The notes beneath the pieces were generated by a model, which made no database searches, was not told where the DNA came from, and saw only the letters and a list, made by a program, of their open reading frames with translations. Source: Athripsodes cinereus (lineage: Eukaryota; Arthropoda; Insecta; Trichoptera; Leptoceridae). From it: 64,000 nucleotides of DNA. Positions 1-64,000 of the stretch are shown in pieces. The stretch covers positions 4,960,001 through 5,024,000 of the forward strand of contig OX388310.1 of assembly GCA_947579605.1 (NCBI GenBank). The letters run 5' to 3'. The position numbers and the translations under genes were made by a program. Numbering within the stretch: the first letter of the stretch is position 1; the number at the start of each line of letters is the position of its first letter.

Positions 1-46
1 TCATTTTGCCCTGCCCTGTTAGCCTCCGCGCCAAACCGGTCGTCAG
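1..46 (-). mobile_element. SINE-A fragment (tRNA-derived head, internal deletion)
   Basis: The words ttagcctccgcgccaaaccgg and tcattttgccctg match the head of the SINE-A copies at 59627-59860 and 63152-63488, read on the minus strand. The B-box segment between them is missing, so this is a deleted copy cut by the window edge. It is followed by a short run of cagattat repeats (45-75). Confidence 0.6.
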
Positions 47-75
47 ATTATCAGATTATCAGATTCGGTAAGCAG

Positions 76-1195
76 ATTATCTATTATTTTATTTCCAAAT
101 TTCTGCAAGTCAGTGTTTAACCCGATTTTAAAGTGCTTAATCCTATACATATATTATTACAGTCCACGAAAATGCTCAATAAAATAAATAAATTTATATT
201 ATAGATACGAGATAGCATAATTATATAATTATATAATTATGTGCAATGTCGATTAATTGATACACATCATATCAATACACATACATGTGAACAGATTAAA
301 ATATTCATTTAGAAATAACGAATTTATTTGCATTTCTTGAGTTATCTCAGTGGTATAACAATATAAATTTAAACTAATACAATTTTGTCAAAAAGCGGTT
401 TTGTGATTATTGTATCATAATATTACTAAAATTCCGTTGAGGTTTAGATAGCTTAAGCTTATCTTAAAATCAGGACGAAAGCGATTTCTACAATTCAAAA
501 TTAAATCCTTACGAATTTCAAAATTATTTTCTATTTCTTTTATTGGTACTAACTTCTTCACAGAAATTTATTTTGTTTCATTTTAAGAAGCAAGGCAATA
601 CATCATCGTTGCGTTGAGAGGTTGATTTATTATTATTTTTTTTCAATAATTCAATTCGTTTATTTCCTCAAATAAGCATAATATAAAATCAAATACAACT
701 CAAACATCCACATCCACTACAACTAATTCCATTTTACCACCTCACTATGCTAGAGCCTGTGTCGAGGCGGACAGTACAGTCAGTAATATAAAAAACAAAT
801 TTTCACATAACAACTTTGACATAACATTGGTATTTGACATAACAGTAACAAAGAAAAACATATTTTCGCATAACAATTGGTACAGGAAATTCATCGAAGC
901 TGGAGAAATATGATAAAATAGATGTTATCATCAACAAATATCAATAAAACCAGGTTGATAAAAAGATTATAAAGAAATATGTATGTAGGATAGAATTAAA
1001 TAAGATTAATATTAAAAATATAAGAAACAATAAGGATAGATACAGAATGTTAAATAAATAAGTATGATAATTAATTACTTAGTTTAATTAAATTAAAACA
1101 CTGTGTCTTTCACTTAATGTATTAATTGATACTTATGATAACATTTAATAATTTTATTTAATTTCAATATCTCCAACATTCTTAACAATCATCAT
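76..1195. other. AT-rich stretch, no gene seen
   Basis: No open frame with recognisable protein, no RNA gene and no clear repeat boundary could be read here. The sequence is AT-rich with short A and T runs. Confidence 0.6.
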
Positions 1196-1660
1196 CATCA
1201 TCATCGCCCTCAACGCTCCTCTCGGGAGCACAGGGCAGAAACCAGCCTCCTCCATTCAGAGCGTCTCTGTGCCAATTGCGTCACCTCTTCCCACGACATT
1301 TCTTGCGCTCTGATATCGTTGTCATAGGAACGGTGTATTGTGAAAGAGGGACGCCCGGGCCTACGGAACCCCTGCGGACGGAAGGACAGTGCTCTTTTTG
1401 GCCAACTATCATTGGGCATTCTCAAAACATGTCCCAGCCAGGACCATCGTCTCTCTTGTATTACGGAGATTACAGGTCTCTGCTGGGTGCGCCGGCGCAC
1501 AGCATCATTTGTAACATGTTCATACCATCTGACATCCAAAATCCTTCTAAGACACTTGTTTTCAAAGCTTAGTATCTTCCGCTCTTGAGCCTTGTTTTCA
1601 AAGCTTAGTATCTTCCGCTCTTGAGCCTTGTTTTCAAAGCTTAGTATCTTCCTAATAATA
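1196..1660 (-). mobile_element. LINE RT C-terminus, family a, with (GAT)n tail
   Basis: The minus-strand frame (open 1210-1887) encodes the post-RT C-terminus typical of insect non-LTR retrotransposon ORF2: a KCLRRIL segment, then RRWSWLGHVLRMP, then GFRRPGRPSFTIHRS and finally SEWRRLVSALCSREER before the stop. RT catalytic motifs are absent, so the insertion is 5'-truncated. A (GAT)n run follows the stop at 1196-1209, the usual kind of LINE 3' tail. A second, more decayed copy lies at 22693-22955. Not a host gene. Confidence 0.85.
1555..1652. repeat. 36-bp in-frame tandem triplication inside LINE family a
   Basis: A 36-bp unit starts at 1555, 1591 and 1627 (the third copy is about 26 bp long). 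On the minus strand each unit encodes the 12 residues ILSFENKAQERK. The copies are almost identical, so the expansion is younger than the insertion around it. Confidence 0.9.
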
Positions 1661-1787
1661 TGTGGGGCTAATCTACAACGCATAACAAAGATAATATTAT
1701 AATATGATCGTTTTCTTCTACATGTGTTATTTTTCTCATCCTTTATTTCGAACACGAAAATAATATTATAGTCCATCGACTCATCCG

Positions 1788-2032
1788 TACCATCATGGAA
1801 TTCCTCACAAGTAAAATAACTAGCGAACTTACTGTAACTAAAAAACATGCAAATCGTCCTCTTTGTGCCAACAAAAGTTTTAAACATTCAGTATTGTTGA
1901 CATATCTCATCGTTAAATTAAAAATGTTAAATATCTTACAGGGGGTAATTTATGATTTCCTTCACAGGACCCTCGAAAACTAACAGAAAAAAGTAAGAGA
2001 GGTACTTATTCTTTACAAGAGACTGCATGGGG
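1788..2032 (-). repeat. R-family repeat, degenerate copy
   Basis: The order of words accatcatgg, aaacatgcaaatcgtcctc, tgtgccaac, catctcatcg and aggaccctcgaaaactaaca matches the R consensus seen best at 57386-57640. Sense is defined by the conserved 3' end (ccgtgatggtat), which places this copy on the minus strand. About 245 bp, with small indels. Confidence 0.65.
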
Positions 2033-2128
2033 GTAGTTATACGAGTACATTAACCGAAGAATATAATAATGTATACCTATTATTGTCTCCCTCAAAATAT
2101 TTTGCTACACATCAATTCTGTCTATATA

Positions 2129-2305
2129 TACCATCACGGAATCTCCATAAGTGGGGTAACAAATGAGAATTGCATTGCATCATCATTGAATTGTAGAAGT
2201 AAAATATATTTTGATATGTGATATTTTACGAATATTTGCATCTTACAGGATAATCAAATGTTTTTATAGAAAACAGCACCCTTTCCTTTGACAGAGACTC
2301 CATGG
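2129..2305 (-). repeat. R-family repeat, diverged copy
   Basis: It starts with taccatcacgg and retains ataagtggggtaac, then decays; the final gagactccatgg also matches other copies (for example 42209-42225). Same orientation as the copy 100 bp upstream. Confidence 0.55.
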
Positions 2306-2347
2306 AACTAAATAAGTGTAGTCTATAAAAAAGATGTACCTGTTACC

Positions 2348-2480
2348 TGTTTTTGGTTATGAACCCATATACAACCATTAGCATTAAGCTAAAATCTAGT
2401 GTCCTGAAAGGGGAGCTTGCCGTCACCTGGGATCAAATCGCGCACGAAGCCGAGACTCTACCTCCAGGCTACTGACGAAG
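2348..2480 (-). mobile_element. SINE-B copy (tRNA-derived)
   Basis: Read on the minus strand, cagtagcctggaggtagag and tctcggcttcgtg match the heads at 13661-13790 and 44634-44815. The region after the head contains the family word tttagcttaatgctaa and then gttgtatatgggtt. The B-box-like piece is degenerate. Confidence 0.65.
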
Positions 2481-3266
2481 TAATGGCTGTGGGTACAAAT
2501 ACACAAACAAAAGACGGTCAAATATCGATTTTAGTAAATTGTAGTTCAGAGGTAATGTTGTTAAATTTATTATTTTGATATATGACATCTATTTTAAGGT
2601 TTTTATTATTGAATGTTCCATTTGAAATATGGTTCAGAATTTTTAACATAATTTTAACATCTCTGTTTTACATTAACTCATTTTTAATTCAAGTGTAATC
2701 TGAATATTGTATATTAATTCATAATATGAAATATTTTGAATATTCAATTTAGAAACACACGAACACACGAACGAACACATTTTTTTATTAAATGTACCAC
2801 CTACCTATATTTGAAATTCTCATCACAAGATTCTCAATTTCTCTCATTTGTTCTGATTAATTTCAGCGAAGTTGCCTCAGAAATACAATATTGATGATTC
2901 TTATTGTATTGTATTTTAATAATTGATGAAGACGAATTTTCTTACATAGGGAATGTTGAATTTATTTTATATTATTTAGACATTTATTTCAGAAATAAAA
3001 TTAAAACAGGGATAGACAATTTGCGATCTGTGGGCAGTATTCAGATGAACTAAATCATAAATATAAATATCATCGCGATATTAACTTAGAAACTTCCAAT
3101 AATTGTTTGAATAAAAAAAATATATTCGCAAAGGCCTCAACAAATCTTGGGTCAACCACTATTTTTCAGTGTTACTTTATAAGCATATTGATATGATTTT
3201 AGATGACTATGTATTAATTGTTATATTTTGTGAGCTTTTTTCGCTACCGCGGTTTCGGTGGAGCGT
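2481..3266. other. AT-rich stretch, no gene seen
   Basis: Nothing recognisable on either strand apart from short repeats such as gaacacacgaacgaacac near 2760. Confidence 0.55.
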
Positions 3267-3457
3267 TTCCAAGTCCTGTAAATGACAGATTGTTAAATAT
3301 ACTTAACGTAAAAGGCATTCATAATTCAATTTCTGCTAGAAGATTTGCAATCCTGATTGTTTTTATTTTTGTTGCCATGAAGAGAATTACTTTTATGTTT
3401 ATTACATGCAGTCAGTCTGCGGGTTTCTTCACCTGTGGGATATACCGCGATGGCAGA
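3267..3457 (+). repeat. R-family repeat, diverged copy
   Basis: It contains aagtcctgtaaatgacag, attacatgcagtcagtctgc and tgtgggataccgcgatgg-like words in the order of the R family in sense orientation. The start is missing. Confidence 0.55.
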
Positions 3458-3589
3458 GAAAGATAGGTGGAAAAAATATTGAGTTTTATAAAAAAAATAC
3501 AAACTAGAGTTTGTCATTTAATGACAGAATATCAAAATTAAGTTTATGTTTATGAAAATTATGTATGTTTTTATTTTCATAAATTTAAA

Positions 3590-3785
3590 TATTTAAATTC
3601 AATTTATTTGACTGGCTCGCTCATCTGAGATCCCTATAGGGAGCCCATGAAGAGTTTGATAAGAGGAAAGACTGATAAGACCATATATGTGATGTCCATA
3701 ATGATTTATAATATATTGTGAAAATTGTCAAATATACCTTTTGTAAGAAGGGAAATAAAAAGCTTTTCATTTCATTTCATTTCTT
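3590..3785 (+). mobile_element. Retroposon 3' end with (ATTTC)n tail
   Basis: A GC-richer block (ctcatctgagatccctatag) ends in a polyadenylation-like ggaaataaaaagc followed by a tandem (atttc)n run. This layout is typical of a LINE or SINE 3' end. I do not recognise the family and no coding part remains. Confidence 0.4.
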
Positions 3786-3914
3786 CATCGATATCTTTCG
3801 TAACATGCTTTAAAATAATAAATTATTATTTATCTCTGATTCTGAATGAAATCATTATCCTTCTGTAGACATTAAGAAACAATAGAAGTAATTTTAAATT
3901 AGGTTTAGAATAGG

Positions 3915-4085
3915 CTTCCACCCTTCTTTGTGAGTTTTCGAGTACCTTGTAAAAGGTAGGTATTCGTAAAACCTAAAATATGAAGTAATTAACGCTTACA
4001 ATTCAGCGATGTAGCATGCCGCTTGTTCTGAATTCCTTAGCTACACAAGTCTACCATTTGACTGCTCATTGTTAGTGGACTGTTT
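3915..4085 (+). repeat. R-family repeat, diverged copy
   Basis: gtgagttttcgagtacctt, gtaaaaggtaggtattcg and ttcagcgatgtagcatgcc follow the sense order of the R family. The 3' terminal segment is decayed. Confidence 0.6.
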
Positions 4086-4112
4086 TATACTTTTTAACTT
4101 ATGGATGCATAT

Positions 4113-4334
4113 AAAATTTAGGTAATAAAAATAAAAATATAACACTGTATAACTTTCACTATTTAATATTTTGCTTAAAAGCTTTTCGGACATACGTCCA
4201 TCTTCAGTAATAAATATCTTGAATAGAAGATATTTATTACTGAAGATGGACGTATGTCCGAAAAGCTTTTAAGCAAAATATTAAATAGTGAAAGTTATAC
4301 AGTGTTATATTTTTATTTTTATTACTTAAATTTT
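4113..4334. repeat. Near-perfect 108-bp inverted repeat (hairpin)
   Basis: Arms 4113-4220 and 4227-4334 are reverse complements with one mismatch seen, separated by the 6-base loop gaatag. The arms carry gacatacgtccatcttcagt. Such a foldback is most simply a palindromic MITE; it has no ORF. Confidence 0.9.
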
Positions 4335-4534
4335 AAAAATGAGCTTTCATAGTGTTACCTCTTCAAAAATAGAAAAGTTAGGATGCATATAATTATAACG
4401 TTTGACGTACCACATGTATTATTATATTATTTTTTTTACTTTGAACAGATTTTTAGGGTAGGGTTGGTATGGTTTTTACTACGGCAACCGAATTCAGATG
4501 GACTATCATTTTTCGGTGAAATAAGTGAATTTTC

Positions 4535-4826
4535 ATACATGCATAGACAATTCACACATATCGAACTAGTCCCATACTAAGATGAATCTTGTATTATGGA
4601 TACTAACACGACGATACACATATCTATGTATTGATGATTTATTCGGCGCCGTTTAATAGAGCATCCATCTCAAGGGCGCGGAAACAATGCACTAAATATA
4701 CATAAATAGAACACCCAGACCCAGGACAATTTGAAAAGGTCATTCTTCACTTTGCCCTGGCCGGGAAACGAACTCGGGACCTCGTGATTCAAAGGCAAGA
4801 GTGTTACCTCCACGCCACACCGGCTG
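4535..4826 (-). mobile_element. SINE-A copy with internal insertion
   Basis: On the minus strand there is a tRNA-like head (ggtgtggcgtggaggtaac), then a B-box-like cgagttcgtttcccgg, then the family body with gtcctgggtctgggtgtt and the tail gtgaattgtctatgcatg. About 65 bp near 4626-4692, containing ggcgccgtt and caagggcgcgg, is absent from other copies and resembles the L2-like LINE tails at 17848 and 25745. Confidence 0.8.
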
Positions 4827-5184
4827 ATATAAGTAGAAAATTCTAAAATTTAATGTCTAGGTCTTAATCTGATTTAAAATTTTACCGAAAAAGCATTAAT
4901 GTGGGAGTCAAATAGTTGAGGTAGGATATAATATATAACATATACTTATACATATTATTTAATACGAAAGCATGAAAAGTTCGCTTAAGGGTCAATCGGT
5001 TTATGACTCAAAAGTTTAAGTGCGTAAAAGGGTTTTTGGACTGTTTTATCTGAGATCTTCACCAACCTAAAACAGTTATAATTTAATTTGCCTGCAATCC
5101 TTTTAATAATAGCTGCCGTTGTTGGACCACATAGGAAAGATATCCAATCTAAGTTAGATTGATATAAACGGAATGTCTCAATGT
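4827..5184 (-). other. Spacer with an unrecognised 91-codon frame
   Basis: A minus-strand frame of 91 codons (4985-5260) begins inside LTR-X copy A and contains WDDIVLMDIETFRLYQSN. I do not recognise it, and most of it lies between SINE-A and the LTR. It may be chance. Confidence 0.35.
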
Positions 5185-5613
5185 CCATTAATACGATATC
5201 GTCCCACCAGGACGATCGCACCAAATCATTATACAAAATTATCAAAAGAGAAATTATCAAATATTTAGAAAGTATTTAAAGAAATGAATTTACATTATTT
5301 ATACATAAGAAAAGTATATAAATTGGCTCAGCCCCCAGTTTTCTATGTACAAAGCACATAGAAAACACATAGAATATAAATTATATTATATGATAGAGAA
5401 AGTATATAAAGAAAGTTACAGTTATATTTGCAAGTAAAACAGATTAATATATTGGCTCAAGTTCATGTCTAGGTATGAATCTACTTGGTCTGTAAGAGGA
5501 ATGCATTGTGTGGGTGACTGGTACATATATATACTTACATAAAGTTCAGAGAATTCCTTATCCTTTGGTTTCATCATTTTCTTATGGTCATCATATCATT
5601 ATAGAATACATAG

Positions 5614-8092
5614 TGACATAGTCTTAGTTTTTTTAACAAACTTTGTTTGAAATTGAACTAAATATATTTCGACTTACTATTTTAAGTGGTATATGGATGT
5701 ATAACTCGGAGTATATTTGTTGGTAAATAAATGGTACGTACTTCAGAGAGTACGTTATTTATTAGATAATTTTATTAGGAAGGTACATTGAATATTTTAA
5801 CACGTGACAGTGTTTAGATGATAGGAAGTAGATATTAGTACATCGGGTGAAGAAAAGTACCAAATTGAATTTTAAACAAAGAAAGTTTGTTGAACTATTA
5901 ATTGCTTTTAGGTAAGAGGTTAAATTTTGTTTATATTAATATGTTATGTAAAATTAATTTCAAGGAAAGGATTGAGAGACACGTGTGGTTGTTTACATAA
6001 AAAAGTAGATGCTTGTGCTAGGAGTGAGAGAGTGGATAATTTTGTAAGAAGGACAAAGGAATTAAGTCTATAAGATTGATGTCACAGCTCAACTCGGGGC
6101 AGTTTTGTCTAGAAATTAAGAGAGAGAGGTTAATTCTTAGAGACAGTTTTTATTTGGTAATCAAGGGAGGCAGTTTTTGCTTGTAATCAGAGGAGAGAGG
6201 TTAAATTTTAAAAGCAGTGTTGTATTCTATTTGATTATCGGTTTGTGTACATTCCTTTCTCCGAGTAATAAATATAATATTCTTTTAGTGATTATTTCCA
6301 CAATGGAAATAATGAGAATTTCATCCTAGATTTTATAATTTTACATTAAATTCAGTGTTTCGAAGCAGCGAATTTTGCAGAAAATCACCTTACTCGAAGC
6401 TAAGAAATTTTATATATTATTATTTATTTAAATTTTGTAATAGATATTTTTATCGTTACGACTTTGCCTTTCTTCTTGGAGTATCAAAACTCTTGTTTGA
6501 TAAGTCTCAAATAAGTGAAATTTCTGTAGACAAAGGATTGATGAATTTTATATAATGTTTTAATGAATATGTTTATGAGACTGTCACTGTTAATTATTTT
6601 ATTTTCCCAAATTAATAAAATTTGGATAACTAATATTATTTGTAAATTAAAATTATAGACATTACTTGATAATAAGAACAGGGACGGACTCAGAAACATA
6701 TACTAATTATTATTTTCTGATATTTTGAATTCCTAACACGAGCATGATTTTTAAGTCATATTTATTTTATGTAAATATATTTTATTTTATTATAAATTAA
6801 CATCCAACCTACCCCACCCACCTGATCGCGACCTAAAGGCACGTGATTTCCCAGCGTGAAAAGATCAAGGTTGGTGTCTGCCTTGCCTTAAGGGACACAA
6901 AAAAGCCAACCCCCGCAGATTTATACATAAATATTTATATTATTTGCATGTTATGTATTATACTCTCTTAATTTATCATATTGTATACTAATGAGGCTGA
7001 CAATAGTGTATGAAAGGCTGTGTCAGATCGAAATTTGCGTGTGTAGGAGCAAATTTCACTAACAAACCAATTTTTATTGTTATATTAACCAAAAATAGTC
7101 AGTGATTGAATTTTTGTCAAACTTTGGTTCAGTAAAATATTTCATCTCGATGCGCCCCTGGCGCTGTATACAGATACTATTTTATGTATGAAACCATATG
7201 CCTTTTATAAATGAAACTGCATTCAAAACTAATCTGTAATATAATTACAGAAATAAACTTTCGATAACGTTGAATCATAAGTTTGATAAAATATTATTTC
7301 ATTGACTATTTCTAACCAATAACATGGGTCTTCTGTAGTACAAAAAAAAAAATTATTGATTTTCGGTAATATTGTGTGTTGTTTTCTTTGTGTATTTTCA
7401 GCAATAAGGTAGGTCTTTTATACTCGCTAATGTCGAGTGTAAAAGGAAATAATTTATTAATCACTAACCTTTATGTACAACAGAAATTTAATTTTGATTG
7501 TTATAAAAAATTATGCTTTATGTGTGTTCTGAATAGAAATTATTGTTTGTTTTCACTGAATAAAATTTTCTTTTATAAATCGTAAACACAACGTAGAAAA
7601 GGGTCCTTTACGTAAATTTTCTTTTCTCTAGATGTATCATGTGCCAAAATATCTTTGAAGAAACGGAAATTGTTGAATTTAGCGACCGAAACTTTTGACG
7701 GGTTTTACGTTAAACGTCTAAGACAACTTAAATTAGGTGTGAACCGAGATAGGTTAAACTAATGATACGTATTATTATATAGGTATAATGTCTCTATACG
7801 ACGAATATTATTACTCTTGGTTTTTACAAGTAGGTAGGTGATATGAAAGTATTCTGTATTATAAAATTTTAATCGGAATATTATAAAGACGTAATTGCGA
7901 AAAGAAATTTATAAATTTGCGTAGATTGGATAAACTCGATTCTTTTAGTTTAATTACTTCCAACTCAGAGGATAAATACGTATTTATTCTCTCGTCGAAA
8001 TAAATAAATATATTTTATTTATTTCCTGTCAATGTGGTTCTCAACGAAGAGCTTTTCTTTTTCCTTCCTTTTTGAGGGTGGGGACCACGACA
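5614..8092. mobile_element. Nested 2.48-kb TG...CA insertion (possible solo LTR)
   Basis: Relative to the uninterrupted LTR-X copies, 2,479 bp are inserted here. The insert begins TGACATAGTC and ends CCACGACA, and is flanked by ATAG at 5610-5613 and 8093-8096. The other LTR-X copies have the single-copy target (atatataggtaa). TG...CA ends with a 4-bp duplication fit an LTR. An AATAAA-like gagtaataaatataat sits near 6260, next to gagagaggttaa-type imperfect repeats (6110-6220). No second LTR and no gag or pol frame was found, so it is either a long solo LTR or a non-autonomous element. Confidence 0.7.
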
Positions 8093-8358
8093 ATAGGTAA
8101 TTCAAGCAATAATGTTTCTTCTGTTAGCATACTTTATATTGCAAAGATTCTACTTATATCTTTTCTTGAGTAGAATTATAGATATATATATCCATATAAA
8201 CAATCAAAAATTTATGTCAAGTGGAACAAAGATTATCATAAGTACATCATATCCTTCCTATTAAGTGGATATTTTATTTCCATCAATGGAGCCATTCATT
8301 TAGCTCTTTGTTGTCTTCATAGTGAAGTAATAGGGTCTTCCAGTCTTTGGTTGGTCAA

Positions 8359-8399
8359 GGATCGAACCTTGGCGTCTTATCTACTCCAAGTATAAACTA
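8359..8399 (-). promoter_or_regulatory. tRNA-like Pol III box pair inside the LTR-X sequence
   Basis: On the minus strand an A-box-like tagtttatacttgg is followed about 20 bp on by a B-box-like ggttcgatcc. The pair is conserved in the other LTRs (32388-32430 with ggttcgattcc, and 38063-38105). It may be a SINE head captured by the LTR. Activity is unknown. Confidence 0.4.
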
Positions 8400-10159
8400 G
8401 GTTATGGAAAGATTAAATACAAGGAGGCGAAGAGATGCACTTTGACATGATTAAGAGTATTGAATCTACTTGTAGGTACATATAATGGATTTCAACAGAA
8501 AGATAACGTATGGTAAGTGATTCACATTTATTGTGCAAATACATATTACATAACAAGACAGTTGCTTTCAAAGTAAATTTGTAGGGAATAATATTCCGCA
8601 CAATATGCAAAATTATGACAGTTCTACCATATTCGGATTGAGATAATAAAACAAACAATGGTAATTATCAAATAAACCAACCTCGGTATTATATACATAC
8701 ATCAATACCTGGTTTACCATATAATCTAAAAGTTAAATTGAACCATTCATTCTTCATTCAATCTCAAAATCTTAAATTAGTACACAAAGGAAGGTAATAT
8801 ATAAAATAGTTCCATGATAATATGAATTCTGTTATGGAAAAAATATCATTATATACAATATACAATAGCAATATAGTCACTTACAGATGAACAGGCGAGC
8901 TGTTGTTGAATAACACAAAGCCGAGTATATTACTGATGAAGTATTGTGTACACTTTGACAGTAGAAGGCAGAATCGTGAAAGAAACATACTCCAACGTCT
9001 CTATGGCGGTCGCTGGTCATACCAAAGACGTACAGGGATGTGTAGGTGGTGCCAGAATCTGATAGATTCTGTCCTCAGGACGGAAGAGATCACTACTTCT
9101 CAAGAGGCATGAGAAATCTTATACGTTCCTACACCTTCCTCAGTGTATGAGGTTGAAGGCGTCACTGTCTCAATAGTCTGTCCAAGCATATACGGCTTGT
9201 CGTTTAATCACTCTCATAACAAGGGTCGCGACCAGAAAAGTTAAGAGAGGATTATCAAGTTCACATAGGAATGAGTGTTACATCGGTAAACCACCGATAC
9301 GCAATACACAGACTACCCGCGTTGAAGAGGTATTCGTTGCAGACTTCGGAACACATTCATGTTTTTAATTAGATTTATAATACTGAGCAAGAAGATAGAA
9401 TAGTTTATGTGATGTTTTATGATTCCTAACATTGAATATTTGTTCAGAAACAATGGATTATCACACTTCACACGGTTATGTAGAATGGCGGGAACAGCAA
9501 GACCACGCCCAAACGAACATATGCTACATTACTCAAAACCTCCAAATGTTATCTGTATATCACCTCAATAATCGTAATCTATATAACTCAAAGGAAACAC
9601 AAGCCTGTTCATAACACTATTCTGTTTATTGATTACTATTGATTATTAATCATTATTATTGTACCCTGATATGGGCGGTAAGATTGGTCGCGCGCGTAAT
9701 AACTAACACAGATTTTTAAAGTACATTATTAACGACACACAATAAGAATAGTTTTACGTACAATAGAGGGCAACACACTTGTTTATCACATTATGAAGTT
9801 AAGTACTATTAAATAATTATCGTTAGTATTATTATTGTGTCGGAGCTACACACAAGGCGGTTCGCAACCAAGGCGGGGAAGGGACAACCCCTTCCTTCGT
9901 CCAACCTATGCCATGGTTTGCGGGTAACTGATTTCAAAAAGACGCGTTCTATTCAACAAACCGTTGGTCCTAACGAATTAAGTGCCGAGTGCAAGTACGG
10001 GGTTCACACAGATGCCTTCGAGACGTCACGTGACATCGGATGATTTCCATAACGTTCGATTATTATTATTATTATGGATGACTCATGGACAACAAATGAC
10101 TGTAGGAACATTAGCCAGTATGAACTTCTCCGCAGCGATTATTTAATGCGTAGCACCAT

Positions 10160-10500
10160 ACGTACTACATTCAAGACAGAGATTATTTAGATTGTGTATA
10201 ATTATACTTGTATGTATTATAATTTAATTAAAATATTACCATACAAGTTTTAAACCCATGAAATACTTCAAGATCAAGAAATTATTATAAAATTGATAAA
10301 AAAAATATAGAAATTCTCGTAAGAAGTCACAATAATTTTGTAGCTGGGAAAAAAGAAAAATAAATATTTAAAATAATTGTAAAATTAAATAAAACTTTAA
10401 CTCACATAGGTAATATGTATTACTCAGATAAATAAAATATCGTGTATTTTGTTTTTGGCTGCAGTTCCAATACTTTCCTGTAAATAATGTTTTTATATTA
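10160..10500. other. AT-rich stretch, no gene seen
   Basis: Flank of the solo LTR. No repeat boundary or protein similarity could be read. Confidence 0.5.
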
Positions 10501-10831
10501 ATACTAGCTGACCCGTCGAACGTTGTTTTGCCATATACATTATTTCTTGATTACTAATATCGCTATTTAAAAATAGGGCTTGATGGTAAAAGGGTGAAAA
10601 TTAAGGGCTGTATGTATTTTTCAATGCCTCATCATAAAAAAATTGTACAAAAAATAAAAAATAAAATTCGGGGTGGACCACCGTTAACTTTTAGGGGTAT
10701 GAAAAATAGATGTTGGCCGATTCTAAGACCTTCCCGATAAGCACACAAAATTTCACCAAAATCGGTCGAGCCGTTTTAGAGAAGTATGATAATAAAACGA
10801 AACGTACCACGAGAATTTTATATATTAGATT
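10501..10831 (+). repeat. Dispersed insect repeat starting ACTAGCTGACCC
   Basis: It begins actagctgacccgtcgaacg and runs through aaaatcggtcgagccgtttt to a tatatattaga end. This arrangement is familiar to me from many insect genomes as a dispersed retroposon-type tail. The family assignment is from memory and unverified. No ORF. Confidence 0.65.
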
Positions 10832-11510
10832 TTTCCATGACATAATGTCAGATAAATAAAAAAAACATATTTATGTTTATATTTAAAAATAAAAAGATTA
10901 ATTTTAAATTATTCACATTAAATTATCATCAAAACTGTATATCATATTGTTTGACAATAAATAAGATTTTTGTTTAGAATGTTTTGACAAAAATTTGAAA
11001 AAAGAATTTTTGTATATTGGGAGATCTTTTCTTCTGACGTATCTACTTATATACGCATAGAGGCTAGCTGTAATACTGTAAAAAATAAGTCATAATAAAT
11101 ACGTAATTACATACACATTTATGTAATTAATGGGAGAATTCTATTTATCCAATTCTGATGCCCGAGTACTAAAATATACATAAACTTAAATTGTAATAAT
11201 ATGGACAAGCAGTGGCGTACTTTCTATCATGCATTAAACTTCTGCCCCCCCCTCATTTCATTCGTCTCAAAAGTAAATTATTTCGGATGAAATTTATGTA
11301 CACTAGATAAAACGGCATTCCTTGTCACAAAATTTTTCGGGTCCAATTCATATGCATAAGATAAGCAGAATCTCACACTTTTACTCCACCTCCATTTTTA
11401 AACCATTTTTATGTACGCTGGATAAAATGACTGGATATGATAGGTAGAGGACTCTTTATTGACTGCCTGGTATACATACATAAGTGACAATACAATACAT
11501 TACAGGAATC
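10832..11510. other. AT-rich stretch, no gene seen
   Basis: Only a C-run (near 11238) and a cagtggcgtac word that might be a hAT end (11210) stand out. No partner terminus was found. Confidence 0.45.
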
Positions 11511-11514
11511 ATAC

Positions 11515-11670
11515 TTTGTGGCCCGTATAACACCTTTAACATCTTCAATTCAGCGATGAGACATACCACCGATCCTGAATGCCATATTTTTATTGGTATA
11601 ATCTGCATGTTTATTACATGCAGTTAATACGCTAGCTACTCTTGCAGGATATGTCATGATGATAATTATA
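11515..11670 (+). repeat. R-family repeat copy
   Basis: ttcagcgatgagacatacca, gatcctgaatgcc, tgcatgtttattacatgcag and ggatatgtcatgatg match the second half of the R family in sense order. The first half is absent. Confidence 0.7.
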
Positions 11671-13660
11671 TTAGTATATTATTTGAAATTACTTATATTC
11701 ATTACTAACCTAATTCCTTGTTTTTATTGTTGTTTTCATTTGTCTTAGTTTTGTTTTAGTTGCTTCGAATTTTTAATACTGTGGTTATATAGAGGGGCTT
11801 GTGTGGTCTATGTTGCATTTAATATTGATTTTTGTAATATTTATTGTTTTGACTCTTGTTCCCTTAGAAGATAAACAAATAACCCATGACCAGTATGAAA
11901 TGTCTTGTGCCGCCGCTGTGTACAAGTATTTGTATATAAAACATCAAATTATATCAAAGCACCGTAATGTGTATCCAATAGTTAAGGTTGGTTTTGAAAC
12001 TTAACCATACATCCTTTATGTTCATTGTCAGTTTAGATACTACTTGTACGTACATCCAGGAGGAGTTGTTTGGATGTTTTGACGGGTATAGTAATAATAA
12101 CGTGAACTTCTAAGATATCCTCTTTAAACTTTGTGAATAGACTACATCATGTAAGATTTTATTCATTTCTGATGAATGAATTATCATGGAACACGTGCAA
12201 GTCTAAGTTTTTCTCTTGAAAATGTTGGTATGTTAGATATGTTTTTTTTGGTATCCAGATATAAAAACGATCCATAAATTTATTTTATGTTTATTTATTC
12301 CTTTTGCACATCATCATTATAAAACAGTGTTAACAAACATTAAAAAATTTGAAAAACCAGGACGATATGCAGTGGCGAGATTATCACTACCTATAAAGTG
12401 ATAATGAGATATACCTACCTAATTTGTTTATCTAAATTGATTATCTTTAATTTTTATATTTTTTATTAAACTCTGGTGATTAACCATGGGCACTTTTTGA
12501 GTTGCCTTTACTAAAACATTATTTGTTAAAATTGGAACAATCAGTGAATTGATGGCTAAAAAATTTGATGACATTAATGCGTGACATAAATGAATAACAA
12601 TTGTTTCATTAAGTAATTGAGTGTCCTGTATACGGCAACATTCGTGAAACCTCACCTATGAGACAATAAAATGGGAGAGTATCCCCTCCTACCCGCCTTT
12701 TTACCAATAAACCTGCTCTCAACAGTGATATGTTATACCTAGATTTGCAATATGAATCTCAAACATGTACCATCAATAAAATCTCGTTGCGGTCCTTGGT
12801 GCCGCAATTTTTAGTTTGAAAAAAAGCGACACACATATAAATTGTTTGTAGATAACAAGAGATAGACAATATGAGAATGGGGATTATAACAGACGACAAA
12901 GGCCGGTAGATAGAGATGAATATATACAAAAGAAAAGAGATGAATATATATTACTCAGGTATTGTACCTCGACGGGTGGGTACACATTTTTAGAGAATAT
13001 TTGTATGACATTGCGAATCTAGTTGTAACATATCACTGGCTCTCAATAATATGCTACACACACCTCTATAGATCCCAGACGCACTCTACCCATTATCTTA
13101 TGATATTTATAAACATCTGTAATTTTTATTTCTTGTATTTAGTTTCTAATAAACACTCACTGATGATGGGTGTCTACCCGAAAGGACTCTGGAGTTAAAT
13201 ATTATTCATAGTGAAAATAAAACAGTCTTTTATTTTAAATCTATTTTAATTTTAATAAAATGATCTCCCACAAAATAATTCCAAGTACTATACATATAAA
13301 CAATCAGTTGTTCAGCTTTAACTAATTTCATACTGTGAATATTTAGCAAAAATACCCAAATAGATGGTTCGTTCCCTTTGATACGAACCATTTTAAACGT
13401 ATTTTGTACATTTCGTTAGTATCCGCAATGTGTGTAAATATCTATACTAGATATTTATTATATTATCTAGATAGGTACTACTAATTGTCGAGAAATGGCA
13501 AAATCGTGTTCTCTCAATGCTTCATCAATATTTTATATCAGCTCTGTGTTATGCATCATATAAGATACTATAATATTATTTATAGGTAAATTTTATGATT
13601 TATCCTATCTCCAGTTTAATGGTAGATTGTAGACTCAAGGACTTTATCTTTTTTTTTAAT
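11671..13660. other. AT-rich stretch with unrecognised short frames
   Basis: Frames at 11801-12004 (+), 12428-12655 (-) and 12962-13198 (+) have 67-78 codons and no recognisable domain. Their composition is that of translated AT-rich DNA. I see no gene here. Confidence 0.5.
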
Positions 13661-13790
13661 TGTATCTGGGTTTTTGTTGTAAACCCAAATACAACCTTGT
13701 ATACCTTTAGAGAGTTTGCCGGCAACTGATCGAACTGCTCACCTCTTATGCATGATGCCGAGACTCTACCTCCAGGCTACCGACGAACTA
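13661..13790 (-). mobile_element. SINE-B copy (tRNA-derived)
   Basis: On the minus strand gttcgtcggtagcctggagg and agagtctcggcatcatgc form a tRNA-like head, then cagttcgatcagttgccggc stands where a B box would be. The end is gttgtatttgggtttacaac followed by an aaaaaccc stretch. It is the clearest of the minus-strand SINE-B copies. Confidence 0.75.
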
Positions 13791-13844
13791 ATTTCAGTCT
13801 TTTTTCTGTTTGTTTCTGCATTTAATTTGAGAATTTTCTTCTAT

Positions 13845-13985
13845 CTTTATAAGTGCCATATCAGGTTCTCCAGACGCTGATGATCACTTTGGAGAATGCT
13901 TCTGTGTCTTGAGCAACCCAGATCCACTCCTTCACAAGCTGTATTCGGATCCAATCTACATAGAATGCTGCACAGACATGACATT
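13845..13985 (-). mobile_element. LINE C-terminal remnant, family d
   Basis: The minus-strand words DTEAFSKVIISVWRT and, after a stop, YGTY align with LEAYSRGITNVGRT and QGTY in the larger family-d copy at 24400-24660. Stops and shifts show it is dead. Confidence 0.55.
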
Positions 13986-14139
13986 TTCCTTCTGCCTATT
14001 TCTCGTTGACCCTCAATCTAATTCTGTATTATTAATTAGAGCAATTGATAATTTTGTCTCCGCATGTCAGTGTTATATTATTAATTAACTTAATTAGATG
14101 TATCTAGAGATATTTTATAAAAGAAAATATTTTTCTCCA

Positions 14140-14205
14140 CGGAGTCTCCAGCAAAGAACAAGTTTCATTCTTTTCAGTAAGTTTTCGAGTGTCCTGCAAA
14201 ATGTA
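14140..14205 (+). repeat. R-family fragment
   Basis: tcagtaagttttcgagtgtc followed by ctgcaaaatg matches the R-family block preceding the conserved aggcaggtgttcg segment. It abuts a LINE T tail. Confidence 0.55.
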
Positions 14206-14218
14206 AAAACAATCATAC

Positions 14219-14283
14219 AGTCAATATATAGAGGGCGAGTTTATCGCAGAGGCGGGATTTTTTCCAACCAACCCTTTGTCATT
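14219..14283 (-). mobile_element. LINE T-family 3' tail fragment
   Basis: agagggcgagtttatcgcag and ttccaaccaacccttt match the 3' UTR of the LINE at 45254-46262. Sense is minus. Only the distal segment remains. Confidence 0.7.
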
Positions 14284-14289
14284 TAACTT

Positions 14290-16450
14290 TCACAAAAGAC
14301 CATAAAGGATGGAAAAGAGGAGGTACAAAGGAGAAGAATAGTTAAGAAAAGAGACAAGGAAACAGGTGCTAAATTTTGAGTGATAAAGTGGTCCTTCATC
14401 ATCTAATATTCCTTCATCAAGGCTGTTAAACATCCAGAATGTCTTATTTTTTATTTCACAAGAGGATAACTTGTGTGTTTATCCACTGGGAGCCCCATTT
14501 GTGAGAAATGCCTTGATTGTTTTTTTATTCAATTAAAATAATACAATGAATAAGAAATACATACAACTTAGAATAATTAGTCACGCCAAATCTAAAAGAT
14601 TTGTCGGCGTGTTCTCTTATAACATACTATATACATATATTAACCTAATAGGTACGACATTAACCTAAATACAAAAATAATTATTAGTTATATATAAATC
14701 CACACTTTATTAACCATTCCTTGACTAATTTTTTTGCAATATTTTTACTCTTGCATTTCATAATTGATACCGGCATCATATTAAGTATTTTTGGTACGTT
14801 ATATTCAAATGTTCTTTTTCGGTATTTATTATTGAATTTAGGGACTAGGTACATATCCTTCAGTTAAGTAAATAGTTGTTATTCTTATACAGGAGGGACG
14901 GAAATAATAATGATACAATTATATTCTGTAATCGAAAGTCATAACATTGTATGTAATATAGTTTCGTGTCAAGCCTTTGTACATTATCACATTATATTAT
15001 ATTGTTATTTAATGTTGTATTTACAAATGACTGTGGTTTGAATTCTATTACGAGAAATATACCGCCTACAACTAACAACAAGAACTAGTCAGGCATAAGC
15101 AGATTTGGGCATATTTAACCAAACATTTAACAAAGTTATTCGTTAATCCGTTAACAAAAAAATGCTTGATCTGTGAAATTGCCACCAAATTATACGTTTT
15201 CACTTTTTTCATATATTCAAGAGTGGTCTGTAGAAGGCAGTTATTCGTTAATCATCACGTATAAAAAAATGAACACTTTCAATTCAGAAGTGAAATTTGC
15301 CACCAATCTTGAGATGCCGTGAAAAGATTAACAAAATATTAAAGGATTAACTTCGTTAAAGATTAATATTCTTTTTTAATAATAATAGCATATAACGCAA
15401 ATTAAAGTTGATACGGTACAATTGAATTTCTAACGAAATGCTGTTTTACTCAAAGTAAACTAGATCCAAGATTTTTTCTTGAAATTAATTATTTTTTAGT
15501 AATAGTTGTCCATTATTAAGATATCCACCGATACATCCATCAATTTTTGTTAATTTAAGTTAAAAATTAATCAGTTTTTAACGAAAGTTGAGAATCAACG
15601 TTTCAACGAGTTAATGGTCAAATTTGTGTATAACAATGTTATGTTATCCTTTGCTAGGTGGGGTCGGTTGCCTTAGAATATAGAAGTACAATAGTGGATA
15701 CGGCAGTTATAATTTAGACAAATACTTACACAGCATTGTGCCATTTCCTATGGGAAAGGGTTAGTGTTGTTTGTTTGTAAACTAGAGTGGAGATCATTTC
15801 CCTAACTAGACATAGGCAAACGGTGGTTTATTGAGGTTCCCATGATTCTTTGAGCCCCCCAAAGGTTATTCAACTATCTGTGATCATGGCTATTCACAAC
15901 CTCCCATCTATGATTGGCTGTTTATCATCCCTCAGTTTATATATTTATATCTATTAGTCAAATTTACTAACCTAAATTTAACTTCAAATATATTCACGAC
16001 AAAGACTTTGACATGTAATATAGATATAAAAAAACAACTAAAATACTCGAATTGGCGGTTAAGCTATTTTTCCAAAACTGTGTTCAAATTCCAAAAATGA
16101 AAAAAAATCTTCCAAACTTTTCCGAACAGATACGAATATCTTTTCCATTGCTACCATTAATTTTTTTTTGATAATTTGCATTTAGGCTCCCAATTTATGT
16201 TTTGTCTCTGGGCTCTTAAAGCCTTGTCCCACCACTGTTTCTCTCTCATTATAATACCAAGTTATACAGAGGCTTTGGATTGAACAAACTTGATAAAATA
16301 AAATCGACCTAATCTTTAGAAACAAAATTGTATTGTTGTTATCCAAATAAGTGGAATACCTAAACTCTTGTTTTTATGAGAATTAAGGATGTGTAATGAA
16401 GGTTGATGTGATAAAAAGGATGAGTGTAAATAAACTAAAAACCATTTGGT
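14290..16450. other. AT-rich stretch with one degenerate 105-bp duplication
   Basis: agttattcgttaat occurs at 15134 and 15239, each time followed by gccacca words, showing an old tandem duplication of about 105 bp. A 76-codon minus frame at 16316-16546 overlaps the SINE-C head and is not convincing as coding. Confidence 0.45.
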
Positions 16451-16454
16451 TTGT

Positions 16455-16520
16455 AACCTGATAGTAGAGCCTCGGGTTTTAAATCGCAAGATTCCGGATT
16501 CGAATACACCTAATGAATTC
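16455..16520 (+). mobile_element. SINE-C head (tRNA-like), degenerate
   Basis: gtaacctgatagtagagcc is followed by ttttaaatcgcaag and a B-box-like ccggattcgaatac. The spacing matches the better copy at 28374-28445. It is too decayed for a functional tRNA. Confidence 0.5.
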
Positions 16521-16639
16521 CTCCACTCTACAAGACATAATATCATATTCTAAGTAATAGAAATATGCAGTCACTGTTCAATAGGTAGCTAGGTACCTAT
16601 ATCTTTTAAATAAGTTGTGGTGCATGATGTTTGACGATA

Positions 16640-16738
16640 GCTGATCTCTGAAAAATTGAATTTTTTCTATACTTTATATATTATGTAGTTGTCTGTTTTG
16701 TGCTTGTAATAAATAAATAAATAAATAAATAAATAAAA
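16640..16738 (+). mobile_element. LINE-like 3' tail with (AAAT)n
   Basis: gtctgttttgtgcttgtaat runs into seven or so aaat units ending at 16738. This is the typical 3' end of an insect CR1 or Jockey-type LINE. No coding part is left. Confidence 0.5.
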
Positions 16739-16739
16739 C

Positions 16740-17545
16740 CTTCAGATAATCTCTACAATACAGGTTTGGTTATGGTTTTATCTCGGTCATATTTTATGAA
16801 TGTCCAATCATATTTGGCCTAAAAGAACATTGTTCATTCTTCTATAATTCCCAACTGTCTAGATGTTCCACTTTTAAAATAATTATTCTTATGACAATGA
16901 CATCTGAGTGCTTGGAATATCAATGAAAGGGGTGAGCACAATTGGAGCAAAGACGCTCTGATTGGAGATGATTAGTTGATTTAAGTGTGTTGGTACCTTC
17001 AGAAGGTGAGATTGTCTATATATTGCGATATCCTCCAACTAACCCCCTTACAACTACTTTGTCACTCAATTAACCCTGTAAGGTCCATAGGACGTATACT
17101 TCCCAAAGGTACAATCTCATTTTTTTTTATTTCAATTACATAATACTATTTATTTTTGCCGTAATATGAAAATTAAATATTCAGTTCATCATAATTTTTA
17201 TGATCTGGTCATATTTACTATCCTAAAGTATTATATCAGTTCGAAAAATGTATAATGGTGAAATTTAAAAACATTACACATGATACTGCATTTCTTTGTG
17301 TTTTGTTTTTATTGTCCTTTTTGCATAAAACACCATAAGTATTGAAAAAAATAATATTTCGAACCATTGCAAGTCTCACTATATTGTAAATAAACCAAAT
17401 ATCATTGTGCTACGAGCCTTTTTATAGACCAAGGAAAATATTTTTCGGAAACATTTTTTTTCAAAACTATAATAATTTATGTTGCTTCATTGCTTTTTTC
17501 GGTTATAGTTTTTTCATGCTGACAATAAAACAGAGATTAAGACAG
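16740..17545. other. AT-rich stretch, no gene seen
   Basis: No recognisable element. The words ggtgagattgtctata (17005) and ggtacaatctcat (17107) are partly complementary but too short to define an element. Confidence 0.45.
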
Positions 17546-17548
17546 AGA

Positions 17549-17645
17549 CCGTAAGATTTCTACAAATAACTTAAAATATCTACAACCTGTGTTTTTTTTA
17601 TTTATCTTAAAATATCTAAGTTATTTGCAGAAATCTTACGGTTCT
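17549..17645. repeat. Imperfect inverted repeat
   Basis: ccgtaagatttctacaaata near the left edge pairs with tatttgcagaaatcttacgg near the right edge, around a T-rich loop. It is probably an old foldback or MITE. Confidence 0.65.
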
Positions 17646-17847
17646 AAAGGGGTTAATAATAATTATTACATAACTACTTAGTAAACTTGCATTATATAGT
17701 TTTAATGAATGAATGATTCGAATAGTTGTTGATGTATTACAACATATTAATAATAATAATAATACTTACTGCACTTTGTAAAGTTGTGTGACGTAGATTA
17801 TGTTCAACTGCTCTTCTTTGTGTTGTAAAGGTGCGTTCACATTAAGA

Positions 17848-17922
17848 AATAATAATAATAATAATCTGGACAATTTATTTAGCGCCGTTTTGTGGTACAA
17901 ACCACCGCAAGGGCGCATTTTC
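17848..17922 (-). mobile_element. L2-like LINE 3' tail with (ATT)n
   Basis: On the minus strand gcgcccttgcggtggtttg is followed by aaaacggcgctaaataaatt and then an (att)n run. The same module stands at the 3' end of the L2-like LINE at 25745-26051 and inside the SINE-A copy at 4535-4826. Confidence 0.6.
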
Positions 17923-18096
17923 AGTAATTTATTTATTGTTATTATAAAATTTTAATACATTTTATGATTTTAATTTAACCATTAAAAAAATTGAATGCGT
18001 TTGTAATTGTCACAATGTTAAAAGTAGGTATGTAGTTTTCGCAATTAACTGGATTTTTTAATACCTGTGTGAGTGAATATTTTAAAAATATTAACC

Positions 18097-18378
18097 AACA
18101 GATATCTCATCCGCATACACAAACAATTGTGCAACAACCTTTTAGTAGTAAACGGGAAAGGTGTTCAGATACTTACGAGTTGGCTTAGGCTGGTTTAAGT
18201 ACGTTCAGCAATGAAACTCAATTTGTTAATTAAAACTCAATCATACTCTGTTTTCAATTTTCATGGGAAAAGAACACTTCGACCAGCCTATGCCGATTTG
18301 TAAGCATGGAAACACCTTTCTTGTGTTCTACTTTTTACACATGTGTTGGTTGTGCAGATGAGGTGTCTGTTGAGTAAT
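18097..18378. mobile_element. Foldback MITE, degenerate
   Basis: caacagatatctcatccgca at the left is approximately inverted at the right as gatgaggtgtctgttg. Inner parts also pair: ggaaaggtgttc with gaaacacctttc, and cttaggctggt with accagcctatg. No ORF. A related single arm (accagcctagagtcaattcg) appears near 31583. Confidence 0.6.
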
Positions 18379-18384
18379 ATTGAG

Positions 18385-19055
18385 AAATGTTTACGCTGTG
18401 CCAATAATATCAGTGATAAAACAAAAAAATGTTAATGTTCTTGCGATTTACGAACTAAAATTATGTAGCTGTGAGTATCGCAAAACCACGTGTATAGTAA
18501 ACCGAAATTGTAGAATAAGTTTGCTATAAAACACACGCGAATGTCAGTACAAGAAATTCCACGACGAACTTTTAATTTCAACGAATTTAATATTAACTGA
18601 CAAACGCACATAGTTGCACTCTGTCGTTTGAGGGAACGATTGTGGACTCATCTTAATATTACTGGAACTTACCTACTTATGGATGAGTTCACATTATTAC
18701 TTGTGTAATTTGTAATTAATTACTGAAACTTAACTCCTCACAATATTGTACCAACTACATGTTATGTTTTAAAGTGATCAAATCTCAACAAGTTTTAGAA
18801 CAGGATGTGCTGAGAGAAAGCAATACATGGATGGATATTATTATTATTATTAAGAAGACTGTTTCTTGGAAATGGGCTAATTATTCAAAGATAAATAGAT
18901 ATGGGTACATGCTTGACTCACTTTACGAGTACGTGAGTGGTATTAGTTGTACGAGTATTAGAGGTATACCACATATTACACGTTATTATTGTGGCAGTGA
19001 ATCTTAATTTCATCTGACGTCATTCTATGTACTTTGCAAGTATTAATTAATTAAT
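18385..19055. other. AT-rich stretch, no gene seen
   Basis: The 82-codon frame at 18759-19007 (+) shows no domain and looks like chance. Confidence 0.5.
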
Positions 19056-19059
19056 AATC

Positions 19060-19350
19060 ATCACTATTATGCCGCTTCTCTTGCGGGGTAGGTATAGAAA
19101 CGATCGAAAACCATTTTTTCCTATCCTTTCATACGCATTTGGTTTCCGTAACTGGCATACGATTTTTCTTGCATGCTCTCTTATTCAATAAGCTCAACAA
19201 ACATTTGTCTTATAAAATCTGATTTATTTGATCTTACTGTTCGACCCTCGGACGACCACGTCTCCGAGCACCTACTATTCCTCGCAGTCATGTTAATCTT
19301 CCCATTCTGTCTTCGTTCATTCTTTTCACGTGGCCTTACCACCGTAGCTC
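19060..19350 (-). mobile_element. LINE RT C-terminus, family e, degenerate
   Basis: Minus-strand pieces ELRW-GHVKRMNEDRMGR, GARRRGRPRV, LNKRACKKNRMPVTETK and KDRKKW match in order the intact-frame copy at 61839-62417. Several stops and shifts break it. Its 3' end has the family word cctaccccgcaagagaagcg. Confidence 0.8.
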
Positions 19351-19429
19351 ATAAACTTTCATTATTGTTATTAATCCAGATTAATAATTATCTACAACAT
19401 GCAACATAGCATAAGACAATTAACACGTA

Positions 19430-19615
19430 TCGAGCTTATAATTATGGATATTAATGTGATGATACACATTTATATACAATGGACTAAACTTAATATACAT
19501 GTAACACCCAGACCCGGGATAATTTGAAAAATTCCATTTTTATTCTATCATGGTCGAGAATGGAATTCGAGACCTCGTGAGTTAAGGCAATGTTATCTCT
19601 GCGTAACACCGGCTA
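19430..19615 (-). mobile_element. SINE-A copy, degenerate
   Basis: On the minus strand ccggtgttacgcagag, cacgaggtctcgaattccat and tcccgggtctgggtgttaca lie in SINE-A order. The tail module with gtatcatcacattaatatcc is present but weak. Confidence 0.65.
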
Positions 19616-19685
19616 TCTGTGTGAGCTTAAACGGGGCATATTCTATAAAATAGCCGCGTCATCGTCTAATTAAATCGCTCTAGAA

Positions 19686-19881
19686 CAGTGGTTCCCAAAG
19701 TTGACTGGGCTCCGACCCATCTAGGAAATATTTCCAACCTTGAGACCCGCCTTTTAGTTTTTTTTCTCCAAACATTGCTCCAACAACATTTTTTTATTCA
19801 TGGCGAATTGTACATTAGGGCCTACTCAATATTCACTCACGACCTACTGGTGGGTCGCGACCCATAGTTTGGGAAATACTG
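19686..19881. mobile_element. hAT-like MITE (196 bp)
   Basis: Ends CAGTGGTTCCCAAAG and TTTGGGAAATACTG form terminal inverted repeats. Eight-base flanks ctctagaa (19678-19685) and ctttagaa (19882-19889) match at seven positions, the duplication length known for hAT elements. Inside are gacccatctagg and ggtgggtcgcgaccca, and no ORF. It needs a transposase supplied elsewhere. Confidence 0.85.
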
Positions 19882-19889
19882 CTTTAGAA

Positions 19890-20414
19890 CGTTCCTCCTG
19901 AGAATACAGTCTAGAGACCAGTCTTTTTCATTTAGAGTGTTTGTCAATCAGTCTTTGATGTCGTCACCATTGGAACGGTATTGTGTGAAACATGATCTTT
20001 AGAAACACAAATGTCTAAACGTAGTGTGTACCTTAATATATCAATTTTATTTTGTTCACAGAAATATTCAATATAAAGTATTGTTGTTATTTTCTTTAGA
20101 AATCTCTAGATGAAAACAAGTCGTTATTCAGTACAACAAAACAATTTATTTACTCTTATCAAATGACAATGTAAACAATAAAAACAATATTGTTTTACAA
20201 ACATTATAATAATAACAACAGTTTCAATAGAGATGGTCGTTATAACGAATAGCACGTTATAGAGCTGCGCGATTTTTAAGTAGTAGCACAATAACAAAAT
20301 AGCAAATTATACGGTGATCGTTATTTCTAATTTACCAATTTTGTATCGTTATATAAAAGTTTCGCAAGTACAATAAATAGAAGCTCGACGATACAAATCG
20401 TTTATTGAATTACG
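19890..20414. other. AT-rich stretch, no gene seen
   Basis: Repeated use of words like cgttata and acgatacaaat near 20235-20400 suggests an old repeat, but no boundary can be set. Confidence 0.4.
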
Positions 20415-20417
20415 TTA

Positions 20418-20954
20418 TGTGGTGTTCTCACTTTGGCGAATATCGCTAGGGCACCAAAATATCGCCAGCCATTTGAACCGTGTGAACAAAATGACAGCTA
20501 GTCTGAAACGATAAAAACCAGTAGAAACGATATCGTCTCGAGTTGACCACCTTCCAACTTTCTCGGCCGATTGAACGATTTGCACATGCGCAGATATGCG
20601 CGGCGTTTGTATCTATGGTAAAAGCTTTATAACCTATAAATTTTATAATGTTTCCCGCTTCGTGACAGCTGTTATCTTTTTTGTTGGTTTGTGGCGTTTG
20701 TTTTCTTAAGTAAAAGATGCCTTATAACCTCTACTATAACATTTTCGACTAAAAATAAACACTTCGCGATCTCCATCTCGACGCCATTTTGAAAACAGTG
20801 TCAAAATCAAAGCGCATCTGACAGATCGTTTCTATATCGGTGGACTTGTGTGAACAGGTGTGACGATCAATGGGCGTACGGCGAATTTTGTTTTTTCGCC
20901 TGGCGTTATATTTTGAAATTCGGCTGGCGATATTCGCCAAATGTGAACACCCCA
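20418..20954. mobile_element. Harbinger-like MITE (537 bp)
   Basis: The left end TGTGGTGTTCTCACTTTGGC and the reverse complement of the right end, TGGGGTGTTCACATTTGGC, match closely and continue into gaatatcgc. TTA flanks the element at 20415-20417 and 20955-20957, a 3-bp duplication as in PIF/Harbinger elements. It is GC-richer than its surroundings, with subterminal gtgtgaaca words. The 68-codon minus frame inside shows no transposase motif. Confidence 0.75.
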
Positions 20955-20957
20955 TTA

Positions 20958-22690
20958 CAACAGGTTCAGATAAGATGTTATAAATGAGTGCCTCTATTCA
21001 ATGTCAAACCTCAATATATAGGCAAATGATAACACATTAGTTTCGTGTGCAATAAAAGGAATGTGAGTGGAATATTTCTCACAATATCTAATGAGTTGAG
21101 TCAGCCATTGTGTCGATGGCTTTATCATGGTTGGTTGTGTGTGCAAGGAGCAGTACAGAACATATGCACATGAGATAGATATCTTTGCGATACCTTATTT
21201 CACACTACACTTACAATAAATCTATAAGATAAGTAACACATCAACCTACATTCTTTTTAAATTTGGAACGATGACCTAAGTAGGTACCTATTCACAGTGT
21301 AAATGGTAGCTATTTTTACAGTAGAAGTAAAAAGTAGCAATCGCATACGTAACGTTATAACCGTAGACGAATATAAATTGTCGTTATTTTCAGCTGTAAT
21401 AATGTTTATTTAGACCAAAATAATAGCAACATAATGTGGTTCATTAATGAAAAAGATTTGTTATTATAGTATTGAATTCACGTCAAACCACAAATAAATA
21501 TGATTAATAATAATAAATCACTATCATTATTATTTTAATTGTATAGTAAATTTTCACCCCTTTACTGCTATTGTCATTGTTTTAATACCTACTAAATATT
21601 TTGTACATATTTTAGAACAATCAACTCTGTTGAACTTAATTTTGTATTGTGTAACAAATTTTCTTTTCACATTATAGACAATTTATAATTAGTTATAATA
21701 GACTCATCTGATTGTATACGTAAGAAAAAATAAAATAATTATTTTAATATGTTTTGCTTCGTATATTGAAGCCAACACACTGTTCACCAGGACATTGCTT
21801 AAGTCTGAGAAATTCCATTTACCCGAAAAAATTTTTCACAAAGGTTGAAGTTTTTTTTTTGAGTGAAATAAAAGTAAATATGAGTATGTGTAATAAATGA
21901 GGAATTAATTTAATTGAATTTTTAGTATAAAGCTGCCACATTAATAAATATGGCAACAAAATGTGATATTTAGTTTGTGAAAATCACTGCTTTAGTAAGT
22001 GTGAATGGAAGAGAATAAATTAGTTAGTTATAGACATTACCGCAATTAGTTGTGGTGAGGATAATTTATGCTATTTCAAATAACAGTATTTATTATATTA
22101 ATAAATTCCTCTTGCATATTATTATGAGCTTTATAATAACGAACTGAAAAACGCTTCAACATTTCAACCTTTGTAAAATCTCATGAAGTTCTTTGAATAT
22201 CAACAAAACCTCATCAAACCCTATTTTATTTCACGTGGTTTAATATTTTACATAATTTTACTAAAACAATGTTCAAATTATTTGAAACTTAAAATGAAAG
22301 AGGTTAGATGAATTAATATTTAACGAGTTTTTCCTTTGATTTCCTGAAAGTAAAAACGTAGAAAATACCTGATAGAGGTTTTCAGGCCTCGATGCATGAA
22401 ACTCTTGCAGAGGAAAGCTGGAATATGTTTTAACCCTTTCAGGACCGTAAGATATGAGAGACCACTCGGTTATCTCGAGAAGTGTCCAGTAGACGAACTA
22501 ACTAGACGACGAACGAAAGTGTCAATTGAAATTAAAAGATTCAGGTACGTAGAAAGCATCGTACGCCACTAACTTCAGTGCGTGCAAACACTTTTGCAGT
22601 TTCTAACTCATGCTCTCCTGTTCATTGTACTCAACAATAAAATAGACATTAATATTATAAAATCTATTTAAAAACAAAGTTTCATCATGA
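20958..22690. other. AT-rich stretch, no gene seen
   Basis: No similarity to known families could be read. Short tandem aat runs occur near 21505. Confidence 0.5.
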
Positions 22691-22692
22691 TC

Positions 22693-22955
22693 ATCAGGAA
22701 AGTAACTAGTATCCTTCACCGAGAGCGTCTCTATGCCAATCAAAATCAATTTGTTCTTCGACAATCCTTGCATTCTGATGGTGTTGTCATGGGAACGGTG
22801 TATTGTAAAAAATGATCGCTCGAGCCGTTGGAACCCTCGCAAACGAATGATAGAACTCTTTTTGGCAACTTTCACTGGCCATTCTCAAAAAATGACCCAA
22901 ACAGAACCATAGTCTCTTATGTATTGCAGAGACTATAGATCAGATGCGCCAGCGC
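22693..22955 (-). mobile_element. LINE RT C-terminus, family a, second copy
   Basis: Minus-strand RLRGFQRLERSFFTIHRSHD aligns with the RPQGFRRPGRPSFTIHRSYD part of 1196-1660, with LGHFLRMASES upstream in another frame. Frameshifts make it a dead copy. The 36-bp triplication is absent. Confidence 0.75.
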
Positions 22956-22959
22956 TCGC

Positions 22960-24395
22960 AACAAATTTTAAGCTAGTTAAACGCCTGTTAAAATATGTAT
23001 ACGCAACCACTATAACATTTGTTTAAATAATATTTTTTGAACTATCAAACCTAATTTGTAATTTATGTAGAATGGAGTCTTAATAACGTGTCTATTGTCG
23101 GTATTGGATCATCAGTGGTTCATTGGATCAACTATTATTGAGGCAGTAGGTAGAATAAGGAACCATATCCTTTTTCGGAGAATGCAGAAACATATAGAGA
23201 ATAGGTGATCCGTTTTCGACATGGTTCAAGATTCTTAACGGTAAGATTGATTCCCCCAAAAATCTTGAGCGGGTGTGTTTTAGTTGTCCAAAGTGCACTA
23301 AAAGATCAGCCAATTTGTTTGGATTGCCCATAAGCTCCACAAACTATTATATTTACAAAATTCATTTTCAAGGTGAACTTGCGCGCTTTATAGCTCATTT
23401 TTCGGGGTTTGGATTTCTTTTTATTGAGTGAACGGGAGTTCAGGGGGGGGGCCCTGGATTCATCTGTTGTTCCATAGGGGAATTTGCTTTCCTACTTCTT
23501 TGACATGGTAAACGCTACTTTTGGTGAATGTTTTAATGAACTACCTACCTCAAATTTTTGTCTAATAGTTTGGTATGAAAGGGATCTTAATTGGTTTGCT
23601 CATTATTGTTTTTTAATGTTTGTACTTATTGTTTTAACTGTTTGATCCATACAGAATAAATAAAAAAAAAAAATCTCTTAAGTCTAGCCTATGCCCATGG
23701 GCAATTTTACCGAGATATTTTGATTCATTACTCCAATAATACTGTTGATTTCAAATTTAATATTAATTTAGGAATTTCAGTATCAATGTTAGTCGCAAAT
23801 TTTTATACACAGTCAAAAACAACTATTTTTGTAAATAAAAAATATTGTAGTTTTATGAAGAGGTCATATTATGAAACTTATATTGAAGGAGACACGATTA
23901 AAAAAATTAAATAGCTGTATATCAAACCGTCATTTTGGCTTATGGTCCCTTGTTCTTGTTACAGCGCCAATTAAACGAGCATGAATTCAAATCATAAAAT
24001 TTAAATGAATGAAAGAATTTTATTAACACGTTTTGAAATATGAATTGAATAAAAATAGCATACTGCTGCATACGCGTAATTTGCTTTGAAAAATATTGCT
24101 ATCAGTTAAATGTGAAATAATACTATTTTCTGCCAATTAGTGTAGTTTTTAATATTGCAAAATAATCGCGTATATTCCATTTCTATCGTTTCCTCCACCC
24201 TCGTGCATTTTTTTATACATACTGTCAATTTTTCTTACTTAACATGCGGTCATCCATTAGAATTTGATCCACATGGTCAAGCTATGAAGTTATCGGTAAT
24301 ATACGCTTTCTCACATTGTTTAAATTATAATATTTAAAAAAAAGTATAATATTTCAAAATGACTTACTGAACAGGGTGCGGTCAGAGATTTTATC
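22960..24395. other. AT-rich stretch with an A-tract end at 23650-23675
   Basis: A 70-codon minus frame (23128-23340, starting MELMGNPNKLADLLVHFGQL) is unrecognised. A GC-richer stretch with a run of nine G residues (23442) leads to cagaataaataaaaaaaaaa at 23652, which could be the poly(A) end of a retroposed transcript on the plus strand. No source can be named. Confidence 0.4.
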
Positions 24396-24399
24396 ATAA

Positions 24400-24660
24400 T
24401 TCTTCTTCTGTAAGTGCCCTGTCAAGTCCTCCCGACGTTGGTGATCCCTCTAGAATAGGCTTCTAGGTCCCACGCTGAAACAAATCCTCCACAACTCTCA
24501 TTCCAGTCCAGTCTCGTATATTGAGCAGCCACATGTCTGCCTCTATTTTGATTGTAAGAAAAGTATCGCAAAATGTGATACTTTTTTCCGAGCAATAAAT
24601 GGCCCAGGTATGAGATCTTACGCACTTTGATATCCAATAGGAGTTCTCTGTCAATTCCAG
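24400..24660 (-). mobile_element. LINE RT C-terminus, family d
   Basis: Two minus frames together give ELLLDIKVRKISYLGHLLLG, then NIRDWTGMRVVEDLFQRGT, then LEAYSRGITNVGRT. This is the order (IKKRKLSYLGH, RNIRDWTG, LFR) known from a common insect LINE C-terminus. At least two frameshifts. The remnant at 13845-13985 is the same family. Confidence 0.75.
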
Positions 24661-24664
24661 CTCT

Positions 24665-25740
24665 TCATTACTCTTCTACATTTGTAACCCAATCAGTCTA
24701 ATGAATACGGAGCATTCTTCTGTGAAGCCACATTACAAATGCTTCAAACACAAAATGATTTTCCATATGTAAATAGCTACGAGATTCAGAGGCTTGATAC
24801 ATTATCAATTTGTTACTATATTACGTAAATACATCTATCTTTTAAACCAAAATGCTGAAGTATTTTACAAATATTGTAATCGAGATGTGCAGCATGCTAC
24901 TAATTAGTAGAAAAACGACACAGTCACCCATCAATTGAATGCATGAGAGGAAATTTATATACCGAGTACATTTATATATTCATATATATATATATACACT
25001 ATGTCCAGTACACTGCACACCATTTGTATGAGATCTTTGTGTGAGTGAAGTCTAGACGGGATATCGTATGCAATTAGTATGTTACATTTATCTACAAACC
25101 ATTTCCAGTAATGACTGAATTCTACTGAAATAGAAGTTAAAAACTTCTTTTAAATGATCTGTAATTACAGTCTTTCACTGTCATCCTTTGGTATTAAAAT
25201 ATATGGGACGATTTCATGATACATTATAAAGATGTTATCAAAGAAGCTTTTGATGATGACTTATTCTCAGTATTTTAATTTAACCCTGCATGTCTGTGAA
25301 ATACATCTATGTTCATGGCATTTTATTTTATGATTAAAAATATTTCTAACGTACTTCATATATTCTTATTCTACTTTCTTTGAGTTCATTCTCATGCAAT
25401 TCTACATGATATTATTTTGTAGAATAAATTCTTTTCTAAGATGATGCTTTCTGCGAGACACTCCAAGTAATTATACTTTGTATATTTTTCACCTTAGTGA
25501 ATAAAAAACGAAACGAAAAGATCTCATAAATGAGTTTATACAAACTCAAATTTCCTTGTGTTTGGCAAATCTTCATATTCAAATATGTTGATTTTTTTTT
25601 TATTTTTGTCTTGATAAGACTTTTTAATTTTATGACTATTCATCTTATCTTTACGCTCGAGCTGTTTATCATCCTTTCATTATTTATACGCTCCACATGC
25701 CCAAAACATCGTTACTTATATACAAGCATTCTATATATTT
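24665..25740. other. AT-rich stretch, no gene seen
   Basis: A short TA repeat near 24975-25000 and AT-rich frames without domains. Nothing else is supported. Confidence 0.5.
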
Positions 25741-25744
25741 ATAT

Positions 25745-26051
25745 ATATGGACAATTTGTAAAGCGCCGTTTACTCATAACATGACCTCAAGGGTGCTGTA
25801 TATCGTATCCATCACCCGAAACTCCCAGCAAAAAGGTGTGTCTTCAGCCCTCTTTCAAAACTCTCTCCATTCACCTCCTCTCGCAGACACAGAGGCAGCT
25901 TGTTCCAATATCTGGGACCCGCAACACTAAACGCTCTATCTCCAAAACCTGTTTTGCGAGATCGAGATGGCTCAATCAGTCTGCATTTTGCCTCACCCTG
26001 TGCTGAGCGAAGCATGAGCCGTCTTTCACTGATGGTCTCTATCCACAGCAC
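25745..26051 (-). mobile_element. L2-like LINE RT C-terminus with 3' tail
   Basis: The minus frame 25812-26051 (79 codons) ends an ORF2 with RAFSVAGPRYWNKLPLCLRE and then FERGLKTHLFAGSFG, the classical C-terminus of L2/CR1-type LINEs. The 3' UTR after it carries ggcgctttacaaattgtcc at the end. No stop interrupts this piece, so it is relatively young. Upstream RT is missing. Confidence 0.85.
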
Positions 26052-26064
26052 TTCTTATGCACAC

Positions 26065-26290
26065 GCTCATTTTTCTTATATCCTCATTTGTGACTCTAGC
26101 ACGTAACGTTTTACTAAGAATTTATTCTTCTCAGCAATCTCATCTTAACTTCACCACTTTCATCCTTTTTCAATCACGACTAGGTTTTGCTTGCATTCAT
26201 AAATAAGTGCCGGTAGCAGAATGGTACTATACACCAGCATTATTCATGTTTGACACATTTTCTTTGCTGTCAATGAGATTTCTGTTAAAA
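26065..26290 (-). mobile_element. LINE RT remnant, family e
   Basis: Minus-strand LKKDESGEVKMRLLRRINS aligns with LKKDESGINAVEMRSLRRM of the copy at 61839-62417, and TNEDIRKM follows in another frame. It directly abuts the L2-like fragment, which may have inserted next to or into it. Confidence 0.7.
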
Positions 26291-26299
26291 GAAAAAAAT

Positions 26300-26860
26300 A
26301 CTTAGGTCTTCGTCTTCGTGTTATTATAAAGTAAGAAATTCAAGATGGTTGGCAGGACATGTCTTCATCGCTGAATAAAATATATTTTATTTCAGTGAAC
26401 TTAGTAGGCCAGCAGTCGAAGATTTCGTGCTGCGAATTTCTCAAATGAAAGCACAAAATTGGACGTTATCTAATGAATTTGTTACAAATTACTTTTAAAG
26501 CAACTTTAGTATCAATATTCTAGTTGCTTAACATGTTTAAATATCGTTCAACTCAAACTACATATGAACACATAAAGAAACATCTGGCCTTGTAATATTA
26601 TATTAAGTAGGTGAAGTGATGGCCTTTCTGTAAACTGGTTTAATTTAATGAATGAATCGCATTCTCAAATCCAGAAAGGATATTATTTCCACATTCAGTC
26701 TATATGTTAGAGATGTACCGGATATCCGGGACATATCTTACTTATTCAGACTAAATTATGTAACAATCCGGTCGGATATCGGAACTTGCTAGAACAAAAT
26801 TTTCATAATAAGAGAAGAATGTTAGAGGTTGTTTTTGCAGGTAATACGGTGATGAGAGAT
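26300..26860. other. AT-rich stretch with palindromic ccggatatccgg
   Basis: Around 26705-26790 gatgtaccggatatccggg and ccggtcggatatcgg suggest a hAT-type remnant, but no duplicated target was found. Otherwise nothing is recognised. Confidence 0.35.
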
Positions 26861-26861
26861 A

Positions 26862-26910
26862 GATGTGTGTGTGTGTGTGTGTGTGAGGGTGAGAGAGAGA
26901 GAGAGAGAAA
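26862..26910. repeat. Compound (GT)n(GA)n microsatellite
   Basis: A gt run of about ten units is followed by gagggtgagagagagagaga. Length is likely polymorphic. Confidence 0.95.
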
Positions 26911-27400
26911 CTGCATCCATTTGTATCCATTCTGAAGATCTTCTAATTGACTTTTTGGAAGCACATTATTGAACTGACATTTGCAATTTGAATTTTGAAT
27001 TTTAGAACAACATTCAAAATTTAAGCACAACATTCAAACGTTTAAATCACAAAAGACAGGATGTCCACTATTTAGGTAAAATGAGTTAAAACAAAATCGG
27101 TTGCAACGTTTTCTATGTCCTGATTACCTACATAATTACCAATAATACTTTTATCATTACCGAAATATTTAACAATAACCAAAATCCTTACGTTCTTAAA
27201 TTATATTTTTTTTTGTGCACAGATATATAGGTACTTTCTTGATTCTTAAAAAGCACATGTCCATCAATGACATCTTGGACAAATGTGAATATGTTGTATA
27301 GATACTGCCTTTAAACAAACTGAAGGTAAACAAGGCAGTTAATTCAATTTATTATTATTAGTTATTTTAGAAGGATTAACTATGTAACAGTTACGAGAAA

Positions 27401-27540
27401 TTTTGAATGTTTTTTAAGTATTCTACAATGCACATCCGTTACTTGATTATTTAAATCGCGATCGATTTCGGTAAACCTATACGATTTAAATAATCAAGTA
27501 ACGGATGTGCATTGTACAATACTTAAAAAAACATTCAAAA
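27401..27540. repeat. Long inverted repeat (58-bp arms)
   Basis: Arms 27401-27458 and 27482-27540 are almost perfect reverse complements (cacatccgttacttgattat against ataatcaagtaacggatgtg), with a 23-base loop. Unrelated in sequence to the hairpin at 4113. Confidence 0.9.
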
Positions 27541-27544
27541 TTAT

Positions 27545-28370
27545 TATAATTATTATCAGAACATGTGAATTAAGATTTAAGATAAAGTGAAGTTTAAGTA
27601 ATAGATTTTTGTAGTATAACATAAAAATGATAAACAATAATCAAAAACATAAAAAGGTCTCAATTCATAAATATTGGGTATTTTCCCAAACTCATATTAA
27701 CATTGACCGACTTTTCAATTTGCAATCATGGTACAGCTATCCGTTTTAAGATCTAGCTAAATTATAATTATTCGAAAAAAAAACTATTCGTCACATCTCT
27801 ACTATGTGTTTTCTCTTAGTAATAGAATCCATCTGTGAATAAAGTTTCTTTAAAGTTTTGTGGTTCACCCAAAACTTAATGAGTCGTTATTCCAGCATTA
27901 AACTATGGGAATAATAAGAGAGATCCTCAGATAATTTTATTCCTCTATGTTAGGTATTACATAACGTACCCGTTATATGTATGTATTGTTATTCTACAGT
28001 CATTTTAAGTATTTTAGGTAGTTATATCTGAATTTAATTAACAAATAAAGTTATACTTGTATAACAAACACAAAGGATACAGAAAGTAGAATATGTTTAT
28101 ATGACAGAATAATACAACAAATATTTAGTCAAAAGTGATAATTATTTTACTGAAATAAATTACTATAAATAGATTGAAAATAAGCATATTTATCTACAGA
28201 TTATCTTCGACACTTTTTAAAAGATTCTCGAGCCTCTCATACTTCAGGCTAAATCTGGTATATGCTTCTTGTTTTTATTATTAATTGCTAGAATTGATGA
28301 ATTGTACAGTGTCCTTGAGATGCTTTGGCACGTAAACGACACTTTAATGTTGTCCAATAATAAAAATAAT
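27545..28370. other. AT-rich stretch, no gene seen
   Basis: No recognisable element apart from a possible hAT end (cgtcacatctctac near 27790) without a partner. Confidence 0.45.
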
Positions 28371-28373
28371 AAT

Positions 28374-28445
28374 AAGTTGGTCGGTAGTTTAATGGTAGAG
28401 TCTAAAGGTTTCAATCGAGAGGTGCCGGGTTCAATTACTGCCATT
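28374..28445 (+). mobile_element. SINE-C head (tRNA-like)
   Basis: ggtcggtagtttaatggtag fits an A box and gtgccgggttcaattac a B box at tRNA-like spacing. The acceptor-stem halves do not pair convincingly, so it is a tRNA-derived SINE or pseudo-tRNA and not a working tRNA gene. Confidence 0.6.
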
Positions 28446-28449
28446 GCCG

Positions 28450-29640
28450 ACTTTCTCTGCCTTCACAACACAAGTGCATTGCTTACTGTAACGGGTTTTG
28501 AAGTAACTTTGGGTTTAATGCAAAATTTATATTCATCTTTAAAAATTAAACACTCTAAGATCGAATGATTCGGGTAGAAGTAAGTCTTGTTTTGCAATGT
28601 TGAAAATAGGTATACTTGTAAAATAAAACTAAAATATATATTACATAAATATATATTTATGTATTAAGTATTTTTTTAAGGTTGACATATGAATAAAATG
28701 AAAATTTAAAATTTTCAACCAACTTTTCAAACACAATCTACAATTTATTATTATTTATCGTGGCGAAACCCAGAAAAAAAAACAATCAAACTGATCTCCA
28801 GTACTGTGCAAAACGCACAGCAGCTGGAGATGCGTAAAAAATATCTACAATTGATAAAATTACATAACTTCTAATTCTTGTCCAAGTAACAGCCCAGAAA
28901 ATAAAACTTCCCCAAAATTAAATGTTTAGAAAATGACGTTTCTGAACTGATTATATAATAAAAATCAACAAACCTTGTATCGTTTGAAGTTTATTGAAAC
29001 AAATGATCTTACAAATATTTGTACAACGTTGTTCAAATGAGATGAATGAAAAAATAAATCAAAAGAGTGGGTAAACAAACTCTTGCTTTATTATTATTTG
29101 TTACCCGCCATTATATTTCACATTTGACTTAAAAGACTTTTAGGTACTTTGAAAGTTTTCCAATCCATAACAAAATCATCTACGTATTTGACAGGCGAAA
29201 CTTTTTAAATCCCCTTTTCTTTCTTTGAAGCGATGAACTGAACAGAAATTATACGGAATTAGAACTCGTTTAAATTTCAACCCGAATGGTATTCGCTGGG
29301 GCGGAAATATGCCAAAGGGGGTGGCTGCTACTAACTTTGTTATTTCATTTTGCGGTGACGATTGCTAAATTAATGTAACTCTGTACAGTTCAACACGCCT
29401 AGACTTTTTCATTCGCTTCTTCAAATATAAACGAATTATTATAGTGACAGTGTTGCAATGAAAATATACAAGTTTTTTTATCCCGGTAGATATGTATTGT
29501 ATTATGAATTTTTTCTTATACATATTTTCAATAACGCAAAGAGTTATGGAATAGAGATCAGATCAGATTTAATTTTCATGAATACAAATAGTTCCAACTA
29601 ATATATTAAAATGTTAAATATTTCTTTGAGGGATAGAATA
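28450..29640. other. AT-rich stretch, no gene seen
   Basis: A small hairpin around 28795-28835 (ctccagtactgtg with cagcagctggag) is the only structure noticed. Confidence 0.5.
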
Positions 29641-29643
29641 AGT

Positions 29644-30012
29644 ATTATTTACTTACTTACTTATGCAGCTATTCCTGTCCACTGCTGAACATAAGCCTTC
29701 CCCATATGTCTCCAGGCATTCCTATCCTGGGCTTTCTGCAACCAGCCACCAGTGATTCTTCTAATGTCGTCTGTCCAACGTGTTGGAGGTCTTCCTCTAC
29801 TCCTTTTATCTTCACGAGGTTTCCACTCCACTACCCTTTTTGTCCATCTTTGATCTTTAAGTCTAGCAATATGCCCTGCCCATGACCACTTCAATCTTGC
29901 TACTCTTTCTACAATATCCGTAACTCCCGATCTTCTACGTATCTCCGTGTTTCACATGCGATCAGAGATTTTTATTTGTAACATCGCTCTTTCATGCTTC
30001 CTTTGAGCTACA
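29644..30012 (-). mobile_element. LINE RT C-terminus, family b, with (TAAG)n tail
   Basis: The minus frame reads AQRKHERAML, then IRRRSGVTDIVERVARLKWS, then WAGHIARLKDQRW, then RSRGRPPTRWTDDIRRITGG and finally KAYVQQWTGIAA before the stop. It is the C-terminus of a very common insect ORF2. One TGA interrupts it just before NTEIRRRS. A (taag)n tail directly follows the stop. Confidence 0.9.
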
Positions 30013-30014
30013 CG

Positions 30015-30635
30015 GAGTTAAAGCGAGACAAATTATAATAATTACTGATGTAAGATTGTTGACATAATCTCTTTCTCGGATATTTTAGAAATCGAAAAAT
30101 CCTAATTTAGCCGTTTACGCGTATGACAACCAATAATTTTAAAACTCTCTCAAGTCCTTCAGCACTACTAGGCCAGAATTGGCGTCTCCCACTCTATCAA
30201 CTGGTTGGGTAGTGGATCCGGCTAAGTAACATATCCCACCCTAAGAATTAAACATTAACGAATACCTTAAAGCATATTAGTACTGTTTGCTTATCCACTA
30301 ATATAAATAAAATGCCACTTATTTTCGGAGCGTTGTATCTTTCGTTCCCGACCCTTTGTTATGGGCCGAAACCTACAAAATAGAGTATTATAGTTATCCT
30401 TATTATAATAAATATAATAATTAGCAATCTATATTTATGTCGAGTATAATAGAGTCATTTGAATCACTGCAATATCCACATTAATTAAATTATTATTACT
30501 GTATCATAGTATGTAGTTATTGTTATAATGTACTCGTATTATCATAGTAATCAATAGTACAAATTCAATATGTAAATAACAATTAATAGGATTACCAATT
30601 GAGAATTAGATTTCAAACATTATCATCATTGAGGT
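30015..30635. other. AT-rich stretch, no gene seen
   Basis: A GC-richer patch near 30150-30240 (ggcgtctcccactctatcaa) is unassigned. Confidence 0.45.
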
Positions 30636-30639
30636 CCAA

Positions 30640-31412
30640 TATTCCAATGTATCCCTAAGTGTGACGTTTATCCTGAGTTTGCCCTTCATTTGGTCATATA
30701 TTTGCTTTTGCATTCAATAAACTCAATTTTACACCAAAATTTGAGAGACAGGTAGAGTGATCTTCAGTGAATTGTAATAGGCCTAAAATAATCAACGGTG
30801 CGGTTCCGTAATTCAACAAGTCAAAAATTTCGACAATATTATTATTTAATTAGTAATATAAAGAATAAACGCTACTCTACCAATTCCAAAAACAAATAAC
30901 TAGGTATAATTGGTTAATGGTTTAGTTATGGAAAATAATGAATTTTTTCAATTCTATAAATAAATATATCGAATTGTTTAGCTATTGAACGGAAGAAAGA
31001 CTATGTTTGTCTTTAAAAGTGCGATTATTAGGTATATAGAATATTTAACTTTTTGTTGTGTTTTTAAAGTATAATATTACGTAACAATTACGTAAATGCC
31101 AATTTTACGAATAAAAGACATTTCTAATTGTTGAGTAATGGAAATAGACAGTTGATATATATTTTTATCATTGGTGTTAAAATTATACAGAAACTAAATT
31201 TATTTGTATCAAAATGCTTTAAATTGATAATAATACTTAGTTGAAAGAATTGAAAGGTATCGTTGAGAATGTTACTCACTCTCTTATATTTTGGTGTCAA
31301 ATGGTTGTGAAGTATTTCAGTTTATTGAATGTAAAAGCAAATTTAACCAAATTAAGGGCAAACTCAAGATAAGCGTCACACTAAGGGCACATCAAATTAT
31401 TGGAATGATTTT
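30640..31412. mobile_element. DNA transposon remnant with roughly 110-bp terminal inverted repeats
   Basis: The left arm (about 30652-30760) with ctaagtgtgacgtttatcct, gagtttgcccttcatttggt and tttgcttttgcattcaataa is matched in inverse by the right arm (about 31265-31394): ttattgaatgtaaaagcaaa, aagggcaaactcaagataag and cgtcacactaagggca. The AT-rich core has no ORF. Superfamily not assignable, as no clear target duplication was read. Confidence 0.8.
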
Positions 31413-31424
31413 TGTATAATAGAA

Positions 31425-31689
31425 ACATAATCTGGATCAACTGTTATTATAATACTAGCTTCTGAAACCAACCAACTTCGTGTTGGGAATAAACGTATAT
31501 TTGAGAAAAATGTGGCAGTGAAAATGGCGGAATTGGTGAATGTTGTTGTCCGTGGAAACCTAGACTGATCACTTGAACCAGCCTAGAGTCAATTCGTAAG
31601 TGTTGAGACGCCTTACTCAATTCTTGCTATTAGATTTTGCATAATGTTATTATTACCTTGTGTAAACATAGTTGTCCAATAATTATTAA
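31425..31689. other. Flank of the LTR element, unassigned
   Basis: It contains accagcctagagtcaattcg, related to one arm of the foldback at 18097-18378. Otherwise unrecognised. Confidence 0.4.
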
Positions 31690-31693
31690 GATG

Positions 31694-34120
31694 TAACACG
31701 ATATCGTCCCACTAGGACGATCGCATCATATCATTATACAAAATTATCAAAAGAGAAATTATCAAATATTTAGAAAGAAAAGAATTTTCATTATTTATAC
31801 GTAAGAAAAGTATATAATTTGGCTCAGCCCCCAGTTTTCTATGTACAAAGCACATAGAAAACACATAGAATATAAATTATATGATAAAGAAAGTATATAA
31901 AGAAAGTTACAGTTATATTTGCAAGTAAAACAGATTAATATATTGGCTCAAGTTCATGTCTAGGTATGAATCTACTTGGTCTGCAAGAGGAATGCATTGT
32001 GTGGGTGACAGGTACATACTTCAATTATACATATTATACTTACATAAAGTTCAGAGAATTCCTTATCCTTCGGTTTCATCATTTTCTTATGGTCATCATA
32101 TCATTACTACAGAATATATATAGGTAATTTAAGCAATAATGTTTCTTCTGTTAGCATACTTTATATTGCAAAGATTCTACTTATATCTTTTCTGGAGTAG
32201 AATTATAGATATATATATATCCATATAAACAATCAAAAATTCATGTCAAGTGGAACAGAGATTATCCTAAGTACATCATATCATTCCTATAAAGTGGATA
32301 TTTTATTTCCATCAATGGAGCCATTCATTTAGCTCTTTGTTGCCTTCATAGTGAAATAATATGGTCCTTCATCCATTGGTTGGTCAAGGAATCGAACCTT
32401 GGTTACATAACTACTCCAAGTATAAACTAGGTTATTGGAAGATTATATACAAGGAGGCGAAGAGATGTACTTTAGTATGATTAAGAGTATTAAATCTACT
32501 TATAGGTATATAAAATGGATTTCAACAGAAAGATATCGTATGGTAAGTGATTCACATTTATTGTGCAAATATATATTATATAACAAGACAGTTGCTTTCA
32601 AAGTAAATTTGTAGGGAATAATATTCCGCACAATATGCAAAATTATGAAAGCACTACCATATTAGGATTGAGATAATAAAACAAACAATGGTAATTATCA
32701 AATAAACCAACCTCGGTATCATATACATACATCAATACCTGGTTTACCATATAATCTAAAAATTAAATTGAACCATTCATTCTTCATTCAATCTCAAAAT
32801 CTTAAATTAGTACACAAAGGAAGGTAATATATAAAATAGTTCAATGATAATATGAATTCTGTTATGGAAAAAATATCATTATATACAATATACAATAGCA
32901 ATATAGTCACTTACAGATGAACAGGCGAGCTGTTGTTGAATAACACAAAGCCGAGTATATTACTGATGAAGTATTGTGTACACTTTGACGGTATAAGGCA
33001 GAATCGTGAAAGAAGCATACTCTACGTCTCTATGGCGGTCGCTGGTCATACCAAAGACGTACAGGGGTGTGTAGGTGGTGTCAGAATCTGATAGATTCTG
33101 TCCTCAGGACGGAAGAGATCACTACTTCTCAAGAGGCATGAGAAATCTTATACGTTCTTACACCTTCCTCAGTGTATAAGGTTGAAGGCGTCACAGTCTC
33201 AATAGTCTGTCCAAGCATATACGGCTTGTCGTTTAATCACTCTCATAACAAGGGTCGTGACCAGAAAAGTTAAGAGAGGATTATCAAGTTCACATAGAAA
33301 TGAGTGTTACATCGGTAAACCACCGATACGCAATACACAGACTACCCGCGTTGAAGAGGTATTCGTTGCAGACTTCGGAACACATTCATGTTTTAAATAA
33401 ATTTATAATACTGAGCAAGTAGAAAGAATAGTTTATGCGCTTTTTTTATGATTCCTATCATTGAATAATGCCCGAACGAACATAAATGCTACATTACTCA
33501 AAACCTCCAAATGTTATCTTTATATCACCACAATAATCGTAATCTATATAACTCAAAGGAAACACAAGCCTGTTCATAACACTATTCTGTTTATCGATTA
33601 CTATTGATTATTAAACATTATTATCGTACCCTGATATGGGCGGTAAGATTGGTCGCGCGCGTAATAGCTAACACAGATTTTTAAAGTACATTATTAACGA
33701 CACACAATAAGAATAGTTTTACGTACAATAGAGGGCAACACACTTGTTTATCACATTATGAAGTTAAGTACTATTAAATAATTATCGTTAGTATTATTAT
33801 TGTGTCGGAGCTACACACAAGGCGGTTCGCAACCAAGGCGGGGAAGGGACAACCCCTTCCTTCGTCCAACCTATGCCATGGTTTGCGGGTAACTCATTTC
33901 AAAAAGACACTTTCCATTCAACAAACCGTTGGTCCTAACGAATTAAGTGCCGAGTGCAAGTACGGGGTTCACACAGATGCCTTCGAGAAGTCACGTGACA
34001 TCGGATGATTTCCATAACGTTCGATTATTATTATTATTATGGATGACTCATGGACAACAAATGACTGTAGGAACATTAGCCAGTATGAACTTCTCCGCAG
34101 CGATTATTTAATGCGTAGCA
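31694..34120 (-). repeat. 3' LTR of the LTR-X element (copy B)
   Basis: Starts TGCTACGCATT on the minus strand and ends cgatatcgtgtta. Compared by eye with copy C it is almost identical from about 31780 to 34120. It lacks 66 bp near 33477 that both C and the solo LTR keep, and shows four substitutions, all in the part nearest 34120. The last 85 or so bases of U5 (31694-31778) are clearly diverged from C. Confidence 0.8.
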
Positions 34121-34145
34121 TTCTCCCTTTCGGCCCCTCTTGAAA
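34121..34145 (-). promoter_or_regulatory. Polypurine tract of LTR-X
   Basis: On the minus strand the bases directly before the 3' LTR read aagaggggccgaaagggaga followed by one a. A purine-rich run abutting the TG of the LTR is the expected plus-strand primer site. Confidence 0.7.
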
Positions 34146-37100
34146 ATTTGAAGAGAAGCGACAAATTTTCAAGTTCCCCAATTGTACAAAAAAAAGTTGA
34201 GAATCACTACAAAAAATTGTTGATAACCACTGGTTACATGAAAAGATTGAATACCACTGGTTACATAAAGAATTGAGTACCACTGGTTACATAAGCAGTT
34301 ATATAGGTACACAAACAATTACAAACAAACAATTCAAAATGGTGGCTTATATACTATTACAATGTTTCTTACATCCTATAGCCCGTTCAATTATTATTAT
34401 TAAGCACTCGCGGTAAATTGCCCATAGTCAAAATTGATGCGAACTGTTTTCATATTTTGACTTACACTTCTTAATAATAACACAAAATTCACATTGGTTG
34501 TTTTAGTATGGGGCTCCTATCAAAAGTCTGATAGCTACAATCATAACAATATAATAGTACATAGAGGTGTGCATATATATAGACAGGTGCATATGTGCAT
34601 GTATATGAAAAACACAGGTTATAAAAACAACAACTTTAAACATTTTACAATACAATTTTACAAGAAACTCAGGATCTGTAATACGTTTCAATATACGGTT
34701 CGTTCTACATTGGCGATAAAATTATTCTCTTCAATTTATCAATATACGTACGTTTCATTGCTGGATTCTTTTGCTACGATCGACGACAAGTTAACATTTT
34801 AAACATGACAAACATATAAAACAAAAGTTACGTACTTAAGAAGTTGGTTTACATCATTTTCGATTCCGGTTTCATGTATCCGGCAAGCCATTGGAAAAGT
34901 AACATAAAGGAATTTAAATAAATATAAACAATTTTGTATAGATGGAATTAGAGATACTACATTTACGCTTCATTTAACCCATTAAGCTTAATAGCACTCA
35001 TATACAAGTGATTTCATGTACCATGTACCATACAAAGATATTGGCAAAGCACAGAAAGAAATCATACATAATAAGGACACATACATATTAGAAAAACAAT
35101 TTACACGCAGACATGACATAATGGTAAATCACGACGACTGCAATCACATTTACAGTAACCGATATTCATTATTGGCGTCAAATCCTTCTACGCATATTAC
35201 ATACGACACAGTTCTCACACAGAGACAGATTTCTCACACAGAGATAATCTCAGAGGGAGCTACCCTCACACAGGCTTAATACATGACAAATACATTGAAC
35301 AACTTTCGATCTTTGCTACACAATATACAAGTTACAAGTTCAATAAATTCTTTACATACATCATTATTCAAATTCAACATTAACTTCTTCATTCAGGGCT
35401 CACCTTTCATAAACAGATTCATACATCATCTTTATTCACTAACATACAATTAATCAAAATTATCCCATTGAATATCTGCAGCCAACATTCCACTACAGGT
35501 TTTATTCTGTGTCCTTCATAAGCCATTCCCGTTCAATGTCAAAATGTTCTATCACATTTTCCAATGTATTCAAGCAACATAAACAAATTTTCCACAAAGT
35601 CACAAAAATTATTTAATTCAACAAGGATATACTACATCCAAACATTTCCAATTACAATTCATAAGAGATCACTACGTGTCCTACGCGGAATTAAACGTCA
35701 TATAAACTCAAACTTCAAAATAATAGGCATGAACGATTAGCAATCACATTGTCTACATTCATCAAAAAGAGCTTCACGATTTATCTTTCACACATCCAGA
35801 TAACATCGTCTCTATATCGATTACACAAAAAGTCACAAAAAAAAGTATTTAACACATCTCTCCTACCACGGCTTTACATATTACATAAACATAACTCATT
35901 TTTTATCAAAGAGCGTTCGTTAGTTTACCTTAACGGGACAATTCACTAAACGGACTCAGTTCTCCAATAAACAAGGCATTGGTTACTTCAATATATCACG
36001 ATGATAATAAGCCGCAAAAGTCACATTATTACATTTCAAGAAAATTAGTTACTCCACAAAAGATAACAAATTCCGTACACGAAGGGTTAATATTCAACAG
36101 CAAAAATTCTACATCGTTACATGGTTACTTCTTTAATTTCCAAAAAAAATTTACAAAACATCATTCTATTATTTACGTTAATGTCAAAATTTTCAACGAT
36201 GGTCATCAAAGGGTTAACTGTTTCTTAACTAAATTAAAAAATTCAGTTACAGTTCACATATACTTGACATTAAAAAAAATTCAATTATTATTTACAAAGG
36301 GTTAACAAATTCGGTCATGTTTCACTAAGGGTTAAGTGTATTTATTTTTCAAATTTCGTGAACGGTCGTGAAGGTTTAACATTATTTGTTTCGATTTATT
36401 TTTAACTTTAATTTTCTTAAAACAAAAATATTTATTTAATATTATTCATCACTATTATTTCGTCACATCACTACGTACGCACATTTATATTCTTATCAAA
36501 ATTCTACTACGCATAATCTTACACAACAACGCTCATTTAATATTATTTCTCCAAGAGTTCAATAAAGATATTTACTCCAAATGCAACATTTAACTGTTTC
36601 AAAAAATTTAATTCAATTTTATATTTACTATGTATATCGATTTTTACTTTCATCGTTTGAAAATGAATTTACTATTAAAATAACATTACAACAAAATATA
36701 TGTTTACCGGCAAAGTTCTTTGTACACTTTGGTTTACTATACATACTACAGTATGGGTAGGCACATATTTCGTTTCGTTCCAATATTATTATTTTCAACT
36801 ATACATTTTACTAATATTTTGGACTTCCCGATTTGTGTGTTCATACTACTATTATGTTGAGGTATGTTGTATACTGTCCTTTTCTCTCGCGACGCATAGG
36901 TACGTACATACTATGCTGTGTTTTATTTCTTAATAACGGACTTCTCCCTACGAACGGAATAATTTACACTATTTTAAAAACTGATTGCACACAATTGTGT
37001 TCTGCATACGCGCTCTCGATGGAACATACTACATGTTGTATAGGTAGGTATGTATACTGCGGTATAATAATATTATCGGTCTCTACTGATAACAGTCTTT

Positions 37101-37294
37101 TTTTATTTTACGATTCCTGTTTCATTTTTAAAATTGTTTTCATATACATACACACATTAAAATCATTACATTTTCAATTAATATCAATACACATTATTAC
37201 ACAATAAAGATAAGAATTCTGAACTTCACGATTAGGCATATTCACCACACAATACATTTAAAATTTTCGGGCCAACAACTATGCGAGTTGTACG

Positions 37295-37313
37295 ATCCAG
37301 GACGAGCTGCCCA
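37295..37313 (-). promoter_or_regulatory. tRNA-Pro-like primer binding site, downstream copy
   Basis: On the minus strand TGGGCAGCTCGTCCTGGAT resembles the proline-tRNA primer site (TGGGGGCTCGTCCGGGAT) known from many retroelements, with one extra base and a few changes. It follows a second copy of the LTR-end word acgtatca, 52 bp inside the true LTR edge. Confidence 0.55.
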
Positions 37314-37341
37314 AAATGATACGTCATCGTTCGCCCACATT

Positions 37342-37368
37342 GCTACATCCAACGGACGAGCACACAAA
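37342..37368 (-). promoter_or_regulatory. tRNA-Pro-like primer binding site, LTR-adjacent copy
   Basis: Directly after the LTR end (cgtatca) the minus strand reads tttgtgtgctcgtccgttgg, a weaker match to the same primer site. Its position next to the LTR is what a primer site needs. Confidence 0.5.
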
Positions 37369-39859
37369 TGATACGATTTCGTCCCACCGGGACGCTCGCA
37401 TTAAATGATCTACATAGTTATTTAAAAGGAAATATCCAATATTATATAAGAAAAGAATTTTCATTATTTATACGTAAGAAAAGTATATAATTTGGCTCAG
37501 CCCCCAGTTTTCTATGTACAAAGCACATAGAAAACACATAGAATATAAATTATATGATAAAGAAAGTATATAAAGAAAGTTACAGTTATATTTGCAAGTA
37601 AAACAGATTAATATATTGGCTCAAGTTCATGTCTAGGTATGAATCTACTTGGTCTGCAAGAGGAATGCATTGTGTGGGTGACAGGTACATACTTCAATTA
37701 TACATATTATACTTACATAAAGTTCAGAGAATTCCTTATCCTTCGGTTTCATCATTTTCTTATGGTCATCATATCATTACTACAGAATATATATAGGTAA
37801 TTTAAGCAATAATGTTTCTTCTGTTAGCATACTTTATATTGCAAAGATTCTACTTATATCTTTTCTGGAGTAGAATTATAGATATATATATATCCATATA
37901 AACAATCAAAAATTCATGTCAAGTGGAACAGAGATTATCCTAAGTACATCATATCATTCCTATAAAGTGGATATTTTATTTCCATCAATGGAGCCATTCA
38001 TTTAGCTCTTTGTTGCCTTCATAGTGAAATAATATGGTCCTTCATCCATTGGTTGGTCAAGGAATCGAACCTTGGTTACATAACTACTCCAAGTATAAAC
38101 TAGGTTATTGGAAGATTATATACAAGGAGGCGAAGAGATGTACTTTAGTATGATTAAGAGTATTAAATCTACTTATAGGTATATAAAATGGATTTCAACA
38201 GAAAGATATCGTATGGTAAGTGATTCACATTTATTGTGCAAATATATATTATATAACAAGACAGTTGCTTTCAAAGTAAATTTGTAGGGAATAATATTCC
38301 GCACAATATGCAAAATTATGAAAGCACTACCATATTAGGATTGAGATAATAAAACAAACAATGGTAATTATCAAATAAACCAACCTCGGTATCATATACA
38401 TACATCAATACCTGGTTTACCATATAATCTAAAAATTAAATTGAACCATTCATTCTTCATTCAATCTCAAAATCTTAAATTAGTACACAAAGGAAGGTAA
38501 TATATAAAATAGTTCAATGATAATATGAATTCTGTTATGGAAAAAATATCATTATATACAATATACAATAGCAATATAGTCACTTACAGATGAACAGGCG
38601 AGCTGTTGTTGAATAACACAAAGCCGAGTATATTACTGATGAAGTATTGTGTACACTTTGACGGTATAAGGCAGAATCGTGAAAGAAGCATACTCTACGT
38701 CTCTATGGCGGTCGCTGGTCATACCAAAGACGTACAGGGGTGTGTAGGTGGTGTCAGAATCTGATAGATTCTGTCCTCAGGACGGAAGAGATCACTACTT
38801 CTCAAGAGGCATGAGAAATCTTATACGTTCTTACACCTTCCTCAGTGTATAAGGTTGAAGGCGTCACAGTCTCAATAGTCTGTCCAAGCATATACGGCTT
38901 GTCGTTTAATCACTCTCATAACAAGGGTCGTGACCAGAAAAGTTAAGAGAGGATTATCAAGTTCACATAGAAATGAGTGTTACATCGGTAAACCACCGAT
39001 ACGCAATACACAGACTACCCGCGTTGAAGAGGTATTCGTTGCAGACTTCGGAACACATTCATGTTTTAAATAAATTTATAATACTGAGCAAGTAGAAAGA
39101 ATAGTTTATGCGCTTTTTTTATGATTCCTATCATTGAATAATTGTTCAGAAACAATGGATTATCACACTTCACACGGTTATGTAGAATGGCGGTAACAGC
39201 AAAACCACGCCCAAACGAACATAAATGCTACATTACTCAAAACCTCCAAATGTTATCTTTATATCACCACAATAATCGTAATCTATATAACTCAAAGGAA
39301 ACACAAGCCTGTTCATAACACTATTCTGTTTATCGATTACTATTGATTATTAAACATTATTATCGTACCCTGATATGGGCGGTAAGATTGGTCGCGCGCG
39401 TAATAGCTAACACAGATTTTTAAAGAACATTATTAACGGCACACAATAAGAATAGTTTTACGTACAATAGAGGGCAACACACTTGTTTATCACATTATGA
39501 AGTTAAGTACTATTAAATAATTATCGTTAGTATTATTATTGTGTCGGAGCTACACACAAGGCGGTTCGCAACCAAGGCGGGGAAGGGACAACCCCTTCCT
39601 TCGTCCAACCTATGCCATGGTTTGCGGGTAACTCATTTCAAAAAGACGCTTTCCATTCAACAAACCGTTGGTCCTAACGAATTAATTGCCGAGTGCAAGT
39701 ACGGGGTTCACACAGATGCCTTCGAGAAGTCACGTGACATCGGATGATTTCCATAACGTTCGATTATTATTATTATTATGGATGACTCATGGACAACAAA
39801 TGACTGTAGGAACATTAGCCAGTATGAACTTCTCCGCAGCGATTATTTAATGCGTAGCA
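37369..39859 (-). repeat. 5' LTR of the LTR-X element (copy C)
   Basis: Minus-strand TGCTACGCATT...cgtatca, so it has canonical TG...CA ends. Length 2,491 bp. It keeps the 66-bp segment lost from copy B (about 39143-39208). Its first 85 or so window bases (37369-37453) differ from copies A and B while the rest is nearly identical to B, so it is mosaic. Confidence 0.8.
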
Positions 39860-39979
39860 GATGTCTGATAAATACCTACTGTTTATTTTATTTTGTTTAG
39901 GCGCATGTCAATTTTTTACATTTAGCAGTTGAAACGGAGTAAATAAAAAAATAAACGACACCTAAAAATTTTGTAGTAC

Positions 39980-40454
39980 TAATTATAAATAAAATATTTA
40001 TTTACAGTATATCCACAGTGACTTTTTATTGGACGCGAGCCGGCTTTCAAGAGCTTCCGCTCTCATCATCAGGCTGGCAAAAAGTAAAGAAATTACAAGT
40101 TGGTAACGAATATAATATTATATAGTATGTTATTGGATATGAAAACAAAAGTGGTGATCAAGACAGTGGTAACAAACAATTGAAATAGAGTACCGTTGTG
40201 GACAGATTTTTAGAAAAACATCTCCAGCATTTGCCTTTTAACGATATTGGGGAAACCACAAAAACCCATATCAGAAATGATCATTATTTTTTTAAGAGGT
40301 AGCCCTTCTCGGAAAGTAGGTATACATAAAATGTGAATCTACTTAATATAATATTGTTTTTTTTCTCTCTTTTTGAAAGATCTCTTGAGAGCCGGCTCGT
40401 GTCATAAAAAATCACTGTGGATATACTATAAATAAGTGTTTTATTTATAATTTA
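39980..40454. mobile_element. Foldback DNA element (475 bp, long TIRs)
   Basis: Left arm aattataaataaaatattta, cagtatatccacagtga and gacgcgagccggctttcaag; right arm ctcttgagagccggctcgtg, atcactgtggatatact and ttttatttataatt. The arms are inverted copies of about 75 bp with small differences. The core has no ORF. It lies 120 bp from the LTR-X element. Confidence 0.8.
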
Positions 40455-41040
40455 TTCATCATGAATTTCCAAAAAGTATCGTCGGTTGAAAATATCAATT
40501 TTGTAGTATTTGAGTTGAGAGATCAGTATTTAAGATTTTTTTTAAATATATAAATATAAACTTAATAGCCACGAACGGGTTCAAATATTTAGATGTAGTA
40601 TTTATACGCACTTGATTATCAGTTGCAGATTGATTGTAGTTAAATGTTATGAGTTATAATAATAGAATCAAAATAACATGTCGAATAATGTTTACTGATA
40701 TTATAGCTGGAGTTATACATCCTAAATAATGTGATTATAATAATAATTTTATCACTAATATTAAAACAAATATATGGTTTGAATAAATATTTTAAATTTT
40801 ATAATATTAAAATCAATTTTATTATTTAAAATCAAAAATAATTGATGATTCATGTAGTATAATAGGTCTGGTTTATCTGGAAACTAAATTCGCGAGTAGC
40901 AATTATTTTTTCTGCTGTGTCGATTTTTAAGGAGAGAGACGTCTTCCAAGGAAATTTTCAATCACACAGTGAATACACTAATAGACATTGTCATTACTTT
41001 ATTTATTGATTGATAATGTCTTCGGAAAATACCTAATCTA
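40455..41040. other. AT-rich stretch, no gene seen
   Basis: Nothing recognised on either strand. Confidence 0.5.
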
Positions 41041-41044
41041 ATAA

Positions 41045-41497
41045 ATTATAAAACCGGTTTTAGAAAATCAAAATTACAAGTTCTATTATGATAAAACAAT
41101 AATAACAGATAGACAAATACATCATAATAGACCCGATTTAGTATTACATGATAAATGTAATAAAATAACGTACTCAAATACACATAATATACAAAAAACT
41201 GTCGCAGAAAAAATACGTAAATATACAGAACTAGCAGGAGAAATAAAAAATATTTGGTATTCTAGGTCCGTTTATATAATACCTTTAGTCATGTCAGCTA
41301 CAGAGGTAACTCCGAAATCTTTAATAAATAATTTACAAAAATTAGATTTACCGGTTAATTTGTACATTAAAATTAAAAAATCTATTATAATAAACACTTG
41401 TAATATTGTAAAAAAGTTTTTGGTCACAGATATTTCAGGCACAATGCTGGACCCGCGTTCTGAGCCTAATCCTTTGATATCCTGTATATCTGGATAG
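41045..41497 (+). pseudogene. LINE ORF2 extreme C-terminal domain
   Basis: The open plus frame contains YYDKTIITDRQIHHNRPDLV, then NTHNIQKTVAEKIRKYTELA, then IKNIWYSRSVYIIPLVMSA, then VTPKSLINNLQKL and NTCNIVKKFL. This is the domain after the RT in a frequent insect and cnidarian LINE lineage (usual form TDR-I-HNRPDI, IPIVIS-GVIPK-L, ILNTC-IVRKFL). About seven residues (usually LIDVAIP) between KITY and SNTHN are missing in frame. RT itself is absent. Confidence 0.8.
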
Positions 41498-41499
41498 GT

Positions 41500-41985
41500 G
41501 AATTTTTCCCGGCATTAGACTCTTAAGTTTTTGTGTGACCATGACTGATCATATGGAGACTTATCTGGTTGTATAATGCTGAGAAGTGTGGATGGCAATT
41601 CTGCCGCCGAGTAAAAAAATACAACCCAGAACTAGTTTTCGAAAATCTTATTGCAGGATATATAAAACATTGACTATTATTTTTCTTCTCATTATTTTGT
41701 TCACATCGATGTGTGTAAGCTGTAGACACACTTACTTAGAGGGTTGGTGTGGCCAAATCAATATAATAATGTTGTTTTTACTATTTTAATTATATACGCT
41801 ATTAAATATTAAAAGAAATGCATAATAACAGAGCTTTCTAGTATTATATGAAAAACAAAATAAATTTGTGTACCAAATATACATCGCTATCCCAAATATA
41901 CCTAAATAATACGCAAACCGTTGCAAAAAATACGTAAACATACAGAACTAGCAGGAAAATAAAAAAAAATGTTTGGCATAAAAAT
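41500..41985 (+). other. Spacer with a decayed repeat of the same LINE domain
   Basis: Near 41920-41990 the words cgcaaaccgttgcaaaaaat and catacagaactagcaggaaa match gtcgcagaaaaaatacgtaa and tacagaactagcaggagaaa of the domain at 41200-41245. This is a second, broken copy in the same orientation about 740 bp downstream. Confidence 0.6.
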
Positions 41986-41989
41986 ACCT

Positions 41990-42240
41990 CACATGTGGCG
42001 ATGCCAGTAGATTAGCCGCATTCAATAAACATGGAAGATGTCCTCTACATGCCAACAAAAAAAAAGAGATCCAGTATTGGTAGAGAATCTTATCTCTTTT
42101 TCTTCGTCTTTTTCGAAAACTTCGTCTTTATTTTTCCGAACACCTGTCTTTTACAGTAGACTCAAAAATTATAGGTAAAGAGTGGATGACCAATTCTTTG
42201 CCGGAGGCTCCATGGTAGATAGTTAAAACGACAACTCAAA
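41990..42240 (-). repeat. R-family repeat copy
   Basis: gccagtagattagccgcatt, aaacatggaagatgtcctc, catgccaac, ttttccgaacacctgtcttt and accaattctttgccggaggc lie in R-family order, antisense on the plus strand. Nearly full length. Confidence 0.75.
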
Positions 42241-42435
42241 ACCTGAAAGATTCTGATTTACTTGAGACTATTAGAGACACAGAAAAAGAAAAATAAGATA
42301 TACCTGCATATATAATATAAGTCATTGTAATCTATGAATTTTCTGAAAAGTTACCTCTTAAATTATTATACGCGCCTAATACATGAGTGACATGTTACAA
42401 AAACAAATTATAGTGAACATTTCATATATTATATG

Positions 42436-44461
42436 TATATTTTATTTATTTTTATTTTATTTATTATTTACTCCAGACTTGAAGGTGGAGTGTGCAAACC
42501 TCTCAAGTCCATATTAAAATACATACAATATAATACAAATGATAAAAAAATAATACATATTAGAGTAGAAATAAGTAGAAAGAAGATCATACTAAACTGG
42601 TATAGGTTCAATATACCTACAGACTTTCTTAATTAATTAAATATGCAATCCACCTTTGTGTCAGTTGTTGTTCTTGTCTTTCGGAAGCAGCTCGTAAAAG
42701 TTCGTTATTTATTAATGTTAGTCGTGTCCTAAAACCGTGAATTTTCAGTCTCATTGTCGCCCTAAAGTCATTTGTCCTACCTTCTGTAAACATGTGTGAT
42801 GCACTAGTGTATCTACGATGTCCAAATAGTATACGGTATGCGTCATTGTATTGTACCCTTAATTTGTTTATTGTAGTCAGTCTGTAGTTCGTCCATAGTT
42901 GGCATGTGTAAAGGTTTGTACAGTAGGCATTAAATAGCATTCTCTTAACACTGTCACTACACTTGAAAAAAGTCCTGGCGAGCATGTTTGAGATAATACT
43001 AATGTTTCGTCTTTGTCTTTCGATATCGTCATCGTCAGTAAGGTCACTATTAATAATATGTCCTAAGTATTTGACTCTATTTGTTTGCGTGAGATTTGTA
43101 TTGTCGATGTCTACTGGCAGTACTTTTTCTTCTTCTTTACCCCATTTGAAAATCATTAATTCTGTCTTCTTTGCATTATATTTCATGTTGTGATGGATTG
43201 CATATTTTTCGCAGATTTTCAGCAGTTTTCTCAATCCTTTGATTGATGGGGCTAAAAGAACCATGTCATCAGCGTAGCTTACGTGGTTCGATGGTAGACT
43301 TCCAAGGTGACATCCGGTTTTAGAAGTATTTAGCTGCTGACTCAGTCCATCCATATATACGTTGAATAGAACTGGAGATAAGCATCCTCCCTGTCTCACT
43401 CCAGTTCTTAAATACATAGGATTGGACACTTGGTTATTCCATTTAACCACGTTCTCTTGATACGTATGCCAGCGATTGAGTAGATTTACAACTTTAGCTG
43501 GCACTCCTCTTTTCTGCAATTTCTCCCAGAGGATTTCATGAGACACCTTATCAAAAGCTTTGCTGAGATCTAAAAAGCATGCGTACACGGTTGTTCTTCG
43601 CTTTCGATATCTTTCTACAATCTGCTTCACGGTATATATCGCTGTCTCCGTTGACACTTCAGGTTTGAATCCCATTTGATTTTCCTCTGTACTAAGATTG
43701 TGTTTAATCTTTTCCAATAATATTTTCTCGAGAATTCTTGCTACTATTGTTGTCAATGATATTGGCCTATAATTACTAGAGGATGTCATGTCTAGTTGTG
43801 GTGATTTTGGAATAGGTATAATAATTGTTTTCGTCATATTTTCTGGGAGATGATTATGTGATATAATCAGATTAAAGAGTCTAGTTAAAATTTGTTTACA
43901 CCGAAAACCTGCATATTTTATATGTTCTATACCTAAACTGTCATGACCAGGTGCCTTTCCTGATTTTATTGACACAATAGATGTTTCCACTTCCTTTTCA
44001 CTTATTATTACATCACAATTATCTGAAGGATATTCGATATATTTGTTTGGTATGTCACTACCTGAAATTTCACTAAAGATGTGTTTAAAGTTGTTCGATA
44101 TATCTTTTTCATTCGTATAACCATCTATTCTACCCGTATTTCTTTTTGTCGGCTTCAGAAGTCTATTACTTTTTATCCAGAATTTTTTAAATTGTTTATT
44201 GGTGGCATTCATAGCAATATCATCAAATATTTTTTGGTCACGTGTTTGTTGAGCTGACTTTAATGATTTTTTGAACTCTTTCCTATAGTATCGTCTCTCG
44301 TCAGCTGCAGTTCCGTCTTTTGGTCTTCCGTGTTGAATCCAGTTTTCAAGAGCTTTCTTAGAGCGTTGATAGTGTTCAGAAACTAGACTGTTCCATCCAG
44401 TTTTTTGGTATTTTGTAATTGATTTCCATTCATTCTCTTTATCTTTATAAACTACATAGTT
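42436..44461 (-). mobile_element. 5'-truncated non-LTR retrotransposon with RT
   Basis: The element holds a long open ORF2 (42629-44461), a roughly 150-bp 3' UTR and a tail made of aaat and aaaat units (42436-42475 on the plus strand as tttatt words). The frame stops being open exactly at tga (44462-44464), so the upstream endonuclease part is missing, as in a TPRT 5' truncation. A weak tttcat match at 42420 and 44460 could be the target duplication. Confidence 0.8.
42629..44461 (-). CDS. Non-LTR RT (ORF2, partial: linker, RT, C-terminus)
   Basis: Reverse transcriptase copying the element RNA at a nicked chromosomal target. The frame is open for about 610 codons; the ATG at 44210-44212 gives 527 residues, but a typical ORF2 linker (LENWIQHGRPKD, ERRYYRKEFKKS) continues upstream, so that ATG is not the true start. 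Counted from it: SGKAPGHD 84-91, NYRPISL 147-153, GFKPEVST 181-188, motif A FLDLSKAFD 213-221, GVRQGGCLSP 271-280, motif C YADD 313-316, KKTELM 348-353. All catalytic aspartates are present. No RNase H. The 5' endonuclease domain is lost, so this copy is immobile, though it has no internal stop or shift and is probably young. The clade looks CR1/Rex1-like, unproven. Confidence 0.9.
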   Translation of the reverse strand, partial: NYVVYKDKENEWKSITKYQKTGWNSLVSEHYQRSKKALENWIQHGRPKDGTAADERRYYRKEFKKSLKSAQQTRDQKIFDDIAMNATNKQFKKFWIKSNRLLKPTKRNTGRIDGYTNEKDISNNFKHIFSEISGSDIPNKYIEYPSDNCDVIISEKEVETSIVSIKSGKAPGHDSLGIEHIKYAGFRCKQILTRLFNLIISHNHLPENMTKTIIIPIPKSPQLDMTSSSNYRPISLTTIVARILEKILLEKIKHNLSTEENQMGFKPEVSTETAIYTVKQIVERYRKRRTTVYACFLDLSKAFDKVSHEILWEKLQKRGVPAKVVNLLNRWHTYQENVVKWNNQVSNPMYLRTGVRQGGCLSPVLFNVYMDGLSQQLNTSKTGCHLGSLPSNHVSYADDMVLLAPSIKGLRKLLKICEKYAIHHNMKYNAKKTELMIFKWGKEEEKVLPVDIDNTNLTQTNRVKYLGHIINSDLTDDDDIERQRRNISIISNMLARTFFKCSDSVKRMLFNAYCTNLYTCQLWTNYRLTTINKLRVQYNDAYRILFGHRRYTSASHMFTEGRTNDFRATMRLKIHGFRTRLTLINNELLRAASERQEQQLTQRWIAYLIN

Positions 44462-44630
44462 TCATTTTATAATCCTTGAAAACTAATCCACTACTAAATA
44501 AACCAATAAATATTCTAGTCTGTTCACTTGTAAGTTTGCACATCCATAAAGAGCAATTTTTCAAATATGAACGTTTTTCAAAATGATAAAATCACAATAT
44601 GAAGGAATGTATATTAAAAATAATGTAAAA
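44462..44630. other. Short spacer
   Basis: AT-rich spacer between the LINE and SINE-B. Nothing recognised. Confidence 0.5.
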
Positions 44631-44633
44631 ACA

Positions 44634-44815
44634 GTTCGTCGGTAATCTCGAGGCAGAGTCTCGGCCTCATATACACAAGAGGTGCGTGGTTCGATCCTAG
44701 GTGCCGGCAAACTTCCCTAACACGATATAAGCTTTTAGCTTACTGCGAAAGGTGAACAAAGTTGTATTTTGGATTTATAACAAAAACCAAGTAGTTGTAT
44801 CTTTAAAAAATATAT
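44634..44815 (+). mobile_element. SINE-B copy (tRNA-derived)
   Basis: gttcgtcggtaatctcgagg and agagtctcggcctcat form the head, then gtggttcgatcctaggtgcc a B box. The body has gatataagcttttagcttac and ends in gttgtattttggatttataa and aaaaacc. It is the only full SINE-B copy on the plus strand. Confidence 0.8.
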
Positions 44816-44949
44816 TTCAAAAACGTTGTGACAATTTTCTTTCAATTGAAACCTCCGTTGGATTTATTTATGTAAATAGGAAAACTGATGCTTTCTATAC
44901 GAACTCAAATGGAACATTCGGCAAAGAATTGGTCTCCGATTCGATGTCA

Positions 44950-45216
44950 CACAATATTTTTTTTCCGTAGAGCATCCGACAAGAAATTGGTGTCTCACTC
45001 TCTTCCGTAAGTTTTCGAGAATTCTGTTGTTGCAGGTGTTCGAAAAAATAAAGAGATTTTACATAATAAATTCAGCGATGAGGTTTCTCACCCATCCTGA
45101 ATGCCTTAATTTTTGTTGACACGGTTGACACGTAGAGAACAGCTTGCATATCTATCACAAGTAGCTGTTCTGCCAGCTAACCCACTTGTGGTAAATTCCG
45201 TGATGATAGAGTATAG
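44950..45216 (+). repeat. R-family repeat copy
   Basis: agcatccgacaagaaattgg, ccgtaagttttcgagaattc, gcaggtgttcgaaaaaata, ttcagcgatgaggtttctca, catcctgaatgcc, cagctaacccacttgtgg and ccgtgatgatagagtatag follow the R sense order from end to end. Near full length with the atag-type tail. Confidence 0.8.
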
Positions 45217-45253
45217 AATCCAGGTGTTCCGTCAAACGCTGATATTCAAAATA

Positions 45254-46262
45254 CTTTATTTATTTATTTATTTATTTTATTCTTCACTGTACATTGTTTA
45301 CAATAATACAAATTAACATAGAAAATATCATTTATACAATTCAATGTACAGAGGGCGAGTTTATCGCTAAAATGCGATGTCTTCCAACTAACCCGGTTAT
45401 TAAAATCAAAAAACAAAACAAAACAAAAAAAAACAGATGTAAATATACATATCTACGGTAATATTATAAATATATATAAAAAAAAAAACAAAAATGCAAT
45501 ATAAAGCAAACAAATGAAAAAGGCACATTCAGGCAACAATGTACTCATGGACACATAATAATAAAAAAAAGTAGGACATACATACACTGCTGCGTGCACA
45601 TGCATAGGGGAAAGGGTTTTAGGAGTCAGATGCTAAATTCAGTGATAGGAAGTGATTTTTGACAGCTTGTCTGAAAGAAGGAAAAGTTGTTATCATCCTG
45701 ATTTTTGAAGGAAGATTGTTTCAACAGCGACCACCATGAACAAGAAATGAGTTGGACNNNNNNNNNNNNNNNNNNNNNNNNNNNNNNNNNNNNNNNNNNN
45801 NNNNNNNNNNNNNNNNNNNNNNNNNNNNNNNNNNNNNNNNNNNNNNNNNNNNNNNNNNNNNNNNNNNNNNNNNNNNNNNNNNNNNNNNNNNNNNNNNNNN
45901 NNNNNNNNNNNNNNNNNNNNNNNNNNNNNNNNNNNNNNNNNNNNNNNNNNNNNNNNNTCCAACAGCGAGCACCATGAACAAGAAATGAGTTGGACAGAAA
46001 GTTCGTACTGTGTGCTGGTACTGCTAGAAGACGCTCTTTGTTGGTTCGCAAAGGTAAACCATGACTCGCCAGATACTCGAATTTTTCTTTAAGATAGTAT
46101 GGGGAGGACGTTAAAAATAATGTTTTAAAAACTAGACACAAAATGTGAAGATCACGTCTTTGACGTATGGTGGTCCACTTCAGCTGATTTCTGTAAGAGG
46201 TTATGTGATCAGTTTTTTTTGAGGTTAAAAATATATCGGATGCCTGCATTTCTCTGATGCTA
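45254..46262 (-). mobile_element. LINE family T: RT C-terminus, 3' UTR and tail, with assembly gap
   Basis: From 46262 downward the minus frame gives YSSIREMQASDIF, TIRQRRDLHILCLVFKTLF, YYLKEKFEYLASHGLPLRTN and SFLVHGARCW up to the gap. Beyond the gap LPSKIRMITTFPSFRQAVKN continues in the frame that has TGA in place of the TGG of ARCW. The usual RCWN-LP motif of CR1/Jockey-type ORF2 ends spans the gap. The 3' UTR holds ggttagttggaagacatcgc and gcgataaactcgccctct, with aagaataaaataaataaata at the tail. Tail copies recur at 14219, 48672, 52838 and 58570. Confidence 0.8.
45758..45957. other. Assembly gap (200 N)
   Basis: Exactly 200 N, a conventional placeholder size. The 35 bases left (45723-45757) and those at 45961-45995 on the right are the same sequence with one mismatch, so the two contig ends overlap in content. 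Confidence 0.98.
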
Positions 46263-46267
46263 CTATA

Positions 46268-46440
46268 CAATACCCTCACGCCGTGTCCCAAGTGGGGTAG
46301 GCAGAGACAACGGAACGCCAAATACAGTACTTCTTTATTTGTTCCAAGTCGCCCAATCTTAAGCCATCTGAGTCTAGTTTATACCAACATAAAGCTCAAC
46401 CAAGTTATCGGCCCATTTCAATGGTGGCCTTCCCATGTTA
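46268..46440 (-). mobile_element. LINE RT C-terminal remnant, family f
   Basis: Minus-strand MGRPPLKWADNLVELYVGI, TQMA and DWATWNK, then YCIWRSVVSAYPTWDTA in another frame. This is the GRPPTKWADD-type end of insect ORF2. Its last bases, cctaccccacttgggacacg then gcgtgagggtat, resemble the R-family and family-e 3' ends. Confidence 0.7.
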
Positions 46441-46780
46441 AGAAAGTGATTCCTAGTTATTCCTTCCGGATGTCGTTAGTCTAATATTTTTTTATAGTAT
46501 AGAATTTAACAGTTACTTAGATTCAATTGCAATAATTATATTCTTTGTAAGGTTACGGGTGTCCCAGATATTCTTAAAATACCAGTGATAAGATATACCA
46601 CTCAAACTGAATAACTTATTTTTTCATGGAACAGTTTAACATGGTTTACACATTTTTTTAAATTTAATTAGTTAATATGGCATTGGTATATGTATGTAGA
46701 TAAATAGATCATAGAATGAAACATACATACCTAATCAGCTGATTACGAACGGTCCGATTATTTAAACTCAATTAATACTC
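46441..46780. other. AT-rich stretch, no gene seen
   Basis: Nothing recognised. Confidence 0.5.
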
Positions 46781-46782
46781 AA

Positions 46783-46975
46783 GAAGGAAGGGGCAGAGTG
46801 CCAATAAGATGGAGCGACCAAATTAAGGAGGCCACACAGAGCTCACTACACGGGGCCTTACACATGGCGGAGGATCGCTCAACATGGAGACAGATGGTCT
46901 ACAGAACGAAGCATGATGGTCACGATCCTCAGGATTGAGGGACCGACGGAGATGATGATGATGAATACTCAAGGA
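46783..46975 (+). mobile_element. LINE RT C-terminus, family g, with (GAT)n tail
   Basis: The plus frame reads GRGRVPIRWSDQIKEATQ, LHGALHMAEDRSTWRQMVYR and KHDGHDPQD before TGA at 46936-46938. The RPPTRWSDQI, DR-KWR and GHDPQ motifs are those of a well-known moth LINE end. A (gat)n run follows. No internal stop. Only about 50 codons remain. Confidence 0.85.
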
Positions 46976-47060
46976 TGGTCACGTGCTAAGAATACTTTTT
47001 GAAAATTTAGCATTCAAATGATAACAATATTAGGTTCAGGACACATTTCTAATTATAAAC

Positions 47061-47281
47061 GGAAGAAAACACAATTGTTTTAGTTTTACTTGATATTTTA
47101 ATGAATAGTGACCTGGTTTCGACTTATAAAGTCATTGTCAAACTGACAGACATATGTATTATACATATAAGCAACAACACGGTATGTTATATCATTAGTT
47201 TGACAATGACTTTAAAACTCAAAACCAGGTCACTACTTAGTTAAATATTATGTAAAACTAAAACCAATTGTGTTTTCTTCC
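47061..47281. repeat. Foldback MITE, family F, full copy
   Basis: gaagaaaacacaattgtttt and gtgacctggtttcgacttat, then aaagtcattgtcaaact on the left are inverted on the right as agtttgacaatgacttt, aaaaccaggtcact and aaaccaattgtgttttcttc. Both outer flanks contain tataaac. Deleted relatives lie at 48836-48930 and 59900-59990. Confidence 0.85.
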
Positions 47282-47544
47282 ATATATAAACATGGAGTTG
47301 TACAAATTAAACGTCAACTCAATAAATACATTTCTGCTTGTACGAAATAATAATTACAAGGTACTAATATTCTTCAATTTTTAATTTATAATCGCTGAAA
47401 TAATTGCACTCTTATTCTAGGTAATTCAACATAATTTAAAAAAAATAATATTACCTATATACTTTTTTTATACGAAATATCAGAAATTTCTATAAAATAT
47501 TTTGACAAGTTCATAATATGTTTGGCATATGCCATAATAAGGTG

Positions 47545-47680
47545 TAGAGCACGCGGCAAAGAATTTGTCTCTTTCTATTTTCCGTAAGTTTACGAGTATC
47601 TTGTAAGAGGCAGGTGTTAAAAAAAATAAAGAAATTTTACATCTTGATTTGCCACCCATCCTGGATGTCTTCGCAATCAC
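47545..47680 (+). repeat. R-family repeat, 5' half
   Basis: agagcacgcggcaaagaatt, ccgtaagtttacgagtatct, gtaagaggcaggtgtt and cacccatcctggatgtctt follow the R sense order but stop before the conserved 3' end, where an opposite copy begins. Confidence 0.7.
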
Positions 47681-47689
47681 CCTTGTCTA

Positions 47690-47935
47690 CACAATCGCGG
47701 CATATCCCACGAATGGTAGTCAGTAGACCTGCTGCATGTTATAAACATGCAAGCTATCCTCTACGTGCCAACAAAAAAAAATAGTCTTTCAGGATGGGAA
47801 GCAAATTTTACTGCTGAAATTGATATGTATTTTTTTATTTATTTATTTGTCCGTGCTTCTCGCAGGACACTTGAAAACTTACGAAAAAGAAGGAGACAGA
47901 CCAATTTGGAGACAGATCAAACGGTCCAGCATTTA
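47690..47935 (-). repeat. R-family repeat copy
   Basis: cgcggcatatcccacgaatg, aaacatgcaagctatcctct, acgtgccaac, tttcaggatgggaagcaaat and ggacacttgaaaacttacga lie in antisense R order. Together with the preceding half-copy it makes a converging pair. Confidence 0.75.
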
Positions 47936-47939
47936 TTGA

Positions 47940-48670
47940 CTATGATATAACATTATTGTGAAAGCATATAGGTATTAAAATATTGTGACATCATCCTTCA
48001 GATATATCTTCAAACGAAGGTTGGCGTAGACAGTTTAATAAATATAATAAAAATAACAAATTTTCCTAAGGATTCATCCAACTGTGGACTTAAAAAGCTG
48101 GTATAGTATGCCTAGACAATGTTTTTTTTAAACTATTTTTATATAAAGTGTTCAATTTAATAGCAACCAGTAAATAAATCATAAATTTTATTCGCTTCTG
48201 TGGAATAATGATGCTATCGGATAAAAAATACTGGCACTGCTCACTACTTAGTTGAAAATAATTTGAAACCTGGCTTCTCTCAGATAATGTAATTAAATAA
48301 AAAAAGAAACAAAGCAGATATTATAAGCAATCTTCCAACAAGATGGCGTTAGGTATTAAAAAAATCTCAAAAAACACAATGATAATTTTTTGTTATATTT
48401 CTCTTCATCAAAAAGAAACATAAATATAATAAGATAAAATTTGACTTGCACAAAAACTTTAACTTTTATTCTAAAGATGGTGGTTATATGAAAATATTTG
48501 GACACCTTTTAGATATATGCAACTTCATTATACAGAAATAAGCTCAAAAGACGCAGTTTGCCATAAAAATGATTAATATCCCTGTTACTTGCATAATAAA
48601 AGTTGCCAAGAAGGATAAAAAAACATCATAATTATTGTTTGAGTTGACATTTACTTTCTGAAGCTCTATG
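47940..48670. other. AT-rich stretch, no gene seen
   Basis: Nothing recognised on either strand. Confidence 0.5.
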
Positions 48671-48671
48671 T

Positions 48672-48822
48672 TTACTCATTCATTCTTTACTGTGCATTGA
48701 TCACAATTCACAATATATATTTAATTTTATAGAAAAATTCATTCAAATTAGATATTATCAATAAACAGAGGGCGAGTTTATCGCAAAGGCGTGATCTCTT
48801 CCAAGTAACCCAAATTATTTTA
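48672..48822 (-). mobile_element. LINE T-family 3' tail
   Basis: cattctttactgtgcattg and cagagggcgagtttatcgca then gatctcttccaagtaaccc match the 3' UTR of the LINE at 45254. Only non-coding tail is left. Confidence 0.75.
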
Positions 48823-48835
48823 TATTTAATTATAT

Positions 48836-48930
48836 AGTGACCTGGTTTCGACTTAGTTTGACAATTACGCAACAGGTCACTAAATAATTAAGTATAAAGT
48901 AAAACTAGAACCGATTGTGTTTACATCCAT
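48836..48930. repeat. Foldback family F, deleted copy
   Basis: agtgacctggtttcgactta runs straight into gtttgacaatta, then aggtcactaaataatt and gaaccgattgtgtttacatc. The centre of the hairpin is lost. Confidence 0.75.
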
Positions 48931-48934
48931 ATAT

Positions 48935-49395
48935 AAACATAGGAATCGTAAATTTAGCACACGTGACTAGAAGAAAAACAAAGTCAGTTTTCTGGGTTAA
49001 ATTTACATTTGGAACCTTAAAAAACGATTAGTTGTAAAAACAACTCCGTAAAACATACAAACATATCAACAAACGGGTTGAAATATTTATGCATGATTTT
49101 TTGTAGTGGAAAAATTCTTCAAAGCAGCGAGCGTGTGAAAAAAACCCTTATCAAATTAATTATTATTGTGTACCGACGAAATGAAATCCATCGAGTGGTA
49201 AACGGGCCTACAACAATATCAAATCAAAAAGTAGCTGTAAGCTCTATGACGCGTTCAGAACTGTACCTTAGCGGGTATTAACCATGTACTAAGGTACTTT
49301 AGTTATTATTTTAATGCTTTTATAGGTTGGTTTATGATTCTTTCCTTGAATTAGATAATTTTAAAAACACTGGCCATATAATTGCCTGATCAGAT
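48935..49395. other. AT-rich stretch, no gene seen
   Basis: The 67-codon frame at 49078-49281 is unrecognised. Confidence 0.45.
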
Positions 49396-49399
49396 CCAC

Positions 49400-49475
49400 A
49401 TTATTCTATCTCTTTTTATTTTTCATATAAGTTTTGTCAACCTACTGTGTGTGTCTCTATGTAATAAATAAATAA
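49400..49475 (+). mobile_element. LINE-like 3' tail, family u
   Basis: tcatataagttttgtcaacc, ctgtgtgtgtctctatgtaa and taaataaataat recur inverted at 52575-52662. Two copies with a tetranucleotide tail indicate a retroposon 3' end. Confidence 0.6.
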
Positions 49476-49479
49476 TATT

Positions 49480-50125
49480 TTTGAAACTGTACCCCTAGAT
49501 ATTAATATATTTTTCTCCAAGATTTTTCCAAGGAACTATTTCTCAACTTAGAAATGTCAAGCGTCCAAGCTTTTGAATTAATTTCAGCCAGTATTTGAAA
49601 ATTTATAACAGGGTCTTTTTAATGATACTTCGCTCTTTTTTGAGAAAAAACATCCCATATTTAAAAGCGCTTTTCCAAGGAATATATAAATAAAAGTTAT
49701 TAAACAAAGCAATTGGAATATTTAGTTATTAAATTGTCGTTTAAAATTAAGCTTGTCAAACTAATTTTGTGACATAAACAGTCTTACATGAAAGTAGCGA
49801 GTTTTGCCATGCAACGTAGATTTCGATTACCATGCATGGACTAAATGCCTAAAGTATATTCACATACTAGATATTATTCTAGCTAGACTAAATTCCTATC
49901 GAGAGTAACCTCCCAGAATAAGGATGTCAACTGTACAGGAATTGATGAATCACCAGCAACCATTTTCATTGCGACTGGATATCGGTCACTTGATTTGGAT
50001 CAATGGATCCAAAGACTTACTCTTGAACCCTGGCTACGTTTTGATAAGACAATACTATAATTACTTACTACTTTACCATCACGGCAAATATCACAAGAAG
50101 GATTGCCAGTACACTACTGAAACAA
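49480..50125. other. AT-rich stretch, no gene seen
   Basis: An 80-codon plus frame begins at 49924 and contains LDIGHLIWINGSKDLLLNPG. It is unrecognised and runs into an R-family copy at its 3' end, so probably not a gene. Confidence 0.4.
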
Positions 50126-50129
50126 AAAA

Positions 50130-50290
50130 TAAGGGGTTCAGGATTAGTGGCAAACCTTATCGCTGAAATCAAGATGAAGAACGTCTTAATATTTTCAAAC
50201 AGCTTCCTTCTATAGGACATTCTAAAACTGATAGAAAAGAGTGGGAGACCAATTCATCGCTTGTTGCTTCACGGCAACAAACCGGCCGAA
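50130..50290 (-). repeat. R-family repeat, partial
   Basis: ttcaggattagtggcaaacc, ttatcgctgaaatcaagatg, ataggacattctaaaactga and gagtgggagaccaattcatc match the R family antisense. The conserved 3' end is missing. Confidence 0.7.
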
Positions 50291-50351
50291 TGTAATTATT
50301 TATGGAACAAAATAAATATATAAAGCTCGTTATCTAGGTAGTTGAGAAAAG

Positions 50352-51012
50352 GTCTGTTACTTTTTCTGTAAGTTTTTGAGTGCCCTGTAAAAGGTAAGTG
50401 TTAGAAACCTCACGTGATAGATAATTAACATCAAAATTCTTAAATCTGCAAAATTATTTCGTTCAGTTAGTCCGCTGGCTACCCCACTTGTGGGATATAT
50501 CGTGATATATCGATAGATAATTAACATCACGTCGGATATATTGTGATATATCGATAGATAATTAACATAACGTGGGATATATCGATAGATAATTAACATC
50601 AAAATTCGTGTGATTAACATAAAAAGTGTTATTTATCAAAATAGATAAATAACACTTGTTGGATATATCGATAGATAATTAGCATAACGTGGGATATATC
50701 GATAGATAATTAACATCAAAATTCATGGGATATATCGATAGATAATTAACATCAAAATTCGTGTGATTTACATAAAAAAGTGTTATTTATCAAAATAGAT
50801 AAATAACACTTGTGGGATATATCGTGATATATCGATAGATAATTAACATCACGTGGGATATATCGTGATATATCGATAGATAATTAACATAACGTGGGAT
50901 ATATCGATAGATAATTAACATCAAAATTCTTAAATCTGCAAAATTATTCCGTTCAGTTCGTCCACTGGCTACCCCACTTGTGGGAAATATCGTGATGGTA
51001 TAGTAGTAGCAG
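50352..51012 (+). repeat. R-family copy expanded by a complex satellite
   Basis: The left edge (ctgtaagtttttgagtgccc, gtaaaaggtaagtgttag) and right edge (ctggctaccccacttgtggg, atcgtgatggtatag) are ordinary R-family ends, but the middle has grown to about 600 bp of nested repeats (50431-50980). Confidence 0.75.
50431..50980. repeat. Nested satellite: gatatatcgatagataattaacat units with hairpins
   Basis: The unit gggatatatcgatagataat plus taacat repeats many times. Interspersed are two copies of a perfect hairpin (agtgttatttatc, loop aaaata, gataaataacact; near 50624-50656 and 50779-50810). A 60-bp block (tcaaaattcttaaatctgca onward) at 50431 recurs at 50921, exactly 490 bp later. Confidence 0.9.
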
Positions 51013-51014
51013 TA

Positions 51015-51285
51015 ATAATCTATTAAGTTTCATGCATTCCTTATAAAATTATTTGATTCATGTTACAACGGATCGATATAAATATGTAGTATGCGGGACT
51101 AGAGAGCTTAGTCTGTTGTTGTGATGGGAAACTCATATTATGGAATTAGTGAGAGCTGATCTCGTGAATAGTGCTGTATTGGTAGTGGTAGGCTCAATAC
51201 ATAGGCAAAAGTACTGCACAATACATACACAGTAGATAATGTAACACAACAACACAATAATACATCTATAACATAACCTACACCA
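51015..51285. other. Unassigned stretch
   Basis: No recognisable element. Confidence 0.4.
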
Positions 51286-51288
51286 GTG

Positions 51289-51520
51289 GTGGTCAGCATT
51301 TTGTATACCAGCGCCAATTTTTAGACTAGGACTAGGTCAGATGCGCCATACAATTATTTGAACTTTTTTTACCTTCTAACGTTTACGTTTGTAAAATAGA
51401 GATAGGAATAGGAACTGCTTCGCTCATGGGAGGAAAATGAATACCTCAATCACGGAATTCAATTAATGAATTTACCTTTTTTCAAAGTTATAGCGCCTAT
51501 TTTAGAATGATGGCCACAAG
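51289..51520. mobile_element. hAT-like terminus remnant
   Basis: cagtggtggtcagcattttg followed by ccagcgccaatttt resembles a hAT left end. Near 51490-51520 tagcgcctattttagaatga and ggccacaag may be its decayed inverted partner. No matching 8-bp flanks were found. Confidence 0.4.
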
Positions 51521-51570
51521 GATGCATGCCACTTGTGATCGTTCAAATTTCATTCACCCAAAAACCAAGT

Positions 51571-51805
51571 TACTTCTTCTTCTTTGCGGCTCACTCCCAT
51601 CCACTCCTGGACGAAGGCCTCCTCCATTTATTTTCACGTCATTCGATTCGGCACCGTCTGCATACAGGTGACCCCAGGATGTCTAGTACATCATCATCCC
51701 TCCACCTCACTGGAGGTCTTCCTCTACTTCTGGTTACTGTTCGTGGTATCCAAGATGTAAGAGACTTTGGCTATCTGTCATCTGGAGTTTTAGTTTTGTG
51801 TCCCG
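51571..51805 (-). mobile_element. LINE RT C-terminus, family c, degenerate
   Basis: Minus-strand RWAGHKTKTPDDR, PKSLTSWIPRTVTRSRGRPP, VRWRDDDVLDILGSPVCRR and, after a frameshift, MEEAFVQEWMGVS. Three stops show it is dead. The related shorter copy is at 60001-60190. Confidence 0.8.
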
Positions 51806-51809
51806 CCCA

Positions 51810-52574
51810 TCTTCATTTAAGAGTATTACTTACTTACATTAAAAAAAGCTCGCTTCAAAGCTTGTCAGTATATGTAAATAAGATCCAAATATAATTTCAA
51901 AAACTTGCACAAGTGTGAAAAATATTATTTTTTAGGTAACCAACCATGTAAAATAAATCTCTTGTAAATCTTGAAATAAAAACTACGAAGTTCCGTTGTG
52001 TTAAAAAAAAAGTAATATCTACTGTTAAATATTTAAAAAGGCCTATTATTCCTCTCCAGAATTCGGCATTTTACATACGTACACTATCGACCGAATAGGT
52101 AATAGAATAATAATATTTTTAAAGAAGGCTTTACGAAAACCAACCTTGGGCATAAAATGAGTAAGGTGCTGCTATTAGTAAATTGCGCTTACCCTAGATA
52201 AGCCCATGTATAAATAGTCTATGGTAATAGTAATAATAATATAATATGTAAGGTGTAAAGCATTAGTGTAGACCGCAGTTTATCGCCACGTACTACTTCT
52301 ATAGGGATTATTACAACACCACACTATTGGTAGATAAAACGATTATTTCAAATATACACACCTTTACTCGCAATCATGGAATAAATTTTATACCAACTTT
52401 TGTCCTTGGTTAAGTGACATGCCACCAACAATTAATAGAGATTAGGGTTGTTGGATAACTCAGTTTCAGACTGACAGTCTTGAATGATGAATGTTCATGT
52501 TCTACACGAAAGACTCCTTGATGCAAGAATTATTTCTTCTTTTCTGCGTTTTTATGGTATCTCATATATGCTGC
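51810..52574. other. AT-rich stretch, no gene seen
   Basis: Nothing recognised. Confidence 0.5.
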
Positions 52575-52662
52575 GCTATGCTATTTAGTTATTTATTTAT
52601 AACCGAGAGACACACACAGAAGGTTGACAAAACATAATATATGAAAATAAAATGAGAGAGAA
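52575..52662 (-). mobile_element. LINE-like 3' tail, family u
   Basis: On the minus strand tttgtcaaccttctgtgtgt and gtctctcggttataaataaa match the copy at 49400-49475. Confidence 0.6.
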
Positions 52663-52837
52663 TAATGTTGATCTGACCAGGCCAACCCACCAATTAGGCG
52701 TGTCCATAGCATACATATTAAAGTATAAACTACATATATACAAAAAGGTAACAATTAGGGATAAAGAAACAGCGCCAGAAATCAGCATCATTGAAATACT
52801 TAAAATGTACAGAGAAATAGGCGTTGTAACGAATAAT

Positions 52838-52970
52838 AATAATAAAAACCTTTATTGCACAAAAAATCAACAAAATAAAATAAACAATTTAAACTACATA
52901 GACAAATAAATTTTGTGCAACGGGCGACTTTATCGCAGAAGCGCGATATCTTCTAACTAACCCATCTACG
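52838..52970 (-). mobile_element. LINE 3' tail related to family T, with (TTA)n
   Basis: On the minus strand gggttagttagaagatatcg and ctgcgataaagtcgcccgtt match family T, then ttttttgtgcaataaagg carries a polyadenylation signal before a (tta)n run. The body between differs from T, so this is a sister lineage. Confidence 0.7.
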
Positions 52971-53182
52971 TCCGTTGATTATTTTACTACTACAATCATT
53001 TCAAAAATTTAAAACTTGTTCTGGAACGAAGTTAAAATTGTATCAAAATTTGGTTTTTGAATATAGCAGTAGATGCACCATAAAACTTTTTTTTTTAATG
53101 GGTAATTATTGATAAAAGATTGGATTATGATTGATAAAAACTCTATTCTCATCCTAGCCTTTGCTAGCGAGCTAGGTGTAAT

Positions 53183-53708
53183 CAGGGTTGCCAGGTCTTT
53201 TCCAAAAAAAATACCGAACATTGAACAAAAAAAAGTTTTAATCGTTGATCTATATTATGACCCTAAAATACAAAGTGCCATTGCACATGAGCAACTAGCT
53301 ACCCTTACTTATAAATATTATATTTTTCTTACTAATGCACGCTTCCAGAAATGTCTTATTTGCTTTAACTGCCCCATGCATTTCGCGACAAGTCAGACTG
53401 ATATTACATCGTATACATAATTCAGCCTTCACCATATATGTCCACAATCACTTTATTACGGCTGTTTGTCCACAAATAATTCATATTATGGCTAAATACT
53501 CTTTCCACGTAAGCATTTCTACATTGGTACTGCCATTATTGTTTTAATTATCTGTTTCAAGTTAGGGCTTACGTCGTTTATTAAGGAGAAAATTAATCAG
53601 AAAAAATACCGAACCGCCCATACTTCGGTATTTTTGTTATACCGAACACCGAACACGGTGCTAAAATACCGAACGGTTCGGTAGAATACCAAACACCTGG
53701 CAACACTG
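53183..53708. mobile_element. Non-autonomous hAT element (526 bp)
   Basis: Ends CAGGGTTGCCAGGTCTTT and (reverse complement of the right end) CAGTGTTGCCAGGTGTTT. The flanks are a perfect 8-bp duplication, GGTGTAAT, at 53175-53182 and 53709-53716. Subterminal ataccgaac words repeat many times on the right side, a layout fitting transposase-binding repeats. No transposase frame; the 103- and 70-codon frames inside are featureless. Confidence 0.9.
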
Positions 53709-53719
53709 GGTGTAATATG

Positions 53720-54145
53720 TATTTTTTATGAGTACTTACCTTTGGGTGGGTGTCTTTCTATGAAATAAATGGAAAATTAGAAATGTACATTTACAGAACT
53801 TGTTTAAAACCGTGATAATCGCATTAATAATACTTTAAACTCTATAACTATGTACCAGTGGCAGGACAAGATTTTTAATATTGTTTATGCTTTCGTGTTC
53901 TAAATTATTATAATTATATTTATCAAAATTTTGTAAAGAAATTTAAAAAGAAATACTCGACTTTTCATATTTCTACCCCTCAGTAAAATATCTCCTATTT
54001 GATAATTTTAAATTATGGAACACATTTACTAGATAAAACGCATATTTTTTCTTTTATTATTCACATTGTTTTTTAAGAAATGTTTTCTTTTAATTATTTT
54101 CCTTGACATTCTAATGATCTTGTTGTTGTTCACACGTATATTATA
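53720..54145. other. AT-rich stretch, no gene seen
   Basis: Nothing recognised. Confidence 0.5.
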
Positions 54146-54148
54146 TAA

Positions 54149-54351
54149 AAAACATCCTTCTTCTTCTTCTTCTTCTTCTTGGGCAAATATTAGTCCCACG
54201 TGGTGGTGGGGTCTTCCTTTCTTGTTTGGTTACGCCACTTGGTTCTGTCGAACGCATCCTCATGGGAAACATCACAGCTCCGCATGTCTTGTCTCACTAC
54301 TTCACGCCACCTGCGCTTTGGCCTTCCTCTTGGTCTCTTGCCGGTAACCTC
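54149..54351 (-). mobile_element. LINE RT C-terminus, family h, with (AAG)n tail
   Basis: The minus frame EVTGKRPRGRPKRRWREVVR, QDMRSCDVSHEDAFDRTKWR and NQTRKEDPTTTWD is open to TAA at 54190-54192. GKRPRGRPKRRW and DR-KWR are typical of this ORF2 end. A run of eight aag units follows. Only 54 codons remain. Confidence 0.85.
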
Positions 54352-54382
54352 GATATTATAAAAATATTATTCACATTCAATT

Positions 54383-54430
54383 AAGGTTGTACTTGGGTTT
54401 ATATCAAAACCCAGATATATCTTTTTAAAA
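54383..54430 (+). mobile_element. SINE-B tail fragment
   Basis: aaggttgtacttgggtttat and caaaacccagatata match the end of SINE-B copies at 13661 and 44634. The head is missing. Confidence 0.55.
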
Positions 54431-54439
54431 AAATAAAAA

Positions 54440-55235
54440 AAAATAACCCAAACTCTAAAAGGTAAAAATATATAAAAAAAACTACTTAAACTATAAACAA
54501 AACATATTCCACTCGAAAAATATATACATTTCAGCCATTTAAGTTGTATAAAGTAAGGTTTCTTTCAAAATATCTGGAATAAGTATTAAGGTACTTAGGT
54601 AAATAAATAAACATCGCAGTTAGAACGATTTTGTGTATTTAATATTTTATACGAGTGTATGAACCTAATGGATATAATATGAAATTGCTTCTATCAAAAT
54701 CTGCATGTCATCTAAGCTTTTAATGTTCTATTTCTAGAAAAACGAGGAATACATATTACGTAAAAGGAATTTAGATGTAATAATATTTTATGCGTGTGTT
54801 GAGCTTTTATAGCCGCGAGTAAACATCATTCCAAGAAATAAAAATATAAAATAATAATAAGAACCATATTTTTGTATGTTCAAGGGAAACTACAGCATGT
54901 AAAAAAATGTTTTTTTTTTGTAAATTATTATTTCGAATTTTTGATAGAAGCGGGTGCCGGAGACTTGATTTACTCGCTAAGAAGTGTAGATGTTAATCAC
55001 AAACCTATCTAGTTAATACGGTATACTATCAGAATTAATAAACAATATTTATTTAATTAATTAATTCAGGTCACAAATATTTGAGACTTTGATAAGAGGC
55101 TGACTCCGTTGTAACGGTTTTCCTTCCCTTTTCCTTTCCTCCTTCATGAGCGCTTCATCTTTGTTTTAGTTTTTTTCTATAAGCTTAGAATACCTGCTGA
55201 TAATTTTGATTCATATATGCACACACTTTAATTAA
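54440..55235. other. AT-rich stretch, no gene seen
   Basis: Nothing recognised; A and T homopolymers occur near 54430 and 54903. Confidence 0.5.
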
Positions 55236-55643
55236 GTAATAATATTGGCAAAAGCACAAAAGTCCATAGTTAGGTTTATAAATAAGAAACCCTTTCGATA
55301 TCCAACAGATGATTTGTTTGCAGAATTTGGAGTTCTGGATGTTCGCCAGCTGTATGCAAAGAACATTCTGATGTACTACTTGAGACACACCGAGTTGCAC
55401 GAGCGTCTTGGCCATTCTCATGGAACTAGGGCGAGATTGGCAGAGAGGTTTGTGGTACCAACGGTAAAAACTTCCTTTGCCCAGAGACACTTTGCATATA
55501 TTGCCCCTAGAATTCTTAACAAGATTTATGACACAGTTATCCGGGCTTCGGCTTCTTCTGGTATTGGGGGAGGGATCACGGCATGGCTTCAGCAGTTGGG
55601 CCGCAGAAACACTGAGACCCTGATCACATATCTGCCTGTGTGA
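55236..55643 (+). pseudogene. LINE ORF2 C-terminus, family i (open frame)
   Basis: The frame is open from after taa (55233) to TGA. VAKAQKSIVRFINKKPFRYP, LFAEFGVLDVRQLYAKNILM, GTRARLAERFVVPTVKTSFA and RHFAYIAPRILNKI follow the order Q-K-IR, LF-EL-IL-V-LY, TR, P---T, S--Y-GP-LWN-LP seen at the end of CR1/Jockey-type ORF2. In place of the usual W-LP, IAPRILNKI is found. There is no ATG, so this is a 5'-truncated piece. Confidence 0.75.
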
Positions 55644-56000
55644 CTGAGTGTGTATGTATGTGCATGAATATATGTGGCGTTATCTGTACATGTGTGTGTG
55701 TGTATATATATATATGTATGTATGGGTGTGTATGTATGTATGCATGTATGTGGGTGTATGTGGATGAGTGTGTTTGTGTGTGTGGATGTATGTGTGCGTG
55801 CGTGAGCGTTTGTTATGTTATGATTAAATAAAGTAGGGAAAATAACTTACTAATTATTAACTGAAGTAAAGAAAATTGTGAAAAAGGTGAAAACTGGCTC
55901 AGTCTACCTTGGTACGGGCTCATGCCCAGTTAGGTAGACATTAGTGACTTATCTTTTAAAAACTGTTTTGTAAATAAAATAAATAAATAAATAAATATTA
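55644..56000 (+). mobile_element. 3' UTR and (AAAT)n tail of LINE family i
   Basis: Directly after the stop come TG-rich repeats (gtgtatgtatgtgc and similar, 55645-55815), then ctaccttggtacgggctcat and finally ttttgtaaataaaataaata. The UTR and frame form one insertion of about 765 bp. Confidence 0.7.
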
Positions 56001-56029
56001 TTTACATTTAAAAAAAATGTGTATATGTA

Positions 56030-56068
56030 AGTATGTGTGTGTGTATGTGGGTGTGTGTGTGTGAGAGG

Positions 56069-56106
<38 letters not shown>

Positions 56107-56144
56107 GGGTGTGTGTGTGAGAGAGAGAGAGGGTGTGTGTGTGT

Positions 56145-56189
<45 letters not shown>

Positions 56190-56200
56190 TATGTATATGT
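56030..56200. repeat. Compound (GT)n/(GA)n microsatellite
   Basis: Alternating gt and ga runs with ggtgtgtg joints, ending in a pure gt run of about 17 units. It yields spurious long Thr-His and Val-Cys frames. Confidence 0.95.
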
Positions 56201-56215
56201 GTATAATGTGTCAAC

Positions 56216-56350
56216 GAAAATTTGTAATATTACTGCAAACTGTTTTGGTTTATTTATTATGTAACTCATACCTTGTAATGTTTATTGTTTAACTGTTTGT
56301 TTGCATAAAATAAAATAAAATAAAATAAAATAAAAATAAAAATAAAATAA
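56216..56350 (+). mobile_element. LINE-like 3' end with (AAAAT)n
   Basis: gtaactcataccttgtaatg and ttattgtttaactgtttgtt lead into a run of aaaat and aaaaat units. Family not recognised. Confidence 0.45.
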
Positions 56351-56526
56351 TAGTTATACTATCTAGTTAATAAGGTAGGTATTCTATATTGTAAACATTA
56401 TTCATATTTTTCATAATATTTTTATTTTTGCAAGTATTTATTATTTAAGTATTTATTATTTTGATGTATTTATTGTTATTATTGTAATTGGTTATGGTTT
56501 TTAATGTTTTATATTGTATTTTGTGT
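56351..56526. other. AT-rich spacer
   Basis: Tandem tatttatt words (56420-56475) only. Confidence 0.5.
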
Positions 56527-56600
56527 AGACTAGCGGTTTTCACGCTCGTCTTGTAAGCGAAGGGTCCTAGGTTTGACTCTTGTAGAGAAAATAAAGTTTC
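56527..56600 (+). mobile_element. tRNA-like SINE head
   Basis: gactagcggttttcacgctc and gtcttgtaagcgaaggg are followed by a B-box-like ctaggtttgactcttg. The arrangement is tRNA-like, but no acceptor stem forms. Its family differs from SINE-A and SINE-B. Confidence 0.5.
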
Positions 56601-57270
56601 TGCTCGTTTCCGGAGTTGAATTTTTTGGAATTATTTTTTATATTTCAATATTTGTGCGAAAATCGACATAGTGTTGTTTTTCTACCCCATACAAATTTTA
56701 TAAGTTGAAAGTTCGGTGTTTGGGTTACCTACTTTCAGAATCTTCAAAATACATTCATTCTATGTTGATATTATTCCTTTTTCTCTTTAAAAACATAAGC
56801 AAAGAGTCGCCATATTATATTCAGTGGTGTAACCAACATTCAAAGAAAAGGACAACAATTATTTATAGGTCAAGACCAGTAAAGTCAATTAACTTTGATT
56901 ATTTTATATACATATATTATTATATAAGAAATAATAATTGATAAAAGCAGTCTTGTGTGAATATCTCATATCTAATTCTTTCTTGTTTCAATCCAATAGA
57001 CTTCGACATCAAAATGACAGAGTTCGCAATATTAGGATCAGATAAATGTGCGAAGTAGATGATATTACGAGATAGGGTAAACAATGAAGAAGATATTGTG
57101 GTGAACATGTCGAAAGAATTAACCAACTCATATTTGCCCACATCGCTCTCACTTATGGGAAGTTAGACACCTAGATTCAAGAAAGCACCTCTGCAAATAT
57201 ATACATACCCTAGGGTCTAGAAGAATAGGAAGAAGAAGAAAAAGAATGTGTCAACAGTATCACAGATCAT
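56601..57270. other. Unassigned stretch
   Basis: The segment 57000-57245 is slightly GC-richer, with a plus frame containing EHVERINQLIF that faintly recalls the GHVERM motif of LINE ends; too weak to call. Confidence 0.35.
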
Positions 57271-57386
57271 ACTATACTATACTATACTATACTATACTAT
57301 ACTATACTATACTATACTATACTATACTATACTATACTATACTATACTATACTATACTATACTATACTATACTATACTATACTATA
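57271..57386. repeat. (ACTAT)23 minisatellite
   Basis: Twenty-three uninterrupted actat units run directly into the R-family end accatcacgg. On the minus strand this is the (tatag)n tail of that repeat. Confidence 0.95.
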
Positions 57387-57640
57387 CCATCACGGCATAT
57401 CCCACAAGTGGGGTAGCCAGCAGATCAGCTGCATGTAAGAAACATGCAAACTGTCCTCTTCGTGCCAATATAAAATCAAGACATTCAGGATGGGTGGTAA
57501 ACCTCATCGCTGAATTTAAGATGTATAATGTCTTAATTTTTTCGAACACCTGCCTTTTACAGGACACTCGAAAACTTACGCAGAAGAGTGGGAGACCAAT
57601 TCTTTACCGGGTGCTCCACGGGATTGCTCCACAGATCATT
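57386..57640 (-). repeat. R-family repeat, best-preserved copy
   Basis: On the minus strand: ccgtggagcacccggtaaag, ttggtctcccactcttctgc, gtaagttttcgagtgtcctg, aaaggcaggtgttcgaaaaa, ttcagcgatgaggtttacca, catcctgaatgtcttg, gaggacagtttgcatgtttc, ctggctaccccacttgtggg and ccgtgatggtatag. A 61-codon minus frame (57382-57567) spans the 3' part, but other copies break it. No tRNA-like head was seen. Confidence 0.85.
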
Positions 57641-57933
57641 ACATAAGCTTAAATGAAAATATAAAGACTTTTGTTTTACGCCAGTTTTTTTTAAATCTCT
57701 CATCATAGTAACTTGTAAGATATTATTCTGCCAATCTTGTTAAAAAATAAAAAAAAGATAAGTTTGATGAAACATTTTTCACTATAAATTTGACTAAGTA
57801 AGATGGTTAGAGAACACAATATGAGCTGAAGGAATGATATATGTAAGCTCACGAGAGAAGGAAAGTTTGGAAAATTCAAAATTAAGATCGATGTTTAATG
57901 CTGGATTAGGAACCACTGAAGAAAAATAAAAAT
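57641..57933. other. AT-rich spacer
   Basis: Nothing recognised. Confidence 0.5.
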
Positions 57934-58520
57934 TTGATTCAATAAATTAAATCTCGTTCTATTACAGATTAAACAACGTCAGATAAAGACGTCTTTCGAT
58001 TTCTTGAGTCATTATCAATCTTGCGTTGTTTAATCTATGGTAGAACGATATTTGATTCAATAAATCAAATATCGTTCTATTACAGATTAAACAACGTCAG
58101 ATAAAGACGTCTTTCGATTTCTTGAGTCATTATCAATCTTGCGTTGTTTAATCTATGGCAGAACGATATTTGATTCAATAAATCAAATATCGTTCTATTA
58201 CAGATTAAACAACGTCAGATAAAGACGTCTTTCGATTTCTTGAGTCATTATCAATCTTGCGTTGTTTAATCTATGGTAGAACGATATTTGATTCAATAAA
58301 TCAAATATCGTTCTATTACAGATTAAACAACGTCAGATCAAGACGTCTTTCGATTTCTTGAGTCATTATCAATCTTGCGTTGTTTAATCTATGGTAGAAC
58401 GATATTTGATTCAATAAATCAAATATCGTTCTATTACAGATTAAACAACGTCAGATAAAGACGTCTTTCGATTTCTTGAGTCACTATCAATCTTGCGTCG
58501 TTTAATCTATGGTAGAACGA
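57934..58520. repeat. Tandem array of five 118-bp palindromic units
   Basis: aaacaacgtcag starts at 57971, 58089, 58207, 58325 and 58443, giving an exact 118-bp period. Each unit is itself an inverted repeat: atcgttctattacagattaa and acaacg pair with cgttgtttaatctatggtag and aacgat. The centre contains aaagacgtcttt. Units differ by only a few bases. Confidence 0.95.
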
Positions 58521-58569
58521 AAAGCTTGTTTCAATTTATCCAGCTATTTAATTCCTACATTTGAGTACC
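58521..58569. other. Short spacer
   Basis: Nothing recognised. Confidence 0.5.
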
Positions 58570-58714
58570 AATATTATTTATTTATTTTATTCTTCACTGC
58601 ACATTTTTTACAATAATACAAATTAAAACATTTATCATAGAAAATATCATTTATACGATTCAATGTACAGAGGTCGAGTTAATCGCTAAAATGCGATGTC
58701 TTCCAACTAACCCC
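58570..58714 (-). mobile_element. LINE T-family 3' tail
   Basis: attattcttcactgcac-type words, atcatttatacgattcaatg, tacagaggtcgagttaatcg and gatgtcttccaactaacccc match 45260-45400 over the whole length. High similarity; severely 5'-truncated. Confidence 0.85.
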
Positions 58715-59626
58715 TTCAACTAACTAATTATTAATTATTGGATTCGATTTTCAACGTTATGAATGAGATTTGATTTTGTTTCGTTTGATTTTTTTTTGTT
58801 AATGTCACTGTGCAACACCAAATTACACCAACAAGCTTAAGCTTCAGGGCATGAAAAAACTGAAGTCTTTTATCTTTTTTCTTGAAAATTATATCAACAT
58901 CAAAAGCATTCAAAAAGCTTTGCAAGAGGGTGGTTCTCTACTATATAAATTCGAAACCTACGCAGTACTGTCGCTTTACCTACACGAGGCTAGTAATTAT
59001 ATTTTATTTCAAAGTAAACAAAACAGAAAATAATTTACAAAAAATTTAGTGCAAATAAAAAGGTAACTCTTTTTGAAGTCAGCTATCATCCAACAACATG
59101 CGCCACAGTTAATTTGAAAAAAATATAGTCTGAACGTGCCTACATATTTATACACATTCTCGATCGCTGATGGATGATGTTTTGCAACAATGATTCAAGC
59201 GTAAACAAGTTAAAGTGGAAAATACAGTGTTTTTTTTTAAATTGTGTAAAATTTTGATCCCATGTTAGATATTGGAGAAAACAAACTCTGATTCTGGATG
59301 GTTTCCGAATATACATTATTTCATCTCTTATTGTAATGAATTTACTTGTAGTGCTCAGACGAATGTCATTTAATTAATTATCATAATATGGAATACAAGA
59401 AGTAGAGTTACGTCAAATCACTATTTACAATTATTTGATTATAAATTAATTTTTTGCATTTTCAATGGTTATACTGCAATTTGATAGATATAATAAAATC
59501 CGCCATATTCCTCCATTGAATCAGTGTAAAAAAGATTAAAGTAGAATTATACGTGTGCTTATTTATTGAATTGACATTTGTTCTGTAAAACTCCATATTA
59601 ATTTAAGCAAACAAACATTAACATTA
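58715..59626. other. AT-rich stretch, no gene seen
   Basis: Frames at 58731-58925 (-) and 58851-59033 (+) overlap each other and match nothing known. Confidence 0.5.
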
Positions 59627-59860
59627 ACATGTATAGACAATTCACACAGACCGAGCTAGTCCCAAACTAAGATATGAATCTTGTATTATGGGTACTAACA
59701 CGACGATACACATATACAATCCACTGCACACATATACATGTAACACCCAGACCCAGGACAATTTGAAAAAGGTCATTCTTCATTTTGCCTTGGCCGGGAA
59801 TCGAACCCGGGACCTCGTGACTCAAGGCAAGTGCGTTAGCCTCCGCGCCACACCGGTCGA
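59627..59860 (-). mobile_element. SINE-A, near full length
   Basis: On the minus strand an A-box-like gtgtggcgcggaggctaacg is followed by a B box in cccgggttcgattcccggcc. The body has gtcctgggtctgggtgttac and the tail ttgggactagctcggtctgt, then gtgaattgtctatacatg. The acceptor-like flanks (ccggt...) suit a tRNA-derived SINE of about 230 bp. Frames on both strands here are not genes. Confidence 0.85.
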
Positions 59861-59899
59861 CGAACACGATAAACACGAACGACTTAAGTTTTATAATCT

Positions 59900-59990
59900 A
59901 GTAGCGACCTAATTTCGACTTACAAAGTCATTGTCAAACTAATTCGAAACCAGGGCACTAAATTATTAGAAAAACGAAAACAAAAACGAT
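59900..59990. repeat. Foldback family F, deleted copy
   Basis: tagcgacctaatttcgactt, acaaagtcattgtcaaacta and ttcgaaaccagggcactaaa match the core of 47061-47281, with the centre lost. Confidence 0.75.
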
Positions 59991-60000
59991 ATACATTTCT

Positions 60001-60190
60001 TTCTCCTTCTTCTTCTTCATCTCAGACCACTCCCGTCCGCTCCTGGACAAAGGCCTCCTCCACTTCCTCCTTCGTCATTCGATTCTGCGTCGTCTGCATC
60101 CAGTTGACCTCAGCGGCGTGTCGAGTGATATCCACCCACCTCATTAGGGTCTTCTTCTGCTCCTCGTTACTGCTTTTTTGTATTTCTTGA
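60001..60190 (-). mobile_element. LINE RT C-terminus, family c, with (AAG)n tail
   Basis: The minus frame MRWVDITRHAAEVNWMQTTQ, NRMTKEEVEEAFVQERTGVV is open to TGA at 60022-60024. The ending EEAFVQE-TGV equals the family-c copy at 51571. An aag-rich tail follows. Confidence 0.8.
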
Positions 60191-60191
60191 A

Positions 60192-61835
60192 ATAAAATAA
60201 AATAAAAATAAGCGTGACATTTTCTCAGTCTCAATGTTCTAGGATAGATGTGTCTTTGCATCTTCACCACTCATTTCTGTACAAACCTACACTAATATGT
60301 ATTACAATCAGATACATGGATATAGAAGAATTAACCATAAGCTTTGAGAAATTCCATTTTTTCCTCTTTAAGGATATAGAATCTAGATTTATTACTATAT
60401 TCTCTTATATTATCAGCACAAACGAGAACATACTATAATCAATATTATAGTATTTTTATATTAAGTATTTTTATACTACATATCATATGGATATCTTCTA
60501 ATAGTATAAAATTTACCAATATACGAATTATTCGATTCGATATCCGTAAAATAAATGAAGAGAAAGAAAAACAAGTTACCAAGACTGTGTTGTGTGTATG
60601 TGTGTGTGTGTGTCGTATTTTTATCGTCTATTTTGTAAATTAAATGTATGTGAAGTGAGAAGAAATCCTAAAGCCAACAAATCACTTGGAAGTAATGCGA
60701 TATATTTGAATTATTTTAGCCAGATGTGGAAAACTATAATATACGTGAAAAATATATTAAAAATTATTATATTAGAAGACAATATGAATATATATTTTAT
60801 AGTATTTTCAGTTGGATATTGTTACCAATACAAATGTTTTCTAAAAGCTAAAATAGATATTGTGAAAATTGCTGACAAATGTCAAGATCTGGAAAGCTAA
60901 CAACTTAGTTCTTGTATTTAGAAGAGTAAAATATACCTTATAGCGTTTGATTATTATCGTCAGTTTAATAAAGAGTTGTTGAGGTATTGGTATGAAATAA
61001 CTGTCATGATTTCATAATATTCTTTTAAACTAGTTGATTTAATACGTGAAAAAGAGCTTTTTTGAATTTTCTAGGGCGGATAATGTTTACAAGTAATAGT
61101 GTATATGTCGTGAAATTTTAGAAGAACAAGATTTACTATGAGATATTCAAACTTGATTAAATACCAACGCTTATATAAAAGTTGGTAATAGAACGAACTA
61201 AAATTCCATTAAAATGTTCTCGTTGTGAGCTTTTAACAATATTTCTTTGTAATTTACTATGCTACATAGTAAAGAGCGATAATTCATTAAGTATCTTGCT
61301 TATTTTTATTCCGTTAATAGTTAAATATCTCTGTCCAACGATTCACCACAAAAAGAAAAGCGGAAAATCCATAGATACAGAGAAGCTGAGCATAAATATC
61401 ATTGAAATAATAATTCGTATGAACCTAAAATATCCGTAAAGGATTTTTTTAAAAATTTGAAATTCAAATATGCGTGATATGATAGCACTTTCTAGATTGA
61501 ATATAAAAAGATTTATGCCCAAAGTGATGGCAAAAATAGAATCATACATTAAAGCGATAAATATGTAACATGCTTACCTACATACTAGCTTTAATGGACA
61601 GGGGTTTCTCGACGAAGTAAGAACAATGGGAAGATAACACAAGCTTTTAACATTGAAATGTTTTTTAGTTCAAAAGTGAATTTTCACACATACTATGACT
61701 AAGAGCCCTCCTTTAAGAAAAAAATTGTTTGGTTGAGTCTCGATGAAATAGGAGTTCAGATTTTAAAACATTCAAGGGACAGTTGCTATTATGTATTATT
61801 TAACGGGTATTATTTAACAATGGTTATTATGTATT
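60192..61835. other. AT-rich stretch with unrecognised frames
   Basis: Plus frames 60592-60900 (102 codons; contains VRRNPKANKSLGSNAIYLN) and 61182-61439 (85 codons; contains LLTIFLCNLLCYIVKSDNSL) do not resemble families I know. Start context and composition do not argue for genes. Confidence 0.45.
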
Positions 61836-61838
61836 ATT

Positions 61839-62440
61839 GAAAGGAGAAAAGTTGCTGGCAATAAGGTAAATGGTGCAATCCGACCAATAATTGCAAATAG
61901 AAACATATCCACCACAGCTAAAAGGTTGGTGCACTCTGCTAACATAGTGCCAACACTTATGTATGCAAGTGAGACGTGGACATGGTTAAAGAAGGATGAA
62001 AGTGGCATAAATGCAGTGGAAATGAGATCGTTGAGAAGGATGTGTGGTAAAAGTCTGAGAGATCGTGTGCGTAACAGTGATATACGAAAGGAATGTGGAA
62101 TGAAAGTTGGTGTAATAACAAGGATGAATGTAAATAAGTTAAGGTGGTTTGGGCACGTGGAAAGAATGAATGAGGACAGAATGACTAAGAAGATATATTT
62201 GTCTGAGAGGAATGGTGCTCGGAGACGTGGACGTCCGAGGATTAAATGGCAAGATCATTTAAATCAAATCCTACAGGACGGTCACGTGTTGAGCACATTG
62301 AACAGGAGAGCATGCATGAGGAATTGTATGACAGTGACGGAAGCGAAAGATGTATGCAAAGATAGAAGGAAGTGGCGCTCGATCCTATCTGCCTACCCCG
62401 CGAGGGAAGCGGCGTGATGGTATGTATGTATGTATGTATG
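61839..62440 (+). mobile_element. LINE RT C-terminus, family e, with (TATG)n tail
   Basis: The plus frame from 61839 to TGA at 62415-62417 is open for about 190 codons: KVAGNKVNGAIRP, PTLMYASETWTWLKKDESGI, LRDRVRNSDIRKECGMKVG, LRWFGHVERMNEDRM, GARRRGRPRIKWQDHLNQIL and DRRKWRSILSAYPAREAA. LMYASETW, GHVERM and RRRGRPR are standard C-terminal ORF2 motifs. RT is missing; a (tatg)n tail follows the stop. It is the best of three family-e copies (others 19060-19350 and 26065-26290). Confidence 0.9.
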
Positions 62441-63151
62441 TTATTATGTACGGGAAAACATTTAAGAGATGTGGCATTGTATGTATAGGAGGTATTGTTT
62501 TTCTGTTTGGTTACTGTAAAGGTGGTTAGAAACATATAAACACATGAACATTCATGTGATTCTGTTTAGAGATAATAATTTATACCGGAATTATTTTTCA
62601 AAAGGTATGTAAATAACACCACAATGGAAGAAAAATTAACTAACTAAATTTGTTATTTTTCAAAGAACAGCAATGAACTCCGCTATTTTAAACGATTTTT
62701 TGCAGCCGATACTGGAGTTCATTGATCGGAAAAATACTTTTTCCAAAGTTTTGAAGAAAAGAAAAATAATATTATTATATTCAAAAACTTCCCCTAAAAC
62801 TCAATTACATGATTGGATCAATATTATAAAAAGGCAGACGGGTGATTAAACCATGTCTACCTATTACAAAAAATGATAGGATGGGAAGACTGTACAAAGT
62901 TCATTGAATAATGATGGGAGATAGGTATCTACTAATAAATTTGCCATTATTTATTTTACTCCAGGTAAAATCTTTTAAATTTAATTATTTTTAAAATACT
63001 CGTACTATACTTACTCATACTTTTGTATTACCCATAATTTACTTAAGTAAGTTCAATTATGTCTATATTCTTTGTATAGTAAACTTATAATAAATATTAT
63101 TTCTAGCATCAATACAGGTGCGTTTTACCTAGTAGGGTAGCAGCAGAGACA
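62441..63151. other. AT-rich stretch, no gene seen
   Basis: A weak inverted relation exists between agcaatgaactccgctattt (62670) and atactggagttcattgatcg (62710). Nothing else is recognised. Confidence 0.45.
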
Positions 63152-63488
63152 TAACATGCATAGACAATTCACACAGATCGAGCAAGTCCCAAACTAAGAT
63201 ATGAATCTTGTATTATGGATACCAACATGACGATACACATATACCTATAACATAACATGTATAGACAATTCACACAGGCCGAGCTAGTCCCAAACTAAGA
63301 TGTGAATCTTGTATTATGGGTACTAACGCGACGATACACATATATACAATGCACTACACACATATACATGTAACACCCAGACCCAGGACAATCTGAAAAA
63401 GGTCATTCTTCATTTTGCCCTAGCCGGGATTCGAACCCGGGACCTCGTGACTTAAAGGCAAGAGTATTACCTCCGCGCCAGACCGACC
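63152..63488 (-). mobile_element. SINE-A with duplicated tail module
   Basis: The minus-strand head has cgcggaggtaatactcttgc and a B box in cccgggttcgaatcccggct. The tail module of about 95 bp (gtgaattgtctatacatg at its end) occurs twice, at 63248-63345 and 63153-63247, with about 10 differences. Confidence 0.85.
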
Positions 63489-63551
63489 AAACAAAGTTAA
63501 TTACCAAATAATGTACAATTATCAAAACGAAAAGAACATTTTAAGACGCAT

Positions 63552-63907
63552 CTAAGGAAAAACGGAGTTTGGCGAAGTAGATACAACTACGAATTCTATA
63601 TGTACACTGTATCAAGATGAGAACATCCCCAAGTACATCAAAATCTGCCGACTCCGATGGCTAAGGTATGCAGAAAGGATGAGTGATACATCAACAATCA
63701 AAAGATAAAATGCACAAAGTCCAATGGCCGAAGAAGTGTCGGGAGACCAAAGCTGAGATGGATAGACGGAGTGGAAAAGGACCTGCGAGCTTTGGGCGTG
63801 ACCAATTGGCAACCAGAGGTGATGTAAAGAAGGGAGTTGAGGCGACTTCTTGTGAAGGCCAAGACCCACACTGGGTTGTAGCGCCACTGATGATGACGAT
63901 GATGATG
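63552..63907 (+). mobile_element. LINE RT C-terminus, family j, with (GAT)n tail
   Basis: Plus-strand LRKNGVWRSRYNYEFYMYTV, then NIPKYIKICRLRWLRYAERM in another frame, then GRPKLRWIDGVEKDLRALGV and TNWQ, RRLLVKAKTHTGL. The order LRRNGVWRRRYN, RLRWLGH, GRPKLRW-D-VE-DL, W--A--R--WR-LL is that of a common arthropod ORF2 end. Two frameshifts and a stop inactivate it. A gat-rich tail follows. Confidence 0.8.
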
Positions 63908-64000
63908 TATAGTTATTAAATATGTGTTAGAAATATTTCAATGAATTAAGGATTTGAACTTTAATTACTAAGATTATGGCAGTACGTCTTTAAAATGACG
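63908..64000. other. AT-rich end of window
   Basis: Nothing recognised. Confidence 0.5.

What the first reader, a model, noticed from the sequence alone, without database searches (positions are those of the whole stretch)
31690..39863. LARD-like LTR retrotransposon with 2.4-2.5 kb LTRs and no coding capacity
Seen: two long direct repeats, identical GATG at the outer flanks, a purine tract against one LTR and tRNA-Pro-like primer words against the other, all agreeing on minus-strand orientation. The 3.25-kb interior has no gag-pol. Known: large non-coding LTR derivatives (LARDs) are best described from plants. Inference: an insect analogue, mobilised in trans by an unknown partner, and recent because the LTRs are nearly identical.
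Basis: partly seen in the sequence, partly recalled or inferred. Interest (0 to 1): 0.8.

Follow-up and report, generated by a model that had tools for sequence, protein, structure and literature searches.

The report
Non-coding LTR retrotransposon (LARD) in a moth
This is a real, recently active jumping element of a moth or butterfly genome that keeps the control sequences needed for copying but carries no genes, so it probably borrows proteins from another element, and many of its copies show an unusual series of primer sites at the end of the repeat.

Summary
Two LTRs (31694-34120, 37369-39859, minus orientation) flank a 3,248-bp interior without coding signal, between exact GATG duplications, with a polypurine tract and tRNA-Pro-like primer sites in place. 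It belongs to a large family: 690 exact LTR starts genome-wide, reversed control 0; among the first 100 listed, 38 same-strand neighbours lie 5.27-6.24 kb apart. Seven copies share the interior, its best block 96.8% identical against 89.5% for LTRs. Six sister LTR pairs differ by 0-2 substitutions. Four sister copies carry a primer site exactly complementary to this genome's own tRNA-Pro. So: a LARD-type non-autonomous LTR retrotransposon. LARDs are already annotated in insects, including a moth. Unusual is the LTR end: in 16 of 24 copies a decayed primer site lies 48-58 bp upstream of the next, often inside the LTR, and in 4 of 16 copies with exact target duplications the LTR ends differ. In the window, 21 of 26 LTR substitutions lie in the last 81 columns, distorting a naive age. 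No helper was found; the searches for it did not complete.

The parts
31690..31693 (.). target site duplication GATG, left
   Evidence: identical to 39860-39863
31694..34120 (-). 3' LTR, 2,427 bp; lacks a 66-bp segment that the 5' LTR and 27 further distinct LTRs have; outer end of the commoner 'alpha' type
34121..34140 (-). polypurine tract AGAGGGGCCGAAAGGGAGAA
   Evidence: same tract before the 3' LTR in L009, L010, L011, L013, L014, L015 and L030, L031; not in L012, whose 3' LTR lacks its first 38 bp
34121..37368 (-). interior, 3,248 bp, no coding signal; the other 39 scored genome places match at 91-94% over their main piece
37295..37313 (-). primer-binding-site type B (TGGGCAGCTCGTCCTGGAT)
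37317..37368 (-). 52-bp module: decayed tRNA-Pro-like site plus a copy of the LTR end; in 10 sister copies this kind of module is part of the 3' LTR too
37349..37366 (-). primer-binding-site type A, decayed (TGTGTGCTCGTCCG...)
37369..39859 (-). 5' LTR, 2,491 bp; end of the rarer 'beta' type (nearest L012, L028)
39860..39863 (.). target site duplication GATG, right
5189..10155 (-). second family member in the window: solo LTR with target duplication CCAT, split by a 2,480-bp insertion (5613-8092)

Best explanation
It is one copy of a large, young, non-autonomous LTR retrotransposon family of the LARD type in a lepidopteran genome. Shown from sequence: LTRs, 4-bp target duplication, PPT, a PBS exactly complementary to the genome's own tRNA-Pro in four sister copies, an interior without coding signal shared by sisters, very young sister LTR pairs, solo LTRs and one tandem array. 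Inferred: the RNA starts in the 5' LTR, is packaged and copied in trans by proteins of an autonomous element (probably Ty3/Gypsy-like, by the 4-bp duplication), is primed by tRNA-Pro, and is inserted by that element's integrase. Also inferred, with less certainty: duplication of an [LTR end + PBS] cassette moved the working primer site inward, so older sites decayed and often became part of the LTR; and strand transfer between two different packaged RNAs gave copies whose two LTRs end differently.
For: Structure and TSD. Family: 690 exact LTR starts, control 0; 38 of 44 same-strand neighbour pairs under 20 kb are 5,271-6,239 bp apart, median 5,826, no opposite-strand neighbours under 20 kb (first 100 of 690). 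Same interior in L009-L015 and in the other 39 scored places (731 candidates, 40 scored). Young: 2, 1, 0, 1, 2, 2 substitutions between the LTRs of L009-L014 (indels and trimmed end bases not counted, L011 and the array L014/L015 have one more end-base difference). TSDs: 14 of 14 solo LTRs; of 19 full-length copies 16 exact, 2 with 3 of 4 letters, 1 none. No coding: of the three longest frames, two have stops in 6 of 6 sisters and one in 3 of 6; non-synonymous exceed synonymous changes in 18 of 18 comparisons; no Pfam family at its cutoff in 9 frames of the element. Primer: five ARAGORN tRNA-Pro genes in L089-L091 end ATCCCGGACGAGCC + C; with the added CCA (general knowledge) the complement is TGGGGGCTCGTCCGGGAT, found in L039, L048, L051, L072, 4 of 88 loci.
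Against: No helper element was found, so trans-mobilisation is untested; the searches for one by its PPT (first) and by the exact PBS (first) did not complete. The window copy's own PBS sites are imperfect. One of 19 full-length copies (C7, 1.04 Mb) shows no matching target duplication. The Gypsy assignment rests on TSD length alone. The interior shows no excess of RNA structure, so folding does not support a packaging role. The 96.8% block was chosen after seeing the profile; whole interiors are 91.8-97.0% identical, and for one pair (L011-L012) the whole interior is less alike than the LTRs (92.7 against 93.7%).
Confidence: 0.88

Rival explanations
1. A decayed autonomous Gypsy-like element that lost its genes by mutation or deletion after insertion.
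For: LTR, PBS, PPT and 4-bp TSD are those of an autonomous family; such remnants are common (general knowledge).
Against: The gene-less interior is the same in sister copies that inserted recently, so the loss preceded their amplification; 38 of 44 neighbour pairs have about the same spacing.
Confidence: 0.04
2. The mosaic LTR ends arose after insertion by gene conversion from other family members, not by strand transfer during reverse transcription.
For: Hundreds of donor LTRs exist; PMC9744471 (passages) names gene conversion and template switching as alternatives. For three of the four mosaic copies (C13, C17, C1 18.8 Mb) I fetched only the LTR ends, so differences elsewhere in their LTRs would have been missed.
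Against: In the window copy, where whole LTRs were compared, 21 of 26 substitutions lie in the last 81 columns next to the PBS; in all four the different end sits beside a primer site, where strand transfer acts; target duplications are intact.
Confidence: 0.35
3. The repeats belong to a satellite-like array or a larger DNA transposon, not to a retrotransposon.
For: One array LTR-interior-LTR-interior-LTR exists on C3.
Against: That array is itself flanked by one 4-bp duplication, ATAT; 14 of 14 solo LTRs have exact TSDs; PPT and an exact tRNA-Pro PBS in sisters.
Confidence: 0.02
4. The interior encodes short antisense proteins.
For: Antisense stop-to-stop frames of 113-130 codons exist; one 94-codon frame has a weak, sub-cutoff Pfam match to DHR-2 lobe B, E 8e-4.
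Against: Two of the three longest frames have stops in 6 of 6 sisters, the third in 3 of 6, and changes are mainly non-synonymous; no DOCK chain among PDB matches of the 94-codon frame.
Confidence: 0.03

Closest known systems
LARDs of grasses (Sukkula; named in PMC7215508, passages seen; original description recalled)
   Same: Gene-less LTR element with a core domain, assumed trans-complementation.
   Different: Different host kingdom; serial primer-site modules at the LTR end; no RNA-structure excess detected here, whereas PMC7215508 says LARDs and TRIMs specify well-conserved RNA structures.
Non-coding LTR families of Culex quinquefasciatus, cqUNK (PMC3286476, passages seen)
   Same: Insect; LTRs over 98% identical, PBS, PPT, TSD, no coding sequence, no master copy found.
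   Different: In the four table rows seen whole, LTRs are 208-315 bp and the TSDs given are 5 bp; all carry internal tandem repeats according to the paper. This one has 2.4-kb LTRs, 4-bp TSDs and only short tandem repeats in the interior.
cqgypsy_1, Osvaldo lineage (PMC3286476, passages seen)
   Same: Atypical primer-site region with a duplicated 26-nt piece of the 5' LTR; its Osvaldo relatives conserve about 30 nt across the LTR/PBS boundary.
   Different: There two tRNA copies are inserted; here the module is a second PBS plus an LTR end, often inside both LTRs, in an element without genes.
Helenus and Ajax TRIMs (PMC10886601, abstract and passages seen)
   Same: Non-autonomous, PBS and PPT; animal Helenus makes 4-bp TSDs and shares PBS regions with Gypsy elements.
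   Different: TRIMs with a tRNA or 5S rRNA sequence in the LTR; no tRNA or Rfam match in this window.
LARD classes annotated in honeybee (PMC4028053) and yellow stem borer moth (PMC10923946), passages seen
   Same: Same label in insects; 3.10% of the bee and 8.84% of the moth genome.
   Different: Annotation categories; no element anatomy was in the passages seen.
Cereba/Quinta and Wilma/Sabrina/WHAM of wheat (PMC11302176, PMC9744471, passages seen)
   Same: Model for non-autonomous elements using a helper with the same PBS and LTR ends, with template switching or conversion between lineages.
   Different: Helper known or proposed there; not identified here.

Membership tests
LARD (large retrotransposon derivative) | Two LTRs with matching target site duplication | tested here: met
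LARD (large retrotransposon derivative) | PBS next to the 5' LTR and PPT next to the 3' LTR | tested here: met
   PPT; PBS exact to own tRNA-Pro in 4 sister copies; imperfect in the window copy
LARD (large retrotransposon derivative) | Long interior with no gag, pol or other coding capacity | tested here: met
   no frame of 150 or more codons in the interior
LARD (large retrotransposon derivative) | Interior conserved across the family | tested here: met
   7 copies: whole interior 91.8-97.0%; 2.4-kb block, chosen after the profile, 96.1-97.6% in 21 pairs
LARD (large retrotransposon derivative) | Conserved RNA secondary structure (stated for LARDs in PMC7215508; not part of the anatomical definition as I recall it) | tested here: inconclusive
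   mean z 0.19 over 31 windows of the sense interior, 1 below -2; covariation not tested
LARD (large retrotransposon derivative) | Mobilised in trans by an autonomous element | not tested
   helper searches by PPT and exact PBS did not complete
Ty3/Gypsy superfamily (as helper type) | 4-bp TSD (usual in animal Gypsy; partly recalled) | tested here: met
   14 of 14 solo LTRs
Ty3/Gypsy superfamily (as helper type) | Gypsy-type pol in the element | tested here: not met
   no pol in this element; membership in Gypsy is not claimed, only a helper of that kind is proposed
TRIM | Very short LTRs and interior | tested here: not met
   LTR 2.4-2.5 kb, interior 3.25 kb

The most novel reading that the evidence does not exclude
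The family's LTRs grow by serial inward relocation of the primer site: an [LTR end + PBS] cassette is duplicated, the inner copy is used, the outer copy decays and becomes part of the LTR. Because sister RNAs carry different cassettes (exact, A, B, C, D), a new copy can take its two LTR ends from two different parents, which would let a gene-less element shuffle its primer and integrase ends and perhaps switch helpers, while selection holds a 2.4-kb non-coding interior block that diverges about a third as much as the LTRs.
Probability: 0.3. Interest if true: 0.7.

Novelty: new variant of a known kind. Interest (0 to 1): 0.5.

Why it matters
It is a recently active animal LARD family whose gene-less interior has a block far better conserved than its LTRs, so it makes the old question of what a non-coding retrotransposon interior is for testable in an insect. 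The ladder of primer sites looks like a readable record of how LTR ends and primer sites evolve. Its mosaic ends warn that LTR-divergence dating can be off several-fold: in the window copy 0.0108 for the whole LTR against 0.0021 without the last 81 columns.

Tried and rejected
Autonomous helper with the same LTR: looked for among odd spacings of LTR starts. Of six odd spacings four were fetched in part: L030 and L031 are this element with nested insertions; L029 holds this interior up to position 3,053, and the rest of that 13.5-kb span was not fetched; L032 is an LTR start without PPT, so not the 3' LTR of its neighbour, probably a solo LTR. The other two (C1 3.85-3.86 Mb) were not fetched. 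A helper with a different LTR but the same PPT or PBS: searches did not complete.

RNA structure in the interior: no excess over dinucleotide shuffles. Rfam: no match in the window. tRNA genes in the window or in loci L009-L032: none. Coding in the interior: rejected. Literature: searches for duplicated primer sites or LTR extension gave nothing directly on point in their listings (one gave the two wheat papers); the others gave the papers cited or nothing further used. Most subscription papers are not held, so absence from print is not claimed.

Full report
What is there. The window lies on contig C6 of a 716-Mb genome in 160 contigs. Every species named among the 120 listed relatives (of 1,526) of the LINE frame at 42629-44461 is lepidopteran, so the host is very likely a moth or butterfly. 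Two direct repeats, 31694-34120 and 37369-39859, flank a 3,248-bp interior. Read on the minus strand, the 5' LTR runs TGCTACGC...ATCGTATCA; the 3' LTR ends ATCGTGTTA. GATG lies at both outer edges. Directly before the 3' LTR is AGAGGGGCCGAAAGGGAGAA, a polypurine tract; after the 5' LTR are two tRNA-Pro-like sites.

It is a family. A genome search with the LTR gave 92 matches from the 40 of 1,264 candidates scored, with the interior 93 matches from 40 of 731 candidates. The exact 20-nt LTR start occurs 690 times, the reversed control 0 times. In the first 100 listed places (C1 to C3), 44 same-strand neighbours lie within 20 kb; 38 of these are 5,271-6,239 bp apart, median 5,826; no opposite-strand neighbours lie within 20 kb; 15 starts are unpaired. 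Extrapolated, that is about 260 full-length copies with an exact LTR start, an estimate and not a count. Of the six odd spacings four were fetched in part: L030 and L031 are this element with a nested insertion, L029 holds this interior up to query position 3,053 with the rest of the 13.5-kb span unread, L032 is an LTR start without PPT.

Anatomy of copies. L009-L013 are full-length sisters; L014 and L015 overlap and together are an array LTR-interior-LTR-interior-LTR on C3, flanked as a whole by ATAT. L016-L028 are 13 solo LTRs; with the window's own solo LTR (5189-10155, CCAT) 14 of 14 have exact 4-bp duplications. Of 26 full-length copies whose ends were fetched or meant to be (window, L009-L013, the array, 7, 12), 19 had both flanks readable: 16 exact, 2 with three of four letters (C1 26.2 and 30.9 Mb), 1 without a match (C7). 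Seven were not readable with the pieces fetched: C12, C16, C19, C1 6.75 and 8.75, C2 24.9 and 33.8 Mb. Flanks and ends were read, in part by eye.

Age. LTR pairs of L009-L014 differ by 2, 1, 0, 1, 2, 2 substitutions (indels not counted: L012 has gaps of 14 and 38 columns, and L011 and the array one further end base each). The window pair differs by 26 in 2,425 compared columns, K2P 0.0108, but 21 of the 26 lie in the last 81 columns (P about 4e-27). Without these columns K2P is 0.0021. At a recalled rate of 2.9e-9 per site and generation that is about 0.37 million generations, against 1.9 million for the naive figure. The 66 bp missing from the 3' LTR are present in the 5' LTR and in 27 further distinct LTRs (28 matches, one LTR lying in both L014 and L015), so this is a deletion.

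No genes. The interior has no frame of 150 or more codons. The three longest (antisense, 113-130 codons) change more non-synonymously than synonymously in 18 of 18 comparisons; two carry stops in 6 of 6 sisters, the third in 3 of 6. Nine frames of the element have no Pfam family at its cutoff; one weak DHR-2 lobe B match (E 8e-4) is not backed by a DOCK chain in the PDB search. Yet part of the interior is well conserved: over 21 pairs of seven copies a 2.4-kb block averages 96.8%, against 89.5% for the LTRs and 87.6% for the PBS-proximal alignment kilobase. The block was chosen after seeing the profile; whole interiors are 91.8-97.0%. Sense-strand folding shows no excess over shuffles. Conservation could mean a cis-acting role or frequent exchange between sisters; I cannot separate these.

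Primer site. Among 14 recalled tRNA ends, tRNA-Pro fits all five primer-site variants tested best. ARAGORN finds five tRNA-Pro genes in three loci of this genome, ending ATCCCGGACGAGCC followed by C (17 exact places of the pattern). With the added CCA the complement is TGGGGGCTCGTCCGGGAT. Exactly these 18 nt stand in 4 of the 88 loci then held: L039, L048, L051, L072, in each case 2-3 nt after the point where 5' and 3' LTR stop matching; a target duplication confirms that point in two (L048 AGTA, L072 AGGC), is not matched in one (C7) and was not read in one (C12). Other copies have variants B, C or D there. In 16 of the 24 copies in which such a site was recognised, a decayed variant A stands 48-58 bp upstream; the other 8 lack it. 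In 10 of those 16, A is also in the 3' LTR; in the window and C17 it is not; in 4 the 3' LTR end was not read. Three of 13 solo LTRs (L016, L022, L026) carry it with the target duplication after it. In L048 three sites stand in a row, A, exact, B, and the 3' LTR ends right before the exact one. The simplest reading is repeated duplication of an LTR-end/PBS cassette with inward relocation of priming. This is inference.

Unequal LTR ends. Of the 16 copies with exact duplications, 10 have identical LTR ends, 2 differ by one end base (L011, the array), and 4 differ more: the window (5' LTR end nearest L012 and L028, 3' LTR of the common type), C13 8.75 Mb (last 25-30 bp), C17 9.6 Mb (3' LTR ends one cassette earlier) and C1 18.8 Mb (four end columns and one at -23). 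For the last three only the LTR ends were fetched. Ends from two parents are what strand transfer between two different packaged RNAs predicts; gene conversion after insertion is the rival and is not excluded.

How it most likely works. Transcription from the 5' LTR, packaging by a helper's Gag, tRNA-Pro priming, PPT-primed plus strand, integration with 4-bp staggering by a helper integrase. Only the signals are shown; proteins and helper are inferred. Animal non-autonomous elements with 4-bp duplications have been linked to Gypsy (PMC10886601, passages), hence my guess of a Gypsy-like helper.

Relation to known things. It meets the anatomical features of LARDs. LARDs are in print for insects: one LARD-like element and 38 gene-less LTR families in Culex (PMC3286476, passages), a LARD row of 3.10% of the honeybee genome (PMC4028053, passages), 8.84% of a moth genome (PMC10923946, passages). 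So this is a new family of a known kind, with an LTR-end arrangement that resembles, but is not, the tRNA-dimer primer site of cqgypsy_1. Searches for that arrangement in print listed nothing directly on point; the library lacks most subscription papers.

Noticed in passing
window 5189-10155: Solo LTR of the same family (TSD CCAT), split by a 2,480-bp insertion at 5613-8092 whose longest frame is 79 codons.
   Followed up: partly
window 42629-44461 (-): 610-codon LINE-type reverse transcriptase frame (RVT_1, E 8e-42); named relatives are lepidopteran.
   Followed up: partly
window 39981-40452: Inverted repeat, 49-nt arms 92% complementary, 374 nt apart, just outside the 5' LTR; looks like a small TIR element.
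   Followed up: no
window 34995-35276 (+): Antisense 94-codon frame in the interior with a weak, sub-cutoff Pfam match to DOCK DHR-2 lobe B; possibly chance, possibly a captured exon fragment.
   Followed up: partly
G000:C3:26814700-26829600 (L014, L015): Tandem array of LTR-interior-LTR-interior-LTR flanked as a whole by ATAT, as from unequal crossing-over.
   Followed up: partly
L031:3809-4600: 264-codon open frame resembling a Tc1/mariner-type transposase (by eye), apparently inserted in the 5' LTR of a sister copy.
   Followed up: no
window 1210-1887 (-): 225-codon frame with a sub-cutoff match to TEP1_N (E 4e-5).
   Followed up: no
G000:C2:11501198-11507692 (L075, L076): A copy with a third LTR end type (...GACGTAGCA, TSD CCAG) and primer-site type D, yet the same LTR start.
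   Followed up: partly
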